A DNA stretch of 64,000 nt from positions 3,513,501 to 3,577,500 of the forward strand of contig NZ_CP016808.1 of NCBI RefSeq assembly GCF_002741035.1, in the 5' to 3' direction. Under the pieces are notes generated by a model. That model had not been told where the DNA came from. It made no database searches and worked only from the letters and a program-made list of their open reading frames with translations. This DNA comes from Paenibacillus sp. BIHB 4019 (lineage in GTDB: Bacteria; Bacillota; Bacilli; Paenibacillales; Paenibacillaceae). Shown here in pieces: positions 1 to 64,000 of this stretch (the stretch's first letter is position 1; the number at the start of each line of letters is the position of its first letter). Both the position numbers and the translations under genes were made by a program.

Positions 1-1686
1 CGTAATGAAGATGGGCTGCAAGATGCAGCGGAAACAGGCATCAATGGCATTATCGTTAAGCTTTATGACGATGCAAACCATGTATTGGCTGAGACCGTGA
101 CGCATGATGAAAATGGCAAGCCAGGATTTTATTTGTTTGCTGGACTGCCGCAAGGCGATTATCATGTCCAGTTCATCATTCCGGCAGAATACGGCGTAAC
201 GAAGCCGGAAGCTGGAGCGGCAGATGTGGATTCCAACAAAACGGATGGCCAAGGCATAACCGAGGTCATTACGATTGGACCAGCAGGCTGGAATGATCTG
301 ACGATTGATTTGGGTCTTGTTCCACGCGGCGAAATCGGGAATTATGTATGGCTCGACCGCAACCGTGATGGCTTGCAGAACGAAGATGAGAAAGACGGAA
401 TTAATGGCATTGTAGTGAAGCTGTATAAAGGCAGCAGCACAGGTACGCCTGTAGCTGAAACTACAACAGCGAATGATGAAAGCGGCAAGCCGGGTTATTA
501 TTTGTTCGATAATTTGCTTGCAGGCGAATATTATGTTCAATTCGTTTTGCCAAGCGATTATGTGAAAACAAGCGCGGAGCAAGGAGCGAACGCAGCTCTT
601 GATTCCAACGCAACGGATGCAGACGGCATAACAGCCAAAATCGTGATTAATGAAACGGCTGGCTGGGTTGATCATACGATTGACCTTGGCGTAGTTGCCA
701 AAGGGGTTATTGGCAATTATGTATGGTTTGACCGTAATGACAACGGCAAGCAAGATGAACTGGCTGCGGACGGACAAAATGGCGTTACCGTACAGCTTTT
801 TGATCAAAACAAAGTACAAATTGGAGAAACTACTACGGCAAATGATGCGAGTGGAAATCCTGGTTACTATTTGTTTGATCAATTGCCAGGCGGACAATAT
901 TTTGTGAAATTTATTGTGCCAGTCGGGTATATTGTAACGAAGGCTGAGGCAGACGGTGTTTCTGCTGAGGAAGATTCAAACAAACAGGTAGATGAATACA
1001 CAGAAATTATCGTTATTGGTGAAGGAGCGCCTCGTGGCTGGGAAGACTTGACGATTGACCTTGGACTTATTTATAAGCCAACTAGTCCAGGTGGCAATTC
1101 AGGCAACCCATCAGTACCAACGCCGACACCTACACCGACGCCAACAGTGACACCGTCTCCTACACCGACTCCTGTTGTAACGGAGACGCCAACAGCGACA
1201 CCGACGCCGGTTGTACCAAGTCCTGAGCAGTCAGGCACACCGACACCAGCGCCAACAGCGACTCCTGTCGTAGAGAAAGATAAGACACAGGAAAATACGC
1301 CAGTTGAAGGTAAAGTTGACGTGCCAAAAGGTGGAAATGTGGACGTTGGCAAGCAACCGGAGCATGGACAAGTAACGGTTGACGACAATGGAAAATGGGT
1401 ATATACGCCTGATCCAGGCTATACAGGCAAAGATGATTTCTCCATTATTGTAAAAGATACTGACGGCAACGAAGAGGAAATTTTGTTTGAAATTGATGTG
1501 GATGAAATCCCGCTCGGGGTAGTGGAGGATTCGGATGAAGATGGAGCTGGAAATAAGCCAGCACCGAATAACCAAGGCACACTTCCGAAGACAGGTGAGT
1601 CCAGTCAATTGCCAATTCAGCTCGCAGGTGCTGCATTAATTGCCCTCGGAGCTATATTGCTTAGAAAAAAACGCTCACGTCCTTAA
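1..1686 (+). CDS. LPKTG-anchored surface protein with SdrD-B repeats (5' partial)
   Basis: The reading frame is open from base 1, so the N-terminus lies outside the window. Three SdrD-B-like repeats of about 116 residues are visible (bases 1-327, 328-699, 700-1075). Each carries a GNYVWxDRNxDGxQ-type motif near its start and an Asp-rich, probably calcium-binding loop; the first copy is incomplete. A Pro/Thr-rich linker (1085-1260) would span the cell wall. A bacterial Ig/cadherin-like module follows (about 1300-1500). The end is a standard sortase signal: LPKTG at 1582-1596, a hydrophobic stretch, and the tail RKKRSRP. This is a cell-wall-anchored adhesin or structural protein. The sortase gene just downstream is the likely partner. 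The ligand is unknown. Confidence 0.9.
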   Translation, partial: RNEDGLQDAAETGINGIIVKLYDDANHVLAETVTHDENGKPGFYLFAGLPQGDYHVQFIIPAEYGVTKPEAGAADVDSNKTDGQGITEVITIGPAGWNDLTIDLGLVPRGEIGNYVWLDRNRDGLQNEDEKDGINGIVVKLYKGSSTGTPVAETTTANDESGKPGYYLFDNLLAGEYYVQFVLPSDYVKTSAEQGANAALDSNATDADGITAKIVINETAGWVDHTIDLGVVAKGVIGNYVWFDRNDNGKQDELAADGQNGVTVQLFDQNKVQIGETTTANDASGNPGYYLFDQLPGGQYFVKFIVPVGYIVTKAEADGVSAEEDSNKQVDEYTEIIVIGEGAPRGWEDLTIDLGLIYKPTSPGGNSGNPSVPTPTPTPTPTVTPSPTPTPVVTETPTATPTPVVPSPEQSGTPTPAPTATPVVEKDKTQENTPVEGKVDVPKGGNVDVGKQPEHGQVTVDDNGKWVYTPDPGYTGKDDFSIIVKDTDGNEEEILFEIDVDEIPLGVVEDSDEDGAGNKPAPNNQGTLPKTGESSQLPIQLAGAALIALGAILLRKKRSRP

Positions 1687-1756
1687 GCGTAATGTAGCAA
1701 GCTTTATAAGAGTAGAAAAATTTTGATACGGTACGCATTCTACTCTACACACATGG

Positions 1757-1798
1757 CCTCCAAAACGAAGATTTTACATTCGTTTTGGAGGTTTTTTT
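1757..1798 (+). terminator. Rho-independent terminator after the surface protein
   Basis: A perfect 13-bp stem (1757-1769 with 1779-1791) with a 9-base loop is followed by seven T. It separates the surface protein gene from the sortase gene, so the sortase probably has its own promoter in 1799-1902. Confidence 0.9.
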
Positions 1799-1902
1799 AT
1801 AGAAGCGTGCAGCCTGTAGAGAAACTGTAGAGCCAGGCTCTGCATAATAGAGAAGCCTATTCCGTTTAGTTAAGAAACATATAAGCAGAGGGAGTTGAGA
1901 AT

Positions 1903-2547
1903 TTGCGTAAAATCGCAATAACATTGGTAGCGCTTGGAGTGCTGCTGCTCATTTATCCGCAGTGGAATGAATGGATGGCAGATCGGGAGCAAGAGAAGCT
2001 GCTAAAAGAAGCGCTGCTGCTCATGGATACGCCCGAGCCTGTAAATACGGGGGCCGCACAAAGCTACGCACAGCTGAATGATATGCTAAATGCAGGAGAA
2101 GAAGCCGAGGATGAAGCAGCTTCCCTATTAAACGATTTTCAAAATGGCAAGCCCATTGCAACGATTACGATAGATCGTATTGATGTTTTATTACCGATTT
2201 TAGATGGCGCTACTAAGGCGAATATGAAGCATGCAGCTGTACATATGCGAGAGACCGCTATTTTTGGGGAGGAGGGCAATGCAGCTGTAGCAGCACATCG
2301 TGCCCATACAACCGGAAGGTTATTTAATCGGCTGAATGAAGTGGAAATTGGCGATGATATTGTTGTGCAGACGAGCACTGCCAAATTTATTTATAAAGTG
2401 TACGAGACGTTAATTGTGGAGCCAACCGAATTATCAGTTTTAGATAGTGTCCCGGGAGAAAATATACTTACACTCATTACCTGTGATCCGCTCATTAATC
2501 CGACGCATAGGCTAATTGTACACGCCCGTCAAATAGAGACACTTTAG
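1903..2547 (+). CDS. Sortase (class C/D-like transpeptidase)
   Basis: 214 residues with a TTG start; GGGAG lies just upstream. One N-terminal membrane helix (residues 5-20) anchors the protein. The sortase catalytic set is present: His132 (AAHRAH), Cys194 in the TLITC motif, and Arg203 in RLIVHAR. Sortases cut LPxTG-type signals and join the protein to peptidoglycan or to another subunit outside the membrane. The adjacent gene encodes an LPKTG protein, so that is the obvious substrate. The class cannot be fixed from sequence alone; the small size and TCDP context point to class C or D rather than housekeeping class A. Confidence 0.88.
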   Translation: MRKIAITLVALGVLLLIYPQWNEWMADREQEKLLKEALLLMDTPEPVNTGAAQSYAQLNDMLNAGEEAEDEAASLLNDFQNGKPIATITIDRIDVLLPILDGATKANMKHAAVHMRETAIFGEEGNAAVAAHRAHTTGRLFNRLNEVEIGDDIVVQTSTAKFIYKVYETLIVEPTELSVLDSVPGENILTLITCDPLINPTHRLIVHARQIETL

Positions 2548-2578
2548 AGGAACTCGATTAATTAATAGGAAAGAAAAA

Positions 2579-2631
2579 GCAAGGAGTAACTCTCAATCCA
2601 CGGAATAAATGGACGAAGTAGAACTCCTTGC
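2579..2631 (-). terminator. Terminator for the GGDEF gene
   Basis: A 9-bp inverted repeat (2579-2587 with 2623-2631) has a long loop. Read on the minus strand it is followed by a T-rich run. It lies between the converging sortase and GGDEF genes. Confidence 0.55.
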
Positions 2632-2640
2632 CTTTTGGCT

Positions 2641-3399
2641 TTATGGCTTAGCTTGATTAATATTGCCGTATTTTTCTTTGGGGAGCTTGCTTCTGCCTTC
2701 TCGGAAGACAAAAAATCCATTTTTGCCTTGTTTCTTGGCCACATACATCGCAGCGTCCGCTTCTTTTACAAGCATATCATGCTCAGCGTTGCGAGCTGTG
2801 CACATCCGAATACCGATACTAACCGTAATTAACACGTGATAACCTTCGACTGCATAAGGCGTCGTCAGTTTATCCAAAATTTGCGTGGCAGCCCGTTTTG
2901 CCATTATAGGATCGCAGTTTTTGAGAATCATTACGAACTCATCACCGCCAAGCCGGAATAACTCACGGCGTTTTTTAGACTCCACCTGTTGTAAGCGAAC
3001 GCTGACCTCCCGAAGCAGTGCGTCTCCAACATGATGACCGAAGCGATCATTTATTTCTTTAAAGTGATCCAGATCGAGATAGAGAATGGCCATACTTTTT
3101 TTGCTGCGATATGTTTTCCAGAATTGTTCAAGCCCATGACGATTATATAGACCAGTAATACCGTCCCTAAAAGCTAGCTTCTTCAATACTGCTCTCTCAA
3201 CAAGCATGGCACGCATTATTATGATTAGTACGGTAATGATGATGACCATAAAGGTGTTGAAGAAGAATGGAAGGTTCTGGTTAGAGTAGATTGGCTCGGG
3301 GAGTCTGAACAGTTGCGTGAAAAACAGCACCAGCATTCCCGTTATTGCGGCAATCATAATGGAGGTCGGGAAAATCTTAACCCATTTTTTTAAGCGCAT
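2641..3399 (-). CDS. Membrane-anchored diguanylate cyclase (GGDEF)
   Basis: 252 residues. Two membrane helices (about 12-30 and 45-64) form a short N-terminal anchor with almost no extracellular loop. The rest is one GGDEF domain with an intact GGDEF signature at 151-155 and a metal-binding LDLDHFKEIN segment, so it should make c-di-GMP from two GTP. The RxxD inhibitory site normally five residues before GGDEF is absent (the sequence there is KKRREL), so product inhibition through that site is unlikely. No separate sensor domain is seen. The start has a weak GGTGA ribosome site. The gene lies just downstream of the hybrid kinase on the same strand but probably has its own promoter. Confidence 0.88.
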   Translation of the reverse strand: MRLKKWVKIFPTSIMIAAITGMLVLFFTQLFRLPEPIYSNQNLPFFFNTFMVIIITVLIIIMRAMLVERAVLKKLAFRDGITGLYNRHGLEQFWKTYRSKKSMAILYLDLDHFKEINDRFGHHVGDALLREVSVRLQQVESKKRRELFRLGGDEFVMILKNCDPIMAKRAATQILDKLTTPYAVEGYHVLITVSIGIRMCTARNAEHDMLVKEADAAMYVAKKQGKNGFFVFREGRSKLPKEKYGNINQAKP

Positions 3400-3436
3400 G
3401 TTTTATCACCATATTTATTTTTTGTGTTCCCCCAAC

Positions 3437-3483
3437 ATTATACACGCAACTTCTATACAATTTCTATACTTGTTCTATAACTC
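3437..3483 (-). promoter_or_regulatory. Candidate promoter with three 11-bp phased repeats before the GGDEF gene
   Basis: On the minus strand a TATAAT -10 candidate (3442-3437) is preceded by three TATAGAA repeats spaced exactly 11 bp (TTCTATA on the plus strand at 3451, 3462 and 3473). One-turn spacing next to a -10 without a good -35 is what an activator-dependent promoter would show. The third copy overlaps the end of the upstream kinase gene. Confidence 0.45.
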
Positions 3484-6400
3484 ATTTGAATTTCCATCAT
3501 TGGCTGAGGATTTTGGGACTGTAAAGCTTACAAATGTGCCTTGCTTTTCTGTGCTTTCAATGCGTAATCCCTTGCCGTATAACTGTTTTAAGCGACGGTC
3601 AGTATTGCGCAGGCCAATCCCTCCACGGCTTTGCTCAAGCACGTTCCTAACCTTTTCCTCCTCCATACCTACCCCATTATCTATAATCGCGATTTCAATA
3701 TAATCGCCGTATTCTTTCAGGCGAATACGCACGCTGCCTCCGCTTGAACGGGCGAGCACGCCGTGACGCACGGCATTTTCTACAAGCGGCTGAATGGAAA
3801 GCGGCGGAATGCGTAGCCACGGCAGTTCATCAAGCTCCCATTCAATTTGCAGGCGATTGCCGAAGCGTTCTTTCTCTATGAAAAGATAGGAATGAAGCAG
3901 GTCGAGCTCATGCTGAAGCGGAACTACGCGCTCTGAGTTTTTCATATCAAAGCTCGCTCGCAAATATTTCCCGAATTCCTCCAGCAATTGCACCATTCGC
4001 GATTGGTCAATTACACTTAAGGAGGCAATGGAATTTAACGTATTAAATAGAAAATGGGGTTGAATCTGCGCTTGAAGCCAAGCAGCCTCAATACGCAGCC
4101 GCTCATTTACCGTTTGTTTGAGGTCAGTTAGAGCTTGTACACGAGACCTGAGCTCCATTGCATCGACAGGCTTAGTAACATAATCATTTGCCCCTGCCAT
4201 AAAACCTGTGTTGACATCCTCAGGACGGCTGCGAGCAGTTAGCAATAATATAGGAAGCTCAGAAATGCTGAATCGTTTGCGAATCGTTTGGGTCAACTCA
4301 TAGCCCGACATTTGCGGCATCATAACATCGGCGATAATGAGATCCCATTCCTTCGTTTCAAGCAGCTTGAGTGCTTCCTTGCCGCTGGTGACGGTAGCCA
4401 CTTCATAAAACTCTGAATCCAGCAAGTTGAATAATATTTTCAAGTTAACAGGATCATCATCCACGGCGAGCACAGCAGCTTTATTTTGCTGTGTTTCTGA
4501 AGCCGCTTTTCTCTGATCAAGGCGCACTAATTGCGAATCGGCGGCAATGACGGACTTTACAGATAAGGCTGCTTCAACTGCGCTTGGCAGTATAAATTCC
4601 GGTTCGTCAGCAGCTGAGTGGGGGTCAAGGAGCATGGTGAAGGTGAAAGTAGAACCTTTACCAGGGATCGAATATACCGTTAGCTTGCCTCCATGAAGCT
4701 CGACTAACTGCCTGCAAATGCTGAGTCCGAGGCCAAATCCGCCGCTCATAGCCGTCATGCTAGAATCGCCTTGCTCGTAAGCTTGGAAAATAGTGCGCTG
4801 CACGTCCGCCTCTATGCCGACGCCTGAGTCCTGTATGTGGATATAGGCTTTATCGCCAATAGCTTCTGCATGAACACTAACGTGTCCCTCGTTCGTAAAT
4901 TTAACAGCATTATGGATGAGATTAAATAAGATCTGAATCAGCCTGTTTTCATCCGCGATTATTTTAGGAAATGAACGGGAAATATTCATTTCAAGCCGGA
5001 CAGGCTTGTCCTCAGTTAAATAACGCAGCATATCGAATACACCGGAAATAATGTTTTGCAGCCGGACGCTTTCCTTATTCAAATGAATATCTCGATCCTT
5101 CAGACGCGTCACATCGAGCAAATCATTAAGCAGCAGCGACATGCGGCGTCCTACGGTGATGAGCAGCATTAAATTGTTTTTGCTTGCTTCACTAATGGAA
5201 TGGGTAGTGCTAGCCAATACGGTCTGCGCCATATTAATCATGCCATGAAGCGGATTCCTCAGCTCGTGAGAAGTATTAGCGAGAAATTCATCTTTCGCTT
5301 TATCGGCTTTTTGCAGTTTGAAAGCAAGCTGTTCCAAATTGGTTCTTGTTTGCAGAAATTGTTTGAACCAGAAGGAGGCAAAGCAGATAAAAGCAAAAAT
5401 TAAATCAAATGGATAATAAGGCAAATCCGAGCCAAATCTTAACTTGACCGAGCCCCAAAAAATGCTGGAAGCAACGCTCATAGCTGCGAATAGGAGAAAA
5501 ATCATATGCTCTTCGCCCTTAAGTGCCAGGCGCAGAATCATAATAAGAATAAAAAGAGACGGTACGGTAACTGCAGCAGCCATATAAGGTAAAAGAGTAA
5601 TTGCATAATGGAATGGCAATATTGCAATGGCAAGCGTATAAAGGAAGCATAAAAATAAATAGACCCGTACCGCTTTGCCTTTCTGATAAACAGCGAAGAA
5701 GCTTGCAGAAAACGTTAATAGCAACGTGGACGCGCCAATCATAGCAATCATTAGCCCTTTTATAGTCCAATGTAAAGAGATTGGAAGCCACATCGTAAGC
5801 AAGCGGTTGTCATCAAGAAGCGTGCCTGTCATCATGCAGAAAACCACAATGGCAAAATAAAAAAGCTCTTTCTTCCGAACTCCAAGCAAAGGCAGCAGGC
5901 CAACGTAAATAAGATGAAGCAAATAGATGACTGCGACCATAAGCTGCATAGCAATTAAAAAATTATTCTCGTATTGAACGGAGGCAAGCGTCCCAAACTT
6001 AATCGGTTTGGTTATGCCGCCCCCTGCAGGGAAATCATAATTGGACACATGCAGCACAATATTCATTTCATGTGTTCCTGTAATAGATGCGATATGGGGA
6101 TACATCTTTCCCACATGCTCTTGCTTATTTTCTGAAGGTTGACCAAGCTTGGATACAGAACGCCCGTTAACGAATAGCTCATAGCTGCTGGATACAACCA
6201 TCATTTCCATTCCATACTGGTCAACGTTATTGTCAGGCAGCAAAAGCTTGAGACGATAAGTGCCGAAGCCAAAGCCGGTACGATTTGAATTATTGTCCGA
6301 ATAACTGCCCCATGCAGCAGGAACGACAGCCCAGCTTTTGTCAGTAGGGATGGAACTAAATGGCTCAGGTGGGAGAAAAGCATCCGGATAAAACTCCCAC

Positions 6401-6591
6401 TGTCCATTAAGCCGAATCGTTTCCCCATCTATAAAATGCCAGTTGCGCAAATCAAGTACACCTTGTTTGGCAACAGGATGGACAGGGGGCTTATGCGCTG
6501 CATTCCAAGCGAAATGCAGACCAGTTAGAAAACTTGCGAATAGCAAGATATAAATGAAAAGTCTGATTTTTGGATAGTTTTTGAGTATCAT
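3475..6591 (-). CDS. Hybrid sensor kinase: 7TM sensor, HisKA/HATPase, receiver, LytS-type kinase
   Basis: 1038 residues. Order: one N-terminal helix, an extracellular jelly-roll-like domain (about 45-205) of the 7TMR-DISM type, about seven membrane helices (210-405), HisKA with SHELRNP (His near 442), HATPase (about 540-655, GGFGLGLSI), a receiver domain (about 705-825, phospho-Asp near 755 in IIADVMMPQ), and a second kinase module of the LytS type with QPHFLFNTLNS (His near 847) and a second ATPase domain (NAVRHG, GGIGLRNTDRR). Two complete kinase modules and a receiver lie in one chain with no DNA-binding domain, so output must go to another regulator, not identified here. The signal is probably an extracellular sugar or polymer (inference). 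No clear ribosome site precedes the annotated ATG. Confidence 0.88.
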   Translation of the reverse strand: MILKNYPKIRLFIYILLFASFLTGLHFAWNAAHKPPVHPVAKQGVLDLRNWHFIDGETIRLNGQWEFYPDAFLPPEPFSSIPTDKSWAVVPAAWGSYSDNNSNRTGFGFGTYRLKLLLPDNNVDQYGMEMMVVSSSYELFVNGRSVSKLGQPSENKQEHVGKMYPHIASITGTHEMNIVLHVSNYDFPAGGGITKPIKFGTLASVQYENNFLIAMQLMVAVIYLLHLIYVGLLPLLGVRKKELFYFAIVVFCMMTGTLLDDNRLLTMWLPISLHWTIKGLMIAMIGASTLLLTFSASFFAVYQKGKAVRVYLFLCFLYTLAIAILPFHYAITLLPYMAAAVTVPSLFILIMILRLALKGEEHMIFLLFAAMSVASSIFWGSVKLRFGSDLPYYPFDLIFAFICFASFWFKQFLQTRTNLEQLAFKLQKADKAKDEFLANTSHELRNPLHGMINMAQTVLASTTHSISEASKNNLMLLITVGRRMSLLLNDLLDVTRLKDRDIHLNKESVRLQNIISGVFDMLRYLTEDKPVRLEMNISRSFPKIIADENRLIQILFNLIHNAVKFTNEGHVSVHAEAIGDKAYIHIQDSGVGIEADVQRTIFQAYEQGDSSMTAMSGGFGLGLSICRQLVELHGGKLTVYSIPGKGSTFTFTMLLDPHSAADEPEFILPSAVEAALSVKSVIAADSQLVRLDQRKAASETQQNKAAVLAVDDDPVNLKILFNLLDSEFYEVATVTSGKEALKLLETKEWDLIIADVMMPQMSGYELTQTIRKRFSISELPILLLTARSRPEDVNTGFMAGANDYVTKPVDAMELRSRVQALTDLKQTVNERLRIEAAWLQAQIQPHFLFNTLNSIASLSVIDQSRMVQLLEEFGKYLRASFDMKNSERVVPLQHELDLLHSYLFIEKERFGNRLQIEWELDELPWLRIPPLSIQPLVENAVRHGVLARSSGGSVRIRLKEYGDYIEIAIIDNGVGMEEEKVRNVLEQSRGGIGLRNTDRRLKQLYGKGLRIESTEKQGTFVSFTVPKSSANDGNSNEL

Positions 6592-6661
6592 ATTAGTTAT
6601 AATTCGACAGAAATAGACAAGTTCCTTTACAGGGAAAATCTAGGGGAAACAGAAACCAGTT

Positions 6662-7546
6662 TTATGAAGTGATTACTTTTTGCTTATGCTGAAAATGTGC
6701 CGGAATTCGTTCTAGCAGACTGTCTGCATAGATGCTTCCAAGCTCCAGCTTTGGTATATGGATATAGCCGATATAGCATCCGCATTTCTTCATGCCGCAA
6801 GGCCGTTCTGCGGATAAGCCTTCCAGTCCGTCTCGATAGAGTTGACCGATAATACGCCGATCTTTGTAGCAATGTTTGACGACACCGCTTCCTTGAACAT
6901 AAAACACAGAGGAGCCAGCGGAGCAGCGTTGCCCGAAGCTATCGTAATCTCTTGTATTCCATAGAAAATAAGGATCAACGGCTTCAAGCCGTACAATTTC
7001 CGCCTCTGTGTAATAATTGGGCTTATCTTTAAAAGCATTCACCCAAACGTATACATCCTCTGGCAGGCTGCTCCGCAGCGCTTCAATTTGCTCAAAGGCG
7101 CTCCGCAGCCCTACCGTTCCAACGCTAAAATTAAGCCCTTGTTGGTACAATTGCATGCATTGTGACAGCATCTGGCTAAGCGTCGTCTGACCGGGGTGGT
7201 AAGTAACCCAAAAAGCAGCTTTCTCCGGGTTTAGCCGGTTTGTCCAGTCCAGCTTCGTAGAGAGATTTGTCTGAACAGCTACTTTGGAAACATGGGACAT
7301 ATGTGACAGCTCAATCATAGCCTCGCGGTACCAGCGATGGATCAGGGCTTCGCCATAAGGGTTGAAAAAAATAGACAATTCATGGCCGGCGCGACCTTGC
7401 TCCCGAACCCAATCCATGAACGTATGCAATTGCTCCTCATCCTTGCGAAGCGTAGCGGAACTGTCTTTATTTTTGCTAAATGGGCAGTAGGGACAGTCAT
7501 AGTTGCAGGAAGAAAGCGATCCCCGAAAATACAGCACCGCCTTCAT
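6662..7546 (-). CDS. STM4011-family radical SAM protein
   Basis: 294 residues. A CX3CX2C cluster motif (Cys14, Cys18, Cys21) at the extreme N-terminus binds a 4Fe-4S cluster and S-adenosylmethionine. A second group of cysteines near the C-terminus (CGMKKCGCYIG, plus nearby CYKD and QRCSAG) may hold an auxiliary cluster, as in SPASM/twitch enzymes. It is the last gene of the five-gene set and overlaps the preceding gene by ATGA. This family takes its name from the Salmonella STM4011-STM4015 cluster, which has no assigned function. The substrate is unknown; two radical SAM enzymes beside an ATP-grasp and a hydrolase suggest modification of a peptide or small molecule (inference). Confidence 0.85.
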   Translation of the reverse strand: MKAVLYFRGSLSSCNYDCPYCPFSKNKDSSATLRKDEEQLHTFMDWVREQGRAGHELSIFFNPYGEALIHRWYREAMIELSHMSHVSKVAVQTNLSTKLDWTNRLNPEKAAFWVTYHPGQTTLSQMLSQCMQLYQQGLNFSVGTVGLRSAFEQIEALRSSLPEDVYVWVNAFKDKPNYYTEAEIVRLEAVDPYFLWNTRDYDSFGQRCSAGSSVFYVQGSGVVKHCYKDRRIIGQLYRDGLEGLSAERPCGMKKCGCYIGYIHIPKLELGSIYADSLLERIPAHFQHKQKVITS

Positions 7547-8907
7547 GACAGCTCGTACCCTTCCATCAATTCTCTAATTTCACCAGAAATAAATTCATCG
7601 CCGATTGCATCGGAATAAGCCATGCCAAGCTCCGTTAGACGAAGGGTTTGCCCGGCGTCCATTATTTGCGCAAAACCGAGTTGAATCAGTTCAGCCAGTT
7701 CGGAGTGATCGGCTAGTGCTTCGCTGCCAAAACGTTCTGAATAGCTTGCAAGTAACAAGCCTTCGGCATGCAGCAGCGCTTTTAAAACAAACCGCCGCTT
7801 CTGTTCAGCGACATTTAATATAAATCCGTAATTCGCGGATTGGAAATTTTCTGTGGAAACATAATCGGCAATGATGCTTCTTGTAGCCGCTGCGCTTACA
7901 CCATAACGGGATGCATAGTGCACTTCACGCGTATAAGAGCGCGCACCGCAGCCGAGTCCTGCCATACCTTCCTCCTGACAGCTAAACGGTAAAATATTTT
8001 TGTGCGTAAACGTTATTTCTTTAGCGAACCGCCGCATGGAAAATTGCTTATAGCCTGCCGCCTTAAGGCGTTCGCATGCAATATGATAGAGTTCCAGCCG
8101 TGCATCGATGCCTTGGCGCTGAATTTGGTCTGGTTTTAGAATAGTATGCTCTCGCGTATATAACGGGTAAATGAAAATTTCTCCTGGAGAGAAGCTAATT
8201 GCTTTCTCTAGCGAATAAATCCATGAATCGGTCGTTTGGCCCGGCAAACCATAAATCAGATCAATGTTCAGCAATGGAAAATCAAAAGCTTGCAGCATAG
8301 TAATGGCTTGTTCAGCAAGCTTAGGCTTCTGCGGGCGATAAATCGCTGAGGCCTCTTCATCGATAAAGCTTTGCACACCAATGCTGACCCGGTCAGTTCG
8401 GCGGTCTTTTAAAATTTGCAGCCGCTCTTCACTTACTGTATCAGGAGAGGTTTCCACGGAAATAGACGCCTGCGATGTATCCAGCCCCATAATATCTTCG
8501 GCAATTGTGAACAGCCGATTTAGCTGAGTAGCTTCAAGCAGCGTAGGCGTGCCGCCGCCAATGGCGAAGCGGGAAAAAGGCTTTCCTGTAATAATAGGAG
8601 CCCACTGCAAAGCTTGGCGTTCAAGTGCGTCTACATACTGCTCATGCACATGGGTACGGCGATCAGGCAGCGTAAATAAATTGCAGAATCCGCAGCGCAC
8701 GCCACAGAAAGGGATATGCATATATAAAAAATAATAATCAGCCGGTTCGTGCTTCCAGAGCTCATCAAGGGGCAACGCCGGCGTTATTGGCCGATAAGCA
8801 GTCTTATGCGGATAGGAATAAAGATAGGAGCGGTAAGGGGAGGCGAACCAGCGCTTGCCCCATTCCGGCAAATCTGCTGGTCTCGTTAGTGATGTTGGCA
8901 TAGACAT
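7543..8907 (-). CDS. STM4012-family radical SAM protein (HemW-like)
   Basis: 454 residues from the start chosen here. The ATG at 8907 has GGAG at a good distance; an in-frame ATG at 8928 has no ribosome site. The motif FCGVRCGFC gives the CX3CX2C cluster (Cys68, 72, 75). The GGGTPT and ETSPDT segments and the overall layout match the HemN/HemW group of oxygen-independent coproporphyrinogen oxidase-like proteins. Here it lies in the STM4011-4015 cluster, so a heme role is not implied. It overlaps the STM4011 gene by 4 bases, so the two are probably made together. Confidence 0.86.
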   Translation of the reverse strand: MSMPTSLTRPADLPEWGKRWFASPYRSYLYSYPHKTAYRPITPALPLDELWKHEPADYYFLYMHIPFCGVRCGFCNLFTLPDRRTHVHEQYVDALERQALQWAPIITGKPFSRFAIGGGTPTLLEATQLNRLFTIAEDIMGLDTSQASISVETSPDTVSEERLQILKDRRTDRVSIGVQSFIDEEASAIYRPQKPKLAEQAITMLQAFDFPLLNIDLIYGLPGQTTDSWIYSLEKAISFSPGEIFIYPLYTREHTILKPDQIQRQGIDARLELYHIACERLKAAGYKQFSMRRFAKEITFTHKNILPFSCQEEGMAGLGCGARSYTREVHYASRYGVSAAATRSIIADYVSTENFQSANYGFILNVAEQKRRFVLKALLHAEGLLLASYSERFGSEALADHSELAELIQLGFAQIMDAGQTLRLTELGMAYSDAIGDEFISGEIRELMEGYELS

Positions 8908-8927
8908 CCGGCATCTCTCCTCTTTCA

Positions 8928-9713
8928 TTATAAAATAAATTCACGGTACGGGACGTTCCATACAACCTCATGTGCCAGTCGATGGCCGTCATATCCGTCT
9001 TCGCCATAGGCAGTTCCATGATCGGAGAAGGCAAGGCAAAGGGTTTTGCCGCGGCTTCGCAGCGCATCGAACAATATGCCAAGCTGGCTGTCTACGTATC
9101 TCAGTGCTGCACGCTGTGACTCAATGGAGTCTTTTCGTGATCCGCCAGGGAGAAAATAATGATTCGGCCCATGAATAGCTGAGACGTTTAGGAACAGAAA
9201 CAATCTTTTATGGGGATCAGCATTTTCCAGCAGCTTTAGAGCATGATTAACTTGATGTTCAGTAGAACGAGGGTTGGTAACACCAAAAGTCATGCGCCAG
9301 TAGCTTTCTTGAAAATATCCGGGAAGTACTTTTGCAAGCTTGTTTTTCTTAGTGAAAAAAATGACGCCTCCAATACATATCGTTCGGTAACCTGCTTCGG
9401 CAAGGCCGCTTACAAGATCAGGTGCATCAAACTGCCACGTATGGGGATGTGTTTTTAAGCCTGTATTTTTGGTATGGAATAATCGCACATGCGATGCTTT
9501 ATCTGTATTAGCGGGTGTAGGGAGAAAGCCGCCAAAAAAGGCGTGATGTGCAGCATATGTAAAGCTGCCAGGCGTATGCCGCTTCTCCCATGGTCCATCT
9601 GCACATAAGTTGCGGCAGTTGGATTCTTCGAGCTTGGCTACATCATAACGCAGCGTATCGAGCGTAATCATGACAATATCATGGGAGCCCACGATCTGGT
9701 TCATATCAATCAT
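8928..9713 (-). CDS. STM4013-family hydrolase (sulfatase/alkaline phosphatase fold)
   Basis: About 261 residues. The start at 9713 has GAGAGG nine bases upstream; an ATG at 9722 touches the ribosome site and is less likely. The N-terminal ITLDTLRYD segment and the later SDHG plus downstream His (GYDGHRLAHE) are metal-binding hallmarks of the alkaline phosphatase/sulfatase superfamily. The protein is about half the length of full sulfatases. There is no signal peptide, so it should act in the cytoplasm, unlike most sulfatases. It may remove a phosphate, sulfate or phosphonate group from the cluster product (inference). Confidence 0.83.
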   Translation of the reverse strand: MIDMNQIVGSHDIVMITLDTLRYDVAKLEESNCRNLCADGPWEKRHTPGSFTYAAHHAFFGGFLPTPANTDKASHVRLFHTKNTGLKTHPHTWQFDAPDLVSGLAEAGYRTICIGGVIFFTKKNKLAKVLPGYFQESYWRMTFGVTNPRSTEHQVNHALKLLENADPHKRLFLFLNVSAIHGPNHYFLPGGSRKDSIESQRAALRYVDSQLGILFDALRSRGKTLCLAFSDHGTAYGEDGYDGHRLAHEVVWNVPYREFIL

Positions 9714-9742
9714 CCTGAGCATCCTCTCTACGTAAGCTTTTA

Positions 9743-10948
9743 CTACTTTAAATTAGACATTTGCCATTCGTAAGTATTCATTCCCTTATGCTCGGCATGA
9801 TAAAGCAAATCGCCGAAGGGATTAACATCGCATATGTAGACCCGGCCCCGTTTTTTTTGTACAAGGACATCAATTCCCGCGACCGACGAACCAGTGAAAG
9901 CGGCAAGTGCGGATACTGCGGTAGCTTCAACCTGTTCTTTCAATTCAGTTGGCAGCGTGCCATCTGTTATGAAAAGCCGCTCATTGCGCAAATGCAAATT
10001 AGTAATTGGCGTGCGGCTTAGCCTTGCCAATGCATGGCAAGGGGAACCGTTAACGACAAGCTGCCTAATATCGTAGCTGCTGCCATTAATACTGTCTTTT
10101 TCAATCCAACGCTCAATTTGAGCACCTTCACCGCATACCCAATCAATAATTAAGCGGATCGTTGAATGATCGGTGTAACGCCGCAATTTACCAGAATTGT
10201 AGTAAAGCTGTTCGCCGTTATGTTGTTCTACACCAACCGTTGTAATTGCAATTTCTGACCCGGTTGCAGGATGCCGCTGATAAGCGATAATGCCTGAGGC
10301 TGCAGAGCCATAAGCAAGCTTAATGAATAAGCGGTTCATGCGGCTTGATTGAACAGCCGCCAGCAGCGATTCATAATCTTGAATAGAGCCAGCAGGAGCT
10401 GGCAGAGCAGGTGTGGGAACACCATTTTGTGAAAGCAGCTGCTGGCAGCGACGCTTGTCGAACATAACGGCAACATCCGCCGGATCGTTGACCCAGCGGA
10501 TAGGAAATTCACTTTGCTGTGCAGCTTCACGGAGCTCGGCCAGCAAACGGCAGTAGCCACGGTACCATTGCCCTGGAAAAAGAATTCTTCCATATTGTTC
10601 GGGAAGCCGCAATGACTCGGCCGCAGTAACCGATAAGCCGCTGCTTAAATCTTTCCTGCTGCTCTCGAATTCTGCTCCCCAAGCAATTAATTCACGCTCC
10701 ACAAGTGGATTTTCCCCGGGAGCCTCCAGCCGGATAATAATAGGCTTTCCTTCAAGGGGCTGTGAGTTTGCTGCCATCTGCTGAATCAATTCTCCTAAAT
10801 GAATAGAACGTTTCAGCAAATCCGAATAAGGAAGAACGATAGCGGGAGGAAGCCCAAGCTTGTGTCTGGCAGCTTGTAGGCCAAGCGTACGTTTGTTGCC
10901 CGGGTTCCCAATTATCAAATAGGGCTGTATAGAAGCGGAAGCGGCCAT
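9743..10948 (-). CDS. STM4014-family ATP-grasp protein
   Basis: 401 residues. ATP-grasp features: VMFDKRRCQQLL (start of the ATP subdomain, about 155-170), LFIKLAYGSAASGI (nucleotide loop), YDIRQLVVNG, and a C-terminal GIDVLV...CDVNPFGD metal-binding segment. ATP-grasp enzymes join a carboxylate to an amine or thiol through an acyl phosphate, for example in RimK-type tailing or peptide ligation. The start codon overlaps the STM4015 stop (TAATG), indicating translational coupling. Together with the LRR protein and radical SAM enzymes this looks like a biosynthetic or protein-modifying set, but no substrate peptide gene is visible nearby. Confidence 0.83.
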   Translation of the reverse strand: MAASASIQPYLIIGNPGNKRTLGLQAARHKLGLPPAIVLPYSDLLKRSIHLGELIQQMAANSQPLEGKPIIIRLEAPGENPLVERELIAWGAEFESSRKDLSSGLSVTAAESLRLPEQYGRILFPGQWYRGYCRLLAELREAAQQSEFPIRWVNDPADVAVMFDKRRCQQLLSQNGVPTPALPAPAGSIQDYESLLAAVQSSRMNRLFIKLAYGSAASGIIAYQRHPATGSEIAITTVGVEQHNGEQLYYNSGKLRRYTDHSTIRLIIDWVCGEGAQIERWIEKDSINGSSYDIRQLVVNGSPCHALARLSRTPITNLHLRNERLFITDGTLPTELKEQVEATAVSALAAFTGSSVAGIDVLVQKKRGRVYICDVNPFGDLLYHAEHKGMNTYEWQMSNLK

Positions 10949-11790
10949 TATTCCGTAATGAAGGGATAGCGCCAGTCATCCTCATCAGCATCTTGTTCAT
11001 CGCTAAGATCAACAGAAAGACCAGTAGCTTTCCAGCGCTCAATCATTTTTTCGCTCATATAGTGGTAATTAAGATCTAAATGTTTAAGCTTCTTAACCCG
11101 CTCGCTCGTTATGAGAGCTTCTGCGCCTACGTCGGTTAGTGTGCCGTAAGACAAATCAAGCGTATCCAATTGGTCAACAATTGGTGAGTCAGCAATCGCA
11201 ATAGCTATCTCATCCTGAATCTCGCTATTTTTTAAACCCAAATAGGTGAGCTTAGGAAATAGCTCAGGTTTTGCGACTGCCAAAACCTCTTGCAGCGATG
11301 CATCAAACCCATAATTATCTACACCGAGAAAAAGCTCGAGTCTGCGAAGCTCGGGAAGCTGGGAGCCAGCAATTTGTTTAATTACACTTTTCGGCAATCC
11401 GCCGCAAATAATTTTTAGTTCTTGAAGTGCTGCATGCTTCAGGGGCTCAAAGCTTAAATTAGTGCTTCCTTTAACCGTCAGGGAACGAAGATTAGGGTAG
11501 GCCTCAAGCAGTGGAGCGATGTTCGTCTGATTAATCCAGGATACTTCGCATTCCTCCGATTCCATATCTCCAAGAAACACGCTGCTTAATCCTGTGAAAA
11601 TATGTTTGTGCTTAATGAGTGATTCGATGGCATCTTCAGGGCCGTTCTCATAGGCCTGTCCCCAATCGCCGATCGTAAGGACGGAAATGTTAGCTGCGTT
11701 CGGTTTTTCAGTGAGCTGTTCAATAAGCTGGGAAATGCGAACACCATTTTCATATTCATCGTAATCAACGGATAAACGAATCTCAATCAT
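10948..11790 (-). CDS. STM4015-family leucine-rich-repeat protein
   Basis: 280 residues. Leucine-rich repeats run over about residues 60-260 (LRSLTVKGST, LQELKIICGG, LTYLGLKNSE, LDTLDLSYGT, LKHLDLNYHY). No signal peptide or membrane segment is present, so it is cytoplasmic. The C-terminus is acidic (DEQDADEDDW). It is the first gene of the five-gene operon, with GGAGGG seven to eight bases before the ATG. LRR proteins bind partners, so it may be the specificity or scaffold subunit (inference). About 250 bases upstream lies a leftward promoter with a LexA-type box. Confidence 0.82.
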   Translation of the reverse strand: MIEIRLSVDYDEYENGVRISQLIEQLTEKPNAANISVLTIGDWGQAYENGPEDAIESLIKHKHIFTGLSSVFLGDMESEECEVSWINQTNIAPLLEAYPNLRSLTVKGSTNLSFEPLKHAALQELKIICGGLPKSVIKQIAGSQLPELRRLELFLGVDNYGFDASLQEVLAVAKPELFPKLTYLGLKNSEIQDEIAIAIADSPIVDQLDTLDLSYGTLTDVGAEALITSERVKKLKHLDLNYHYMSEKMIERWKATGLSVDLSDEQDADEDDWRYPFITE

Positions 11791-12014
11791 TCATAATCCC
11801 TCCAAAAGTTTCCATGTCAAAATTAAAAATAACACGCTCTGCTCAGCAGCGTCAATCCAGCTGCTTTCCTGAAAATGATTAAAAAACAATTTAGCATTAA
11901 GGCAAAGTTTCCAATAGAGGGTTATACCCAAACTAAGGGATGATCAAACATTCTTTTTTTAATGAATTAACAAATCCAAATAATCAAATGCAGAAGGAAG
12001 ACGCTGGAATTTCA

Positions 12015-12043
12015 TTGACTAAGAACATATGTTCCTGTAATAT
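12015..12043 (+). promoter_or_regulatory. Rightward promoter of the DUF4132 operon, SOS-type
   Basis: TTGACT (12015-12020), a 17-base spacer, then TAATAT (12038-12043). The expected start is near 12050. The spacer contains LexA box 1 and the start region contains box 2, so a bound repressor would block polymerase directly. Confidence 0.65.
12023..12034. promoter_or_regulatory. LexA (DinR) box 1
   Basis: GAACATATGTTC is a perfect 12-base palindrome and fits the Bacillales LexA consensus CGAACRNRYGTTYC at every position but the first C. It lies inside the spacer of the rightward promoter. Confidence 0.75.
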
Positions 12044-12045
12044 GA

Positions 12046-12074
12046 ATTATAGAACCTATGTTCTCTTTTGGCAA
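12046..12074 (-). promoter_or_regulatory. Leftward promoter facing the STM4015-4011 operon, SOS-type
   Basis: On the minus strand: TTGCCA (12074-12069), a 17-base spacer, then TATAAT (12051-12046), a perfect -10. The spacer holds LexA box 2. The expected start is near 12039, about 250 bases before the STM4015 start. No better promoter was found closer to that gene. Confidence 0.55.
12052..12063. promoter_or_regulatory. LexA (DinR) box 2
   Basis: GAACCTATGTTC keeps both half sites (GAAC and GTTC) with the correct 4-base gap. Two positions differ from the extended consensus, so it is probably weaker than box 1. Its centre lies 29 bases from that of box 1, close to three helical turns. Confidence 0.65.
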
Positions 12075-12316
12075 GCCATAAATAGTAAAGGGCAATTAAA
12101 CATACATGATGACGAAATATTAAAAATTTATGCATCGAGTTCTACAGCTGCAATATGTGTAAATAGTCTATGTCACGTATTTTCGAGTGTAATTGGTCCT
12201 AGCTGTTTAGAGATAATTTCATTATTTCCTCCTAATGGCATGAAGGGCGTCCTTTCCTTATTATGGTACTATTATGGTAGTCAGGGGACATTATAAGTAT
12301 CCGGAGGTAGTCAGTC

Positions 12317-12736
12317 ATGATTGTGTACATAACAGTTAAGAGCCTTGGTAAGAAGAAAAGCTATTTAGATCGTCTCGAATGGACATTTGCAAATAAACCG
12401 GATACGTTGAAAGCGCTAATTACGGACCTGATTACTGTAAATGTTCAGAAATTCAATCAGAAGGAGACGGATGTTCCGCTTGTGCCATATTTAACGCAGA
12501 GTGATGTAGAGCTGCAAGCCGAGACGGGAAAAGTCGGTTTTGGCTCTATATATAATGAGCAAAGGGCGAGCTTAGATGAAGCGCTCTGCACCGCATTGCT
12601 GGCGTTTGAAGATGGACTATACAAGGTATTTATTAATGGCGATGAAATCGAACAAATGGATAGTCCTTTACATATACAGGATGGAGACGATCTCGCATTG
12701 ATTCGATTTACAATGTTGGCAGGTAGAATGTGGTAG
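12317..12736 (+). CDS. Unknown 139-residue protein with a possible ThiS/MoaD-like C-terminus
   Basis: The ATG follows GGAGG by ten bases. I do not recognise the family. Residues 1-95 mix strands and helices and contain no Cys. The last 40 residues (VFINGDEIEQ..., then IQDGDDLALI and LAGRMW) resemble the end of small beta-grasp proteins such as ThiS and MoaD, where a VNG segment is followed by DGDxVxI and a short tail. The usual Gly-Gly end is missing, so activation by an E1-like enzyme is not expected. It is 48 bases upstream of the DUF4132 gene and probably in one operon with it, under the SOS-type promoter. The beta-grasp reading is an inference. Confidence 0.7.
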   Translation: MIVYITVKSLGKKKSYLDRLEWTFANKPDTLKALITDLITVNVQKFNQKETDVPLVPYLTQSDVELQAETGKVGFGSIYNEQRASLDEALCTALLAFEDGLYKVFINGDEIEQMDSPLHIQDGDDLALIRFTMLAGRMW

Positions 12737-12784
12737 CCAGATTGGTTCATATTTCAATTTAGATATACAGGAGGCTGTTACAAT

Positions 12785-15700
12785 ATGGAGTTGGAAGCGG
12801 GTAAGGAATATTTTAAAGAGATGCTGGATAAAGCGGGCACTTTAAATAAGGATGAATCTTATCGCAAGCTTGCCGTTCTAGTAATTGAATCTGCTAAAAA
12901 TAGATATGTGGATAGCGACATGAAGAAAGAATTGAAGCAGCTGTTGACGCAAATAGCAGCAGAGGGTAATAGCAGCTGGTTTGAGCCGCTCGTTATTATT
13001 ATGGACAAGCTGTTTGATGACTCTTATGCAGCTGTATTCCGTTATATTGTTAACTATTGCGTGGAGTATCCGCACAGCAATGGTTATTTGCGTCGTCCAT
13101 TCCGCACGTCAAATTTAGAAATACATACAGAAAGAGTAGTAGAGAAATGCATCTCCCTCTTTTATATGCAGGCGGCGAAATTCGATGTGAAAGATTATTT
13201 AACAAAAGTGGATCATTCTTCTCTTTCGAATTACAACCGCCTTATGCTTGCCGCAGCAGATATGATTGCCTATGAGATCGACAGAGGCAACGAAGAAACA
13301 TTTGAAGATTTAAGAGAAATTATATATGGGGACAATAACACCGCACTGCTATCCCGTTCTATGATTTCCGGCATATTTTTGAGCCACAGCGAACGGGCTT
13401 ATCATATGATAGGCGAGCTTCTTGTTGCTGCCCGTCTGCAAGAAGGCTTAAGGCAAAGTATTGTCGAGCAAATGGACTCGGGTACGATTGAGGCTATGAT
13501 ATTTATGCTGAAAATTGTGGAGGAGAATAATTTAATCCGTTTTAGTTCAGTTGTACGTGCGCTGGACGTGTGGACAGGCCTGAATTTGGAGGCTGCTAAT
13601 GCGCGTGTATCGAAGCAATGCCTTAGCTACGCCTTCCAGTCCCTTAGTAACAAGGCACTATGTGAGCAGTGGCTGGATAGCAGCAACGTAAATGAAGTAT
13701 TTATGGCTTTGTGGTCGACAGCTGTTTATGAGGAAGATGATTTGAATGACAAGATCGCGTATTTAATGGGAAGCCAAGAAACGTACCGTAAAGTGGTTGC
13801 CCAGTATGTTCTTGCACAGAGCACCAATACAGCGATGCGTTTTGCCATTGCTAGAAATTGGCTTGATGAGACAGATTTTGAACTGCAGTATTGGCTTCTT
13901 GATAATTATGCCTATGGATATAGCTATGAATGGCATATGGATAAAGATAATACGTTGACCTATACAAGCACGCCCTTGCTTGAAGAGAAATCGGAGCGAC
14001 AAAGCCATTTCCGGAAATTTTCTGCGATGCTGTCTGGGATGAATGAAAAAGAAATTACGAAAAACTCCCGTGTATTTGATTGGAGAAGTTATACGCTACG
14101 TGCCGATGATATAGTAAGTAAAATGCTTTATCTTATTGCTTACGATATGGACAATGAAATGATTGCTGAAATGATAGCTCTTAAAGATACATTGAGCCCT
14201 AGCATGCGTGGCGAGCTGCTAAAGTATTTCCTTCCCGATTTGAAAAATAATGCACAGCGAGGCTTTTTGTTTGCAAGCCTTTCAGATAAAAGTACAAGCA
14301 ATCGTGAAATCGCGATTAGTAAAGCTGCCAAGCTTCAACTTAATGAGGAGGAGTTGTCCTCCATATCCGCTCTTCTAAAGCTAAAGAAGGGAGCGCTTCG
14401 CCAAGGTGCCATTGAGCTCCTTCTTAATCAGCCAGCGTCCAGTCTTAAGGCTGTAACAGAGGAACTGCTGCAAAGTAGGGTGGAGCTTCAGCGTCTGGCT
14501 GCGTTGGAATTGCTGACTGAGATGAAGGAAGACGGGCAGCACGCAAAGCTGTTTGCGGAGCTACAGGATCAGGTAGAGGTTCTTACTGAGCCAACGGACA
14601 AGGAACGGCTATTACTAGCAAAGCTGAAGCAAGAAACCACCTATTCTTTAGCAAATGGTTTCGGCTTGTACAACCTTCCGGAGAAAGTGGATCGGCTTTT
14701 GCAAATAGAACCATTGCCGCTGTCAGCCTTGGAAGAAGTTAAGCAATATTTTACGTTGCCGGTGGACAAAATGCAGCGTTTTCTGGAAGGATTATCCGAG
14801 CTTATGCACGAGTATCGGGAGCATGAGTATGAATTTCAAGATTATTATGAGGCTAAACAGTCTGTACTTCTCGGGACAAGGCTGTCTACCACTAGCTGGC
14901 GCTATGATCCCGAAGATCCAACACCCGTATTGGATCGGTATCCCCTAGCTGAAGTATGGCGAAGTTATTTGGATTCGAGCGGTTTTGGCCCGCTTGAGCT
15001 AATGCAGCTGGAGTTTTATTGTCAGGCCAATTTCTTGCATCGCTGCTGTACGGGAGAATTGAATAGCTGGGAAATGTACAGGTCCAACGTTAAGGCGATA
15101 GAGAACTGGGGCAAGGAACTGATTGAAGCCATTTATCCAATGAATAAGGTGGCGGAAATGCAGGCGATTTATAAGCAATTGAATTATGAGAAGCAGGTCA
15201 ATGAAATTATTGGCGCTTATATTTCAGATAGTGATAAGCGGGAGCGTTTTGACAAATCGAATCATGCGCTGCGTTTAATTATTAGCTGCTTTCCATATGA
15301 CAAAGAGGATGAATACCAGGGCATTTTAAATGCCTTGACGAGTTTCTGGCGAAGCTGGCAAAAGTCTGAATTGCATAACGATGAGGCATTCAAAACGTAT
15401 TTTGAAGTATATTACTGGTTATTTGCACTTCAGGACTACGATGGCTATTTGCTTGGAATTGGGGATTTTGCAAGGGCGTACAGCTTGGAAATACTGACTG
15501 AACATGAACTTATTCGATTATTAATGTCTAGACCAAGAAGCGATAATTATATTAGGGAAATGACTAGCCCGAAAAATCATGATTTAGACTCATATCCAGC
15601 AATTAAAGCTATTAATAATCGGATTATCGAGCGGGTTTTGGAAATTGAACTTAACCGCGGTGATCTTCCGACAGATGTCACCAAGCTTGCAACAAGCATT

Positions 15701-17722
15701 TCACATATTCAGGGGACTTCTTATTTCCTTCGTATTTTGACAGGACTGGATAAAGAATCATTCGTTCGGGGCTACATTTATAGCTATGGCAAAGATACGA
15801 CGAAGAAAGAATCGTTCAGCCAAATGCTTAAAGTATGCCACCCTGCTGCGGGGGAAAACGAAGAGACGTTGAAAGAACTGCTTAAAGGTAGCAAAATAAG
15901 CGAGGTCAGACTGCTTGAAGCCGCGATGTATGCACCGCAATGGGTTGATATTATAGCAAAATATTTGGGCTGGGATGGTCTGCGAAGTGCAGCCTGGTAT
16001 TTTCACGCTCATATTAATGAGACGTTTTCAGGAGAGAAAGAAACGATTGTAGCACATTATTCTCCGATTTTGCCGGAGGACTTCAACGATGGCGCATTTG
16101 ATGTGAACTGGTTCCATTCGGCCTATAAAGAGCTGGGAGAGACGCGGTTTGACCAACTCTATCAGTCTGCAAAATACATTTCGGCTGGTTCCAATCACAG
16201 ACGCTCTCAATTATTTGCCGATGCGGTGCTAGGCAAGCTTAAGCTTGCAGATTTGAAAAAATCAGTAGCAGATAAGCGCAATAAAGATCATTTGCTGTGC
16301 TATAGCCTAGTTCCATTGGAGCAGGACAAGCAGCGTGATGTACTGGAGCGTTATGAATTTATTCAGCAATTTCTTAAAGAAAGCAAAACATTTGGAGCCC
16401 AGCGCCGAGCTACAGAGTCAAAAACAAGCTCTATTGCATTGGATAATTTAGCCCGAAATGCAGGGTACACAGATGTTGTTCGTTTAACCTGGGATATGGA
16501 AGGGCGGAAAATCGACGAGCTTCTGCATTACTTTGATCCTGTCGCTTTGGATGAGGATGTGACGGTACAGCTTATTATTGATGAAGAAGGAAAAGCAGAA
16601 ATCCGTTTGCTCCGCAAAGACAAGGAGCTTAAATCGGTTCCGGCCGCTTTTAAAAAGCATGAATACATGGAGACGTTAAAACAAATTAAATCGGAGCTTT
16701 CCGATCAATACAAGCGGGCGCGCAAGGAGCTTGAACGCTCCATGGAAACAGGAAGTCTCTTCACTAAGGAAGAGATTAACAAGCTCGCGAAAAATCCGGT
16801 TATTGCGCCTTTAATTAGGACATTAGTATTTGGTGCCAATGGAAAGCTCGGTTATTTTGAAAATGGGGCGCTGCTGGGAGCAGATGAGGGGTCATATGAA
16901 GTTGGCGAAGGCGAGGAGCTGTTTATTGCCCATCCTCTGCATTTGCTAAATAGCGGACTGTGGAGTTTGTACCAGAAGGATATGTTTGATAGGCAGTTGA
17001 AGCAGCCGTTCAAACAAGTATTCCGGGAGTTGTATATACCGAATGCTGATGAACTGGCTAGTGGTGCGATATCCCGCAGATATGACGGACACCAGGTACA
17101 GCCTCGTAAAACCGTTAGCTTGCTGAAAAGTCGTTTATGGACGGTAAGCTATGAGGAAGGGCTGCAGAAGGTTTATTACAAGGAAAATATCATTGCGAGC
17201 ATTTATGCGCTTGCTGATTGGTTCTCGCCATCGGATGTCGAATGCCCGACGATCGAGACCGTCCGTTTCTTTGACCGCCATACTTATAAACCGATTGATA
17301 TTGAAAATGTGCCGCCGCTTGTCTTCTCTGAAGTGATGCGTGATGTGGATTTAGTCGTCAGTGTGGCGCATGTAGGCGGAGTAGATCCTGAGGCGAGTCT
17401 GACAACGATTGAAATTCGCCAAGCTATCGTTCGTGAATCGTTGCGCTTGCTCAAAATTGACAATGTAAGATTGGAAGGCAATCATGCTTTAATTGCAGGA
17501 CAATTAGGCGAATACAGCGTTCATTTGGGCAGCGGTATCGTATATAAACAGGCTTCTGGTGCAGTTGCCATTATTCCGGTTCATTCCCAGCATCGCGGCA
17601 AGCTGTTTCTGCCGTTTATAGATGAAGATCCAAAGACAGCAGAGATTTTATCCAAAATTGTTCTGCTTGCACAAGATACAAAAATTAAAGATCCGCAAAT
17701 TCTTGAGCAGATTAAAAGGTAA
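12785..17722 (+). CDS. Giant DUF4132-domain protein
   Basis: 1645 residues; the ATG follows AGGAGG. Residues 1 to about 1100 are helix-rich and look like HEAT/armadillo-type repeats (for example residues 500-600). DUF4132 lies at about 1270-1460 (IAPLIRTLVFGANG, IAHPLHLL, QPFKQVFRELY). The C-terminal part, about 1480-1640 (FSEVMRDVDLVVSV, YSVHLGSG, LPFIDEDP), matches the domain that commonly follows DUF4132. The family includes E. coli YehI/MolR, which is near MoxR/VWA genes; those partners and a WGR domain are absent here. Function is unknown. The upstream LexA boxes suggest a role after DNA damage (inference). Confidence 0.83.
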   Translation: MELEAGKEYFKEMLDKAGTLNKDESYRKLAVLVIESAKNRYVDSDMKKELKQLLTQIAAEGNSSWFEPLVIIMDKLFDDSYAAVFRYIVNYCVEYPHSNGYLRRPFRTSNLEIHTERVVEKCISLFYMQAAKFDVKDYLTKVDHSSLSNYNRLMLAAADMIAYEIDRGNEETFEDLREIIYGDNNTALLSRSMISGIFLSHSERAYHMIGELLVAARLQEGLRQSIVEQMDSGTIEAMIFMLKIVEENNLIRFSSVVRALDVWTGLNLEAANARVSKQCLSYAFQSLSNKALCEQWLDSSNVNEVFMALWSTAVYEEDDLNDKIAYLMGSQETYRKVVAQYVLAQSTNTAMRFAIARNWLDETDFELQYWLLDNYAYGYSYEWHMDKDNTLTYTSTPLLEEKSERQSHFRKFSAMLSGMNEKEITKNSRVFDWRSYTLRADDIVSKMLYLIAYDMDNEMIAEMIALKDTLSPSMRGELLKYFLPDLKNNAQRGFLFASLSDKSTSNREIAISKAAKLQLNEEELSSISALLKLKKGALRQGAIELLLNQPASSLKAVTEELLQSRVELQRLAALELLTEMKEDGQHAKLFAELQDQVEVLTEPTDKERLLLAKLKQETTYSLANGFGLYNLPEKVDRLLQIEPLPLSALEEVKQYFTLPVDKMQRFLEGLSELMHEYREHEYEFQDYYEAKQSVLLGTRLSTTSWRYDPEDPTPVLDRYPLAEVWRSYLDSSGFGPLELMQLEFYCQANFLHRCCTGELNSWEMYRSNVKAIENWGKELIEAIYPMNKVAEMQAIYKQLNYEKQVNEIIGAYISDSDKRERFDKSNHALRLIISCFPYDKEDEYQGILNALTSFWRSWQKSELHNDEAFKTYFEVYYWLFALQDYDGYLLGIGDFARAYSLEILTEHELIRLLMSRPRSDNYIREMTSPKNHDLDSYPAIKAINNRIIERVLEIELNRGDLPTDVTKLATSISHIQGTSYFLRILTGLDKESFVRGYIYSYGKDTTKKESFSQMLKVCHPAAGENEETLKELLKGSKISEVRLLEAAMYAPQWVDIIAKYLGWDGLRSAAWYFHAHINETFSGEKETIVAHYSPILPEDFNDGAFDVNWFHSAYKELGETRFDQLYQSAKYISAGSNHRRSQLFADAVLGKLKLADLKKSVADKRNKDHLLCYSLVPLEQDKQRDVLERYEFIQQFLKESKTFGAQRRATESKTSSIALDNLARNAGYTDVVRLTWDMEGRKIDELLHYFDPVALDEDVTVQLIIDEEGKAEIRLLRKDKELKSVPAAFKKHEYMETLKQIKSELSDQYKRARKELERSMETGSLFTKEEINKLAKNPVIAPLIRTLVFGANGKLGYFENGALLGADEGSYEVGEGEELFIAHPLHLLNSGLWSLYQKDMFDRQLKQPFKQVFRELYIPNADELASGAISRRYDGHQVQPRKTVSLLKSRLWTVSYEEGLQKVYYKENIIASIYALADWFSPSDVECPTIETVRFFDRHTYKPIDIENVPPLVFSEVMRDVDLVVSVAHVGGVDPEASLTTIEIRQAIVRESLRLLKIDNVRLEGNHALIAGQLGEYSVHLGSGIVYKQASGAVAIIPVHSQHRGKLFLPFIDEDPKTAEILSKIVLLAQDTKIKDPQILEQIKR

Positions 17723-17751
17723 AAAATCAGATATTTTATAAAAGAAAAAGA

Positions 17752-17785
17752 GGAGCAGATTTTAAAATTCTGCTCCCCTTTTTTT
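17752..17785 (+). terminator. Bidirectional terminator after DUF4132
   Basis: An 8-bp stem GGAGCAGA/TCTGCTCC (17752-17759 with 17769-17776) is followed by T7 on the plus strand and by a T-rich run on the minus strand. It serves this operon and the converging DUF5050 gene. Confidence 0.85.
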
Positions 17786-17825
17786 AAAAAAGCGGATTTA
17801 CCTATTAGGACTAAAAAATAGCAGC

Positions 17826-19142
17826 TTATTGTTTAGCAACAAGCAGAACGCGGCTAATCGATTGCTCGCTAAGCGTGGATGCCGTTTTGCCATCGCTGCT
17901 CAGTTGGAACAACTGCCCGTAGCCAGCGTCCTTGGAGTCGTCATTGATGTAGTAAATGCCATCAACGTCTTCACTAAGCTGCATATAATCCCAGTTCAAT
18001 CCAGGTATCTTTTGAACCGACAAATCCGATTTCAGCAAATAGCTGGCATTGTCACCGAAAAAGATTGTAGAAGTGATTTTGCCGCCTGACATAATGTTGT
18101 ATACGGAATGAAGCTTAGAAATGTTAAGATTTTTTTTGCTGGTAACTTTATTGTTTTTTATCGTGGCAACATAACCTTTGTCCGCTGAATCAATAAAAGC
18201 CACTTTGTCAGTGCCTACATTTGCAATATCATAGACGCCTGTGCTGTGCAGGGAGAAGGTTTTGCCGCTTGTGTTCAAGAGGTAGCCTTTACCGGTGCTA
18301 TAGTTGAAATGCCCTTCGGAATCAAGGCGAATGCCTTTATTGAAGAGGTAGTACGTATTTTTTGCCCAAATACCGGAATATGCAGCATTTGCATCAATTG
18401 GAGCATTTAAGTTGAGGGCTTTAGCTGCGCCGCCTTTTTTAGGAACGCTATAAAGCACGATGCAGTCAAGCGAATACATTTGTTCTTCCGGCTTGGTATT
18501 GACAATAATATTGACGGAATTAGCAGTTGTTTGGATATGGTGATCCTGCTCAATCGCACCCGCTGCAATGTATTGCACTTGTCCTGCGCCTGTAACTGCT
18601 TTGGAGGCTACCCATGTGGAACGACCATTACGCACGGTATTGTAATAGATTTTTCCATCAATGATTTTGAATTCTTCAAAGTCTGTATCAGCTTTATCAG
18701 CGATTTGTTTTGCTTCCGATACAGCAGCAGCATTAGCAGAAACCGAATAGATTTTCCCAGCGCTTGTCATGTAGTAAAGCGTTCCATTCACAATGGAATA
18801 GTGCAGCACATCGTTATAAAATACTTCATCTTCGGTTGCTGTGCCGTCGATCGGCAAACGTAGCAGCGTAGTTGATCCGCTGTAAGACAAATAATACAAA
18901 TAGTTGCCACCGCGATTCAGTGCAGTACCGGGAACGTCAAAATCCTCCATTATGAGAGCGGCACCAGTGCCATCTGTTTTAATACGGAACAGGTCTTGGT
19001 CAGATGTGTAATAAACATAACCGCTGGCGTTTGCTGCTGCCTCGGCTGTCGGTGCTGTTACTGTGCCGAAGCTAGTAAACAGCAGGGTGAAAATAAAAAG
19101 CATGCAAACATTCTTTTTTGTGAAAAGGTGAAGCTTATTCAT
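17826..19142 (-). CDS. Secreted DUF5050-type beta-propeller protein
   Basis: 438 residues. A signal peptide (about 1-37, ending AEAAA) is followed by repeated YYLSYSG/YYMTSAG/YYINDDS-type strands, each starting a blade in which a displayed value is read out. This layout is typical of DUF5050 proteins, which have a beta-propeller related to LDL-receptor YWTD repeats. It is exported and probably binds a wall or extracellular ligand. The gene stands alone, with AAGGAAG nine bases before the ATG and a shared terminator downstream. Confidence 0.78.
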   Translation of the reverse strand: MNKLHLFTKKNVCMLFIFTLLFTSFGTVTAPTAEAAANASGYVYYTSDQDLFRIKTDGTGAALIMEDFDVPGTALNRGGNYLYYLSYSGSTTLLRLPIDGTATEDEVFYNDVLHYSIVNGTLYYMTSAGKIYSVSANAAAVSEAKQIADKADTDFEEFKIIDGKIYYNTVRNGRSTWVASKAVTGAGQVQYIAAGAIEQDHHIQTTANSVNIIVNTKPEEQMYSLDCIVLYSVPKKGGAAKALNLNAPIDANAAYSGIWAKNTYYLFNKGIRLDSEGHFNYSTGKGYLLNTSGKTFSLHSTGVYDIANVGTDKVAFIDSADKGYVATIKNNKVTSKKNLNISKLHSVYNIMSGGKITSTIFFGDNASYLLKSDLSVQKIPGLNWDYMQLSEDVDGIYYINDDSKDAGYGQLFQLSSDGKTASTLSEQSISRVLLVAKQ

Positions 19143-19323
19143 TACTTAATCTTCCTTTCTAGTGCTGTGGAATAGTATTTGCTGTAAACAACTCTCTTTT
19201 AGTGAAAAAAAGGAAGCTGCTTGAATACTTATCGGTTTATAGGACGAAAAACATTATACTAATATTATAATTATTTATACAAAATTTATTGAATAAACAT
19301 GGGAGAAGCTGGTGCGAGTTGTG

Positions 19324-20286
19324 TTATTTGGCGGTTGTTGAGGCAAGATTAGCGAGAAATTGCAGGACAGCAGCACTTAATTGTTCAAGTCCTGGCTGTT
19401 CAATCGGAAAATGTCCGGCTCCTTCCAGCAGCACCAGCTTTTTCGGACAAGCCAATCTATTATAGAAGCTTTCGCTAAAAGCATATGGGGTCATGGGATC
19501 GGCTTCTGGGTGAACCAGCAGTACAGGACAGGAATTAAAGTTTTCTGGCTGCACTTCCGGCGTCATGTTCAGAAAAGTTCTTAGCAATTTAAGAGGCACA
19601 CGGGTTGCTGCTGCACGGGGATCCTCCATAATAAGCTGGGCTAATTCCGGATGGTTGGCTATTAGATTCATGCGCGATACTTTGGAAACAGGCAGCCGAA
19701 ATGAATCTAGTAAAATGGGGAATGCATCCATTAGCCATTTGCCATACACCGCTACATATTTATTAGGGGCAAGCTGGAGTCGCATAGCAGCGTCACTGGT
19801 GTCTACGAAGGTTGTAGCAATTAGACCTTGCACATACGGACTACGGGCAGCAACATGATAGGCGAGCATGCCCCCAATGCTGGCGCCGAGCAGTACGATA
19901 GGCTTGCCATCACGTTTATATTCGCTTTCAACTAAATCAACTAAAAGCTGGATCCAGTCTTCATAACGAATCGTTCTGGAGGGAGGGCTTAATTGGCTGA
20001 GCCCATAGGGAGGGAGGTCCGGAGCGAGCATTTCATAGCCGTGCTTTTGCAGCAGCTTGCCATAAGGGGCGAATAAACGGCCATTGCCTCCAGCACCATG
20101 CACGAGTACAATTTTGAGCGGACTTTCGGGTGCGGGCAAACGATCTAAGTGAATTTCACTATTATTCCATTGCCACCATTCTTCAATAGGCAGGTTATTT
20201 TCTTTTAACTGTATTTCTTCAGGGAAAAATCGTTGATAGCTCTCCCAGTAGATGCTGTTATTATTGTAATCTCTTTGTTTGTTCAT
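19324..20286 (-). CDS. Alpha/beta hydrolase
   Basis: 320 residues, cytoplasmic. The oxyanion loop HGAGGNG (63-69), nucleophile elbow GASIGG (Ser136), Asp263 (PEADPMTPY) and His292 (GAGHFP) give a complete Ser-Asp-His triad. The substrate could be an ester, lactone or lipid and cannot be told from sequence. The ATG follows AGGAG. An 18-base motif upstream is shared with the EamA transporter gene, so the two may be regulated together. Confidence 0.82.
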   Translation of the reverse strand: MNKQRDYNNNSIYWESYQRFFPEEIQLKENNLPIEEWWQWNNSEIHLDRLPAPESPLKIVLVHGAGGNGRLFAPYGKLLQKHGYEMLAPDLPPYGLSQLSPPSRTIRYEDWIQLLVDLVESEYKRDGKPIVLLGASIGGMLAYHVAARSPYVQGLIATTFVDTSDAAMRLQLAPNKYVAVYGKWLMDAFPILLDSFRLPVSKVSRMNLIANHPELAQLIMEDPRAAATRVPLKLLRTFLNMTPEVQPENFNSCPVLLVHPEADPMTPYAFSESFYNRLACPKKLVLLEGAGHFPIEQPGLEQLSAAVLQFLANLASTTAK

Positions 20287-20345
20287 CGTTGATCGCTCCT
20301 GTTCTGCTATCTATTATGAATGGATGAATTCATAAATAGCAATGC

Positions 20346-20363
20346 AGGCTTATAGGTCGAAAC
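20346..20363. repeat. 18-base motif shared upstream of two genes (copy 1)
   Basis: AGGCTTATAGGTCGAAAC lies about 60 bases upstream of the hydrolase start. Copy 2 at 21362-21379 (16 of 18 identical) lies about 31 bases upstream of the EamA start, in the same orientation relative to the genes. It may be a common operator. Confidence 0.45.
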
Positions 20364-20404
20364 GGCTAATTTGCGTAATGCGATGCCATTTTTCAAGAGA
20401 GTGT

Positions 20405-21331
20405 CTACTGTAGTGCCTCTTTTTCCCTAGCTCTACCCGGAACTTGAACCGGGCCCTTAACGGGCAACGGAGCGCCATCATGGCGCTTCCATTTTATTTC
20501 GGAGGCGACGACAGCAAGCAGCACGAGCGCTGCTCCGACATAGCCCTGCGGCGGCAAAATTTCATGTGCAAACCAAAAGCCTACGGTTGCCGCAAACACA
20601 GGCTCCAAGGCGAAAATAAGCCCCGTTCGCGTGGGTGTCGTGTATTTTTGGGCAATGGGCTGAATAATGAAGCCAAAGCCGCTGCATAAAAGGCTTAGCG
20701 CAAGCACAGCCCCCCAGCTGGCAGGCGTTTGCGGCAAAGTCGGGGTCTCGAACAGCAGCATGCCGATTAAGCCAAAACCGCCCGCAAAGCCTAGCTGTAA
20801 AATGCCCAGATTCAGCGTGTTTGAAGTTTTCGCCGCCGAGTTCGTTAATATAATATAAAGGGCATAAAAAGCAGCTGACAGCACGCAAAGGATATCTCCA
20901 CCCCCGATGCTGAATGGCAGTTTTAGCGTCAGCAGCGCGATGCCGGTAAGGGCTAGCACAACACTGAGCCGCATGGATGGAGCAAGCTTCTGCTTGAACA
21001 GCATAACCGACAGCAGCGGAACGAAGATGACGGTCATGCTTACAAGGAAGCCGGCATTAGACGTCGTAGTCGTCTTAAGCCCGAACAGGATGCAGGCAAA
21101 AACGGCGAATAGGAGGAAGCCGAGCATCGCACTATATTTAATCGTGCGCCAATCTGCCTTGCGCAGCGATTTCCAGAAGAGAAGAGACGTAAGCAGGAAG
21201 GCGAGTCCGAAGCGCAGGGCAATTAAATTAAAGGCAGCAATGGATTCAAGCCCTATTTTCATAAATAAGTAAGAACAGCCCCAAAATACGGTTGCGAGCA
21301 CGATGAGTAATTCGGCGTTTCTAGGTTTCAT
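20405..21331 (-). CDS. EamA/DMT-family transporter
   Basis: 308 residues with ten predicted membrane helices in two EamA halves (about 5-140 and 150-290). The start of the first half (ILATVFWGCSYLFMKIG) is typical of the drug/metabolite transporter superfamily. Members export amino acids, purines or other metabolites. The gene is divergent from a LysR regulator, a common arrangement for inducible exporters. The tail is basic and cytoplasmic. Confidence 0.88.
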   Translation of the reverse strand: MKPRNAELLIVLATVFWGCSYLFMKIGLESIAAFNLIALRFGLAFLLTSLLFWKSLRKADWRTIKYSAMLGFLLFAVFACILFGLKTTTTSNAGFLVSMTVIFVPLLSVMLFKQKLAPSMRLSVVLALTGIALLTLKLPFSIGGGDILCVLSAAFYALYIILTNSAAKTSNTLNLGILQLGFAGGFGLIGMLLFETPTLPQTPASWGAVLALSLLCSGFGFIIQPIAQKYTTPTRTGLIFALEPVFAATVGFWFAHEILPPQGYVGAALVLLAVVASEIKWKRHDGAPLPVKGPVQVPGRAREKEALQ

Positions 21332-21361
21332 GAGATTTATCTTCTCCGACTTTAATAGAAT

Positions 21362-21379
21362 AGGCTTATGGGCCGAAAC
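21362..21379. repeat. 18-base motif shared upstream of two genes (copy 2)
   Basis: AGGCTTATGGGCCGAAAC, 16 of 18 bases identical to copy 1 at 20346-20363. It lies upstream of the EamA gene in the gap shared with the LysR gene. Confidence 0.45.
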
Positions 21380-21430
21380 CTAGTATACTGGGGTTTGATA
21401 TATAAGTATAACGGGGATTTCTTGTTTTAA

Positions 21431-21449
21431 ACATGAGAAATGCTCATGT
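21431..21449. promoter_or_regulatory. Inverted repeat, candidate LysR binding site
   Basis: ACATGAG-N5-CTCATGT, perfect 7-base arms, 19-38 bases before the LysR start. The symmetric layout with a short core fits LysR-type autoregulatory sites. Confidence 0.5.
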
Positions 21450-21467
21450 AAATAGAGGAGACGCAGG

Positions 21468-22364
21468 ATGAGCATTAATAAATATGAAATATTCGTACAG
21501 GTTGCGCGGCTTGGCAGTTTAACGAAGGCGGCGGAAATACTCGGCTTTACCCAATCGGGCATTAGCCACGCGATCAACAGCTTGGAGAGTGAAATCGGTT
21601 TTAGGCTGCTGCAGCGCAGCCGCGCAGGCATTCAATTGACATCGGAAGGCGAGCGGCTCTTGCAGCCAATGCGCGAGGTGCTTCAAGCCAATGTCCGATT
21701 GCAAGAAGAGATCGCTGCAATCAGGGGGCTGGAGGCTGGAACGATTCGTATCGGCACGTTCACAAGCGTATCCGTCCACTGGCTGCCGCGGATGATGAAA
21801 GCTTTCCTGAACGATTATCCGCAAATTGAATTTAAGCTGATGGAGGGGGACTATCAGGAGGTTGAGGAATGGCTGGAGGAGGGGCAAATCGACTGCGGTT
21901 TTTTCTCCTTGCCCACGAGTGACAAGCTGGAGGTGTTCCCGCTAAAAGAGGATCGGATGCTGTGCATTTTGCCCCAGGAACATCCGTTGTGCGGAGCCGC
22001 CTTTTTCCCGCTTGCGCGGCTTGCGGAGGAACCATTCATTATCCCTAAAGCGGGCTCGGATCATGACGTTCGGCGTGTGCTTAAGAAGGCGGCGATTACG
22101 CCAAACGTCAGATTTGAGGCGGGTGATGATGCGGCTATTATTGCCATGGTTGAACAGGGACTGGGCATTAGCATATTGCCTGAGCTCGTAATTGAAGGGC
22201 GCAAGCATCATGTCCACGTCATGGAGCTGGAAGAACCAAGCTTTCGGTCGCTTGGCATCGCCGTCCATTCTATGAAGTTTTGCTCGCCTGCTACGAGGCG
22301 ATTCCTTGCCCATGTACAATCATGGCTGGAAAAGCAGCAGCTATTGCAGGCCAATAATGCATAA
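21468..22364 (+). CDS. LysR-family transcriptional regulator
   Basis: 298 residues. The N-terminal winged helix-turn-helix (about 1-60: FVQVARLGSLTKAAEILGFTQSGISHAINSLE) and a C-terminal substrate-binding domain of two lobes (about 88-290) are standard for the family. Divergent from the EamA transporter, which it probably controls in response to the exported compound. An inverted repeat lies in the shared gap. Confidence 0.9.
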   Translation: MSINKYEIFVQVARLGSLTKAAEILGFTQSGISHAINSLESEIGFRLLQRSRAGIQLTSEGERLLQPMREVLQANVRLQEEIAAIRGLEAGTIRIGTFTSVSVHWLPRMMKAFLNDYPQIEFKLMEGDYQEVEEWLEEGQIDCGFFSLPTSDKLEVFPLKEDRMLCILPQEHPLCGAAFFPLARLAEEPFIIPKAGSDHDVRRVLKKAAITPNVRFEAGDDAAIIAMVEQGLGISILPELVIEGRKHHVHVMELEEPSFRSLGIAVHSMKFCSPATRRFLAHVQSWLEKQQLLQANNA

Positions 22365-22494
22365 CTAAGGTGTGGAATTCATTAGGGCTGTGGAGTCTAT
22401 CAAAAATTCAATTACAGGGTAAGATATTGGATAGGCGCAAGATTGATAAGATTGGCACAAAGTGGAATACTGGTACATAAGGAGCGTGAAACAG

Positions 22495-23322
22495 ATGGCA
22501 AAAAACCATGAGCAGACGGCGAATAAAAAGGTTGTTTTGAGCAGCATCGATCCAAAGGATAAAGGTTCCTTTAACCATAAGGAAGAGGTGGAGAAGGAAG
22601 CGCTGAAGCTGAAGGAGGAATTGGAGCAGCTTCAGGAGAAGCTCGCGGCTGCGAAGGAGCAGGCAGTGCTGTTCGTCATTCAAGGGATGGATTGCAGCGG
22701 GAAGGATGGCGTAACGAAGCATGTGTTTGCCGGGCTGAACCCGCAGGGCGTGTCCGCTCATAGCTTCAAGGCGCCGACGGATGTGGAGAAGCGGCATGAT
22801 TTTATTTGGCGGGCGCACAACAACGTGCCGGAGCTGGGCCAAATCGCGATTTTTAACCGTTCTTATTATGAGGATGTTTTGATTACAAGGGTGCATGGTG
22901 CAGTGTCCGACCAGGAGGCGAAGCGGCGCTTTAAGCATATTAACCATTTTGAGTCGCTGCTTGCGGATAGCGGGGTTAAGGTTGTCAAAATCTTTTTGCA
23001 CATTTCCAAGGAGTTTCAGCTGGAGAAGCTGAAAAGCCGAATTGAGGATTCGTCGAAAAATTGGAAGTTTGACCCGTCGGACCTCCAGGAGCGGAAATAC
23101 TGGGAACAATATCAGGGCTATTACGAGCAGCTGTTTGAAAAATGCAGCAAGCACGCGCCTTGGCATATCGTGCCTTCTGACCATCGCTGGTACCGCAATT
23201 ATGCCGTGCTGCGCATTGCTGTGGAAGCCTTGAGAAGCATGGAGCTCCAAGAGCCGCCAGCGAATCCGGAGCTGAAAGCTTTTCTGAAGGAAATCAAGGA
23301 GCAAGAGCAGGAGCAGTCATAA
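22495..23322 (+). CDS. Polyphosphate kinase 2 family protein
   Basis: 275 residues from the ATG at 22495, which follows GGAGCG; an upstream in-frame ATG at 22462 has no ribosome site. Walker A is GMDCSGKDG (64-72) and a Walker B/lid region follows with IAIFNRSYYEDVL (117-129). PPK2 enzymes move phosphate between polyphosphate and nucleotides. Length and the single domain fit class I or III enzymes that phosphorylate NDP or NMP; direction and base specificity cannot be told. No partner gene is nearby and a terminator follows. Confidence 0.88.
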   Translation: MAKNHEQTANKKVVLSSIDPKDKGSFNHKEEVEKEALKLKEELEQLQEKLAAAKEQAVLFVIQGMDCSGKDGVTKHVFAGLNPQGVSAHSFKAPTDVEKRHDFIWRAHNNVPELGQIAIFNRSYYEDVLITRVHGAVSDQEAKRRFKHINHFESLLADSGVKVVKIFLHISKEFQLEKLKSRIEDSSKNWKFDPSDLQERKYWEQYQGYYEQLFEKCSKHAPWHIVPSDHRWYRNYAVLRIAVEALRSMELQEPPANPELKAFLKEIKEQEQEQS

Positions 23323-23383
23323 CGAATGCGGTCATAACGGATGCGTTTTTAGTGAATGCGTTCCGAATGAATAACGAAATGAA

Positions 23384-23438
23384 AATAACCGGTCATGCAT
23401 CGCAAATCACAATGCGGTACATGGCCGGTTATTTTTTT
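23384..23438 (+). terminator. Terminator after PPK2 (bidirectional)
   Basis: A long stem of AATAACCGGTCATG with its near-perfect complement (23384-23397 with 23420-23433) is followed by seven T. The minus strand also ends T-rich, serving the converging gene. Confidence 0.82.
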
Positions 23439-23455
23439 ACAAGCCGAATCAAGCG

Positions 23456-24052
23456 CTAGCTAAAGAAAAAATCCAAATATTGCTGTCCATGCTCGCGTCC
23501 TATAATCGCCGGGGCAAGCTCCATGGCGCGTTCAATAAACTCGCTCTTTACTTCGGAATCCTCGTCCGTGGCATCGAGTTCGAATTCCTCTTCCTCTACC
23601 TTCATCAATGCAGTAGTCATGGCGAAAAAATCGGACAGCGAGGCAGCGATTTGCGAATGCCGCTTCTGAATGCTGCCGTATACCGGCCCTTGCGGATCGG
23701 TCGAATCAACGATAAGCGCATCGCCATTGTAATCGGCGAAGACGATCCAGCCATCCGGCCATTTCGGATCAGGAGCAAGTCCGGAAGCCGTCATAATCCA
23801 GCGCCAGCCCTGCTGCGCCCGCTCCAGCTCCGGCAAACGGAAAAATTGCACGGCCAGAACACCGCCAATTATCGGATGCTCCTGCAATTCTATACAGCTG
23901 TAAAAGGTTCGCAGCGCTTCTCCAAGTGGAAGCGGCTCCTGAACGGGCAGCGGCTCATCATGATAATAAACCTCGCCAAGGTCAATGTCATGCCTCCCAA
24001 ATACGGAAGCGAATTGCTGTAGTTGCGTCATTAATGTACTATTTACGCTCAT
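23456..24052 (-). CDS. SUKH (SMI1/KNR4)-like protein
   Basis: 198 residues. The ATG at 24052 follows GAGGGGGA and overlaps the stop of the upstream gene (ATGA), so translation is coupled. The central part (about 50-145), with GWRWI, a WPDGWIVFADYNGDALIVDST core and a final ASLSDFFAMT segment, resembles the SMI1/KNR4 (SUKH) fold. SUKH proteins are often immunity proteins against polymorphic toxins but can be general cytoplasmic partners. The match is by eye. No toxin gene is recognisable next to it. Confidence 0.6.
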   Translation of the reverse strand: MSVNSTLMTQLQQFASVFGRHDIDLGEVYYHDEPLPVQEPLPLGEALRTFYSCIELQEHPIIGGVLAVQFFRLPELERAQQGWRWIMTASGLAPDPKWPDGWIVFADYNGDALIVDSTDPQGPVYGSIQKRHSQIAASLSDFFAMTTALMKVEEEEFELDATDEDSEVKSEFIERAMELAPAIIGREHGQQYLDFFFS

Positions 24053-24948
24053 GTAGCGTTCCCCCTCGTCGTCCATTTTTCCAAAATATCAATTAAATCT
24101 TCCCTTAATAAATCTACACGGTAGCTCAGCTTTTTCTTGCGCAGCTTTTCTTCCAGCAGGTCCACAATAACGAGCAAATCCGCTTTAAACAGCTGCTGCT
24201 GCTCCTGTAAAGACAGCTCGCCCTCCGCTCTCGTAAAATGCCTGGTCACCTCTAGTTTAAGCTCGCCCTTGCGGGAAGCCAGCTTGCCGACAGCGAATTT
24301 CGGCTTTATGTAATACCCTTGCTCGAACCCTGCTGGAACATCGTTTTGCTCATGAAAATATTCATACTGCAGCGTACGCTCGGCATCATCATGATGGCTA
24401 AAGAAGCAAGAAATACCGATGTAGCTAAAAGAATCGCCGTAAAGCTGCTGACGCATATGTTCATCCAGTGCGCTCCGCAGTTCGCTCAGGCTGTTTATGA
24501 AAGGCTTGGCTGACAGCTGATAGTTGCCGGAGCGGACGAGGCGCAGCGGATTTTTCGGCAGCAGATTGCGCTGGGAAGCAAAGGCGGCAATGCCATAATC
24601 GGTGTTGTCGCTGCCCTCATGGATGACGAAGCTGTCTTGCCGCTTGCTCCAGCCTTTGCAGGAGCCTTCGATCTGCTTGAAGGTGCGGGTGCGCAGCTCG
24701 GTGTAGAAGGAGCCGCTGATCCATTTTTCCGCAACTGCCTCTACGGGTGTCAAGGAAGTTCCCCAGCCAGTAATAGCAAGCGCCTCGCATACACGTACAA
24801 GCTCATTCCACTGCTTGATGTTGGCATAATGAAAAAGCCGATGATATTCGGCGATGAGCAGCTCGCGAAGCTCGTCCATAACCGGAGCCGCTTGAATGAC
24901 TTCGTTCAGCTGCTCGAGCGTTTCTGTTTCAAAGATGGATCTAAGCAT
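24049..24948 (-). CDS. Unknown 299-residue protein
   Basis: The ATG at 24948 follows AGGGGG; a longer frame reaches 25074 but without a ribosome site. I do not recognise a family. No signal peptide or membrane helix is seen. The N-terminal 70 residues are helical; the middle (80-220) is mixed with many aromatic residues; the C-terminus is a charged coiled-coil-like helix (LLEEKLRKKKL). It is coupled by overlap to the SUKH-like gene downstream, so the two probably act together. Confidence 0.6.
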   Translation of the reverse strand: MLRSIFETETLEQLNEVIQAAPVMDELRELLIAEYHRLFHYANIKQWNELVRVCEALAITGWGTSLTPVEAVAEKWISGSFYTELRTRTFKQIEGSCKGWSKRQDSFVIHEGSDNTDYGIAAFASQRNLLPKNPLRLVRSGNYQLSAKPFINSLSELRSALDEHMRQQLYGDSFSYIGISCFFSHHDDAERTLQYEYFHEQNDVPAGFEQGYYIKPKFAVGKLASRKGELKLEVTRHFTRAEGELSLQEQQQLFKADLLVIVDLLEEKLRKKKLSYRVDLLREDLIDILEKWTTRGNAT

Positions 24949-25044
24949 CGTAAATTCCCCCTGTAGAAAAATAGTAATCAGAGGCACCAGGTTATCTCTT
25001 ATTATGCCATACCATTCCTTCAATTTCCTGTTTAACGGATGCAT

Positions 25045-25091
25045 GGAAAAAACCTTCGAGATCCGCAGCAGCACAAGCGGAGTCGAAGGTT
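25045..25091 (-). terminator. Terminator after the rbsK-rbsR operon
   Basis: A 9-bp stem (25051-25059 with 25083-25091), with extra inner pairing CCGC/GCGG, is followed on the minus strand by six T. Confidence 0.8.
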
Positions 25092-25147
25092 CATCTGTGC
25101 TGATATCAGCAAACTGAAATCAGTAAACGGAAATCAACATACCGAAA

Positions 25148-26131
25148 TTAGGTCGTTGCTTTCTGGAGCAGCGCTACTTCCAGCTCATAGTTGCAGCGCT
25201 CAAGCGGCTCGTTGTTAATTTGGCGAATTAAATAGTTCATAGCGGTGCTGCCGAGCGTATAAATTTGCTGGGAAACGGTGGTCAGCTCCGGATATACCAT
25301 ATCCATTCGAACACCGTCGAAGCCAATTAGCTTCACTTGGGAGGGGACGGATACGCCAAGCTCATGCAGCGCCTTAAGCGCTCCTGCGGCCATAAGGTCA
25401 TTGCCGGCGAATACGCCGTCCACATCGGGATGCTGGCGAAAAATATTTTTCATTGCCTCGTAGCCTCCTGCAACGCTGAAGTGGCCGAATGCGGTTAGGC
25501 TAGGCGTAAACCACGGCAGTTCAGAGCACATTTCCTCATAAGCGAGCGTTCGCTCACGCGCGGAATGCACATGCGATGGTCCGCATATATGGGCGATTTT
25601 GCCGCATCCCGCATCCAGCAAATGCTGCACGGCGAGCTGTCCGCCATAGCGGTTAGCTGCTGTAATCGTAACAATTGGATGGTCAGGAAAGCTTTTATCA
25701 ATGACGACGATCGGAATCGACCGTTTTTGCAAGGCAATAATTTGCTCGGGTGAAATGGTATAAGAAGAAACGATAATGCCATCAATTTGTTTATTGATTA
25801 ACGCTTCTATATACCTTTTTTCCTTGTCGGGATTATTGTCCGTGTTGCAAAGGACGAGCGTATAGCCTTGGGAGGCGGCTGCATCCTCAGCAGCACGGGC
25901 AATTTCTGGGAAAAAAGGGTTCAAAATGTCGGGTACCATTAAGGCGACTGCAGCTGTTTTTTTGCCCGCGAGGCTCCTGGCAATCGTATTAGGCTTGTAG
26001 TTCAGCTTCTCGGCAGCGGCTTGAATGGCGGCTTCCGCTTCCTTGCTTACATATCCGCTTTTATTGTACAGCCGAGAGACAGTGGCAACCGATACGCCGG
26101 CCAGCTTGCTGACATCTCTGATCGTGGTCAT
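25148..26131 (-). CDS. rbsR: LacI-family repressor, RbsR-like
   Basis: 327 residues. The N-terminal helix-turn-helix (TIRDVSKLAGVSVATVSRLYN, 2-22) and hinge are followed by a periplasmic-binding-like effector domain. The DNA recognition residues VAT in the second helix are those of RbsR/CcpA-like members. It is downstream of ribokinase in the same operon (28-base gap), so ribose is the likely effector. A LacI-type palindrome lies upstream of rbsK. The match to RbsR rests on context as much as on sequence. Confidence 0.82.
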   Translation of the reverse strand: MTTIRDVSKLAGVSVATVSRLYNKSGYVSKEAEAAIQAAAEKLNYKPNTIARSLAGKKTAAVALMVPDILNPFFPEIARAAEDAAASQGYTLVLCNTDNNPDKEKRYIEALINKQIDGIIVSSYTISPEQIIALQKRSIPIVVIDKSFPDHPIVTITAANRYGGQLAVQHLLDAGCGKIAHICGPSHVHSARERTLAYEEMCSELPWFTPSLTAFGHFSVAGGYEAMKNIFRQHPDVDGVFAGNDLMAAGALKALHELGVSVPSQVKLIGFDGVRMDMVYPELTTVSQQIYTLGSTAMNYLIRQINNEPLERCNYELEVALLQKATT

Positions 26132-26159
26132 AAGGGCTAGATCCTTTCAAAAGTGAGCT

Positions 26160-27071
26160 TTAGTGTGATGCTTGCTGGATGAAAGCTTCGACATCCTTAC
26201 GGAGCGGCATTCCGCTTTGGGCACCTAGCTTGGTGACGGATAGTGCGCTTGCGGCAACGGCGAACTGGACAGCTTCCTCTAGAGCGGCTCCTTCGCTTAG
26301 CTTCACAGCTAGTGCACCGTTAAACGTATCGCCTGCACCAGTCGTATCTACAACTTCGACCTTATGTCCCGTTACATGGCCTTGCGTCCCCTCCGCTGCT
26401 TTGTAATAAGCGCCGTTGCTGCCTGCTGTCATTACGATAGGATGCGGATACTGCTCCAGTAAAGATTCCGGAGTAGTTTGGCGCTCTAAACCCGTCACAA
26501 TAGCCAGCTCAAATTCATTTGGCGTAATGAGATGCAATTGGGCTAGCAATTCCTCCGGCAATCTCACAGCAGGCGCCGGGTTCAAAATAACCGGTACGCC
26601 GAGTGAATACGCGAGCCTAATGGAAGCTTCGACCGTTTCAAGCGGAATTTCATGCTGCAGCATGACCATATCTGAGGCAGCGATGACATCCTTCAGTGCA
26701 AGGACATCTTCTGGAAGCAAGCAGTGGTTTGCCCCTGGAATAACGATAATGCGATTGTCGCCTTCGGTGACGGTAATGGCAGCGATGCCGGTAGCTTGAT
26801 GAGGAACCGTTTTCACATATTGCATATCGATACCCTCAGCGCCAAGCGCGTCCCTTAGCTGCTGCGCCATCGTATCCTCGCCGACACAGCCGAGCATTGT
26901 AACCGCAGCCCCAAGTCTTGCGCAAGCGACTGCCTGATTAGCGCCTTTTCCGCCTGTAAAGCTGGAAAAAGCGTTGCCAATTAACGTCTCCCCTTGATTC
27001 GGCATCACATCCGTTTCTGTAACCATATCAATATTCAAACTGCCAATAACGGTAATTTTTGCTTGGGACAT
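26160..27071 (-). CDS. rbsK: Ribokinase
   Basis: 303 residues of the PfkB family. Signature 1 GGKGANQAVACARLG (about 40-54) and signature 2 DTTGAGDTFNGALAV (about 242-256, with the catalytic Asp) are intact. It phosphorylates D-ribose at O5 with ATP. The start has GAGGTG upstream. Only rbsK and rbsR are here; rbsD and the RbsABC transporter are absent from the window, so uptake must be encoded elsewhere. Confidence 0.92.
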   Translation of the reverse strand: MSQAKITVIGSLNIDMVTETDVMPNQGETLIGNAFSSFTGGKGANQAVACARLGAAVTMLGCVGEDTMAQQLRDALGAEGIDMQYVKTVPHQATGIAAITVTEGDNRIIVIPGANHCLLPEDVLALKDVIAASDMVMLQHEIPLETVEASIRLAYSLGVPVILNPAPAVRLPEELLAQLHLITPNEFELAIVTGLERQTTPESLLEQYPHPIVMTAGSNGAYYKAAEGTQGHVTGHKVEVVDTTGAGDTFNGALAVKLSEGAALEEAVQFAVAASALSVTKLGAQSGMPLRKDVEAFIQQASH

Positions 27072-27099
27072 AGGAACACCTCTTGTTTTTGATTATGTG

Positions 27100-27119
27100 A
27101 TGTGTAATCGGTTACACAT
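27100..27119. promoter_or_regulatory. LacI-type operator upstream of rbsK
   Basis: ATGTGTAATCGGTTACACAT has perfect 8-base arms around a 4-base centre. The shape is that of LacI-family operators. It lies 29-48 bases before the rbsK start and is the likely site of the RbsR-like repressor. Confidence 0.72.
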
Positions 27120-27315
27120 GGTTGCTTCTCATTTTAAATAGCCCGTGTGCCATTGTCAACTATCAAACCTTATGATGAAGCTAGTTCTATTGGCTTAGCT
27201 GAGTCAAATAATCAGTCGGCAGACTGATATTATCGGGTTATAGCCGTATGATACAATTGTGAAATCATGTTTTTTGAGTTCCGGGGCATAATGGCCTTGG
27301 CTGGGAGGTGCTTTT

Positions 27316-27681
27316 ATGGGGAATGCAGGACTTACATATAAGCTGATGACGGATCATGGGGAATTTAAGAAAGAAGAGATTAATATGTCGGTTATTACGG
27401 ATATCATATATGGATTTGAACCGGATTATGAGGATTTTATCGTGCTCGAGCCGAGCTTGCCGCTAGACAACAGCATCTATTTGCAGGCCGCAACCGAAGG
27501 GAAAGGCATGATCGGCTTCGTTGTGGAAATCCGGTTCGTGTATGCCGATGATTCGTTCAAACACTATGATTACAAAACGACGGATAAAGGCGAGATTGTT
27601 CGAATGTTTCTTGAATATTGGGGAGCACAGAAGCTGCCTGACCACTCGCAATGGAATGATATTACAAGCACGTTCACGTAA
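27316..27681 (+). CDS. Unknown small cytoplasmic protein
   Basis: 121 residues; the ATG follows GGGAGGTG. No known family is recognised. It is acidic, rich in beta strands and aromatic residues, and has no signal peptide or membrane helix. It contains an EIRFVYADDSFKHYDYKTTD segment and a helix ending EYWGAQKLPDH. The next gene starts 30 bases later and the two share a terminator, so they may be one operon. Confidence 0.6.
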   Translation: MGNAGLTYKLMTDHGEFKKEEINMSVITDIIYGFEPDYEDFIVLEPSLPLDNSIYLQAATEGKGMIGFVVEIRFVYADDSFKHYDYKTTDKGEIVRMFLEYWGAQKLPDHSQWNDITSTFT

Positions 27682-27711
27682 TTGTTACATAAGCTTAAGC
27701 GGAGGAGTAAC

Positions 27712-28002
27712 ATGCAGTACAAGCGTTTTATTCTTTTTTCAATCGTCATAATGGCATTGCTGATTTTACTCGTTAATACGAGCTTGTTTCAGGAAAATGC
27801 GGCTAAGGCAGCTTCCCATTACTATGTTCGCTCTCATTACGCGAGCAGCGAGTTTACTTTTCTGAAAATTATTTATGATACTGACCACGGTAATTATACG
27901 GTTACATATAAGGACAATATGGAGCAGCAGTTTAGCTTTACGATGGCTCCGCGCTATTTTCCTGTATTTGTGCGTTATGATCCGCTGGAGAGCCGCCTCT
28001 AA
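27712..28002 (+). CDS. Unknown small exported or membrane-anchored protein
   Basis: 96 residues from the ATG at 27712, which follows GGAGGAG; a TTG at 27682 is in frame but lacks a ribosome site. One hydrophobic N-terminal helix (residues 5-24) could be a signal or an anchor. The remainder is a small, beta-rich, Tyr-rich domain (YVRSHYASSEF, YTVTYKDNMEQQ). No family was recognised. Confidence 0.6.
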   Translation: MQYKRFILFSIVIMALLILLVNTSLFQENAAKAASHYYVRSHYASSEFTFLKIIYDTDHGNYTVTYKDNMEQQFSFTMAPRYFPVFVRYDPLESRL

Positions 28003-28007
28003 ATAAC

Positions 28008-28048
28008 AAAAGTTCCGACCCCTATCAGTGGAGGCTCGGAACTTTTTT
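28008..28048 (+). terminator. Terminator, bidirectional
   Basis: Stem AAAAGTTCCGA with TCGGAACTTTT (28008-28018 with 28036-28046), loop of 17, followed by T. It ends the two small genes and serves the converging FliB gene. Confidence 0.8.
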
Positions 28049-28050
28049 AT

Positions 28051-29280
28051 TTAGTCATTTTTAATGAGCAGGCTCATATAGCCTAGCGTATGATAGCCTT
28101 GCTTTTTAAAATCATCAAGGATGTTTTTAAGAAACAGCGCGGTATGTTCATAGTTTTTAGTATAAGATTGAATGAGCTTTACGGTCAGCTCCTCGCTTAA
28201 TTGTTGATGGTGCGCAGCTATGCCGATAAGATGCAGCTTAATCATGGCAAATTCGGCCACGAGCATTTGATAGCTGTCAAAAACAGGGATGTTCACATGC
28301 ATTTCCGCAAGCATCCGGCTATATAAATGATTCAAAATGAAATTCTCTAAAACGTGCGCATGCTGATCCATAAATGGCTTGTAATAATGCTCGTAAGAGT
28401 AATTGTAGGTACCTGCAATTGCTTCCAATGAGCTTCCATTTCGCGTCATTCCTTGTTTGTAATCATGGATACACTCCCGGTAGCGGGCATTCCATATCGT
28501 ATCATCCAAAATATCCATCAAATAATTATTCAAATATTGCAGTTGAAAAATAGCATCTAGCGGATATACATTATAACTGCGCAGCTCATCGTTGCGGGCA
28601 ACCTCTTCCCGAAACTGAACGCATAAATGAGGCAGCTCCTTATATTTTTTCTCATCCATCAGCAAGTTGACATTATCGCAAAACACACCAAGCAGAATAA
28701 GGCGATGGGGCAGGCTGAATTCCCTATATTTCATAATCTCGATCATCATCTTGCGTATTTCAGGAAAGTAGAACTCCGGGCGATTCGGATCCAGAGCAGC
28801 GGCTGCTTTATGTTTATAGGTAACGGAGCCGATGTGAGCTAAATCAACGTCAACTAACTCCATCGCTTGCTCATCAAGCAATACTAATCGGGCCACCTCC
28901 GGGCAAGAAAGCTGGGCCGTCATTTCCAAGGCATTGCCTGCCTGATTAATGACACGGGGGTAGGTTCGGCATGTTTGGGACAGGTAGGATTCGCCGAGTT
29001 CTAATTGAATCGAGCACATTCCTTGATCAAGCATGGCACAATCGCCTGTATTCGGGTTCAACCGCATTTCAGCATAATCTTGAACGCTGCCCTGCGGTTT
29101 AATGGATAAGTTTTGCTTCAATTTGCGCCTTAAGCTAGTATGGGTTACCGATTGGTATTTCGTGTAGGTATGTTTATCAATACTGATCCCCCACCAAGCG
29201 CAGCAAGTATCTTCACAGGCAGAACCAATGCAAGCAAACTGCTTCATGTAATTAGGGACTTTATGTTGTGGAGATGTCAT
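28051..29280 (-). CDS. fliB: Flagellin lysine-N-methylase FliB
   Basis: 409 residues. The N-terminal Cys-rich signature CIGSACEDTCCAWW (about 16-29), then GDCAMLDQGMCSIQ, LSQTCRTYPR and LSCPEVARL, are hallmarks of FliB. The conserved Cys are thought to bind a metal cluster. FliB methylates surface lysines of flagellin using S-adenosylmethionine, altering filament surface and adhesion. No flagellar genes are in the window, so this copy is detached from its likely substrate gene. GAGGT lies 11 bases before the start. Confidence 0.85.
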   Translation of the reverse strand: MTSPQHKVPNYMKQFACIGSACEDTCCAWWGISIDKHTYTKYQSVTHTSLRRKLKQNLSIKPQGSVQDYAEMRLNPNTGDCAMLDQGMCSIQLELGESYLSQTCRTYPRVINQAGNALEMTAQLSCPEVARLVLLDEQAMELVDVDLAHIGSVTYKHKAAAALDPNRPEFYFPEIRKMMIEIMKYREFSLPHRLILLGVFCDNVNLLMDEKKYKELPHLCVQFREEVARNDELRSYNVYPLDAIFQLQYLNNYLMDILDDTIWNARYRECIHDYKQGMTRNGSSLEAIAGTYNYSYEHYYKPFMDQHAHVLENFILNHLYSRMLAEMHVNIPVFDSYQMLVAEFAMIKLHLIGIAAHHQQLSEELTVKLIQSYTKNYEHTALFLKNILDDFKKQGYHTLGYMSLLIKND

Positions 29281-29396
29281 GCGAACCTTGAAACCTCACT
29301 TTCTTATTTGTTTTAAACATTATATATTTCAAAAATAGTGTAATAAGAAGAATAAATTCATGTCAAGCTGTATTTAAGTGAAAAATTACAACACAA

Positions 29397-29438
29397 AAAT
29401 CCCGAACACCCCATATACATGGGATGCTCGGGATTTTT
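29397..29438 (-). terminator. Terminator after the siderophore-binding protein gene
   Basis: A 9-bp stem AAATCCCGA with TCGGGATTT (29397-29405 with 29428-29436), with inner pairing CCAT/ATGG. T runs occur on both strands. Confidence 0.8.
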
Positions 29439-29460
29439 TATAGCTTGCTAGCCCAACTAT

Positions 29461-30525
29461 TTAATTAGAAGAACCGAGCTCCGCCACAACATCAACCATT
29501 TTCATGCTGTTTGCTAGAGGGCCGGAGCTGATCCAATGTCTTGCATTTACGAAAATGACATGGCCCGCTTTAACGGCCGGTACCGATTTCCACACGGCGG
29601 ATTGCTCAATCGCGCTGAAGCTTTCCTTCGCCTGTTTAATTTCCTCGTCTGTGCTGCCGGCTCCGCCGAGCGTAACGAATAAATAGTCAGCCTGCAATTC
29701 GGGCAGCATCTCCAGCGAAATCGTCGCATTTTGAAAATTAGGCTGCTCCTGATGCCACTTTTCAACGGTTGGATCCAGCTTTATTCCGAGCTCATTGTAT
29801 AGAACACCGGGATAGGTTGGCCATTCGATTTGCGTTTTTTCATCGATATAATTAGGGAAATAGACTCGGAAATCTTTGGCGGTCATGCGGATGAAGGCTG
29901 CACTTTTGCCTTCCGATAGAAGAGGGGTCAGAGCTGTTCTCGCATCCGCAGCCTGCTGATCATAAGCGCTGATAACCGCTTGTGCTTGATCCTCCATGCC
30001 CAACGCTTGTCCAATAGCTGCAAGCGAATTTCTCCAATCCTCACGATCGTATACGATGGTTGGCGCAATTTTGGAAAGATTGTCATAACCTTCTTGCATA
30101 ATCGCGGTGCTCGCAATAATCAAATCCGGTTGGGCTGCAACGATCGCTTCGAGATTCAGGTTATCGCCCCAAATTTCCAAAGTGGCACCTTGCTCTATAA
30201 GCTTGTCGTTTAAATAATAGCCTTCGCCAATCGACATTCCGAATACGATCGGCACATTTAAAGCGAGCAGCATATCCTCCAAATTAATGGAAGCAATCCG
30301 CTCAGGGTCCGCTGGAAGCTCAGTTGTGCCAAAGGGATGTGTAACCTTGAGCGGCTGTTGATCGGAAGGAGTCTCCGGTGAAGAAGCGGAAGGTGAAGCG
30401 GTCGAGACAGTGGAAGAAGCCGAACTAGACGGCTGCCCGCTTCCTGAGTTGTTCCCACATGCTGACAACAGCACAATAGCGGCAGCAAGAGCAATATACA
30501 GGAAGGAATGACGGTACAAATACAT
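29461..30525 (-). CDS. Iron-siderophore ABC transporter, substrate-binding lipoprotein
   Basis: 354 residues. The signal peptide ends in the lipobox LSAC (Cys about 23). A Ser/Pro-rich linker follows, then a class III (FhuD/BtuF-type) binding fold with the typical long connecting helix: RIASINLEDMLLALNV, LEAIVAAQPDLIIAS, and a conserved WxSSGPLA-type end. It captures a ferric siderophore at the outer face of the membrane. No permease genes lie next to it. The AraC/Btr-like gene upstream is the probable activator. Confidence 0.85.
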   Translation of the reverse strand: MYLYRHSFLYIALAAAIVLLSACGNNSGSGQPSSSASSTVSTASPSASSPETPSDQQPLKVTHPFGTTELPADPERIASINLEDMLLALNVPIVFGMSIGEGYYLNDKLIEQGATLEIWGDNLNLEAIVAAQPDLIIASTAIMQEGYDNLSKIAPTIVYDREDWRNSLAAIGQALGMEDQAQAVISAYDQQAADARTALTPLLSEGKSAAFIRMTAKDFRVYFPNYIDEKTQIEWPTYPGVLYNELGIKLDPTVEKWHQEQPNFQNATISLEMLPELQADYLFVTLGGAGSTDEEIKQAKESFSAIEQSAVWKSVPAVKAGHVIFVNARHWISSGPLANSMKMVDVVAELGSSN

Positions 30526-30619
30526 GATGAAACCTCCGTTTTGACAATAATGGTCAGGCTTATAATGATCAACACGTATTATACGCTCCTGCCGCTTTGC
30601 AAAACATGGACATTCGTGT

Positions 30620-31861
30620 TTAGTTCGTTCTAAATAATTCTTCTGCCTGTTCTACCATGAGATTGTGGGCAAAAGGAGAGTAGTCTAGCCAGGGGCATTC
30701 CTGTATTCGCCGCACATTTCCCGCTTTTACAGCTTTAAGCTGTGTCCATACGCTGCTATGCTGAAGCTGTCGCCACATGTGCTGAGAGGCTTGGTCAGAA
30801 TCAATAATAAGCAGCAGACGATCTCCCGTAAAAAGAGGCAGCTCCTGCTCCTTAATCTCATGCAAAATCGATATATTTTCTGAGTCATAAGGGCAGTTTA
30901 ATTTCAAATCCTCATATAAGACAGCCCCTCCGTTACGCCGTCCATACACAACGATATGTCCCTGCATGAGATGAACAATTGAAATCGTATCCCCTTGAAA
31001 AAGCTTCCTGACCCGCTCCCCGGCACAAGCCGCTTTCTGATCATAATTCGCGAGCCAGCATGCAGCGTCCTCTCCTTTACCAAGCAGGGCTGCAATTTGC
31101 CTGAACTGCTGCCGCCAGTCTAGCTCAAGCCAAGGAATGACGACGGTGCGGGCGATTTTGCCGATGGAGCCTATTATCTGTTCATTCACCATATCGTCGC
31201 ATAAAATGAGCTCGGGCCTTGCCTGCTGAAGCGCACTGCGATTATAATCAACTAAATCTGGCTCCATTCGTTTGGATCGTCGAAGCGGATAGGGAATATG
31301 CTGAAAAAAAGCATGACGGTGCACATCCCTTTGCGGATCGACCTGTGCGGCACACGGAATAATGCCTAAAGCGAGCAAATGTCCGGCATAGGGAAAGGAA
31401 AAGGAAGCAATTCGTGTATTCGTCCACGCTGCATATTGTTTTGGCGTTATGCCTGCCGCTTTCTTAAACTTACGGCTGAAATAAAATTCATCCTCAAAGC
31501 CGACTTTTTCGGCAATTTCCTTAATCCGCAAATTAGAATGCAGCAGCTGCTCCTTCGCTTTGTTGATCCGGATGCTGTTCAAATAATCAATGGGGCTTTG
31601 CCCGACCCAATGCTTGAATTGATGGGAGTAATGCCATAGGCTCATGCCTGCGATGGAGGACAGCTTCTGCCGGGTCATGCCTTCTGCATATTTTTCATTC
31701 ATATAATGGATAGTTCGGTCGATCATGGCTTTCACTTCCGAAGGCCAGTTTTCGTGTTCGCTTAAAGCCGCCGCCGGCTGCTCGAACTCGGCCTTGGCGG
31801 CCTGCTTCTTCCAATAACTGTAACTGTCGTCCGCTTGCAGGACGGAAGCTGGTTTTCTCAT
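30620..31861 (-). CDS. AraC-family regulator with siderophore-binding domain (Btr-like)
   Basis: 413 residues. An AraC-type double helix-turn-helix (about 45-143, with IAEKVGFEDEFYFSRKFKK) is followed by a FhuD/FepB-like substrate-binding domain (about 150-410). This fusion is the layout of B. subtilis Btr (YbbB), which activates a siderophore importer when the iron-loaded ligand binds. It is cytoplasmic, unlike the lipoprotein version next door. The start has GGAGGACG upstream. A Fur-like box lies 92 bases before the start. Confidence 0.85.
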   Translation of the reverse strand: MRKPASVLQADDSYSYWKKQAAKAEFEQPAAALSEHENWPSEVKAMIDRTIHYMNEKYAEGMTRQKLSSIAGMSLWHYSHQFKHWVGQSPIDYLNSIRINKAKEQLLHSNLRIKEIAEKVGFEDEFYFSRKFKKAAGITPKQYAAWTNTRIASFSFPYAGHLLALGIIPCAAQVDPQRDVHRHAFFQHIPYPLRRSKRMEPDLVDYNRSALQQARPELILCDDMVNEQIIGSIGKIARTVVIPWLELDWRQQFRQIAALLGKGEDAACWLANYDQKAACAGERVRKLFQGDTISIVHLMQGHIVVYGRRNGGAVLYEDLKLNCPYDSENISILHEIKEQELPLFTGDRLLLIIDSDQASQHMWRQLQHSSVWTQLKAVKAGNVRRIQECPWLDYSPFAHNLMVEQAEELFRTN

Positions 31862-31952
31862 TTTCGCGTCCTCCTTTTTAAAGAAGCTTCTGCATTTATA
31901 TTTTTCAACAGCTTAGCGCTAGCGTTCACTTTTCTGCTTGCTAATCATTTAA

Positions 31953-31967
31953 TGAGAATTGTTATCA
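31953..31967. promoter_or_regulatory. Fur box upstream of the Btr-like gene
   Basis: TGAGAATTGTTATCA matches the 7-1-7 Fur consensus at all but two positions and sits about 92 bases before the regulator gene. A weaker Fur-like site may also lie at about 30540-30555 before the lipoprotein gene. Confidence 0.65.
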
Positions 31968-32098
31968 ATTGTAGTTTATACGAAATCAATAGTCTATACA
32001 ACCTCTTTCCCGTTTTACATCAGCATAGCTTCCATAGCTTCTCCTGTTAGATTTAAATAATAGCTGGACATATATTATTTGTTTGGTAAGCTTGTTAT

Positions 32099-32121
32099 AA
32101 GGCCTCTGACGCAGAGGCCTT
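32099..32121 (+). promoter_or_regulatory. Strong hairpin in the leader of the potassium efflux operon
   Basis: AAGGCCTCTG with CAGAGGCCTT, a perfect 10-bp stem with a 3-base loop (ACG), followed by an A/T-rich stretch. It sits 24 bases before a short leader ORF. It could be a terminator-like attenuator or an operator. The rest of 31968-32098 shows no gene. Confidence 0.5.
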
Positions 32122-32145
32122 ATATTATTTTAGGAGGAGAACAGC

Positions 32146-32220
32146 ATGGAAAAAGCGGTTTATTGTTTATGCAAAATCAGTAATGTACGCATAGGGAGTG
32201 AGGTCTACTATGAACCATAG
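32146..32220 (+). CDS. Possible 24-residue leader peptide
   Basis: ATG after a strong GGAGGAG ribosome site, encoding MEKAVYCLCKISNVRIGSEV and four more residues, stop at 32220. It overlaps the start of the Gre-like gene by 11 bases. It has two Cys but no runs of one amino acid. It may couple translation of the operon or act as a leader. A protein product is unproven. Confidence 0.35.
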   Translation: MEKAVYCLCKISNVRIGSEVYYEP

Positions 32221-32689
32221 TATCGGTTTGTCCTATGCCCAAGAACAGCTTGTGTCGCAGCTTGCCGTGTTAGGTGTCGAGAGGAAACGCTTCCTCGACG
32301 CCTATTTTGTTATGCCGGGGAAAGAGCGTATGGAGATGGAACAATTTCTATTTTTGTATACGGAGGCCGTGCAAGAGCTGCTCTCGGAAACGGACGTGCT
32401 AATGGAAGAAAAGCTTCAATCCCTAGTGCTTATTGGCAGCCATATTACGATTGAATATCCTGAATATGAAGCGTTGGATTCCTTTACCATCGTGCTGCCT
32501 GAGCAGGCCAATCCAGACGAAAATCTCATTTCCTTCCTGTCGCCTGTTGGCAGGCAATTGCTTTTGGCCCGTCTAGGCGAGTCGATCACTGTAGCGACAC
32601 CATCGGGCCCTATGCGTGTCATTCTCGCTTCAATCAAGTACACTGCTAACCAATTTTCCAGGGAAGGAGGAGCTGTAAATGGATCTTAG
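32210..32689 (+). CDS. GreA/GreB-family protein with short coiled coil
   Basis: 159 residues. The C-terminal half (about 70-150: LIGSHITIEY, FTIVLPEQANPDENLISFLSPVGRQLLLARLGESITVATPSGPMR) is a clear Gre C-terminal domain, which binds RNA polymerase near the secondary channel. The N-terminal helical hairpin is short, with arms of about 20 residues and the turn at VMPGKER, compared with about 35 residues in GreA. It may bind polymerase without stimulating transcript cleavage. The ATG at 32210 is preferred over an upstream GTG at 32198. It overlaps the next gene and is co-transcribed with a potassium efflux system. Confidence 0.78.
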   Translation: MNHSIGLSYAQEQLVSQLAVLGVERKRFLDAYFVMPGKERMEMEQFLFLYTEAVQELLSETDVLMEEKLQSLVLIGSHITIEYPEYEALDSFTIVLPEQANPDENLISFLSPVGRQLLLARLGESITVATPSGPMRVILASIKYTANQFSREGGAVNGS

Positions 32690-33173
32690 AGAATCTGAAT
32701 TGCCCGGTATTGGCCGAAAATACAGCCTGCGAACCCGCAGCGGGGAGCAGCTGGTTATCGTCGTTCATAACGATGAACGAAGGGATATTTTTCATATGGA
32801 CGCTGATGAGCCTGATGAGATGCGGTCAATGGTCACACTTGATGACGAGGAAGCCAGAGTCGTATCGGCTATCCTTGCGGGCATTACCTATAAACCTAAA
32901 TTTCTGGAAAACCAGGAAATAGCGTTAGATAGTTTAGTTATCGAATGGATTCGGCTGGAGCCTTTATCTAAATGCGTTGGCAAGCGGATTGGGGAGCTGG
33001 ATATTCGCAAAACGACGGGTGCGACCATTTTGGCCGTAGTAGAGAAGGATAAGACGAAGCATATTAATCCTGGAGCGGAATACGTGTTTACGCCAGGCGT
33101 AACATTAGTCGTGGCAGGTGAACGCATTCAACTGAACCAATTAAAAAAACTTTTGCTGAATGGGGCACTTTAG
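32679..33173 (+). CDS. khtT: KhtT-like regulatory subunit (RCK C-terminal domain)
   Basis: 164 residues; the ATG follows GGAGGAGC. The N-terminal domain (1-75) is followed by a TrkA-C/RCK_C domain (about 80-162: LSKCVGKRIGELDIRKTTGATILAVV, YVFTPGVTLVVAGE). In B. subtilis KhtT controls the KhtU K+/H+ antiporter, responds to pH and binds c-di-AMP. The next gene encodes that antiporter. Overlap with the Gre-like gene indicates coupled translation. Confidence 0.84.
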   Translation: MDLRESELPGIGRKYSLRTRSGEQLVIVVHNDERRDIFHMDADEPDEMRSMVTLDDEEARVVSAILAGITYKPKFLENQEIALDSLVIEWIRLEPLSKCVGKRIGELDIRKTTGATILAVVEKDKTKHINPGAEYVFTPGVTLVVAGERIQLNQLKKLLLNGAL

Positions 33174-33176
33174 CCC

Positions 33177-34379
33177 ATGGAGACGCTCATATTTGAAGTC
33201 GGGATGGCACTGGCGCTCATTACGCTGACAGGCTTGCTTTCAGCGAAGCTTCGCTTCTCGGTTATTCCGTTTTATATTTTGATCGGGATGGCTGTAGGAC
33301 CGCATGCGCCGCATTTTTGGATTATTGATTTGCGGTTTATTGAGAGCTCCTCCTTTATCGAATTTATGGGACGTTTAGGCATTTTATTTTTGCTGTTTTA
33401 TTTAGGGCTGGAGTTTTCGGTAGCGCGGCTGTTGAAATCAGGTAAAGCGATAATCGTAGGCGGCTCCTTCTATGTCGCACTGAATTTTATATCAGGGCTG
33501 CTGCTTGGCTGGATTACGGACTTGCCCATCAAAGAAACGCTAGTCGTTTGCGGCATTATGACCAGTTCCTCCACTGCTATTGTGGCAAAGGTGCTGGTCG
33601 ACTTAAAGAGAACCGCGAACCCGGAAACAGAAATCATTATGGGTATGATCATGTTTGACGATTTGTTTATTGCGGTACACATATCGATTTTAACGGGGCT
33701 CATCTTGAGCGGCGCATCTTCTTTTTGGAGCGTTTTGCTAATTTCTTTGACTGCGCTTGCCTTTATCGTTGTATTTTTATTTGTGGGCAGGAAAATTATT
33801 AAATATATTGATTTTGCGCTTAATATTAAATCGTCAGAGCTGTTTCTGCTGATGATTATGACGCTGCTGTTTCTGGTAGCGGGCTTCTCGGAAACGCTGC
33901 ATGTAGCAGAAGCGATTGGAGCATTGATGATCGGACTTGTACTTGGCGAATCCAGGCATGTGAAGCGGATCGAGCAGCAGGTGTTACCCTTCCGCGATTT
34001 TTTCGGGGCGCTGTTTTTCTTTAGCTTCGGATTAACGATCGAACCAGCATCCTTGGGCGGCGCGGTAGGGATGACGCTGATCGCGGTGCTATTGACGCTG
34101 GTTGGCAATTTGGGAGCAGGCATGCTGGCGGGCCGTATTTCAGGCATTTCGCCAAAGGCATCGCTTAATGTAGGCTTTACGCTCGTTTCCCGAGGCGAGT
34201 TTTCCATCATTATGGCGAACATCGGCAAAGCGGGCGGTTTAATGGCCTCCATTCAATCCTTTGCGGTGCTGTACGTCTTAATTCTTGCTGTGCTCGGCCC
34301 TTTGCTTACGAAGGAGTCCAAGTGGATCTATCAAAGCTATGAGCAGTTGCGGAAGAGACTGAGGCGCTCAAGAGGATAA
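33177..34379 (+). CDS. khtU: Cation/proton antiporter (CPA2, KhtU-like)
   Basis: 400 residues with about 12 membrane helices and no C-terminal RCK domain. Family segments include PFYILIGMAVGPHAP, LFYLGLEFS, TSSSTAIVAKVL and ETLHVAEAIGALMIGLVLGES. It exports potassium (or another monovalent cation) in exchange for protons and is controlled by the KhtT-like subunit encoded 3 bases upstream. Confidence 0.86.
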   Translation: METLIFEVGMALALITLTGLLSAKLRFSVIPFYILIGMAVGPHAPHFWIIDLRFIESSSFIEFMGRLGILFLLFYLGLEFSVARLLKSGKAIIVGGSFYVALNFISGLLLGWITDLPIKETLVVCGIMTSSSTAIVAKVLVDLKRTANPETEIIMGMIMFDDLFIAVHISILTGLILSGASSFWSVLLISLTALAFIVVFLFVGRKIIKYIDFALNIKSSELFLLMIMTLLFLVAGFSETLHVAEAIGALMIGLVLGESRHVKRIEQQVLPFRDFFGALFFFSFGLTIEPASLGGAVGMTLIAVLLTLVGNLGAGMLAGRISGISPKASLNVGFTLVSRGEFSIIMANIGKAGGLMASIQSFAVLYVLILAVLGPLLTKESKWIYQSYEQLRKRLRRSRG

Positions 34380-34394
34380 CGGCGGTGTGCGAAA

Positions 34395-34453
34395 AAAGAA
34401 CAGGAGATACTCAGAAAGCAGATTGCTGCTAAATGAGTGGCTCCTGTTCTTTT
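34395..34453 (+). terminator. Terminator after khtU, bidirectional
   Basis: Stem AAAGAACAGGAG with CTCCTGTTCTTT (34395-34406 with 34441-34452), followed by T. The loop is long and contains the small inner pair AGCAG/CTGCT. Confidence 0.75.
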
Positions 34454-34478
34454 ATTTCATCCTCGAAATGGCAGCTTT

Positions 34479-34501
34479 GCCGCCAGAGGACGGCGACAGC
34501 C
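34479..34501 (+). repeat. 23-base intergenic repeat, copy 1
   Basis: GCCGCCAGAGGACGGCGACAGCC (two pieces: 34479-34490 and 34491-34501). It recurs with one change at 42885-42907. Both copies lie just after a terminator and contain a small CGCC/GGCG hairpin. Confidence 0.6.
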
Positions 34502-34509
34502 GTTTACGC

Positions 34510-35178
34510 TTAGCTGACGGATTTCTTCTGCAATAACCGCTGCAGCTCTTCCTCTACTCTTGCGCTTTGCTGCGCATTTTGCTCAGCAGTTCCTGTTGGG
34601 GCACCATCCATGCTATATGAAGCTTTGGACAATTCCTGCTGTGCTTCCCGTTCCATCAGCTTCTGTTCAATACGGTCAAAACCTCTGGAAGCGAAGCTTC
34701 CGTGCAAGGAATCTGCTGATGAATAGCCAGCGGCTCCGTCTGTTTTTTTCATGCGCAGCACGAGCTCCTTGCGTTTTTCATGCAGCCGAACTTTCTCTTC
34801 CTTCAGCGACTCCAGACGCAGACCGAGCTCAAACGCGCTCTGTTTGGCCAACTGAAGCAGCTTTGTAGTTTCTTCTTTCTGATCGGCATAAGCCAGTTTT
34901 GCTTCAAGTGCAGCACGGGCTTCTTCCTCGCGTTCACCTGCGACCGCTTGCTCTGCTTTGCTTTCATAGTAGTCGGCTTGTTGCTGCAGCTCCGAAAGCT
35001 TTGCCAGAAAAGCACGCTCTTGCGCCTGCTGATGCAAGCTCTCTCGTTCAGTGTTTGCAATGTCCTCGTCCAGATCCCGTAAATACTGGTTAAGCATCGT
35101 CACCGGGTTTTCCATTTTATCTAACATTTCATTGGCCGCTGCCTTCGTCATACTAAATACACGTTGTAAAATTCCCAT
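34510..35178 (-). CDS. PspA/IM30-family membrane stress protein
   Basis: 222 residues from the ATG at 35178 (GGAGAG upstream). The whole protein is a long coiled coil, starting GILQRVFSMTKAAANEMLDKMENP, the amphipathic PspA start that binds membranes. PspA/LiaH/IM30 proteins form ESCRT-III-like rings that protect damaged membranes. It is encoded just after a PspC-domain protein, its usual partner. Confidence 0.87.
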   Translation of the reverse strand: MGILQRVFSMTKAAANEMLDKMENPVTMLNQYLRDLDEDIANTERESLHQQAQERAFLAKLSELQQQADYYESKAEQAVAGEREEEARAALEAKLAYADQKEETTKLLQLAKQSAFELGLRLESLKEEKVRLHEKRKELVLRMKKTDGAAGYSSADSLHGSFASRGFDRIEQKLMEREAQQELSKASYSMDGAPTGTAEQNAQQSARVEEELQRLLQKKSVS

Positions 35179-35205
35179 TCTATCATCTCTCCTCAAAATT
35201 AATTT

Positions 35206-35430
35206 TTAGTAGTTATCAGAAAATCCGAAATTGCCATGTGGAGCCTTTGGAACAACTAACGTCGCAATGAAGTAGGCAAGGATGACTGCACCGCAGCTGA
35301 AAAGGGAGGCAAAAATAACAAGCAATCTTATAATAGTAGGATCAATGCCGAGCCAGTTTCCAATTCCTCCGCAGAGACCGGTTAGCTTGCTATCCGTCGT
35401 TGATCGAAATAATTTTTTCATAACGTTCAT
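35206..35430 (-). CDS. PspC-domain membrane protein
   Basis: 74 residues. A PspC domain (KLFRSTTDSKLTGLCGGIGNWLGIDPTIIRLL, about 5-36) is followed by one membrane helix (about 38-60) and ends in a short Phe/Tyr-rich tail. PspC proteins sense membrane stress and tether PspA-type proteins. The spacing to pspA is 27 bases, so the two form one operon. Confidence 0.87.
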   Translation of the reverse strand: MNVMKKLFRSTTDSKLTGLCGGIGNWLGIDPTIIRLLVIFASLFSCGAVILAYFIATLVVPKAPHGNFGFSDNY

Positions 35431-35483
35431 CCTTTCCCGTGTTCGTCTATGTCCTTATTGTAATGCGCTACGCGAGATTGCGT

Positions 35484-35501
35484 AACGGACCGCAGTCCGT
35501 T
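35484..35501. promoter_or_regulatory. Inverted repeat upstream of pspC-pspA
   Basis: AACGGAC-N4-GTCCGTT, perfect 7-base arms, about 54-71 bases before the pspC start. It may be the operator for a cell-envelope stress regulator. No clear extracytoplasmic sigma promoter was recognised. Confidence 0.45.
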
Positions 35502-35584
35502 CAGCATACTAGCCTTTAGGCGGGCATCAACGCGACAAATGGCGGGGGAAGAAAAACTATAGCTCGGTAATTAGAGAAGGAATG

Positions 35585-35626
35585 AATAAAAAAGAAGCCC
35601 AGGGCTGCGTAATATCCCTGGGCTTC
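35585..35626 (-). terminator. Terminator of the siderophore importer operon
   Basis: A perfect 11-bp stem (35594-35604 with 35616-35626) overlaps the stop codon of the last permease gene and is followed on the minus strand by a T run. Confidence 0.85.
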
Positions 35627-36611
35627 ACTTTCTCTTCTGCTCGAAACGAAGCAAATAGATAAAATAAGGAACTCCAATAATTGCGGTTAGAATGCCGACT
35701 GGTATTTCGATCGGGGGCGCTAAGCCTCTGCCTATGCTATCTGCGATAACTAGAAGAAGTCCACCGCAAAGAGCAGCGACGGGAAGCGAATATTTATGCT
35801 TCGGTCCAACTATCCTTTTAGCCATATGAGGCGCAATCAAACCTACAAATCCGACGGATCCGACAGTTGCTACACAAAGACCAGCCAATGCTACGGCAAT
35901 GCTCAGAAGAATATAACGTGCACGATTGCTTTTCACCCCTAGGCCGGTCGCAATATCATCTCCGAAATGCAGCACATCCAGCTTCAAAGACATCCCTATG
36001 ACGATAGGAATGAGCAGAATAAACCATGGCAGTAATCCATACAACTGGTCCCATCCTCTCCCCCATAAGCTGCCAGCCAGCCATAACAGCATGACATTAG
36101 CGTTCACTGGAAACTTTATTAGAATAAACTCTGTTGCAGCCTGGCAAATCGCTCCAAGCGCTATGCCTACTAGAGCTAAGGTCGACGATTTTGCGCCGCT
36201 TTTATGGGTAAAGACCATCAGTACAACAGCTACTAAAGCAGCACCAACAAATGCAGAAACCGGAAGGATGAAGATAGGCGAATTCGGTAAAAAAACGATA
36301 ACACTAACCGCAGCGAGGCCTGCTCCCTTGGTAATGCCAATAACATCCGGGGAAGCAAGCGGATTACGGAGAATACTTTGCAGGATCACTCCTGATACAG
36401 CTAGTCCTGCACCAGCCAATAGAGCAAGAATGACGCGAGGAATCCGGAAATGGTTAACAATATAAGCATATTCGCTATTTGAACCCCGAAGAATAGAGAT
36501 CGTTTCTCCAGGTGATACATACTGGCTTCCAATTCCGACTGCACAAAATGCGATAATACCTGTGACTGCCAGCAAGACTACAATGAGAATAGAAGGGCGC
36601 ACTCGCCTCAT
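35625..36611 (-). CDS. FecCD-family siderophore permease (second)
   Basis: 328 residues, about ten membrane helices. FecCD segments are present: GAGLAVSGVILQSILRNPLASPDVIGITKGAG and VGFVGLIAPHMAKRIVG, the latter containing the loop that contacts the ATPase. It pairs with the preceding permease as a heterodimer. The start overlaps the previous stop (ATGA). Confidence 0.9.
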   Translation of the reverse strand: MRRVRPSILIVVLLAVTGIIAFCAVGIGSQYVSPGETISILRGSNSEYAYIVNHFRIPRVILALLAGAGLAVSGVILQSILRNPLASPDVIGITKGAGLAAVSVIVFLPNSPIFILPVSAFVGAALVAVVLMVFTHKSGAKSSTLALVGIALGAICQAATEFILIKFPVNANVMLLWLAGSLWGRGWDQLYGLLPWFILLIPIVIGMSLKLDVLHFGDDIATGLGVKSNRARYILLSIAVALAGLCVATVGSVGFVGLIAPHMAKRIVGPKHKYSLPVAALCGGLLLVIADSIGRGLAPPIEIPVGILTAIIGVPYFIYLLRFEQKRK

Positions 36612-37627
36612 CTCTTTATCCCTCTTTCTTTTCGTGCTAAGTATAAAAAGAAGGGCCCGCCTATTAAAGCTGTTACAATTCCGACGGGAGTTTCAAACGG
36701 GTAGGCGAGAAGCCGCGCGAGCGCATCCGCATAGGTTAGAACGACCGCCCCGAACAGGGCGGATAGCGGCAAAATAACCCGATAATCCTGTCCAACCATT
36801 TTTCGCACGATATGCGGCACCATTAAGCCAATAAAACCAATCGGCCCAGTTACGGACACAGCCGATCCAGCTAAAATAATAACGATCGCACTAGCAGCCA
36901 GACGGATCAACGCAACTCGCTGTCCCAGACTTTTCGATGTTTCATCACCCAACCCTAGAATAGAAATAGAGCCAGATAATAGGATCGCAGTTGTAAGCCC
37001 GATAATCGACCAAGGCAATAACTGCTGAACAGCGTTCCAATTCGAGTTATTTAATGAGCCTGCTAACCAGAACAAAACGTCGGTTGCATTTTCGTCGAAT
37101 AAAATGAGTCCTTGGGTCAAAGAAGATAATAAAAAGTGAATCGACATGCCTGCTAACGCAAGCTTAACGGGGGTCAAGCCCCCGGCAGAAGCACAGAAAT
37201 AAATAATGGCCCCGCCGAAAGCTGCCCCTGCAAACGCAAAATAGACCAGATGAATCGAAGTCGCACTCGAAACAAGCACAACCGAAGCAACAACGGCTAG
37301 CGATGCGCCTGCATTAATACCAAATACTTGCGGGGAGGCTAACGGATTTCTGGTCAAGGCTTGCATAATTGCGCCTGCCACTGCTAAACCAGCCCCGACA
37401 AGTCCACCGACAAGCGCTCTTGGCAGGCGAAGGGTCTGAATAATAAGCTGTTCTTTGCTTCCTGTCCATACAAACAACGATTTAATCGAAGAGCCCGCAC
37501 TAATATCCGTCACGCCAATGACAATGCTGGTGAATAATCCAATAATAAGAAGCAGAGAGCCTATCGAATAGACAGCAAGCACGTTTGCTTTCTTTCTTGA
37601 AGGTAACGTAACCACTAGCTTTAACAC
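36608..37627 (-). CDS. FecCD-family siderophore permease (first)
   Basis: 339 residues, GTG start with a weak ribosome site. About ten membrane helices, with GAGLAVAGAIMQALTRNPLASPQVFGIN and IGFIGLMVPHIVRKMVG. It forms the channel with the downstream FecCD protein. No ATPase gene is present, so it must use an ATPase encoded elsewhere, as several Bacillus siderophore importers share one. Confidence 0.88.
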   Translation of the reverse strand: MLKLVVTLPSRKKANVLAVYSIGSLLLIIGLFTSIVIGVTDISAGSSIKSLFVWTGSKEQLIIQTLRLPRALVGGLVGAGLAVAGAIMQALTRNPLASPQVFGINAGASLAVVASVVLVSSATSIHLVYFAFAGAAFGGAIIYFCASAGGLTPVKLALAGMSIHFLLSSLTQGLILFDENATDVLFWLAGSLNNSNWNAVQQLLPWSIIGLTTAILLSGSISILGLGDETSKSLGQRVALIRLAASAIVIILAGSAVSVTGPIGFIGLMVPHIVRKMVGQDYRVILPLSALFGAVVLTYADALARLLAYPFETPVGIVTALIGGPFFLYLARKERGIKR

Positions 37628-37657
37628 ATCCTAGCGAGTATTGGAATGTAGGGAGTG

Positions 37658-38641
37658 CTATTTGACATACAGCAATCGAATGGCATCGGATGCAATCGTC
37701 TCGGCAGCCTTCAGCCCGCGATATCTTGTCCACACATAGCGGTCAATCTCATCGAATATTTGATCATTTTTCACAGCACTTACCGATTGCCAAAGCGGAT
37801 TAGAAGACCATTCCTTCAAAATTTTATCGTCCACAATTGTCACGTAGAGCACATCCGGGTTCAATTTCACAAATTGCTCCAAGCTGATATTTTCTCGTGC
37901 TGTCTCGCTTTGCATGGCATTTTTGATTCCAAGGATTTGATGAAGCTCTCCATAAAAAGATTCAGATCCGTGCACAAACACGCCGTCCTCACGGAAAGTA
38001 GCAAGCAGGACCTTTCTATTCTCGTCAGCCGGTACTTGTTTTTTTAAATCTTCAATAACAGCATGATGTTCCGCCAACAGCTTTTCAGCCTCGTCGCCTT
38101 TACCTGCGGCTTCACCGATTTGGCTGAAGGAATTCAATATTTCCTGATAGCTCGCATTCAAGCTTTTGAGAACAATCGTTGGGGCAATGCCCTCCAATTC
38201 TTTATAAATCGTCTTATGGCGGGAAAGATCGGCAATAATAAGGTCAGGCTGAAGCATGCTGATCGCCTCCAGATTTGGCTGGCTGCGTGTTCCTACCGAG
38301 GTATATTCAAGTTCCTTGCCTGCAATGTTAACTACATCTTTATTTGAACCGTCATCGGTAATACCGACCGGGGTTACATTCAACGTTAATAAAGCATCAA
38401 GGAAGGAAAGCTCAAGAACGACAATTTTCTTTGGAACCTGCTTTAATGCAGTTTCTCCCATCTCATGCTTAATGACATACCCTTGTTCCTCTGCTGCCGT
38501 CTTAGCTTCGCTTGTATTCGCAGTTTTAGCAATGCTGTTTCCAGAGCTGGAGCCGCAACCGGCAATAACGGTTATTACGGCCATTATAAGAAGGGTGACA
38601 AAGGCTAGTTTGGTTGTCTTAAACTGTGTATTAATCTGCAT
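37658..38641 (-). CDS. Iron-siderophore substrate-binding lipoprotein
   Basis: 327 residues. The signal peptide ends with the lipobox VIAGC (Cys about 29). The FhuD/BtuF-type fold follows (VVLELSFLDALLTLNV, AISMLQPDLIIADLS, VDDKILKEWSSNPLWQSVSAV). It delivers a ferric siderophore, perhaps of the citrate or hydroxamate type, to the two permeases downstream. GGGAG lies before the ATG and a Fur box lies in the promoter. Confidence 0.88.
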   Translation of the reverse strand: MQINTQFKTTKLAFVTLLIMAVITVIAGCGSSSGNSIAKTANTSEAKTAAEEQGYVIKHEMGETALKQVPKKIVVLELSFLDALLTLNVTPVGITDDGSNKDVVNIAGKELEYTSVGTRSQPNLEAISMLQPDLIIADLSRHKTIYKELEGIAPTIVLKSLNASYQEILNSFSQIGEAAGKGDEAEKLLAEHHAVIEDLKKQVPADENRKVLLATFREDGVFVHGSESFYGELHQILGIKNAMQSETARENISLEQFVKLNPDVLYVTIVDDKILKEWSSNPLWQSVSAVKNDQIFDEIDRYVWTRYRGLKAAETIASDAIRLLYVK

Positions 38642-38666
38642 GTAGTTGTATCTCCCTTATTAACAA

Positions 38667-38681
38667 TAATTATCATTATCA
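38667..38681. promoter_or_regulatory. Fur box of the siderophore importer operon
   Basis: On the minus strand TGATAATGATAATTA matches the Fur 7-1-7 consensus at 13 of 15 positions, 26-40 bases before the lipoprotein start. A MarR-type half-site TAAGTCAA lies right next to it (38682-38690). Confidence 0.78.
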
Positions 38682-38703
38682 TTGACTTAGTAAAAAAAAG
38701 GCC

Positions 38704-39171
38704 TCATATTGAGTCCCAATATTGCAGTCCAGGCCTGTCTTTTGCGAAACCCTTCATAATATGGCTCCATAGCTCTTTTGCCTGCGGGTCGAATTGGCCG
38801 AACACCGTATCGAACTGGGCTTGTTGTGCTGCCATTAATTCGTCGAACAATTGCTGACCATTCTCGGTTAAAAACAATCGTTTGCTTCGTTTGTCCTTCT
38901 CATCGGGCATATCAACAACGTAATTCCGCTGTTTCAGCTCACGCAATGGATGATGAAGAGCTTGCTTCGATACTTCAAGCGCGTGGAACAGTTCATTTAC
39001 ATTTAAGCCGGGCATGCTGCCTATAAAAAACAGAATACGATGATGTCCACGATTAATCTGATACGCTTCAACGATTTCTTCCGGAATCTCGATAATACTT
39101 CTGTAGGCAAAGTAAAACAACGCGATTTGCTTGCTCAAATCCGTTCCATAATTGTTAACTGTCAAATTCAT
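38704..39171 (-). CDS. MarR-family transcriptional regulator
   Basis: 155 residues. A winged helix-turn-helix (about 50-120: PGLNVNELFHALEVSKQALHHPLRELKQRNYV, then a DEKDKRSKRLFLT wing) is typical of MarR. It is upstream of the siderophore importer on the same strand, with no terminator between, so it may be part of that operon and control it along with Fur. A perfect 13-base inverted repeat lies upstream of its start. Confidence 0.85.
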   Translation of the reverse strand: MNLTVNNYGTDLSKQIALFYFAYRSIIEIPEEIVEAYQINRGHHRILFFIGSMPGLNVNELFHALEVSKQALHHPLRELKQRNYVVDMPDEKDKRSKRLFLTENGQQLFDELMAAQQAQFDTVFGQFDPQAKELWSHIMKGFAKDRPGLQYWDSI

Positions 39172-39207
39172 GTTCCCCCTTTCAATTGCTTATTTTATGT
39201 CACCTTA

Positions 39208-39238
39208 AAAAATAAGTCAATTATGTTGACTTATTTTT
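39208..39238. promoter_or_regulatory. Perfect inverted repeat, candidate MarR operator
   Basis: AAAAATAAGTCAA-N5-TTGACTTATTTTT, 13-base arms, about 37-67 bases before the MarR start. The TAAGTCAA half also occurs beside the Fur box at 38682-38690. A terminator-like reading (T run on the plus strand) is the alternative, but no plus-strand gene ends here. Confidence 0.6.
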
Positions 39239-39359
39239 TTGCGAAAAATGATCTAATGAATAAAAATAGAGCCAAGCCATTGCCAGTCCGCATAAATGTC
39301 CAAGTTCCCTCATACACATGAATCAGATGGCAAAACATTGTGAAGAGGGGTTGATTTTA

Positions 39360-40613
39360 ATGCGTCGCATGACATGGGCCGCGGCAATGATATTATGTTT
39401 TTCACTCGTATTGGCTGCCTGCGGGACGAAGGATGCCGAGTCCGTGGTGAAGGATCTGGACAAGGTAGTAAATGGGCTTGAGAGCTATCAAGGAAGCGGG
39501 ACAATGACACTGCATACGGGCCAACAGCCGCTTACCTACAAGGTTGAAGTTTCTTACCAGAAGCCGCAATATTACCGCATCAAGCTGACTAATGAAGAAA
39601 AAGACATTACTCAAATTGTACTGCGCAATGACGATGGCGTTTTCGTCCTCACGCCACGCCTCAATAAAGTATTCCGTTTCCAAAGCGATTGGCCGCAAAA
39701 TCAAGGCCAGGTTTATTTGTACCAGACGCTCGTGCAGAGCATTTTGCTGGATAACTCGCGCCAATTTGCTTCTGAGGAAAGTGCCTACGTCTTCGACGTT
39801 ATGGCTAATTACAATAATGGATCATTGGCGCGGCAAAAGATTTGGCTCGACAAGTCAAGCTATAAGCCAGTCCATGTTGAGGTCAGCGATGCCAATGCTG
39901 CGCTAATGGTCGAGGTGCAGTTCAATACGTTTGAATTTGGCTCCAAATTTGATAAAAGCGTATTCGAAACAGAGGCTAATATGAAGTCGACCCCATCGAG
40001 CAGCGGCACAGGCGAGCAAGCAACTTCGGCAATGCCGGAGGACAATGCCAATAACAATGGCACGGACAATAATCAGGCATCTGGCCCAGACAATAATGCA
40101 GGCGGGCAGAGCGAAGTGGACAGCAGCACAGGCATCTCTGGCAATGCCAATACGGATGGCAATTCGGAGCAAAACAACGGCACCGATCAAAATGCGAGTA
40201 CAAATCAAAATACAGACGGCAGCTCAAATGCAAATGAAGAGGCTAATGAGACAAGCGCGCTGCCGGATGATGGCGTGTTCCTGACAATGGCTCCGACGTA
40301 TTTGCCGGATGGTGTCGTTTGGAAAGACAGCAGTGATGTGGAGTTCGCTGGAAATCCTGGCCAACTGACTCGTTACACAGGCGTTTACGACTTCTCGCTC
40401 ATTCAGACACAGCCTCACGATCAAGCAGCCTCGCTAGTCCCAGGCACCTTGGTGGATCTTGGCTTTACGTGGGGAGAGCTCACCTCGGGAACCGAGCAGC
40501 AAACGCTCAGCTGGACTTATGAAGGCGATCAGTTCAGGCTGACAAGCGCCACGCTGCCAGAAACCGAAATGATCAAAATTGCCCAATCCGTGCAATCGGG
40601 CGTCGATAAATAG
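39360..40613 (+). CDS. YdcC-like LolA-fold lipoprotein with low-complexity insert
   Basis: 417 residues from the ATG at 39360 (GAGGGG nine bases upstream). The lipobox VLAAC (Cys about 20) is followed by a LolA/LppX-type half-barrel (about 25-210, with KVEVSYQKPQYYRI and NKVFRFQSDWP). A Asn/Gly/Ser/Thr-rich stretch of about 90 residues follows, and then a C-terminal DUF4367-like domain (about 305-415). The position directly upstream of alr and ndoAI-ndoA matches B. subtilis ydcC, which affects sporulation. The long insert is not part of YdcC as I know it. Confidence 0.8.
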   Translation: MRRMTWAAAMILCFSLVLAACGTKDAESVVKDLDKVVNGLESYQGSGTMTLHTGQQPLTYKVEVSYQKPQYYRIKLTNEEKDITQIVLRNDDGVFVLTPRLNKVFRFQSDWPQNQGQVYLYQTLVQSILLDNSRQFASEESAYVFDVMANYNNGSLARQKIWLDKSSYKPVHVEVSDANAALMVEVQFNTFEFGSKFDKSVFETEANMKSTPSSSGTGEQATSAMPEDNANNNGTDNNQASGPDNNAGGQSEVDSSTGISGNANTDGNSEQNNGTDQNASTNQNTDGSSNANEEANETSALPDDGVFLTMAPTYLPDGVVWKDSSDVEFAGNPGQLTRYTGVYDFSLIQTQPHDQAASLVPGTLVDLGFTWGELTSGTEQQTLSWTYEGDQFRLTSATLPETEMIKIAQSVQSGVDK

Positions 40614-40664
40614 GAAGAACCCTGAATTTCCAAGACGTGCTAATCAAATCCGGCAGTCATTTCA

Positions 40665-40693
40665 TTGACAGTCCTCACGGCAACGTATAACAT
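40665..40693 (+). promoter_or_regulatory. Sigma-A promoter of alr
   Basis: TTGACA (40665-40670), a 17-base spacer, then TAACAT (40688-40693). A TATAAC with 15-base spacing overlaps. The start would lie near 40700, before the alr start codon. Confidence 0.55.
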
Positions 40694-40724
40694 TAATACT
40701 ATTGATGTTTACTGGCCTTCATGT

Positions 40725-41951
40725 ATGGGGCTGCCGGATAAGGAGAAGGTGAACGACTTGGAGGGGTATTATCGCCCAACACGGGTAGAAATTTCTTTGG
40801 ATGCGCTGCGCCGCAATTTGAGCGTGTTTCGAGCGCATATGGGCGAGGGCGTACGCCTGATGGCTTCTGTGAAAGCCAATGCTTATGGCCATGGAGCGGT
40901 GGAAATTGCACGGGAAGCTGCGAGCAGCGGAGTAGATTATTTAGGGGTCGCTTTTCTGGATGAAGCATTGGAGCTGAGACGGGCAGGCATTTCCATCCCT
41001 ATATTGGTGCTTGGCTATGTTGCAGCAGATGCGCTGTGGCTGGCAAGAAAACATGATATTACGATAGCCTTGTTTCGCGAGGATGTATTAGAGGCAGCGT
41101 CCAAGCTGCCAGCTCCGGATGAGGATCATTTTAATAATAAGCTAAAGGTTCATATTAAAGTAGATTCCGGCATGGGACGGCTTGGGCTCATTGGAGCGGA
41201 TGCGGCTATCCCTTTTATTGAAAAGGCGCTTTCCGTTCCCCAGCTCGAGGTCGAAGGGTTGTTTACCCACTACGCCCGTGCGGATGAGCATGACAAAAGC
41301 TATACGATTTTGCAGCATGAGCGTTTTCAGGAAGTCGTTCGTTATGTGTTGCAGCAGAAGCTGCCGATTCCGATCATTCATGCGGCCAACAGCGCTGCAG
41401 GCATGGATACGCCGGAGCTTGCAGGCAATATGCTGCGGCTAGGCATTAGTATGTATGGCCTTTACCCTTCGGATGAGGTGCGTCATGATGAGCTGCAGCT
41501 GGAGCCTGTATTGTCGCTTAAGACAGAAATCGTCATGGTGAAAAATGCACCTTCTGGCTGGGGCATCAGCTACGGCACTCGTTATGTGACGCAGGGCGAG
41601 GAGCGGATTGGCACGCTCCCGATTGGCTATGCCGATGGTTTTAGCCGGATGCTGACAGGCAAAGCGCAAGCGCTCGTTCGTGGCGTAAAGGTCCCTGTCC
41701 GCGGGACGATCTGTATGGATCAGTGCATGATTGCGCTTGATGCGGCGGCGACGGAAGCTGGAGAAGCCGTAGAGCAAGGCGAAGAGGTTGTACTCATTGG
41801 CGAGCAGGGCAATGCGCGGATTTCTGCAGAAGAGGTTGCGAAGCAGCTCGATACGATTAATTATGAGGTTACCTGCATGCTGGCCGCTCGTGTACCGCGT
41901 GTCTATTTTAAGGATGGAAAGGCGCTATCCGTCGTAAATCCTTTAATTTGA
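40725..41951 (+). CDS. alr: Alanine racemase
   Basis: 408 residues from the ATG at 40725. A GTG at 40749, three bases after AAGGAG, would place the catalytic Lys at 42 and is an equal candidate. The PLP-binding Lys50 lies in MASVKANAYGHG and the second catalytic base Tyr283 lies in SYGTRY. The fold is a PLP barrel plus a C-terminal beta domain. It makes D-alanine for peptidoglycan from L-alanine. A longer frame begins at 40665, but that TTG is the promoter -35 box. Downstream are ndoAI and ndoA, as in Bacillus. Confidence 0.93.
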   Translation: MGLPDKEKVNDLEGYYRPTRVEISLDALRRNLSVFRAHMGEGVRLMASVKANAYGHGAVEIAREAASSGVDYLGVAFLDEALELRRAGISIPILVLGYVAADALWLARKHDITIALFREDVLEAASKLPAPDEDHFNNKLKVHIKVDSGMGRLGLIGADAAIPFIEKALSVPQLEVEGLFTHYARADEHDKSYTILQHERFQEVVRYVLQQKLPIPIIHAANSAAGMDTPELAGNMLRLGISMYGLYPSDEVRHDELQLEPVLSLKTEIVMVKNAPSGWGISYGTRYVTQGEERIGTLPIGYADGFSRMLTGKAQALVRGVKVPVRGTICMDQCMIALDAAATEAGEAVEQGEEVVLIGEQGNARISAEEVAKQLDTINYEVTCMLAARVPRVYFKDGKALSVVNPLI

Positions 41952-42126
41952 CAGCATGAGCGTTCGGGAAAAATTTCAAATGCCATTTTTACGCAAAAAA
42001 AGAGGGATTTCACCATTTGTCTCGAATTAATGCTAGGTCGGGTTTAAAGACGCTAAAGTACGTCATGTTCGTACAGCATATTTGATATATCGCTGACATA
42101 GATATGTTGAAGTATAGAGGGGCCTT

Positions 42127-42140
42127 ATTATTGCAATAAT
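42127..42140. promoter_or_regulatory. Perfect 14-base palindrome before the antitoxin gene
   Basis: ATTATTGCAATAAT lies 43 bases before the EndoAI start. Type II antitoxins with a ribbon-helix-helix bind palindromes near their own promoter, so this is a candidate autoregulatory site. The rest of 41952-42126 shows nothing else clear. Confidence 0.4.
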
Positions 42141-42182
42141 GTGTATTAAAGGTTGTGGAAAAGTTTTGGAGGTGCTTGTTCG

Positions 42183-42464
42183 GTGGCCAATGTGCAGAAC
42201 ACCAAGAGGATCATGATTAGCTTGCCGGATCATTTACTGGAGGAGGTTGACGGTATCGTAGCTAAGGAGAACTCTAACCGCAGTGAATTTATTAGGCAGG
42301 CTATGAAGCTGTACCTTGTGGAAAGAAAGAAACGGCAAATCCGCGAGTCCATGCAGCGTGGGTATCTGGAGATGGCGAAAATCAACTTGAACATGGCCTC
42401 GGAAGCTTTTCAAGCGGAGGTAGAGGCTGATCACACGCTCGGCCGTCTTGTAAGCGGGGTGTAG
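42183..42464 (+). CDS. ndoAI: EndoAI antitoxin (ribbon-helix-helix)
   Basis: 93 residues from a GTG start (GGAGG ten bases upstream). The N-terminal ribbon-helix-helix (about 5-48: TKRIMISLPDHLLEEVDGIV, SNRSEFIRQAMKLYL) binds DNA as a dimer. The C-terminal tail (about 60-93) blocks the EndoA toxin. Length and order match B. subtilis ndoAI. The toxin gene starts 3 bases after its stop. Confidence 0.9.
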   Translation: MANVQNTKRIMISLPDHLLEEVDGIVAKENSNRSEFIRQAMKLYLVERKKRQIRESMQRGYLEMAKINLNMASEAFQAEVEADHTLGRLVSGV

Positions 42465-42467
42465 AGC

Positions 42468-42818
42468 TTGATCGTAAAACGTGGAGACGTGTTCTTTGCT
42501 GATCTGTCACCTGTCGTCGGATCGGAGCAGGGAGGAGTGCGGCCTGTTCTTGTCATTCAGAATGATATCGGCAACCGGTTTAGTCCGACCGTCATTGTGG
42601 CGGCCATTACCGCGCAGATTCAGAAGGCGAAGCTCCCTACACATGTAGAAATGAACGCGGCTGCACATGGCTTTGACCGGGATTCCGTCGTTCTGCTTGA
42701 GCAGATTCGAACGATCGACAAACAGCGGCTGACCGACAAAATTACGCATTTGGACGATGAAACGATGCGTAAGGTCGATGATGCGCTATTGATTAGTGTA
42801 GGCCTGATTGATTTTTAA
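42468..42818 (+). CDS. ndoA: EndoA toxin, MazF-family mRNA endoribonuclease
   Basis: 116 residues, TTG start. The catalytic Arg25 (GVRPVLV) and Thr48 (VAAITAQ) of Bacillus MazF/EndoA are kept. The enzyme cuts single-stranded mRNA, in B. subtilis at UACAU, and is held inactive by EndoAI. It is closely coupled to the antitoxin gene. A strong terminator follows. Confidence 0.92.
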
Positions 42819-42866
42819 AAATATAAGCATTTATAAGTTTCACACTTATAATGGGCTTATATTTCT
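42819..42866 (+). terminator. Long hairpin terminator after ndoA
   Basis: Two nested stems: AAATATAAGC/GCTTATATTT (42819-42828 with 42855-42864) and TTATAAGT/ACTTATAA (42831-42838 with 42844-42851). The stem itself ends in T. It lies just after the stop codon. Confidence 0.75.
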
Positions 42867-42884
42867 CGGAATGAAACGTGCCGC

Positions 42885-42907
42885 GCCGCCAGAGGATGGC
42901 GACAGCC
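42885..42907 (+). repeat. 23-base intergenic repeat, copy 2
   Basis: Differs from the copy at 34479-34501 by a single base (C to T at position 13). It lies 20 bases after the ndoA terminator. Confidence 0.6.
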
Positions 42908-42925
42908 ACGGGCTAAATCCTGTGT

Positions 42926-42973
42926 AAATGCGCTTTTTTATAGCATCCGTTGATGCTGTAGGGGAGCGCATTT
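42926..42973. other. Nested intergenic hairpin
   Basis: Outer stem AAATGCGCT/AGCGCATTT (42926-42934 with 42965-42973), inner stem TAGCATC/GATGCTG with one wobble (42941-42947 with 42952-42958). No T run follows, so it is not a standard terminator. Its role is unknown. Confidence 0.4.
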
Positions 42974-43012
42974 GTGCATGAACGGCGTTTGAAAATTTAT
43001 TATAAAAAAAGA

Positions 43013-43041
43013 TGGACAAGAAATGTATCCTTTGCTATTAT
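43013..43041 (+). promoter_or_regulatory. Promoter candidate of the pilus-like operon
   Basis: TGGACA (43013-43018), a 17-base spacer, then TATTAT (43036-43041). The start would be near 43048, upstream of a terminator-like hairpin. Confidence 0.5.
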
Positions 43042-43088
43042 GTGGTTAATCAAGAAACAAACCAATAACATATGAGCAATATTTAGCG

Positions 43089-43139
43089 AAGAACGCTAGT
43101 AGTTAAGCCTTTTACAGGCTGCTGCTGCGTTCTTTTTTT
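43089..43139 (+). terminator. Terminator or attenuator in the pilus-operon leader
   Basis: Stem AAGAACGC/GCGTTCTT (43089-43096 with 43127-43134), inner stem AAGCCT/AGGCT, then T7. It lies between the promoter candidate and the first gene, so most transcripts would stop here unless the hairpin is prevented. Confidence 0.7.
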
Positions 43140-43171
43140 GTTGTCTGCTAATGGCTCGGAAGGGGGAAGGA

Positions 43172-43897
43172 ATGAATAGAAGAAGGAATATTTGGATCAG
43201 TGTGCTGGCTGCGCTGTTGTCGGGTGCGCTTGTATACGGCCTGTTCCAGATTCAGCAGCTGCAATTGCAGCGTCAAGAAATGGTTGCTGTCGTCGTGCCC
43301 AAGCGTTTTATTATGGCTGGCGCAACTTTGCTGGCAGAGGATCTCGCTTACCGGTATGTACCGAAAGCCGCTTACGACAATGGGATGCTGCTGGATGCTG
43401 CCACTGCTGCGGGAATGGAGACGATTGTACCGCTCGGCAAGCAGGAACCGATTCTCGGTTGGAAAATCGACCGCTTTCACCTGCTGCCGGGCAGCGGCGA
43501 GTCGACCTTCCAAATTCCGCGCGATTATGTACGCTCCATCTCTAACGGCATTCGCGCAGGGGATAAGGTGGTGCTGTATTTATCCGGTGAAGGAGAAAGT
43601 GCCGGGCGCCTGTTTGATCAGGCAATTACAGTAGCGTCGGTCAAATCCTCAGGCAATGTTGAAATTGATAATATGGACGATCCGAATCTGCTCTCCTTAG
43701 CGGACGGGGATAAGGAAAAGATGTACGCCTCCCGGCGTGAGGCCAATGGCATGATCGATTACATAAACCTCAATCTGACCGAGAGGCAGTGGCTTGCAGT
43801 TGATGGCTATTGCAAGGATGGAAGCCAAAAGCTTGTCATTGCTTTCAGTCCGGAATCGCTCAATGTTGTAGATGAAATGAAGGAGGAGCAGCCTTGA
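43172..43897 (+). CDS. SAF-domain (CpaB-like) pilus assembly protein
   Basis: 241 residues from the ATG at 43172 (AAGGGGGAAGG upstream). One N-terminal membrane helix (about 6-24) is followed by a SAF domain (about 35-100: VVVPKRFIMAGATLLAEDLAYRYVP) and a C-terminal extracellular domain. CpaB/RcpC-type proteins are part of the Tad/Flp pilus machine. First gene of an eight- or nine-gene operon. Confidence 0.78.
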   Translation: MNRRRNIWISVLAALLSGALVYGLFQIQQLQLQRQEMVAVVVPKRFIMAGATLLAEDLAYRYVPKAAYDNGMLLDAATAAGMETIVPLGKQEPILGWKIDRFHLLPGSGESTFQIPRDYVRSISNGIRAGDKVVLYLSGEGESAGRLFDQAITVASVKSSGNVEIDNMDDPNLLSLADGDKEKMYASRREANGMIDYINLNLTERQWLAVDGYCKDGSQKLVIAFSPESLNVVDEMKEEQP

Positions 43898-44742
43898 TGG
43901 AGCAGCGAATACCGCTCATTGCCTTTGTGGGAACGACGCCTAATATTGGGACGACGACAGCGGCTTTTGCGGCTGCATACCGAATGGCCGAAGCCAGCGG
44001 CCTGCATGTCGGCTATTTATGCCTGCATCTTAAGAGCGCGAAGCTCCATCGCTACCTCGGCATCAAGGAGCCGCAAAGCACGCTCGACAAGCTGCGGCCT
44101 GAGCTGCAATCAGGCTCGCTGACACCGGGAAGATTGAAGAGTGCTATGCATGTGGTTGAAGGAAGAGAGAATTTGCGAGTGCTGTTCGGCAATGTTGTGC
44201 GTGATCAGGCCGAATTTTTTACGCCTGAAGAGGCCGAGCATTTGATCCATATTGCAGGGCAAACCTTTGAGGTGCTTTTTATGGATGTCAGCGCTTATTG
44301 GGATAATGCAGCTACCGTTTGTGCATTGCGGCTGGCGAGTACGCGAATTGTAGTCACGACCGGTGCGCTTTCCCATTTTCAGGAGGATGGAAGACGCTGG
44401 ATCACACAAATTTCTCCGTTATTCGGCCTGACAGCTGATCAATACAATACCGTTATTATAGAGCCCCCATGGGGCAGAGGAGGCTATCGAATGAAAGATA
44501 TTTGCAAGGAAATGGGTACGGTGAAGCTAGGTGAAATGCAAATGACGAAGGATACATTTATCCATATGGACAGCGGCAAGCTTGGTCAATGGCTGGGGGA
44601 AGATCAGTTGGGCAGGACTGCAATGAAAAAACCATCGCAGCAGTTAATGCAGCGATATGGCATTCGGACTATAGCTCCTGCTTTTAAGCTGCAGCCTTGG
44701 TATCGCAAGCTGCTCTCGCATCGCAATGAGGCCCGCTCTTGA
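43897..44742 (+). CDS. CpaE/TadZ-like ParA-family ATPase with altered Walker A
   Basis: 281 residues; the ATG at 43897 overlaps the previous stop (TGATG). The start VGTTPNIGTTTAAFAAAY sits where the deviant Walker A KGGxGKTT of ParA/MinD proteins belongs, but the signature Lys and the catalytic Lys are both missing. Later parts (LFMDVSAYWDNAA for Walker B-like) keep the fold. TadZ/CpaE proteins place the pilus machine at the pole and some do not hydrolyse ATP. This one probably binds nucleotide weakly or not at all (inference). Confidence 0.75.
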   Translation: MEQRIPLIAFVGTTPNIGTTTAAFAAAYRMAEASGLHVGYLCLHLKSAKLHRYLGIKEPQSTLDKLRPELQSGSLTPGRLKSAMHVVEGRENLRVLFGNVVRDQAEFFTPEEAEHLIHIAGQTFEVLFMDVSAYWDNAATVCALRLASTRIVVTTGALSHFQEDGRRWITQISPLFGLTADQYNTVIIEPPWGRGGYRMKDICKEMGTVKLGEMQMTKDTFIHMDSGKLGQWLGEDQLGRTAMKKPSQQLMQRYGIRTIAPAFKLQPWYRKLLSHRNEARS

Positions 44743-46118
44743 AGGCGGGGGACAGCCGGTTTTCTCCTTTTGATTATTCAGCCCAGTTGAGAGTGGGGGC
44801 GACTGGAAGCAAGGAAGGAGAGGGCGAAGACGCGCACCTGCCAGATTCGTCACATGAAGCGGATTTTGACAGGCTCGCTGATGAGATGAAAGCTTTTTTG
44901 GCAGCGCCGCGTGGGCTGAATGATGAGGAGCGAAGGCAGTATAATGAGACGCTGAATCGTGCTGTTCTTGGGTTTATGCCAGAGCGGGAACAGATTTATG
45001 CAGTTATTAATGATCGGCTGCGGCGACTGCGCATTCATAATCAAGATGGTGATCATCATCCCTATCAAACGCTTGCTGAGGCCTTGTTCGCTGAGGTTAT
45101 TGGGCTGAATGTGCTTGAACTCATTTTGCAGCATAAGGATGGGCTGGAGGAGGTGCAGGTCGTAGGCACGCAAATTTATGAGGTTCGCAGTGGCGAGGCT
45201 GTTATGTCGAAGCATCAATTTGCAAGCGTTCGCGATGTTGAGCGTATTCAGAGCAACTTGGTGCTGTATAACAATGATCGGTTTACCCCGCGAAAGCGCT
45301 GGGCGGAGGTCATGCTGAGCGACGGCTCGCGCGTCACGATGACGGGATTCGGTTTCACCTCGAAGCCGACGCTGACAATTCGCTTTTTTACAGTTAAAAG
45401 CTTTGGCCTGCCTGTACTTTGCGAGCCGGAATACGCAACGATAAGTCATGCGATGCTTGCCATGCTGCAAGCTGTGCTGCATGCGAGATTCAATCTTATT
45501 ATTATTGGGCCGACGAATTCCGGCAAAACCCATTTCATGAAGGCGCTAATTGCAAGCCTGCCTGATGAGGAGCGGATCATTACCATTGAAGGGCGCTTCG
45601 AAATGATGCTCGGAAGAGACTTTCCAGCGAAAAATATCGTCGAATATGAAGCCGACGAGGACGACCCCCAGCACCAGGCCAGCCGGGCGTTTAAATTGGC
45701 CCTTAGGCAATCTCCTCAGCGCATCGTGCATGCGGAGATTCGGGACAGCGATGCGAACATTTATGTGAGAGCCTGCACGAGAGGACATTCCGGCAGCATG
45801 ACAACCGTGCATGCGAATGCGCTGGAGGATGTGCCGGAGACGATCACCGATATGTGCATGCTGGATGGGCGCGGCATGAATCCGGAACGACTGACCAAAC
45901 GGATAGCCGAATATGTGGTGGAGATTGGAATTGAAATGCGCAACATTAGAGGGCGGCGCGTCGTATCGCGCCTTGCTGAAATAGGCTGGGCGGACAACGA
46001 GGTGAAAGTGCGGGATTGGGCCGTTTATGATGAAGCGCTGGAGCAGTGGCAATATCCGCAGAGGCCTTCGCAGCGAGCTATGAAGAAGCTGGCGAGGGGA
46101 GGTTTGTTTTTTGACTAG
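44739..46118 (+). CDS. CpaF/TadA-type secretion ATPase
   Basis: 459 residues, TTG start overlapping the previous stop by 4 bases. Walker A GPTNSGKT (257-264), the Asp box IEGRFEMML, Walker B RIVHAEIRDSDANIYV and the His box GHSGSMTTVHAN are all present. This hexameric ATPase drives pilus assembly or protein export. The N-terminal 70 residues are charged and probably disordered; the true start could be further in. Confidence 0.86.
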   Translation: MKAGDSRFSPFDYSAQLRVGATGSKEGEGEDAHLPDSSHEADFDRLADEMKAFLAAPRGLNDEERRQYNETLNRAVLGFMPEREQIYAVINDRLRRLRIHNQDGDHHPYQTLAEALFAEVIGLNVLELILQHKDGLEEVQVVGTQIYEVRSGEAVMSKHQFASVRDVERIQSNLVLYNNDRFTPRKRWAEVMLSDGSRVTMTGFGFTSKPTLTIRFFTVKSFGLPVLCEPEYATISHAMLAMLQAVLHARFNLIIIGPTNSGKTHFMKALIASLPDEERIITIEGRFEMMLGRDFPAKNIVEYEADEDDPQHQASRAFKLALRQSPQRIVHAEIRDSDANIYVRACTRGHSGSMTTVHANALEDVPETITDMCMLDGRGMNPERLTKRIAEYVVEIGIEMRNIRGRRVVSRLAEIGWADNEVKVRDWAVYDEALEQWQYPQRPSQRAMKKLARGGLFFD

Positions 46119-47046
46119 GCTGTATGTAATTGGAGGCGGTGTACTGCTATTTTTGTTCCTGTTTATTATGGTTGCTGTTTTGCTTATCTTGTGGATGGAG
46201 AGGCATGAGCGGTTAGCTAGACTAGCCTATCGGCAGCGAGGGCGCTTCCGCCACCTTCTGGAGCAGCGACTGCAGCGGATGGACAAGCTCTATCGTCCGC
46301 TTGCCGATTTATTAGAGGCGCTCCAGATCAAGCTGCAGCCATTGGCATTTTTATGCTTGTCGGGCCTGCTGCTGCTGATTGGGCTGGCCGCTGGCGGATT
46401 GTTTTTTCAGACGATAAAAGGCACCTTGTTGTTCGGGTTTGTACTGGGCTGCTTGCCATATACAGTGCTGCGAGCGCTGCTCGTCCAGCGTCAAATGCAG
46501 ACACAGGTCGAATTTTTGCCCGCCATTGAGCTGTTTTATCAGTGTTATTTGGTGAACGGCGGGGTGCAGGTGAGGGCAGCGCTGCAGCGAACGGTTGATG
46601 AAAGGAGGCTGCTCGGCCCGATGAAAGCCGTTTTTGAGCAACTATATCGCAATTTGTCTGTCCGTGGTGATGATGAAGCGAGTTTGCGGATTTTTGTTGC
46701 ATCGCTTGGGCATACGTGGGCGGATTACTTCGCTAATATTTTGCGCGTTGCTCTTGCCGAAGGCGTGCCGATGGCAGATGGCCTCAAAGATTTGCTGACG
46801 GATATGCGCAATGCGCGGCGGGCGAATGAACAGGAACGGAATCGGCTGCTGGAAATCCGCATTGCCAATTTTACGCCGGTGCTGTTTTTGGCTTTATTTA
46901 TTGGCATCAATATGCATTATAACGAGCAGAATGCCTACTATTATTACGTTCTGGACGCGAAGGGCAGAGATATGCTTTTAAATGCGCTGCTGCTCATATT
47001 TGGCTCCTTTTTAATGGGACTATGGCTATCTCGAAAAAAAATGTAA
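46111..47046 (+). CDS. TadB-like inner-membrane platform protein
   Basis: 311 residues, TTG start after GGGGAGG. One membrane helix near the N-terminus, two helices about 90-125, a T2SSF-type cytoplasmic domain (about 135-245) and two C-terminal helices. The overall layout is that of TadB. With the TadC-like protein it forms the membrane base of the pilus machine, over the CpaF-type ATPase. Confidence 0.75.
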   Translation: MTRLYVIGGGVLLFLFLFIMVAVLLILWMERHERLARLAYRQRGRFRHLLEQRLQRMDKLYRPLADLLEALQIKLQPLAFLCLSGLLLLIGLAAGGLFFQTIKGTLLFGFVLGCLPYTVLRALLVQRQMQTQVEFLPAIELFYQCYLVNGGVQVRAALQRTVDERRLLGPMKAVFEQLYRNLSVRGDDEASLRIFVASLGHTWADYFANILRVALAEGVPMADGLKDLLTDMRNARRANEQERNRLLEIRIANFTPVLFLALFIGINMHYNEQNAYYYYVLDAKGRDMLLNALLLIFGSFLMGLWLSRKKM

Positions 47047-47094
47047 GCTGCTGTGCATTACGTATATGCAGGCAGGAAAGGAGGCGAGGCTGCG

Positions 47095-47985
47095 ATGCAT
47101 CATTGGGTCGAAATCGGCGTGCGTACTGGAGCAATTGCGGCCCAGTTTGTATTCGGATTTATTGCAGTGGCCGCTATGCTCAGGCTGCTGCCGCAGAAGA
47201 AGCCGCGCTGGCTGCATCTCACCGGAATCAAATGGCGGTCAAGAAAAATACCGGATGGATGGCTTAGCAAGCTTAAGCTCTCAAGGGAACAACAATCCTA
47301 TGTCGACCGGGAAATGCTGCTCGCCGGATGCGGAGTGGAAGTAGACCCCGGTTGGTACGTAGCTGCTCGCAAATTGCTGCTTATTGTATGGCTAATAAGC
47401 ATTTCTATCTGTTTAACTGTAAGTGCGGGTCAGGGCCAGGACAGCATAATGGCCTATTTAACCGCATTGCTCGTTTTTTGCTGGATTTTGCTGCTTTGGG
47501 ATTTGCCATGGCTGCGGCTGCTGCGCAAGCTTCGATCGGAACGCATGACTAAGGAAATTTATGTAATGAGCAATCAATTGCTTTATTTGGCTGATTCGTC
47601 GCTGCATATTCATACGAAGATGACCCGCTGCATCCCGTATACAAGAACGCTTCGCAGCGATTTGGAGCGATTGCTGGCGGAATGGTATCACGATGCCGAA
47701 CAGGCATTGCGCCAATTCAAGCTCAGAATGGGAACGGATGACGGGATGAGCTTTGTAGAGACCATTGATTCGCTTCGCATCGATGACAGCGAGGAGTATT
47801 ATATGCTTTTGCGTGACCGCATTCAGGAGTATAAGGAGAAGCTGGAGCTTGCCAAAGACAGCCGCAAGGAGACAGCGTCGTATTTGCTCTTTATGCTTGC
47901 GGGAGTTCCTATTTTATATACGTTTCAAGTTTTTATTTATCCATGGGTGATGGAGGGGCAGAAGCTGTTCGCATCATTGGGCTGA
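47095..47985 (+). CDS. TadC-like inner-membrane platform protein
   Basis: 296 residues from the ATG at 47095 (AAAGGAGGCGAG upstream); a GTG at 47053 is in frame but lacks a site. Helices at about 10-30, 95-115, 120-140 and near the C-terminus flank a T2SSF-like domain with MSFVETIDSLRIDDSEEYYMLLRD. The second platform protein of the Tad-like system. Confidence 0.74.
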   Translation: MHHWVEIGVRTGAIAAQFVFGFIAVAAMLRLLPQKKPRWLHLTGIKWRSRKIPDGWLSKLKLSREQQSYVDREMLLAGCGVEVDPGWYVAARKLLLIVWLISISICLTVSAGQGQDSIMAYLTALLVFCWILLLWDLPWLRLLRKLRSERMTKEIYVMSNQLLYLADSSLHIHTKMTRCIPYTRTLRSDLERLLAEWYHDAEQALRQFKLRMGTDDGMSFVETIDSLRIDDSEEYYMLLRDRIQEYKEKLELAKDSRKETASYLLFMLAGVPILYTFQVFIYPWVMEGQKLFASLG

Positions 47986-48026
47986 GGATTATAAATATCC
48001 AACTTGCAAAAGGAGGTGAATTCGCA

Positions 48027-48176
48027 ATGCGCAATATTTTAATGACCGTTATGCTGTTAGTTGTCGTTATTTTGCTTTTCAACGGCATTATTGCTAAGGA
48101 TACGACTGGCACCAGCAGCCAAATCCAATCGCAAGGAGACGCTACCAATGAAAAAATCAGCAAGCTGCTGCAGTAG
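48027..48176 (+). CDS. Small membrane peptide, pilin-like paralogue 1
   Basis: 49 residues. A near-perfect AAAGGAGGTGA site precedes the ATG. One hydrophobic helix (residues 4-24) is followed by a polar Ser/Gln-rich tail ending in GDATNEKISKLL. Residues match the next gene product along its length, so the two are duplicates. The size and place after TadB/TadC suggest a Flp-like pilin or minor subunit, but no standard Flp processing motif is seen. Confidence 0.6.
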   Translation: MRNILMTVMLLVVVILLFNGIIAKDTTGTSSQIQSQGDATNEKISKLLQ

Positions 48177-48217
48177 GGTTTATGGCCAGCGTTAGCGGCA
48201 AGGAGAGGGGGAAGGCG

Positions 48218-48364
48218 ATGAGGAGCCTGCTGGCAGCCATTTTGCTGCTTGTGACGATCGTTATGATTTACTCTGGAGCTGCAGAAGGGGATCAAGGAAT
48301 GAAAAAACAGCTCGAACGCTCCGGTGATGCCACAAGCAGCTATATAAGGACGATGAGCCCATGA
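48218..48364 (+). CDS. Small membrane peptide, pilin-like paralogue 2
   Basis: 48 residues from the ATG at 48218 (GGAGAGGGG upstream). The same layout as paralogue 1: MRxxL start, helix of about 18, then GDAT near the end (SGDATSSYIRTM). The next gene overlaps the stop by ATGA. Role as above; perhaps a structural subunit. Confidence 0.6.
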   Translation: MRSLLAAILLLVTIVMIYSGAAEGDQGMKKQLERSGDATSSYIRTMSP

Positions 48365-48786
48365 AGAGCATTTTAGTATTTGTGCTGTTCTCAACGATTT
48401 TATGCTGGCTGATGTTCTCGCCTATTTATAAACATGTGCTGATTGTGCGCCAGGCTGTACTGCAGCAGGAGGTTGATTATTTGCTGGAAATCGGGGCGAG
48501 CGGCAAGTATGGCTACATCAGTCCAGAGATGCTTGAACAGTCGCGGCAGCGGCTGGCGAAGTTCGGAATGAAGCCGGAAGCGCTGATTTTTGAAGTAGGG
48601 TCCGATAATGGCGAGCAGGCAACGAATTCGGCTATGCCCTTGCTGCGAGGAACAGGATTGATCGTTCTGCTTAGCTATCCTTATGAGGGGCTGTTTCAAT
48701 TGGATCGCTTAATCGGCGTGGAGCCGCCTCATGAGAATGGCAGGCTTCGCGCTACAGGCATCAAAATGAGCGAATATGTACCTTGA
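48361..48786 (+). CDS. TadE-like or minor pseudopilin protein (unknown)
   Basis: 141 residues. One N-terminal helix (about 4-20), then a mostly extracellular domain. No family is recognised. Its position after the two small peptides and the single-anchor layout suggest a minor pilin of the Tad-like system. It overlaps the preceding gene. Confidence 0.6.
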   Translation: MKSILVFVLFSTILCWLMFSPIYKHVLIVRQAVLQQEVDYLLEIGASGKYGYISPEMLEQSRQRLAKFGMKPEALIFEVGSDNGEQATNSAMPLLRGTGLIVLLSYPYEGLFQLDRLIGVEPPHENGRLRATGIKMSEYVP

Positions 48787-48866
48787 AAGAAGACAATTGC
48801 AGCCCTATTTGGGCGCATGTAAAGCTGAATAACCAAATAAGTGAACAGGCGATAGGGAGTTATGCT

Positions 48867-49355
48867 ATGTATAAGCTGACGATCATTGTGCTGATGATGA
48901 CAATCTGGCTCATGCTGCACGTTATGCAAACAGATGAGGAAATTGCGATGAAGACGCTTTTCCAGGGCAAGCATGCGTTAAACCGCGCCGTTCATGCGGC
49001 TGCGCAGCAGATCGATAAAACTGCGCTAGGAGACGGTGTCGTCCGCATAGATCCAGTGGCAGCCGAAGCGGCAGCAAGCCGTTATTTACAAGGCAATCTG
49101 CAGCTTGATGCAGCAGGGCAGCCGCTCGGCAGCTCCTTCCTGCACGATCCGGTTAAAGTTTTAGCTTTCGAGGTTATTAACGGGGAGCATACTTTTCCTT
49201 ATCAATACGTAAATTCGCAATACAGCTATGAAGCTACGCTGCGCCGACCAGGTGTTGTCATGATCATTAAGGTTATGAACCCAAGGGTGTTCACAGCGCT
49301 TGAGCCAATTGAATGGACGATTAAAAGCGTATCCGAGCTGACTTTTGATTTTTGA
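48867..49355 (+). CDS. Single-anchor protein of the pilus-like operon (unknown)
   Basis: 162 residues from the ATG at 48867 (AGGGAG eight bases upstream); an in-frame TTG at 48783 would add 28 residues. One helix (about 3-20) is followed by an Ala-rich segment (ALNRAVHAAAQQID) and a beta-rich end. The layout recalls TadE/TadG or minor pilins. Function is unknown. Confidence 0.58.
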   Translation: MYKLTIIVLMMTIWLMLHVMQTDEEIAMKTLFQGKHALNRAVHAAAQQIDKTALGDGVVRIDPVAAEAAASRYLQGNLQLDAAGQPLGSSFLHDPVKVLAFEVINGEHTFPYQYVNSQYSYEATLRRPGVVMIIKVMNPRVFTALEPIEWTIKSVSELTFDF

Positions 49356-49372
49356 ACATATAAAGGGAGAGG

Positions 49373-49456
49373 TTGATCATAAAACTGCTTGCGGCAGTTG
49401 CCTTGCAGTTGACTGCCATTTGTAAAATTGTTCTAATGAAGGGGAGGGATAAATGA
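49373..49456 (+). CDS. Possible 27-residue hydrophobic peptide
   Basis: A TTG start after AAAGGGAGAGG encodes a peptide with one hydrophobic helix (MIIKLLAAVALQLTAICKIV plus a basic end). It is in frame with the M24 peptidase downstream but ends at a TGA. The TGA overlaps an ATG that begins a 10-codon ORF (49453-49485), which in turn overlaps the peptidase start. Expression is unproven. Confidence 0.3.
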   Translation: MIIKLLAAVALQLTAICKIVLMKGRDK

Positions 49457-49477
49457 TTTTGGGAGTTGAGCACAACG

Positions 49478-50707
49478 ATGGATAAGACGACGATAACGAG
49501 AGACATACCGGATGACTTGGTTCAGGAGCGCATAAGCAAGCTTCAGTTGGAGATGGGCAAGAAGGCGATTGACGGCATGCTGCTCACGCAAAATATAGAT
49601 TTGTATTATTACACAGGCTCGATGCAAAATGGTTACGCTTTTGTTCCTGCCGAAGGCGCGCCCGTGTTTTTCGTCAAACGCAGTCTGGAGCGTGCAAGAC
49701 TGGAAACGCTGGTTGCTGTGGAGCCATTAGGCTCATTCCGACAATTCGGCCAAACGCTTGCGGAGCGTTTTCCGCAATTGTTTAAGGCAGGAGCTTCTGC
49801 TACTGTGGCTGTAGATCTTGATGTGCTTCCAGCACAAACGTATTTAAAGCTTAACCAGCTGCTGCAATCGGCAGGTGCAGGCGAACTAGTTGATGGTTCT
49901 GCCCTTATCAGAGGACAGCGGATGATTAAATCGCCTTGGGAAATCAAGCGAATTGAAGCAGCGGCGCAGGCTGTGGATGAGGCGTTAGGCGAAGCTTTGA
50001 ATGTGTTGAAAGAGGGCATTACAGAGCTAGCCTGGATAGCCAGAGTGGAATATGAGCTTCGGCTCCGCGGGCATATCGGCTTGATGCGCATGCGCGGCTA
50101 CAATCAGGAGGTAGCGACAGGGATGGTGACGTCAGGAGCTGCCGCAGCGGTACCTACTTATTTTGACGGTCCGGCAGGCGGACTTGGTTTAGGGGCTGCT
50201 TCTCCGCAAAGCGTCAGCCGCAAAGTTATCGGACGCAATGAACCGATACTCATTGATGTGGGCTGCTGTATTGACGGCTACATTATTGATCAGACGCGTA
50301 CTGCGGTTATTGGAGAGCTTACAGAGCAGCTTGCTCATGCTTACCGAACTTCGGAGGAAATGATGCGCGCAGCGGAAAAAGGGATGGTTACCGGGACGCT
50401 ATGCTCAGGACTTTATCTCGCTTCGCTTGATCAAGCGGCCGCTGCGGGGCTTTCTGCGCATTATATGGGGTATGGCCTTGATCAAGCAAAGTTTCTTGGA
50501 CATGGAATTGGCCTTGAAATAGATGAATGGCCTGTACTGGCCCGCGGCTTCGATCTGCCGCTCGCTCCCGGGATGGTGCTTGCAGTTGAGCCGAAATTTA
50601 CTTTTCCCGGCCAGGGAGTTGTTGGGGTAGAGAACAGCTATGTCATTACAGATGGAGCTCCTCGCCAGCTTACACGAACGAAAGAGCAGCTAATTGTATT
50701 GCCATAG
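49478..50707 (+). CDS. M24-family Xaa-Pro peptidase
   Basis: 409 residues from the ATG at 49478. The N-terminal creatinase-type domain (about 15-150) precedes a pita-bread catalytic domain. The five metal ligands are visible: Asp and Asp in IDVGCCIDGYIIDQTRT, His in FLGHGIGLEIDEW, Glu in LAVEPKFTF and Glu in GVENSYVIT. It probably removes N-terminal residues before proline, or acts on a related peptide. GGGAG lies 12 bases before the ATG. Confidence 0.85.
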   Translation: MDKTTITRDIPDDLVQERISKLQLEMGKKAIDGMLLTQNIDLYYYTGSMQNGYAFVPAEGAPVFFVKRSLERARLETLVAVEPLGSFRQFGQTLAERFPQLFKAGASATVAVDLDVLPAQTYLKLNQLLQSAGAGELVDGSALIRGQRMIKSPWEIKRIEAAAQAVDEALGEALNVLKEGITELAWIARVEYELRLRGHIGLMRMRGYNQEVATGMVTSGAAAAVPTYFDGPAGGLGLGAASPQSVSRKVIGRNEPILIDVGCCIDGYIIDQTRTAVIGELTEQLAHAYRTSEEMMRAAEKGMVTGTLCSGLYLASLDQAAAAGLSAHYMGYGLDQAKFLGHGIGLEIDEWPVLARGFDLPLAPGMVLAVEPKFTFPGQGVVGVENSYVITDGAPRQLTRTKEQLIVLP

Positions 50708-50718
50708 GGGGACTAGAA

Positions 50719-51198
50719 ATGAATCGGGCTTTAACGCAGAGGGTCGATAAGGATTACGTAAAATTAATCCGAATTGAGGCGGCAATTGCAGCGGCAATTG
50801 GTTTCTTAATTGTATTTGGTTATGGGATATTGGCTCTATCGAAAGAGTGGACGCTTATTCCGTTATGGATCGGACTTGGGGCCGTTGCGGTTTATAGCGT
50901 GTTGGATATTTGGGTAGTGCCAAGCATTCGCTACCGCCGATTCCAATACGAATTGTTTGCGGAAGAGCTTGAGCTGCAATACGGGCTAATCATTATTAAA
51001 AATGTGCTCGTTCCCATGGTTCGTGTCCAGCATGTAGAGCTTGAAAGCGGACCGCTTATGCGAAAGTTTAAGCTGGCGAGCGTAGCAGTTGTAACGGCAG
51101 CCACGATTCATCGCATTAAGGGGCTCAAATTGGAGAAAGCCGAGGAGCTGAAACGCAAAATCGGACAGCTTGCGAAAGTGGATGATCAGCATGAATAA
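50719..51198 (+). CDS. bPH2-domain membrane protein (YdbS-like)
   Basis: 159 residues. Two membrane helices (about 22-40 and 45-65) precede a bacterial PH domain (about 75-150: ELQYGLIIIKNVLVPMVRVQHVEL). It corresponds to YdbS in B. subtilis, which is encoded next to YdbT. The next gene overlaps its end. Function is unknown; linked by others to antibiotic resistance. Confidence 0.82.
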   Translation: MNRALTQRVDKDYVKLIRIEAAIAAAIGFLIVFGYGILALSKEWTLIPLWIGLGAVAVYSVLDIWVVPSIRYRRFQYELFAEELELQYGLIIIKNVLVPMVRVQHVELESGPLMRKFKLASVAVVTAATIHRIKGLKLEKAEELKRKIGQLAKVDDQHE

Positions 51199-52804
51199 TC
51201 CACGAAGACTGCACAAAGTATTTATTATTTTTACGCTGTTCCAGTTTGTTAAAGGACTATTGCCGCTTATTATTATAACTCTGCTTAGAAAATCGGGATT
51301 TCTTGGGCTGGAGTGGTATTGGTATGCAGGAGCTGTGGGGTTGATTTTTCTTGCTTTGTTTTTTGGCTTTCTAGAATGGCGAACCTTCACCTATACACCG
51401 GAAGCAGATCGCATCGTCATTCGAAAAGGCGTATTATTCAAGGATGAGAAGACTATTTATTATGGACGCATACACTCGGTCAATGTGGAGCAGCCGTTCT
51501 TGCAGAGGATACTTGGTGTAGCGGAGCTCAAAATTGAAACGCCGGGTGGTGGGAAGAAAGCAGATGGCATATTGCCAGCGCTCACTGTACGCGATGCAGA
51601 GCAGCTTCGCCAGCAACTGCTGACCCATCAGCACGAAACGGTATTAAGGGCCGCTCATCAGGCAGGCGATAGCAATCGCGTGATCAGGCTGGATAAAGAT
51701 GCCGATACCTCAATGCATGGAGCCAGTGCAGTACCGATAGATGGTGCCCATGGCATTTCAGCCAGCAGCGAGTTTAGCGGCTTGAACCATAGCGCGAACG
51801 GCCTCTCTGAACTAGAAACAGGAGCAAGGCAAACTTTTAACGATCAAGACAGCGCATATTTTCGCCTGACAAACGGACAGCTGCTGCTGGCAGCAGCCAC
51901 TTCTATGAATTTAGGTCTTGCGCTTGCCTTTATTGCGGGTATTTATTCTTTTGCTGATGATTTTCTGGAGAAATTTGCTCCAATGCGAATATTTGAAAGG
52001 CTGTATGCGGAATCGAAAAGCCTGGTGCCCGGCTATGTCGTCATCGGCATTGCTGTCGCCGCAATTTGCGCATTGGCAGCGGCTTGGGCACTATCCATCA
52101 TTTTGTACATTATTAAATACAGCGGATTCGCTGTTCATCGCGAAGGTAAGCGAATATCGGTATCATACGGCATGCTGGACAAAAAAGCCTATCTATTTGA
52201 TCCGAACAAGGTACAATCCGTCCTCATTGAGGAGGGGATTTTCCGGCAAATGATAGGTTATGCCCAAATTAAGCTTCAAGTTGTCTCGTCTGACAAAAAC
52301 GAACAGCTCATGCTTCATCCTTTTGTGCCAGTAAGGGAGCTGGCCCATGTGATTAGCCATTTTGTGCCTCAGATGAAGCTAATGGAGGTAGATGCCCACG
52401 CCCCTAAGCGGGCATTGCTTTATTACATGCGCATCGAGCTTGCTGTCGCTCTTCTCCTCTGCGGTGCCGCATTCGGATTCTGGGGTACAGCCGCCCTGTG
52501 GTCGCTGATGCTTATTCCGATTGTTTACTTATGGAGACGGGCTTGCCATAAAGCTGCTGGAGTAAGACTGGAAAACGGTCAATTAACACTGCGCCGGCGT
52601 AATTTTGCAAGAATCACCTACCTGGTACGCCGGCCGCAAATTGTCGCCATGAGGGTGAAACGCAGCTGGGGGCAGCAGCGAAAAGGTTTAGTATCTTTAG
52701 GCGTGCGTACGATGGGAAATGCGAGTGATTACACTGTAGCTGTTCTTGACCATAACGATGTAGAGCCCATATGGAACTGGTTCAGCAGGGAGCAACGGAA
52801 ATAA
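51191..52804 (+). CDS. bPH2-domain membrane protein (YdbT-like)
   Basis: 537 residues from the ATG at 51191, overlapping the preceding stop; TTG 51170 and ATG 51182 are also in frame. Two or three bacterial PH domains (about 60-145, 325-400, 455-530) alternate with pairs of membrane helices (about 10-60, 235-320, 410-445). A polar, Ser/Asp-rich stretch lies at about 150-230. It probably works with the YdbS-like partner. Confidence 0.8.
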   Translation: MNNPRRLHKVFIIFTLFQFVKGLLPLIIITLLRKSGFLGLEWYWYAGAVGLIFLALFFGFLEWRTFTYTPEADRIVIRKGVLFKDEKTIYYGRIHSVNVEQPFLQRILGVAELKIETPGGGKKADGILPALTVRDAEQLRQQLLTHQHETVLRAAHQAGDSNRVIRLDKDADTSMHGASAVPIDGAHGISASSEFSGLNHSANGLSELETGARQTFNDQDSAYFRLTNGQLLLAAATSMNLGLALAFIAGIYSFADDFLEKFAPMRIFERLYAESKSLVPGYVVIGIAVAAICALAAAWALSIILYIIKYSGFAVHREGKRISVSYGMLDKKAYLFDPNKVQSVLIEEGIFRQMIGYAQIKLQVVSSDKNEQLMLHPFVPVRELAHVISHFVPQMKLMEVDAHAPKRALLYYMRIELAVALLLCGAAFGFWGTAALWSLMLIPIVYLWRRACHKAAGVRLENGQLTLRRRNFARITYLVRRPQIVAMRVKRSWGQQRKGLVSLGVRTMGNASDYTVAVLDHNDVEPIWNWFSREQRK

Positions 52805-52814
52805 TGTGGTGGAA

Positions 52815-52848
52815 ATTAAGCCTATCCTGGCAATGCTTCTGGCTTAAT
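52815..52848. terminator. Weak hairpin between converging genes
   Basis: ATTAAGCC/GGCTTAAT (52815-52822 with 52841-52848) with an 18-base loop. No good T run on either strand, so its strength is doubtful. Confidence 0.35.
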
Positions 52849-52856
52849 ATGTTCGC

Positions 52857-53501
52857 TCAGGCTCGCTGTCCTTTTTTATAAAACATGCAATAGACAGGCA
52901 AATGACCAATTTGTAATTCCTGGCTTAATGCAAAGGCAAACCGGCGATATAAATTTACATTATCGTCGTTTTCTGTGTCCAAAGCTACGCCATGCGAATA
53001 ATCGTCCGCGAGCGCTGTTTCTAATACATGCAGCAGCAGAGCTTTGCCAATTCCTGTACCTTGAGCATCGGGCTTTACGCCAATCATAATAAGGTAGTGA
53101 TGCGGCAGGGCAGGTGCAGCGGTGCGGGTGACTCGCATATAGGCATTAAGCTGGCCCAGCGATTTACGGGATATACGCGTTAATAAAGGAAGCAGCCTTC
53201 CTAAGAGCAGCAATCCGCCATTTATTTGTTGAAGCTTGCTTTTGTGCGGCGTCTCAATGACGTATGCGCCAAGCAAGCTTTCTTTTTTGTATATCCCCCA
53301 TATTTCTTCATTTAGAAGGAAGGTTTTATCAAATATAAAAGACAAGAAGGCCTGTGTGCTTTTTCTTGCTCGATTATCGAGCTTTGGATCACCAAAAATA
53401 TAGATAAATAATGGGTCTTTTGCAAAGGCGCTGCCCATGACAGAAAGGAAGGACTTTTTATCTGACTTGGCAAGCCTGACAACATGGTAAGAATGGCTCA
53501 T
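52857..53501 (-). CDS. GNAT-family N-acetyltransferase
   Basis: 214 residues. The acetyl-CoA binding motif A is IGVKPDAQGTGIGKALLLHVLETA (about 137-160), with the R/Q-x-x-G-x-G/A pattern given by QGTGIG, and the fold continues to FALSQELQIG. The substrate is unknown. The start lies 2 bases after the stop of the membrane-protein gene, so the two are co-transcribed and perhaps co-translated. Confidence 0.85.
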   Translation of the reverse strand: MSHSYHVVRLAKSDKKSFLSVMGSAFAKDPLFIYIFGDPKLDNRARKSTQAFLSFIFDKTFLLNEEIWGIYKKESLLGAYVIETPHKSKLQQINGGLLLLGRLLPLLTRISRKSLGQLNAYMRVTRTAAPALPHHYLIMIGVKPDAQGTGIGKALLLHVLETALADDYSHGVALDTENDDNVNLYRRFAFALSQELQIGHLPVYCMFYKKGQRA

Positions 53502-53503
53502 AA

Positions 53504-54067
53504 TTAGCTATCCGAATGCTGTAAGGCTTTGCCATAATGGTCGACAGCGAAGCTAAACAGCACCTTCAGCATGAATAGCAAAAAAATAATGAGCATATAG
53601 GGCTCCAAGTGTGGCAGCATAGGCATAACGCCCATTCCTATAGATAAAAGCAGGCCTGCAACGAACAGCTGTGTATGCTTGCCAATCAGAGCATTTACTA
53701 TGAATGCGCCTACGATTGTGTAGAGCCAAACGCTGACAGCATAAACGACTGCCGTGTCCAGCAACAGCGAAACTGCCACAATATGAACATGGATGGCTAT
53801 AAATACAGCTCGATTAATTTTCCGGCTTGCATAAAAATTGCTTGTTGAAGCGGTGAAATTAGCGAGACAGCCTGAAAAAATATCGAAAACCAACAATAAA
53901 GCCAAAACACTGCGCCAAAATGGCAAGCCTGCTGTAAGCTCAGGAAAACTTACATATAACGCAGCAGTCAACAAACCTCCGAACAGCAAAATGCTTAAAA
54001 TCGCGATTAAGCTCTGTTTCTCACCCAATACATCATGCAGAAATGAAGGGATTTTTAATGGCTTCAA
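53504..54067 (-). CDS. Unknown membrane protein
   Basis: 187 residues, TTG start after GGAGGAG. About five or six membrane helices (20-40, 50-70, 90-110, 113-133, 137-155, 158-178). No family was recognised. Divergent from a TetR regulator and paired with a GNAT enzyme, which suggests a regulated small operon. Confidence 0.65.
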   Translation of the reverse strand: MKPLKIPSFLHDVLGEKQSLIAILSILLFGGLLTAALYVSFPELTAGLPFWRSVLALLLVFDIFSGCLANFTASTSNFYASRKINRAVFIAIHVHIVAVSLLLDTAVVYAVSVWLYTIVGAFIVNALIGKHTQLFVAGLLLSIGMGVMPMLPHLEPYMLIIFLLFMLKVLFSFAVDHYGKALQHSDS

Positions 54068-54212
54068 AGTCGCTCCTCCTAATTATGTAGCATTTATATT
54101 AAATCACTACAAAATTATTATAACTGCGAAAAGAATAATCTTCAATAGTTTTATATCCGTATTATTGATTTACTCTAAAACTTCCCCTAAACTAAATAAT
54201 GAGGTGGAGAAG

Positions 54213-54815
54213 ATGAACGGCTTCGAACGAAGGAAACAGCAAAAACTTGAGCAAATATATAGCGCAGCTTTCCAACTTTTTTTTAATTTTGGCTTCCAGA
54301 AGGTTAGCGTGAATGAAATTGCAGATAAGGCGAAAGTCTCGCCAGCAACAATTTATAATTATTTTAAAACCAAAGAGCAGCTCTATTTCGATATGCTTAT
54401 GGACTGGATGGATAAGCAGTTGGAGCAATATGAGGGAATTCTGGGTTCAGATAGTCCTTTCCCTGAGAAGACGAAAGAAATAATGTTATGCGAGGCCAAA
54501 AATTTAAAGTTGCTATCCGAAGATTCCCATCAGGCGGCATTTTCTGGGCAAGCTGAATTCGTAAGCTTAATGGACCGGTATAATGAACGGAAGGTCGTGC
54601 CTTTTTTTAAGCGTTTTGTTGCGATGGGCAAGCAGGAGGGCTATATTCATTCTGATATTAGCGAAGAGATGATGATGCTTTATTTTACAATGTTTAAAAA
54701 TGAGCTCAGCCGGCATTGGGAAGCCCCGGATCAAGTAGGTGGAAACATGCTGAGCCTGGAGCAGCTCGTGGAATTTTTTTTCTACGGACTATCCAGACAA
54801 GGGCGAACACCATAA
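54213..54815 (+). CDS. TetR/AcrR-family transcriptional regulator
   Basis: 200 residues from the ATG at 54213 (GAGGTGGAG upstream). The frame is open back to 53838, but that part is only the shadow of the divergent gene. The helix-turn-helix is at about 10-55 (AAFQLFFNFGFQKVSVNEIADKAKVSPATIYNYFKTKEQLY split around the turn). The C-terminal ligand domain is helical. It probably represses the divergent membrane protein/GNAT pair. Confidence 0.87.
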   Translation: MNGFERRKQQKLEQIYSAAFQLFFNFGFQKVSVNEIADKAKVSPATIYNYFKTKEQLYFDMLMDWMDKQLEQYEGILGSDSPFPEKTKEIMLCEAKNLKLLSEDSHQAAFSGQAEFVSLMDRYNERKVVPFFKRFVAMGKQEGYIHSDISEEMMMLYFTMFKNELSRHWEAPDQVGGNMLSLEQLVEFFFYGLSRQGRTP

Positions 54816-54966
54816 TTTGAATCACAGCGAGTGACGCTTCTTCACTTAATGTTTTTGTTGGCTCGCAGCTGGCAAGGGGACACTTTCAATCCCTATTGGA
54901 CACCGCTACTATTTTTTAGTAGGATAATAGTTATAGGTTAGCGTCCGATAGACAGGAGTGAAGACG

Positions 54967-55347
54967 ATGCTTAGTTTGGGAGCTAAGGTAATTATTATAT
55001 CTGATCATTTTGAGCAAAATCTTCCCATAGGGGAATATGGTTATATAATTGCTTACGATCGCAATGCCGACAACGTATTTGACTACGTGGTGCGCGTTCC
55101 GGCCGCCAATCGCAATTTTTTGCTGCCGGATGAAGATGTGGAGCTTGAGGATGTGTTGCTTCAAGAAGAGGTTGACCGCATCGAACGCGAATCGCTGATC
55201 GACTTTGCGCTGGCTACTCATAATGAAGAGCTGTTTATGCGCATAATGAGAGGCGAGGAGGCTGCCCCGGAAGCGGAGCCAGCTGCTGCTGAAGGCCAAA
55301 GCCAGAAGGATTTTATAAGGCAGGTTAATTTGAAAGCTTGGATTTAA
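54967..55347 (+). CDS. Unknown acidic protein upstream of gatCAB
   Basis: 126 residues from the ATG at 54967 (AGGAG eight bases upstream; a GTG at 54958 overlaps the site). Beta-rich N-terminal half (KVIIISDHFEQNLPIGEYGYIIAYDR), acidic middle (DEDVELEDVLLQEEVDRIE), Ala/Glu-rich linker and a basic end. No family was recognised. A hairpin follows and gatC has its own promoter. Confidence 0.65.
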   Translation: MLSLGAKVIIISDHFEQNLPIGEYGYIIAYDRNADNVFDYVVRVPAANRNFLLPDEDVELEDVLLQEEVDRIERESLIDFALATHNEELFMRIMRGEEAAPEAEPAAAEGQSQKDFIRQVNLKAWI

Positions 55348-55359
55348 TAAGCTTCTGCG

Positions 55360-55394
55360 AGATGACCCTTCCGCCAGGTGCGGGGGGGTCATCT
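55360..55394 (+). terminator. Hairpin after the acidic protein gene
   Basis: AGATGACCC/GGGTCATCT (55360-55368 with 55386-55394), 9-bp perfect stem with a GC-rich loop. There is no T run, so termination strength is uncertain. Confidence 0.4.
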
Positions 55395-55446
55395 GCTGTT
55401 AATGGGCATGGCAGAACTAAAGCGTGCTAGCCCTCGTTTGTGCACT

Positions 55447-55474
55447 TTGTCAAAATGTGATTCTAGGCTATAAT
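55447..55474 (+). promoter_or_regulatory. Sigma-A promoter of gatCAB
   Basis: TTGTCA (55447-55452), 16-base spacer, TATAAT (55469-55474). The start lies about 35 bases before the gatC ATG. Confidence 0.7.
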
Positions 55475-55515
55475 AGAAAGAATGATTGCAGGCTTAAGAA
55501 GGGGGAGGAACATTC

Positions 55516-55803
55516 ATGAGCATTACGATTAAAGATGTCGAGCATGTTGCGAATTTAGCTCGCCTTGAGCTGTCTGACGAGGAGAAGGATAAATTCACCG
55601 AGCAGCTTAATGCGATTTTAAAATATGCGGAAAAGCTGAACTCGCTTGATACGGAAAACGTCGAGCCGACCAGCCATGTGCTGCCGATTACGAATGTGAC
55701 GCGCGAAGATGTAACGCATGAATCGCTGCCGATTGAGAAGGTGCTGCTCAACGCGCCTGATGAAGAAGACGGCCAGATTAAAGTACCAGCTGTATTGGAA
55801 TAG
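55516..55803 (+). CDS. gatC: Asp/Glu-tRNA amidotransferase subunit C
   Basis: 95 residues; the ATG follows GGGGGAGG. Typical GatC start [20 protein letters not shown]. It stabilises GatA-GatB. The complex converts Glu-tRNA(Gln), and Asp-tRNA(Asn) where needed, into the amide forms, which shows the organism uses the indirect route for Gln-tRNA. gatA begins 67 bases later. Confidence 0.95.
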
Positions 55804-55870
55804 TCCGCATGATCTAGCGCGATAGCCATAAATGCTTGCCGCGCTTTTATATTGAAGGGAGGAACATGTT

Positions 55871-57328
55871 TTGTCACTGTTTGATTTGCGTCTTCAGGAT
55901 GTACATAACAAGCTGAGCCAAAAGGAGCTTTCCGTCACTGAACTGGTTGATGAATCCTTTGCTCGTATTAAAGCAACAGAAGCTTCCATTCAAGCGTTCC
56001 TTACGCTAAATGAAGAGGGAGCACGCCTGCATGCAGCGGAGCTGGACAAGCAGCTTCAAGCAGGAGCTGAACGCGGCTTGCTTTTCGGCCTTCCGGCTGG
56101 AATTAAAGATAATATCGTTACCGAAGGCTTGCGCACAACATGTGCCAGCCAGTTTCTAGACAACTACAATCCGATTTATGATGGAACGGTTGTCAGCAAG
56201 CTGAAATCGGCGCAATCCGTCACGATCGGCAAGCTGAACATGGATGAGTTCGCGATGGGCGGCTCGAATGAAAATTCCAGCTATTATCCGACGCGCAATC
56301 CATGGAATACGGAATATGTACCAGGCGGCTCCAGCGGTGCTTCCGCAGCTTCCGTTGCGGCAGGCCAAGTCTATTTCTCGCTTGGCTCCGATACGGGCGG
56401 TTCGATCCGCCAGCCAGCAGCTTATTGCGGCATTGTCGGTCTTAAGCCAACATATGGCCTTGTTTCCCGTTTTGGCCTTGTCGCTTTCGCTTCATCGCTT
56501 GACCAGATCGGTCCTTTGACTAAAAATGTTGAGGATTCCGCATTTGTGCTGCAAGCCATTGCTGGCTATGATGCAAAAGATTCTACTTCCGCGAACGTAA
56601 GCATTCCTGACTATACGTCTGCCTTGACCGGAGATGTCAAAGGTTTGCGCATTGCAGTACCGAAGGAATATTTGGGAGAAGGCGTTGATCCAAAGGTTAA
56701 GGAAGCGGTTTTGAATGCACTGAAGGTGTATGAGAGCCTTGGCGCAACATGGGAAGAGGTTTCGCTGCCGCATACCGAATATGCTATTGCGGCTTATTAT
56801 TTGCTTGCGTCTTCTGAAGCTTCATCCAACCTGGCTCGTTTCGACGGCGTTCGTTACGGCGTCCGCGCAGACAACCCGGCGAACCTGATTGATTTGTACC
56901 GCAAATCGCGCAGCGAAGGCTTCGGTCCAGAAGTTAAGCGCCGTATTATGCTGGGAACGTATGCGCTTAGCTCCGGCTACTATGATGCGTATTATTTGAA
57001 AGCGCAAAAAGTGCGCACGCTCATTAAACAGGATTTTGACCAAGTATTTGAAAAATACGATGTCGTCATCGGACCAACTGCCCCAACAGCAGCATTCAAG
57101 CTCGGCGAGCAGGTCGGCGATCCGCTGACGATGTATTTGAACGATATTTGCACGATTCCGGTCAGCCTTGCAGGCGTTCCGGCGATCAGCATTCCTTGCG
57201 GCCAAGCGGAAGGCTTGCCAATCGGATTGCAAATTATCGGCAAAGCCTTCGACGAGTCGACGGTTCTGCGCGCGGCCCATGCCTTCGAGCAAAATACCGA
57301 ATTCCATAAGCTGCGTCCGCAGCTCTAA
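55871..57328 (+). CDS. gatA: Asp/Glu-tRNA amidotransferase subunit A
   Basis: 485 residues, TTG start after GGGAGGA. Amidase signature with the Ser-cisSer-Lys triad: Lys in PAGIKDNIV, Ser in [14 protein letters not shown] and Ser in [15 protein letters not shown]. It releases ammonia from glutamine for the GatB active site. Full length for the family. Confidence 0.95.
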
Positions 57329-57380
57329 TATATTCAACCTTATGGGGCTGACCTGCAGATTTTGCTTGTAAGGGTATTTT

Positions 57381-57451
57381 ACAGGTTTAGCCTGATAGGT
57401 TTTGCCTTGTAAGTTTTCTTATTTAGGTTGTCTTATGTAGGTTTTACCTTG
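57381..57451. repeat. Five degenerate 14-base tandem repeats between gatA and gatB
   Basis: Units start at 57381 (15 bases), 57396, 57410, 57424 and 57438. The consensus is TAGGTTTTNCCTTG; units 1, 2 and 5 are small inverted repeats (AGG...CCT). They lie in the 329-base gap that separates gatB from gatA. Confidence 0.6.
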
Positions 57452-57525
57452 CTATAAAAGCTAGCTTGCGACGCGATATTTACTTTTTTTGCTGCCATAG
57501 AAGCTAGATGATAAAGGCAAGCGGA

Positions 57526-57580
57526 GTGAAGAGGTTGAACTAAAGATTGGGCAACAGCGATTGAAAGTCAACCTTTTCAC
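57526..57580. promoter_or_regulatory. Long stable hairpin upstream of gatB
   Basis: GTGAAGAGGTTGAACT pairs with AGTCAACCTTTTCAC (57526-57541 with 57566-57580): 15 pairs with one wobble and one bulge, 24-base loop. It ends 77 bases before the gatB ATG. No T run follows, so it is more likely a stability or regulatory element than a terminator. Confidence 0.5.
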
Positions 57581-57657
57581 GCAGCGCAGCATCTTTTTCA
57601 TCATGCTTTATGCCACCGAAGTAAACTCGCCCAGCAAAATTCTAAGGAGGATTAACG

Positions 57658-59103
57658 ATGTCTGAAGCGACTCAATATGAAACGGTAGTCGGGCTGGAGG
57701 TGCACGTTGAGCTGCACACCAACAGCAAGATTTTTTGCGGCTGCTCCACCGCTTTCGGAGCTCCGCCTAATACGCATACCTGCCCGGTCTGCCTCGGTCA
57801 TCCCGGCGTGCTGCCGGTGCTGAACAAGCAGGCGGTTGAATACGCAATGAAGGCGGCGATGGCGCTCAATTGCACAATTGCCGATGTCAGCAAATTTGAC
57901 CGTAAAAACTATTTTTATCCCGATTCGCCTAAAGCTTATCAAATTTCGCAATTTGATCAGCCTATCGGCGAGCACGGCTGGATCGATATTGAAGTAAACG
58001 GCGTTACGAAACGAATTGGCATTACCCGTCTGCACTTGGAAGAGGATGCAGGCAAGCTGACTCACGTTGATGGAGGTTATGCCTCGCTCGTTGACTTTAA
58101 CCGTGTCGGCACGCCGCTCGTTGAAATTGTTTCCGAGCCGGACATTCGTACACCTGAGGAAGCGAAAGCTTATTTAGAGAAGCTGAAAGCGATTATGCTT
58201 TACTGCGAAGTATCGGATGTGAAAATGGAAGAGGGCAGCTTGCGCTGTGACGCAAACATTAGCCTTCGTCCTTATGGACAAGAGAAGCTTGGCACTCGCG
58301 CTGAGCTGAAAAACATGAACTCCTTCCGCGGTGTTCAGCGCGGTCTTGAATATGAGCAATGGCGTCAGGCCGAGGTGCTGAACGGCGGAGATAAGGTTGT
58401 TCAAGAAACTCGCCGCTGGGATGAGGCGCAGGGCAAAACGATTTCAATGCGCGGCAAGGAAGAGTCGCATGACTATCGTTATTTCCCGGACCCTGACTTG
58501 GTTCGCCTCTATATCGACGAAGAGTGGAAAGAACGCGTCAAAGCGTCGATTCCTGAGCTTCCAGATGCACGTAAAGCCCGCTATACAAGCGATTACGGCT
58601 TGCCTTCCTATGATGCTGATGTTATTACGGCATCTAAGAAAATGGCAGACTTTTTCGAAGCAAGCTTGTCCTATACGAAGGATGCGAAAGCTGTATCCAA
58701 CTGGATTATGGGCGATTTGCTCGGGTATTTGAACTCGAACAGCCTGGAGCTGTCCGATGTGAAAATTACCGGGCAAGGGCTTGGAGAAATGATCGGGTTG
58801 CTGGAGAAAGGCACGATCAGCAGTAAAATCGCCAAAACCGTCTTCAAGGAAATGCTGGAATCCGGCAAGCTGCCGCAGCAAATCGTAGAAGAGCAGGGCC
58901 TTGTACAAATTAGCGATGAGGGGGCAATTATTGCCATCGTCGATAAAGTTATTGAATCGAACCCGCAATCGGTCGAAGATTTCCGGGCTGGCAAAGAGAA
59001 GGCAATCGGCTTCTTGGTCGGCCAAATTATGAAAGAAACAAAAGGCAAGGCGAATCCGGCAATGGTTAATAAAATGCTGCTGGAGCGTCTGCAGCAAGCT
59101 TAA
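57658..59103 (+). CDS. gatB: Asp/Glu-tRNA amidotransferase subunit B
   Basis: 481 residues; the ATG follows AAGGAGG. N-terminal kinase-like domain ([38 protein letters not shown]) with zinc-binding Cys, then helical and YqeY-like tail domains (about 300-481). It binds the charged tRNA, activates the acid with ATP and adds ammonia from GatA. Full length. Confidence 0.95.
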
Positions 59104-59146
59104 ATAAGCATAATCAACCTGCCCGTTGATTGATGCCAATTATGCA

Positions 59147-59179
59147 AGAGCTGTCCACTAGCTGGACGGCTCTTTTTTT
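59147..59179 (+). terminator. Terminator of the gat operon
   Basis: AGAGCTGTCCA/TGGACGGCTCT (59147-59157 with 59163-59173, one wobble pair) followed by T7. Confidence 0.88.
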
Positions 59180-59261
59180 GCATTTTAAAGCAAAAGTCTT
59201 GCCAGGCGGGCATCTATGGTACAATAATAAGCAATAAACTTGCACATACGGAGGACATGTT

Positions 59262-61193
59262 TTGCAGGAGCATGGGATGAAAACGGGACGTAGGAAAAGT
59301 CGACTGCTTACGGTGCTGCTGGCCTTTCTATGGCCGGGAGCGGGACATTTATATACAGGGGAATATACGAGAGGGCTGCTGCTTGCCGCTGGTATTTTGC
59401 TTGATGGCGGGACCATTGTCCGTCTGGCGGATGCCGATGGCGCGAAGCATTTGCTGCTTATTGTTTACTTAGGGCTTGCGCTGCCTGTATTTTATTTTAT
59501 TAGCGTCTACGATGCGCTGCAAAGTTTGGATCGGCGAACGGAAACACAGCCCGGCTTAAAGCTTAGGGATGGCATACTCATAATGGTGGCAGGCATGTTG
59601 CTTATGCTGCTGCTGATGCTTAGGCAGCCGACTACGCTGTTCACTTGGTTTGACGATGCGGCGAATTATGCGGTAGGCCCTGTTCTAGGTCTGCTTGCGG
59701 TAGGCTTAGTTTTGCGTCAGCGGCTGGCAGCGGTGTTTCGGCTAGGAAGCTTCACCGCTGCATTATTTATTGCAGCTGCTGGCGGATTGCTGTTGTGGGA
59801 TGAAATACACAGCAGCAATGTTTTTGCGCTCATGCGTTATTGGTGGCCTGCGCTGTTTATATGTTTGGGAGGAGAGCTCGTTGCCTACAGTCTATTGCAG
59901 CGGCGGACGCGTAAGCAATTACGGCTTGATTTGATCGGAAGCATGGCAGCGGTTGTCATCGCAGGCTTTGGTTTCTTGGTAACGCAATATGCAGATTTGC
60001 CTTTTCGCTGGATTGATCAATATGTCGATTTGAATGGCGCACAGGATTACGGCGAGGAAAAAGGCTTTCATTATCAGAAAGAAGTGCTGGTTGTTCCCAT
60101 GGAAGAAAAGACGACAGCTATTCAGATTTACAATGTGAATGGCAAAGTGACGCTGCAAAGCGGGAATAATGATTATATCAGTGTAGATACCGAGGTATGG
60201 GTTGATATCGATAATCAAGCTGAGGCTGATAAAATGGCCGAAAAAGCGAAGATTGAGGCGTCATCAAGCGGTGAGAAAATTACCTTGCAGGCCAAAAGCA
60301 GCAGCTACGGGGACAATGGAACGCGCAAACCGCGTATCAATATTACCGTAACTGTGCCGCGATTGCCGAATGTTCAGGTAGAGGAAATTGCCGAGCCTGA
60401 CCTTGATCTTGAGTCGGATGATCCAACTGCGCAGGAGAACAATACGCCAAATCCAAGCTCGTCTAATTCGTCTAATAATGTGGAACAAGCCTCTGCTTCA
60501 ATCGCGACAACAACATCTACTCCCCAGCAGTCGCCACAACAAGTGGAGGAGCAGAAGGATGAACTGCCGATGAGACAGCTTTCTATACTTGTGCATACCG
60601 ATAATGGGCCGATTAAAATTAAAAACCTCGATGCTCCCGGAGGTGTGGAGCTCTCCAGCGATACAGGCGAAATTTTAGCAGAAGGAATAAATGGCAGCAT
60701 TCAAGCAAAAGCAAATAATGGAACGATTACGCTTCGTCATATAACGGGTGATGCGAGTATAACCTTATTAAATGGGGCTGTTACCGCAGCATCTATTACA
60801 GGTAATGTTTTTGCAGAAGCGACCAATGGGGCTTTGAAGATGACGAGCATTTCCGGAGATATAGAAGCCGATACGAAAAATGGGAAAATCAACATTAATG
60901 AAGCGAGCGGCTCCGTTAAGGCTGCAACCTTAAATGGCGGCATCGAGCTGGCGAGCTCGGTAGTCGGCGGTGACTGGGATGTTGATAGCTCCGTAGGGGA
61001 AATTAAGCTGACTGTCCCGCAGTATGGCAGTTACACGGTGTATGGATCAGTCACTTTTGGCGCGATTACGACGAATTTGCCGCTCGAAGTGAGCAAAAAA
61101 ACAGTGCGGGGTACGGTTGGAGACGGGAAATACCGTTTGCAAATTAATGCTAATAACAGTATTGCCATACAGTATGCCGGTGCGGAGCAATAA
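59262..61193 (+). CDS. Membrane protein with C-terminal DUF4097-type beta-helix
   Basis: 643 residues from TTG 59262 (GGAGGA six bases upstream); ATG 59277 (AGGAG six bases upstream) is equally possible. The N-terminal part has about eight helices (to about 245), the first with LLAFLWPGAGHLYTGEYTRG, a TM2/DUF5683-like motif. A soluble domain follows (about 265-380), then an Asn/Ser/Gln-rich linker (about 385-440), then a repeat region (about 440-640: NGSIQAKANNGTITLRHITG, NGALKMTSISGDIEADTKNG) that fits the DUF4097 beta-helix. The linker splits DUF4097, which is unusual. Probably an envelope-stress or adhesin-type protein. Confidence 0.78.
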   Translation: MQEHGMKTGRRKSRLLTVLLAFLWPGAGHLYTGEYTRGLLLAAGILLDGGTIVRLADADGAKHLLLIVYLGLALPVFYFISVYDALQSLDRRTETQPGLKLRDGILIMVAGMLLMLLLMLRQPTTLFTWFDDAANYAVGPVLGLLAVGLVLRQRLAAVFRLGSFTAALFIAAAGGLLLWDEIHSSNVFALMRYWWPALFICLGGELVAYSLLQRRTRKQLRLDLIGSMAAVVIAGFGFLVTQYADLPFRWIDQYVDLNGAQDYGEEKGFHYQKEVLVVPMEEKTTAIQIYNVNGKVTLQSGNNDYISVDTEVWVDIDNQAEADKMAEKAKIEASSSGEKITLQAKSSSYGDNGTRKPRINITVTVPRLPNVQVEEIAEPDLDLESDDPTAQENNTPNPSSSNSSNNVEQASASIATTTSTPQQSPQQVEEQKDELPMRQLSILVHTDNGPIKIKNLDAPGGVELSSDTGEILAEGINGSIQAKANNGTITLRHITGDASITLLNGAVTAASITGNVFAEATNGALKMTSISGDIEADTKNGKININEASGSVKAATLNGGIELASSVVGGDWDVDSSVGEIKLTVPQYGSYTVYGSVTFGAITTNLPLEVSKKTVRGTVGDGKYRLQINANNSIAIQYAGAEQ

Positions 61194-61202
61194 CCGCATT
61201 CA

Positions 61203-61232
61203 TTGACAAATCATTTTGAAAACACGTACAAT
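61203..61232 (+). promoter_or_regulatory. Sigma-A promoter of perR
   Basis: TTGACA (61203-61208), 18-base spacer, TACAAT (61227-61232). It lies about 33 bases before the perR ATG. Confidence 0.65.
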
Positions 61233-61264
61233 AGCTTTAACTACTAACGAAAGGCGTGAGGGGA

Positions 61265-61693
61265 ATGGGAGCCGTTAATGCAGCATTGCAGCAATTAAAA
61301 ATGAATGGTGTCCGTATGACCCCGCAGCGTCATGCCATTTTAAGCTTTTTAATGGAATCGATGACTCATCCGACAGCCGATGAAATTTATAAATCACTGT
61401 CGCCTAATTTTCCAAGCATGAGCGTGGCGACCATATATAATAACCTACGGTTATTTGTAGAAGCGGGGCTTGTTAAGGAATTGACCTATGGGGATGACTC
61501 CAGCCGCTTTGATGCGGATACATCGGAGCACTATCATGCCATTTGCAATGACTGTGGCCAAATTGTTGATTTTGAATACCCGCCGTTGCTTGAGGTGGAG
61601 CGTGTCGCATCGCAGGAGACCGGTTTTATCGTGCAAGGGCATCGAATGGAAATTTACGGTTCCTGCTCTACCTGTGCGGCAGCTAAGAAATAA
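61265..61693 (+). CDS. perR: Peroxide-responsive repressor PerR (Fur family)
   Basis: 142 residues from the ATG at 61265 (a GTG at 61256 is in frame). Regulatory metal ligands His35, Asp83, His89, His91 and Asp102 correspond to His37, Asp85, His91, His93 and Asp104 of B. subtilis PerR; Asp102 is the residue that separates PerR from Fur. Structural zinc Cys: 94, 97, 134 and 137. It represses peroxide-stress and iron-storage genes and is switched off by oxidation of its His ligands. A nearby ygzB-like gene supports the call. Confidence 0.94.
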
Positions 61694-61734
61694 CAACGAA
61701 CATTCAAGAATGAATGAAACCTAACAAAATGATG

Positions 61735-61780
61735 GCGTGCAGGGAAGCGTTCAACCGCGGATATGCACGCTTTCGTCTTT
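61735..61780 (+). terminator. Terminator after perR
   Basis: GCGTGCA/TGCACGC (61735-61741 with 61764-61770), followed by a T-rich stretch broken by CG. The next gene's ribosome site follows directly. Confidence 0.5.
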
Positions 61781-61800
61781 TATAAAGGAGCGAGATACGC

Positions 61801-63531
61801 TTGGAAACTATGCTTCGCCGAACTCCTCGTCGCCGCAAGAGCAGTGGGGCTCGGAATATGCTTCTCTTTTTAATCATTATATTGGCAGCAGGCGGGGGTT
61901 GGTTTGTATACGACCGCTACATTCCTAATTTTAAACAGACGATTCCCGATTATGGGGTGAAAAATCCAATCGTTGTTCATGGCGAAGTAATGAAGCAAGG
62001 TGCCATTATTGAAAATAACGAGGTGAAGCTGCCGCTTCCTGTGCTTCAGCAGGTGCTTGGAGCAGACCAGCCTATACGCTATGAAGCGGATAGCGGATCG
62101 ATTATTTTGACAACAGCGAATAAGGTGCTGCGTTTGCAGACAAATTCACTGACAGCGACCGTGAACCGCAAGCCGTTTGACTTGACGATTACAGCTGAGG
62201 TGCAGGATGATGTCGTTTATATTCCAATAACGCCGATTGAGGAGCTTTATGGCCTGCAGACGGAGTATGCTGCAGATTCAGGCGTTGTCACCTTGCTTCA
62301 GTCGGGTGAGGCTATTCAACTGGCAGAAGCGAAGCGGGAAAAAGGAGCGGCCATACGGACAGAGCCTACGATTCGGGCGCCGATTGTGGAGAAGGTTCCA
62401 CTAGCGGGCAAGCTCAGAGTTTGGGGGGAAAGCGATGGCTGGCTGCTCGTGCAGGGACCGGATGGGCATCCTGGGTATATGGCTAAGGATAATACGGCTC
62501 TTGCCAGCATGGAGCAAATTGCGCCTAGCGATAATGAAACGGATTTTGTTGCTTGGAAAGTTACAGGCAGCAAAATCAATCTTACATGGGAAGCTGTATA
62601 TCAACGCAAGCCAGATCCAGCTACCATTCCGGAAATGCAAGGCGTCAATGTCGTCAGTCCTACCTGGTTTGAGCTTCAGGATGAGGATGGCACAATTAAA
62701 GGCAAAGCTGATCCCGTGTATGTAAAATGGGCCAAAGAGCAGAAGATGCAAGTATGGGCGCTTTTCAGCAATGGGTTTGAGCCTGATCGGACGAGCGCGG
62801 CGCTTGCGACTGTAGAGACGCGTTTTCATATGATCCAGCAGCTGCTTGCATTTGCCGAGCTTTATCATTTGCAGGGCATTAATGTAGACTTTGAAAATGT
62901 TTATACGAAAGATAAGGAAAACCTGGTCCAGTTCGTCCGCGAGCTGACGCCGCTGCTTCATGAAGCGGGTCTAGTCGTATCTATAGATGTGACGCCTAAG
63001 TCGAACAGCGAGATGTGGTCTGTTTTTCTCGATCGTAAAGCGCTTGGCAAAGTTGTAGACTATATGATGGTTATGGCTTATGACGAGCATTGGGCGACAA
63101 GCCCGGTTGCGGGTTCGGTTGCTTCGCTGCCTTGGACGGAGCAAGCTTTAAAGAGAATATTGGACGAAGATGCTGTTCCTGCGAGCAAGCTTATATTGAG
63201 CATGCCGCTATATACCCGAATTTGGACGGAGACCGAAGAGAATGGCGAAACCAAGGTTAGCTCTAAAGCGCTTGGCATGGATAAAGTGAAAGAAATCATT
63301 ACGCAATACAAGCTGAAGCCTGTGCTCGATAGGGATGCTGGGCAGCATTATGTGGAGTATAAGGAAGAGGAAGCACTGAAACGCATCTGGATTGAGGACG
63401 AGCTGTCGATCAAAGCTAGAGTTGCGTTGGTTAAAAAGTACGGGTTAGCTGGAGTAGCAACCTGGCAGCGTACCTTTCAAACGAACGCGATCTGGAAAAC
63501 GATTGATACCGCATTGAATAAAAAAACGTAA
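61801..63531 (+). CDS. Membrane-anchored GH18 glycosidase with stalk and SH3 domains
   Basis: 576 residues, TTG start after AAAGGAGCGAG. One N-terminal helix (about 20-37) after a basic segment. A copper-amine-oxidase-N-like stalk domain (about 65-165), an SH3b domain (about 185-235), and a glycoside hydrolase family 18 domain (about 255-570) with LQGINVDFENVY (catalytic Glu near 364). The set is like SpoIVD/YaaH-type spore or wall hydrolases that cut N-acetylglucosamine links. The first Asp of the full DxxDxDxE motif is replaced (GINVDFE). Confidence 0.85.
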   Translation: METMLRRTPRRRKSSGARNMLLFLIIILAAGGGWFVYDRYIPNFKQTIPDYGVKNPIVVHGEVMKQGAIIENNEVKLPLPVLQQVLGADQPIRYEADSGSIILTTANKVLRLQTNSLTATVNRKPFDLTITAEVQDDVVYIPITPIEELYGLQTEYAADSGVVTLLQSGEAIQLAEAKREKGAAIRTEPTIRAPIVEKVPLAGKLRVWGESDGWLLVQGPDGHPGYMAKDNTALASMEQIAPSDNETDFVAWKVTGSKINLTWEAVYQRKPDPATIPEMQGVNVVSPTWFELQDEDGTIKGKADPVYVKWAKEQKMQVWALFSNGFEPDRTSAALATVETRFHMIQQLLAFAELYHLQGINVDFENVYTKDKENLVQFVRELTPLLHEAGLVVSIDVTPKSNSEMWSVFLDRKALGKVVDYMMVMAYDEHWATSPVAGSVASLPWTEQALKRILDEDAVPASKLILSMPLYTRIWTETEENGETKVSSKALGMDKVKEIITQYKLKPVLDRDAGQHYVEYKEEEALKRIWIEDELSIKARVALVKKYGLAGVATWQRTFQTNAIWKTIDTALNKKT

Positions 63532-63562
63532 ACTGCAATGATAATTCTACAATTTTATTAAA

Positions 63563-63597
63563 AAGAAGGCTATCGCTGATCACGCGATGGCCTTCTT
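63563..63597 (+). terminator. Terminator after the GH18 gene
   Basis: AAGAAGGC plus ATCGC pairs with GCGAT plus GCCTTCTT (63563-63576 with 63584-63597, one bulge). Short T-rich end. Confidence 0.65.
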
Positions 63598-63655
63598 CTA
63601 TTCCTAGATATAAATTTACAGATTTCTTCTTCTAGAGCAGCTGCTATTTTAGTGC

Positions 63656-63694
63656 AAAAAGGACGCTGCCCCTTTTTGGCGGCAACGCCCTTTT
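63656..63694 (-). terminator. Terminator of the YgzB-like gene
   Basis: GGACGCTGCC with GGCAACGCCC (63661-63670 with 63681-63690; eight of ten pairs) and five T on the minus strand. Confidence 0.6.
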
Positions 63695-63727
63695 AAGCTT
63701 ATGTAACTTATTTTTAAGAGCAGCGTA

Positions 63728-64000
63728 CTATTCGGAAGGAGCATGCGTGGCTTGCGCCGGATCGAGTGTCAAAATCGTCTTGCAGAACATGCAGCGATCC
63801 GTTTTGCCGAGCATTTTCGTCGGGCGATTACATTCGGGACACGTTAGCATCGTTGCACTGGTTGACATCATGCCTGCCCAGAAATAAACGGCAACGCTGA
63901 CGAGCAAGGAAATCATCCCAATAACCATAAAAATGGCGGCAACGATTTTACCAGCTTGTCCCCAAAGCACGATTCCGGCTGTACCGAGAATCATAACACC
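63728..64000 (-). CDS. YgzB-like UPF0295 protein (5' partial)
   Basis: The gene continues past the right edge; about 27 N-terminal residues are missing compared with the B. subtilis protein. Two membrane helices are seen, then AVYFWAGMMSTSATM, a zinc ribbon (CPECNRPTKMLGKTDRCMFC) and LTLDP. This matches YgzB (UPF0295/DUF2614). In B. subtilis ygzB is next to perR; here the GH18 gene lies between them. Function is unknown. Confidence 0.87.
   Translation of the reverse strand, partial: GVMILGTAGIVLWGQAGKIVAAIFMVIGMISLLVSVAVYFWAGMMSTSATMLTCPECNRPTKMLGKTDRCMFCKTILTLDPAQATHAPSE

Follow-up and report, generated by a model that had tools for sequence, protein, structure and literature searches.

Two overlapping promoters with a putative shared LexA operator between the STM4011-4015 operon and an ORF139-DUF4132 gene pair in Paenibacillus

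We identified a 60-bp region, at positions 12015 to 12074 of the window (the whole 64-kb stretch of DNA analyzed here), that would act as a two-box LexA operator for two overlapping, outward-firing sigma-A promoters. Comparison of sequences makes it very probable that this shared operator puts both flanking operons under SOS control. As long as the DNA is undamaged, a LexA dimer on either box would lie over one promoter's spacer and over the start of its counterpart; judging from the geometry, either box would hamper both promoters, and the two boxes together would shut them. Upon DNA damage, RecA filaments trigger the self-cleavage of LexA. The boxes would then be empty and the two operons would be made together, STM4015-4014-4013-4012-4011 as the leftward transcript and ORF139-DUF4132 as the rightward one, presuming joint transcription of each set. 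LexA binding, repression, and induction at these boxes are steps that we infer. The features of the region are listed in Table 1.

Table 1. Genes, promoters, and candidate LexA boxes at the divergent locus
Feature	Position	Strand	Evidence or remark
STM4011 family radical SAM protein	6662..7546	-	NF038073, E 2e-116
STM4012 family radical SAM protein, HemN-like	7543..8928	-	NF006067, E 5.1e-173
STM4013/SEN3800 family hydrolase, sulfatase-like	8928..9722	-	NF038075, E 1.4e-119; PF00884
STM4014 family protein, ATP-grasp-like	9743..10948	-	NF038074, E 1.5e-123; PF02655, 24.2 bits vs cut-off of 23.2 bits
STM4015 family leucine-rich repeat protein, first gene of the operon	10948..11790	-	NF038076, E 1.2e-105; Pfam LRR_6
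Inner promoter-like match	11820-11793	-	Ends 3 bases ahead of the STM4015 start codon
Inner promoter-like match	11855-11826	-	9/12; position could serve STM4015
Rightward promoter, TTGACT (12015-12020) and TAATAT (12038-12043)	12015..12043	+	9/12 consensus bases; promoter scan and script check
Spacer of rightward promoter, AAGAACATATGTTCCTG, 17 bp		+	Read directly from the sequence
LexA box 1 (candidate), AGAACATATGTTCC	12022..12035		In the rightward spacer, just past the inferred leftward start
Leftward promoter, TTGCCA (12074-12069) and TATAAT (12051-12046)	12046..12074	-	11/12 consensus bases; promoter scan and script check
Spacer of leftward promoter, AAAGAGAACATAGGTTC, 17 bp		-	Read directly from the sequence
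LexA box 2 (candidate), AGAACCTATGTTCT	12051..12064		In the leftward spacer, at the inferred rightward start
Inner promoter-like match	12235-12264	+	9/12; position could serve ORF139
ORF139, 139-aa homologue of D. radiodurans DRA0165, tail ...LAGRMW	12317..12736	+	381 proteins at E<=0.001
DUF5724/DUF4132/DUF7737 protein, 1645 aa, DRA0166 homologue	12785..17722	+	Pfam E 0, 1.5e-44, and 2e-36

A preliminary description of this region had placed one LexA box in each of the 17-bp spacers of two divergent promoters, and direct reading of the sequence together with a script check found these box positions to be exact. Both boxes are perfect GAAC-N4-GTTC sites, and their centers are 29 bp apart. The word "divergent" holds for the genes, but the promoters themselves overlap, with only 2 bp between their -10 elements and with transcription starts, as placed from the -10 positions, at ∼12050 (+) and ∼12039 (-). 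Thus, two polymerases could hardly occupy these promoters together. Moreover, because each box falls within one promoter's spacer and in the start region of the other, each should, by its geometry, serve both promoters.

The genome has one LexA family match (TIGR00498, 253 bits). Five boxes of the GAAC type, with up to one mismatch, lie between lexA and its divergent neighbor, which we take to be yneA-like, and boxes are also found upstream of recA (CGAATGTATGTTCG) and uvrB (GGAACACATATTCT). Each of eight relatives carries five or six GAAC-type boxes at lexA. The consensus given for B. subtilis DinR/LexA in a portion of PMC4551915 is CGAAC-N4-GTTCG. We built a LexA matrix from 26 distinct boxes, taken from the lexA, recA, and uvrB regions of the host genome and the lexA regions of the eight relatives, with the two boxes of the window kept out. 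By this scoring, which the preliminary description had proposed as a check, box 1 (17.5 bits) and box 2 (16.1 bits) rank first and second in the window. The third-best site (38871-38884, 14.3 bits) lies within a frame that looks MarR-like by eye (38704-39171) and is likely not an operator.

The known SOS (LexA) regulon of Bacillota resembles this region in having the GAAC-N4-GTTC core on promoter elements, and the genome's own lexA, recA, and uvrB regions are boxed in the same manner. For membership in the regulon we looked to a match to the genome's own motif, overlap of the boxes with predicted promoter elements, and a LexA encoded in the genome, and all three were found. The region differs from that regulon in that two boxes are common to two overlapping outward promoters and in that its targets are not classical repair genes.

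It is important to note that the number of boxes is by itself weak evidence. Box 1 and box 2 are the sole two occurrences of GAACNNNNGTTC in the window, where 0.52 would be expected, and at least two occurred in 10 of 100 shuffles; by count, then, they could be chance palindromes in AT-rich intergenic DNA. Across the whole genome, the GAAC-N4-GTTC pattern occurs 63 times, more rarely than the reversed pattern (207 times). We listed 50 of these 63 sites and fetched 47, which do not include the two in the window or the one at lexA, and under a longest-frame rule for predicted frames, 30 of the 47 were coding, 16 intergenic, and 1 at a frame edge; the 30 coding sites also speak for chance. Placement and pairing speak against it: the boxes sit in both spacers, 29 bp apart, with the top matrix scores of the window, while 200 random windows of similar dinucleotide make-up had a mean of 0.135 sites at 16.1 bits or above and no pair within 60 bp. 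With the half-site conservation described below, these features make chance a most improbable explanation.

Six of the genome's other GAAC-N4-GTTC sites, intergenic or near a start (L182, L189, L193, L196, L213, and L222), are possible further LexA targets. The products of the genes beside them resemble, by eye, a substrate-binding protein, a MarR-like regulator, a beta-lactamase-like protein, a TetR-like regulator, a small HTH protein, and an unnamed ORF.

The divergent layout was compared in four species represented by five records, two of which (L004 and L086) are identical here. None of the 16 half-site bases differs among the four species, nor does the 29-bp spacing, and changes inside the 14-base boxes are confined to the four middle positions or the final base. 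The rightward -10 element reads TATTAT in L004. In three other relatives (L005, L006, and L052), ORF139-DUF4132 stands in tandem behind STM4011. No box was found upstream of ORF139 in these tandem relatives or in same-genus records L088 to L092, among which L089 seems to be a near-duplicate of L006 and L092 one of L005. Upstream of STM4015, the tandem relatives have poor sites at best (P values of 0.025, 0.075, and 0.08). The preliminary description had named as refuting a loss of the boxes in relatives that keep both operons. Measured by this, the tandem relatives, which lack good boxes, amount to a partial failure, although the boxes persist in all four species found with the divergent layout.

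We scanned the 300 bp upstream of STM4015 in the best 80 of 85 records, comparing the best site in each record with 200 shuffles and using stretches 700 to 1,000 bp upstream as controls. On the basis of title and similarity, 59 records were assigned to Paenibacillaceae, including one that bears the title Bacillus sp.; L071 was left out because of its short upstream region. At P values of ≤0.005, meaning that no shuffle matched the site, 22 of the 59 records had a site, versus none of the 59 control stretches; the counts were 24 versus 0 at 0.01, 25 versus 2 at 0.025, and 28 versus 10 at 0.1, and 35 of the 59 records had no site at P ≤ 0.01. Six of the 24 positive records belong to the elgii group (L010, L014, L019, L022, L031, and L074). 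The other 18 comprise 11 records whose box lies at -156/-157, three from Saccharibacillus, one from P. ginsengarvi, one from P. oceani (L047) that has a lone imperfect site, L004, and the window. In the 11 records with the box at -156/-157, none of the 8 half-site columns vary, versus 51 of 60 flank columns, a test (P = 4e-6) that is biased, as the records were chosen for having the box. No STM4015 box with at most one mismatch was found in a Salmonella plasmid copy or a Paenibacillus plasmid copy.

In the six elgii-group records, the boxes lie within the promoter of a divergent gene of ∼109 aa (the frame is listed for L010 and L022), 150 to 520 bp upstream of STM4015, and may not be concerned with STM4015. 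That promoter, TTGACT...TATAAT, has a LexA box in its spacer and a second box 29 bp off, resembling the window.

The same approach was applied upstream of ORF139 in 110 records, with duplicates of the window (L084) and of L004 (L086) dropped and the near-duplicate pairs L005/L092 and L006/L089 retained. Within 300 bp, 17 of the 110 records had a site at P ≤ 0.005, versus 1 of 110 controls, and the difference persisted at 0.025 (32 versus 8) and at 0.1 (42 versus 19). Perfect boxes were present upstream of ORF139 in 16 of 101 records, versus 0 to 3 for eight control patterns, and boxes with one mismatch in 35, versus 7 to 22; in this count two loci were counted twice and near-duplicates were also counted. 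In all of these counts, related genomes do not represent independent events. In other lineages, then, boxes are found upstream of either gene set in records whose examined flank does not contain its counterpart.

Taken over relatives that keep the genes, a box is found in the divergent-layout species and several lineages and is not found in the tandem relatives and most family records. Predicted LexA control of the gene sets is therefore patchy across relatives and, since most family records have no recognizable box at either set and the tandem relatives have no good one, SOS control was probably gained or lost several times.

In a genus coded g7 (for instance, L120 and L133), a different, conserved palindrome, GGTACATATGTACG or GGCACATATGTACG, lies ∼135 bp upstream of the ORF139 homologue, often at the place held by LexA boxes in other genera. 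By the LexA matrix, where it scores 5.0 bits, it is not a LexA box, and lexA in four sampled g7 members with the palindrome has normal boxes.

The boxes of the window might instead be used by another repressor, for example a LexA-like or phage-type one, that recognizes GAAC-N4-GTTC. Half-sites of this kind are in principle not exclusive to LexA, some relatives (G090, G007, and G139) have a second, partial LexA match, and g7 has its own palindrome GGTACATATGTACG ahead of ORF139. We nevertheless regard this as quite improbable, given the single LexA family match in the genome and the same type of box at its own lexA, recA, and uvrB regions.

A further alternative is that LexA meaningfully controls only one of the two operons and that the other has a LexA-independent promoter in its long leader, with the boxes merely adding to basal expression. 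The leaders, ∼250 and 267 nt ahead of the two first genes as judged from the predicted starts, leave room for additional uncontrolled promoters, and parts of them are conserved across the four species. The promoter scan gave 6 promoter-like matches in the region, where shuffles averaged 2.6, and these include inner matches on both sides (Table 1). Yet the inner matches do not surpass the rightward promoter and fall short of the leftward one, and the match at 11820-11793 could not yield a full STM4015 message because it lies 3 bases from the start codon. Control of a single operon is also at odds with other lineages, in which boxes occur upstream of either gene set by itself, and we consider it unlikely. 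The preliminary claim that LexA controls both gene sets is instead supported, at the level of sequence, by the one LexA and its own boxes, the conserved half-sites, and the recurrence elsewhere.

The left-hand genes correspond to the STM4011-STM4015 cluster of NCBIfam, with all five families above the curated cut-offs, in order and on one strand. A good LexA-type site upstream is a difference from the cluster outside Paenibacillaceae, where none of the 21 STM4015 records scored had a site at P ≤ 0.025. According to the preliminary description, neither gene set was known to be part of the SOS response. For STM4011-4015, this agrees with the literature that we searched, in which we found no published LexA/SOS work on Paenibacillus, and as a predicted SOS target the operon appears to be new. 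The statement does not hold in the same way for the right-hand pair, which is homologous to DRA0165-DRA0166 of D. radiodurans, described in parts of the literature as DdrO regulated and mitomycin induced.

ORF139 has no name in Pfam or NCBIfam. The large gene follows it directly in all 35 loci that were scored by way of the large protein's N-terminal part, shorter loci being left unscored. By tblastn, both proteins are encoded side by side in four Deinococcus records, and the D. radiodurans matches have 34% identity for the large protein (E 5e-161) and 28% for the small one (E 7e-9). The order of the pair is the same, and DUF5724, DUF4132, and DUF7737 are all present in the D. radiodurans large protein. 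A DdrO motif lies ∼80 bp upstream of the small gene there (L273:5995-6399); because this is where the motif published for DRA0165 sits, we took the pair to be DRA0165-DRA0166. The same 17-base DdrO core precedes the two genes in D. psychrotolerans and in Deinococcus sp. D7000, and a weaker one does so in D. ficus.

Sections of PMC8533742 report a DdrO motif at DRA0165-DRA0166, strong upregulation of the pair upon DdrO depletion, and a DRA0166 protein that is raised by mitomycin C in the wild type and not in an irrE mutant. According to part of PMC9650054, the DRA0165 product is raised by oxidation and by gamma rays and has a negative effect on oxidative-stress resistance. The same text states that DRA0165 is confined to Deinococcus and lacks the radiation-response motif; our tblastn homologues outside Deinococcus and the DdrO motif ∼80 bp upstream contradict this statement. 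Compared with our locus, the Deinococcus pair differs in its repressor, which is DdrO (TTATG...CATAA motif) there and predicted to be LexA here, and in the end of the small protein, which is Gly-Gly there and AGRMW here. The right-hand pair is a known damage-regulated module in Deinococcus that here would be under a different repressor.

In E. coli, yehI carries DUF4132 (E 2e-47), and we take yehF/yehH to be molR. The molR locus (yehF-yehH-yehI) differs from ours in having a WGR protein in front and in that yehI shows DUF4132 alone; a search of the E. coli control genome gave no DUF5724. The sequence CTGGATAAAATTACAG begins 25 bp before yehF, but that 16 kb of E. coli contains 11 matches to CTGT-N8-ACAG with one mismatch, and the yehF box by itself proves nothing. 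Passages of PMC11039860 and PMC4576408 list molR among known LexA-regulated genes. A DUF4132 gene near a locus so listed is a second qualification to the statement that the right-hand set is not known in the SOS response.

ORF139 is probably a ubiquitin/MoaD-like beta-grasp protein. Its structure model (pLDDT, 76.2) aligns in PDB comparisons to MoaD-type proteins, Urm1, SAMP1, and ubiquitin, with the alignments reaching the C-terminus of these proteins, and the predicted fold and strand order are shared with MoaD, Urm1, and ubiquitin. A difference is that the ORF139 model has three helices between the strands. At the sequence level, no match of the family to beta-grasp proteins was found; 3 of 55 members hit ThiS, with a best E value of 0.11. 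The window protein ends in LAGRMW, none of the 55 aligned homologues ends in Gly-Gly, and 53 of the 55 end in Trp, at least 2 residues past Gly. The four Deinococcus homologues end in AGG. No E1-like enzyme was found among the named neighboring genes of ORF139, the set covered for this purpose.

ORF139 probably acts together with the giant DUF4132 protein. A more elaborate reading, which we put forward tentatively and hold to be doubtful, is that ORF139-DUF4132 is a damage-induced ubiquitin-like system, in which the small protein, working with the giant one, would modify targets covalently or carry sulfur, its Gly-Gly being ready-made in Deinococcus and requiring removal of the tail in Bacillota. 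LexA and DdrO would have recruited this system separately, and here it would be joined under one operator with STM4011-4015, the two being partner pathways of one damage response. Under the shared-operator reading itself, two uncharacterized, widespread gene sets would gain a concrete condition of expression, DNA damage, and so their function would become testable; the predicted fold of ORF139 hints at which chemistry to seek. The presence of LexA boxes in part of Paenibacillaceae and of DdrO in Deinococcus suggests that selection has linked the pair to DNA damage repeatedly.

Two further observations concern the far end of the left-hand operon. A hybrid histidine kinase/response regulator gene (3475-6591) lies on the same strand 70 bp beyond STM4011, and its place is kept in L004. 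In three Deinococcus records (L279:10951-12679, L280:11004-12325, and L281:10915-12212), a DUF6745 gene and a small hypothetical gene converge on STM4011. Ahead of the small hypothetical gene, L279 has a DdrO-like motif at 12286 with 1 mismatch of 14, and at that place L280 and L281 have only DdrO-motif matches with three mismatches.
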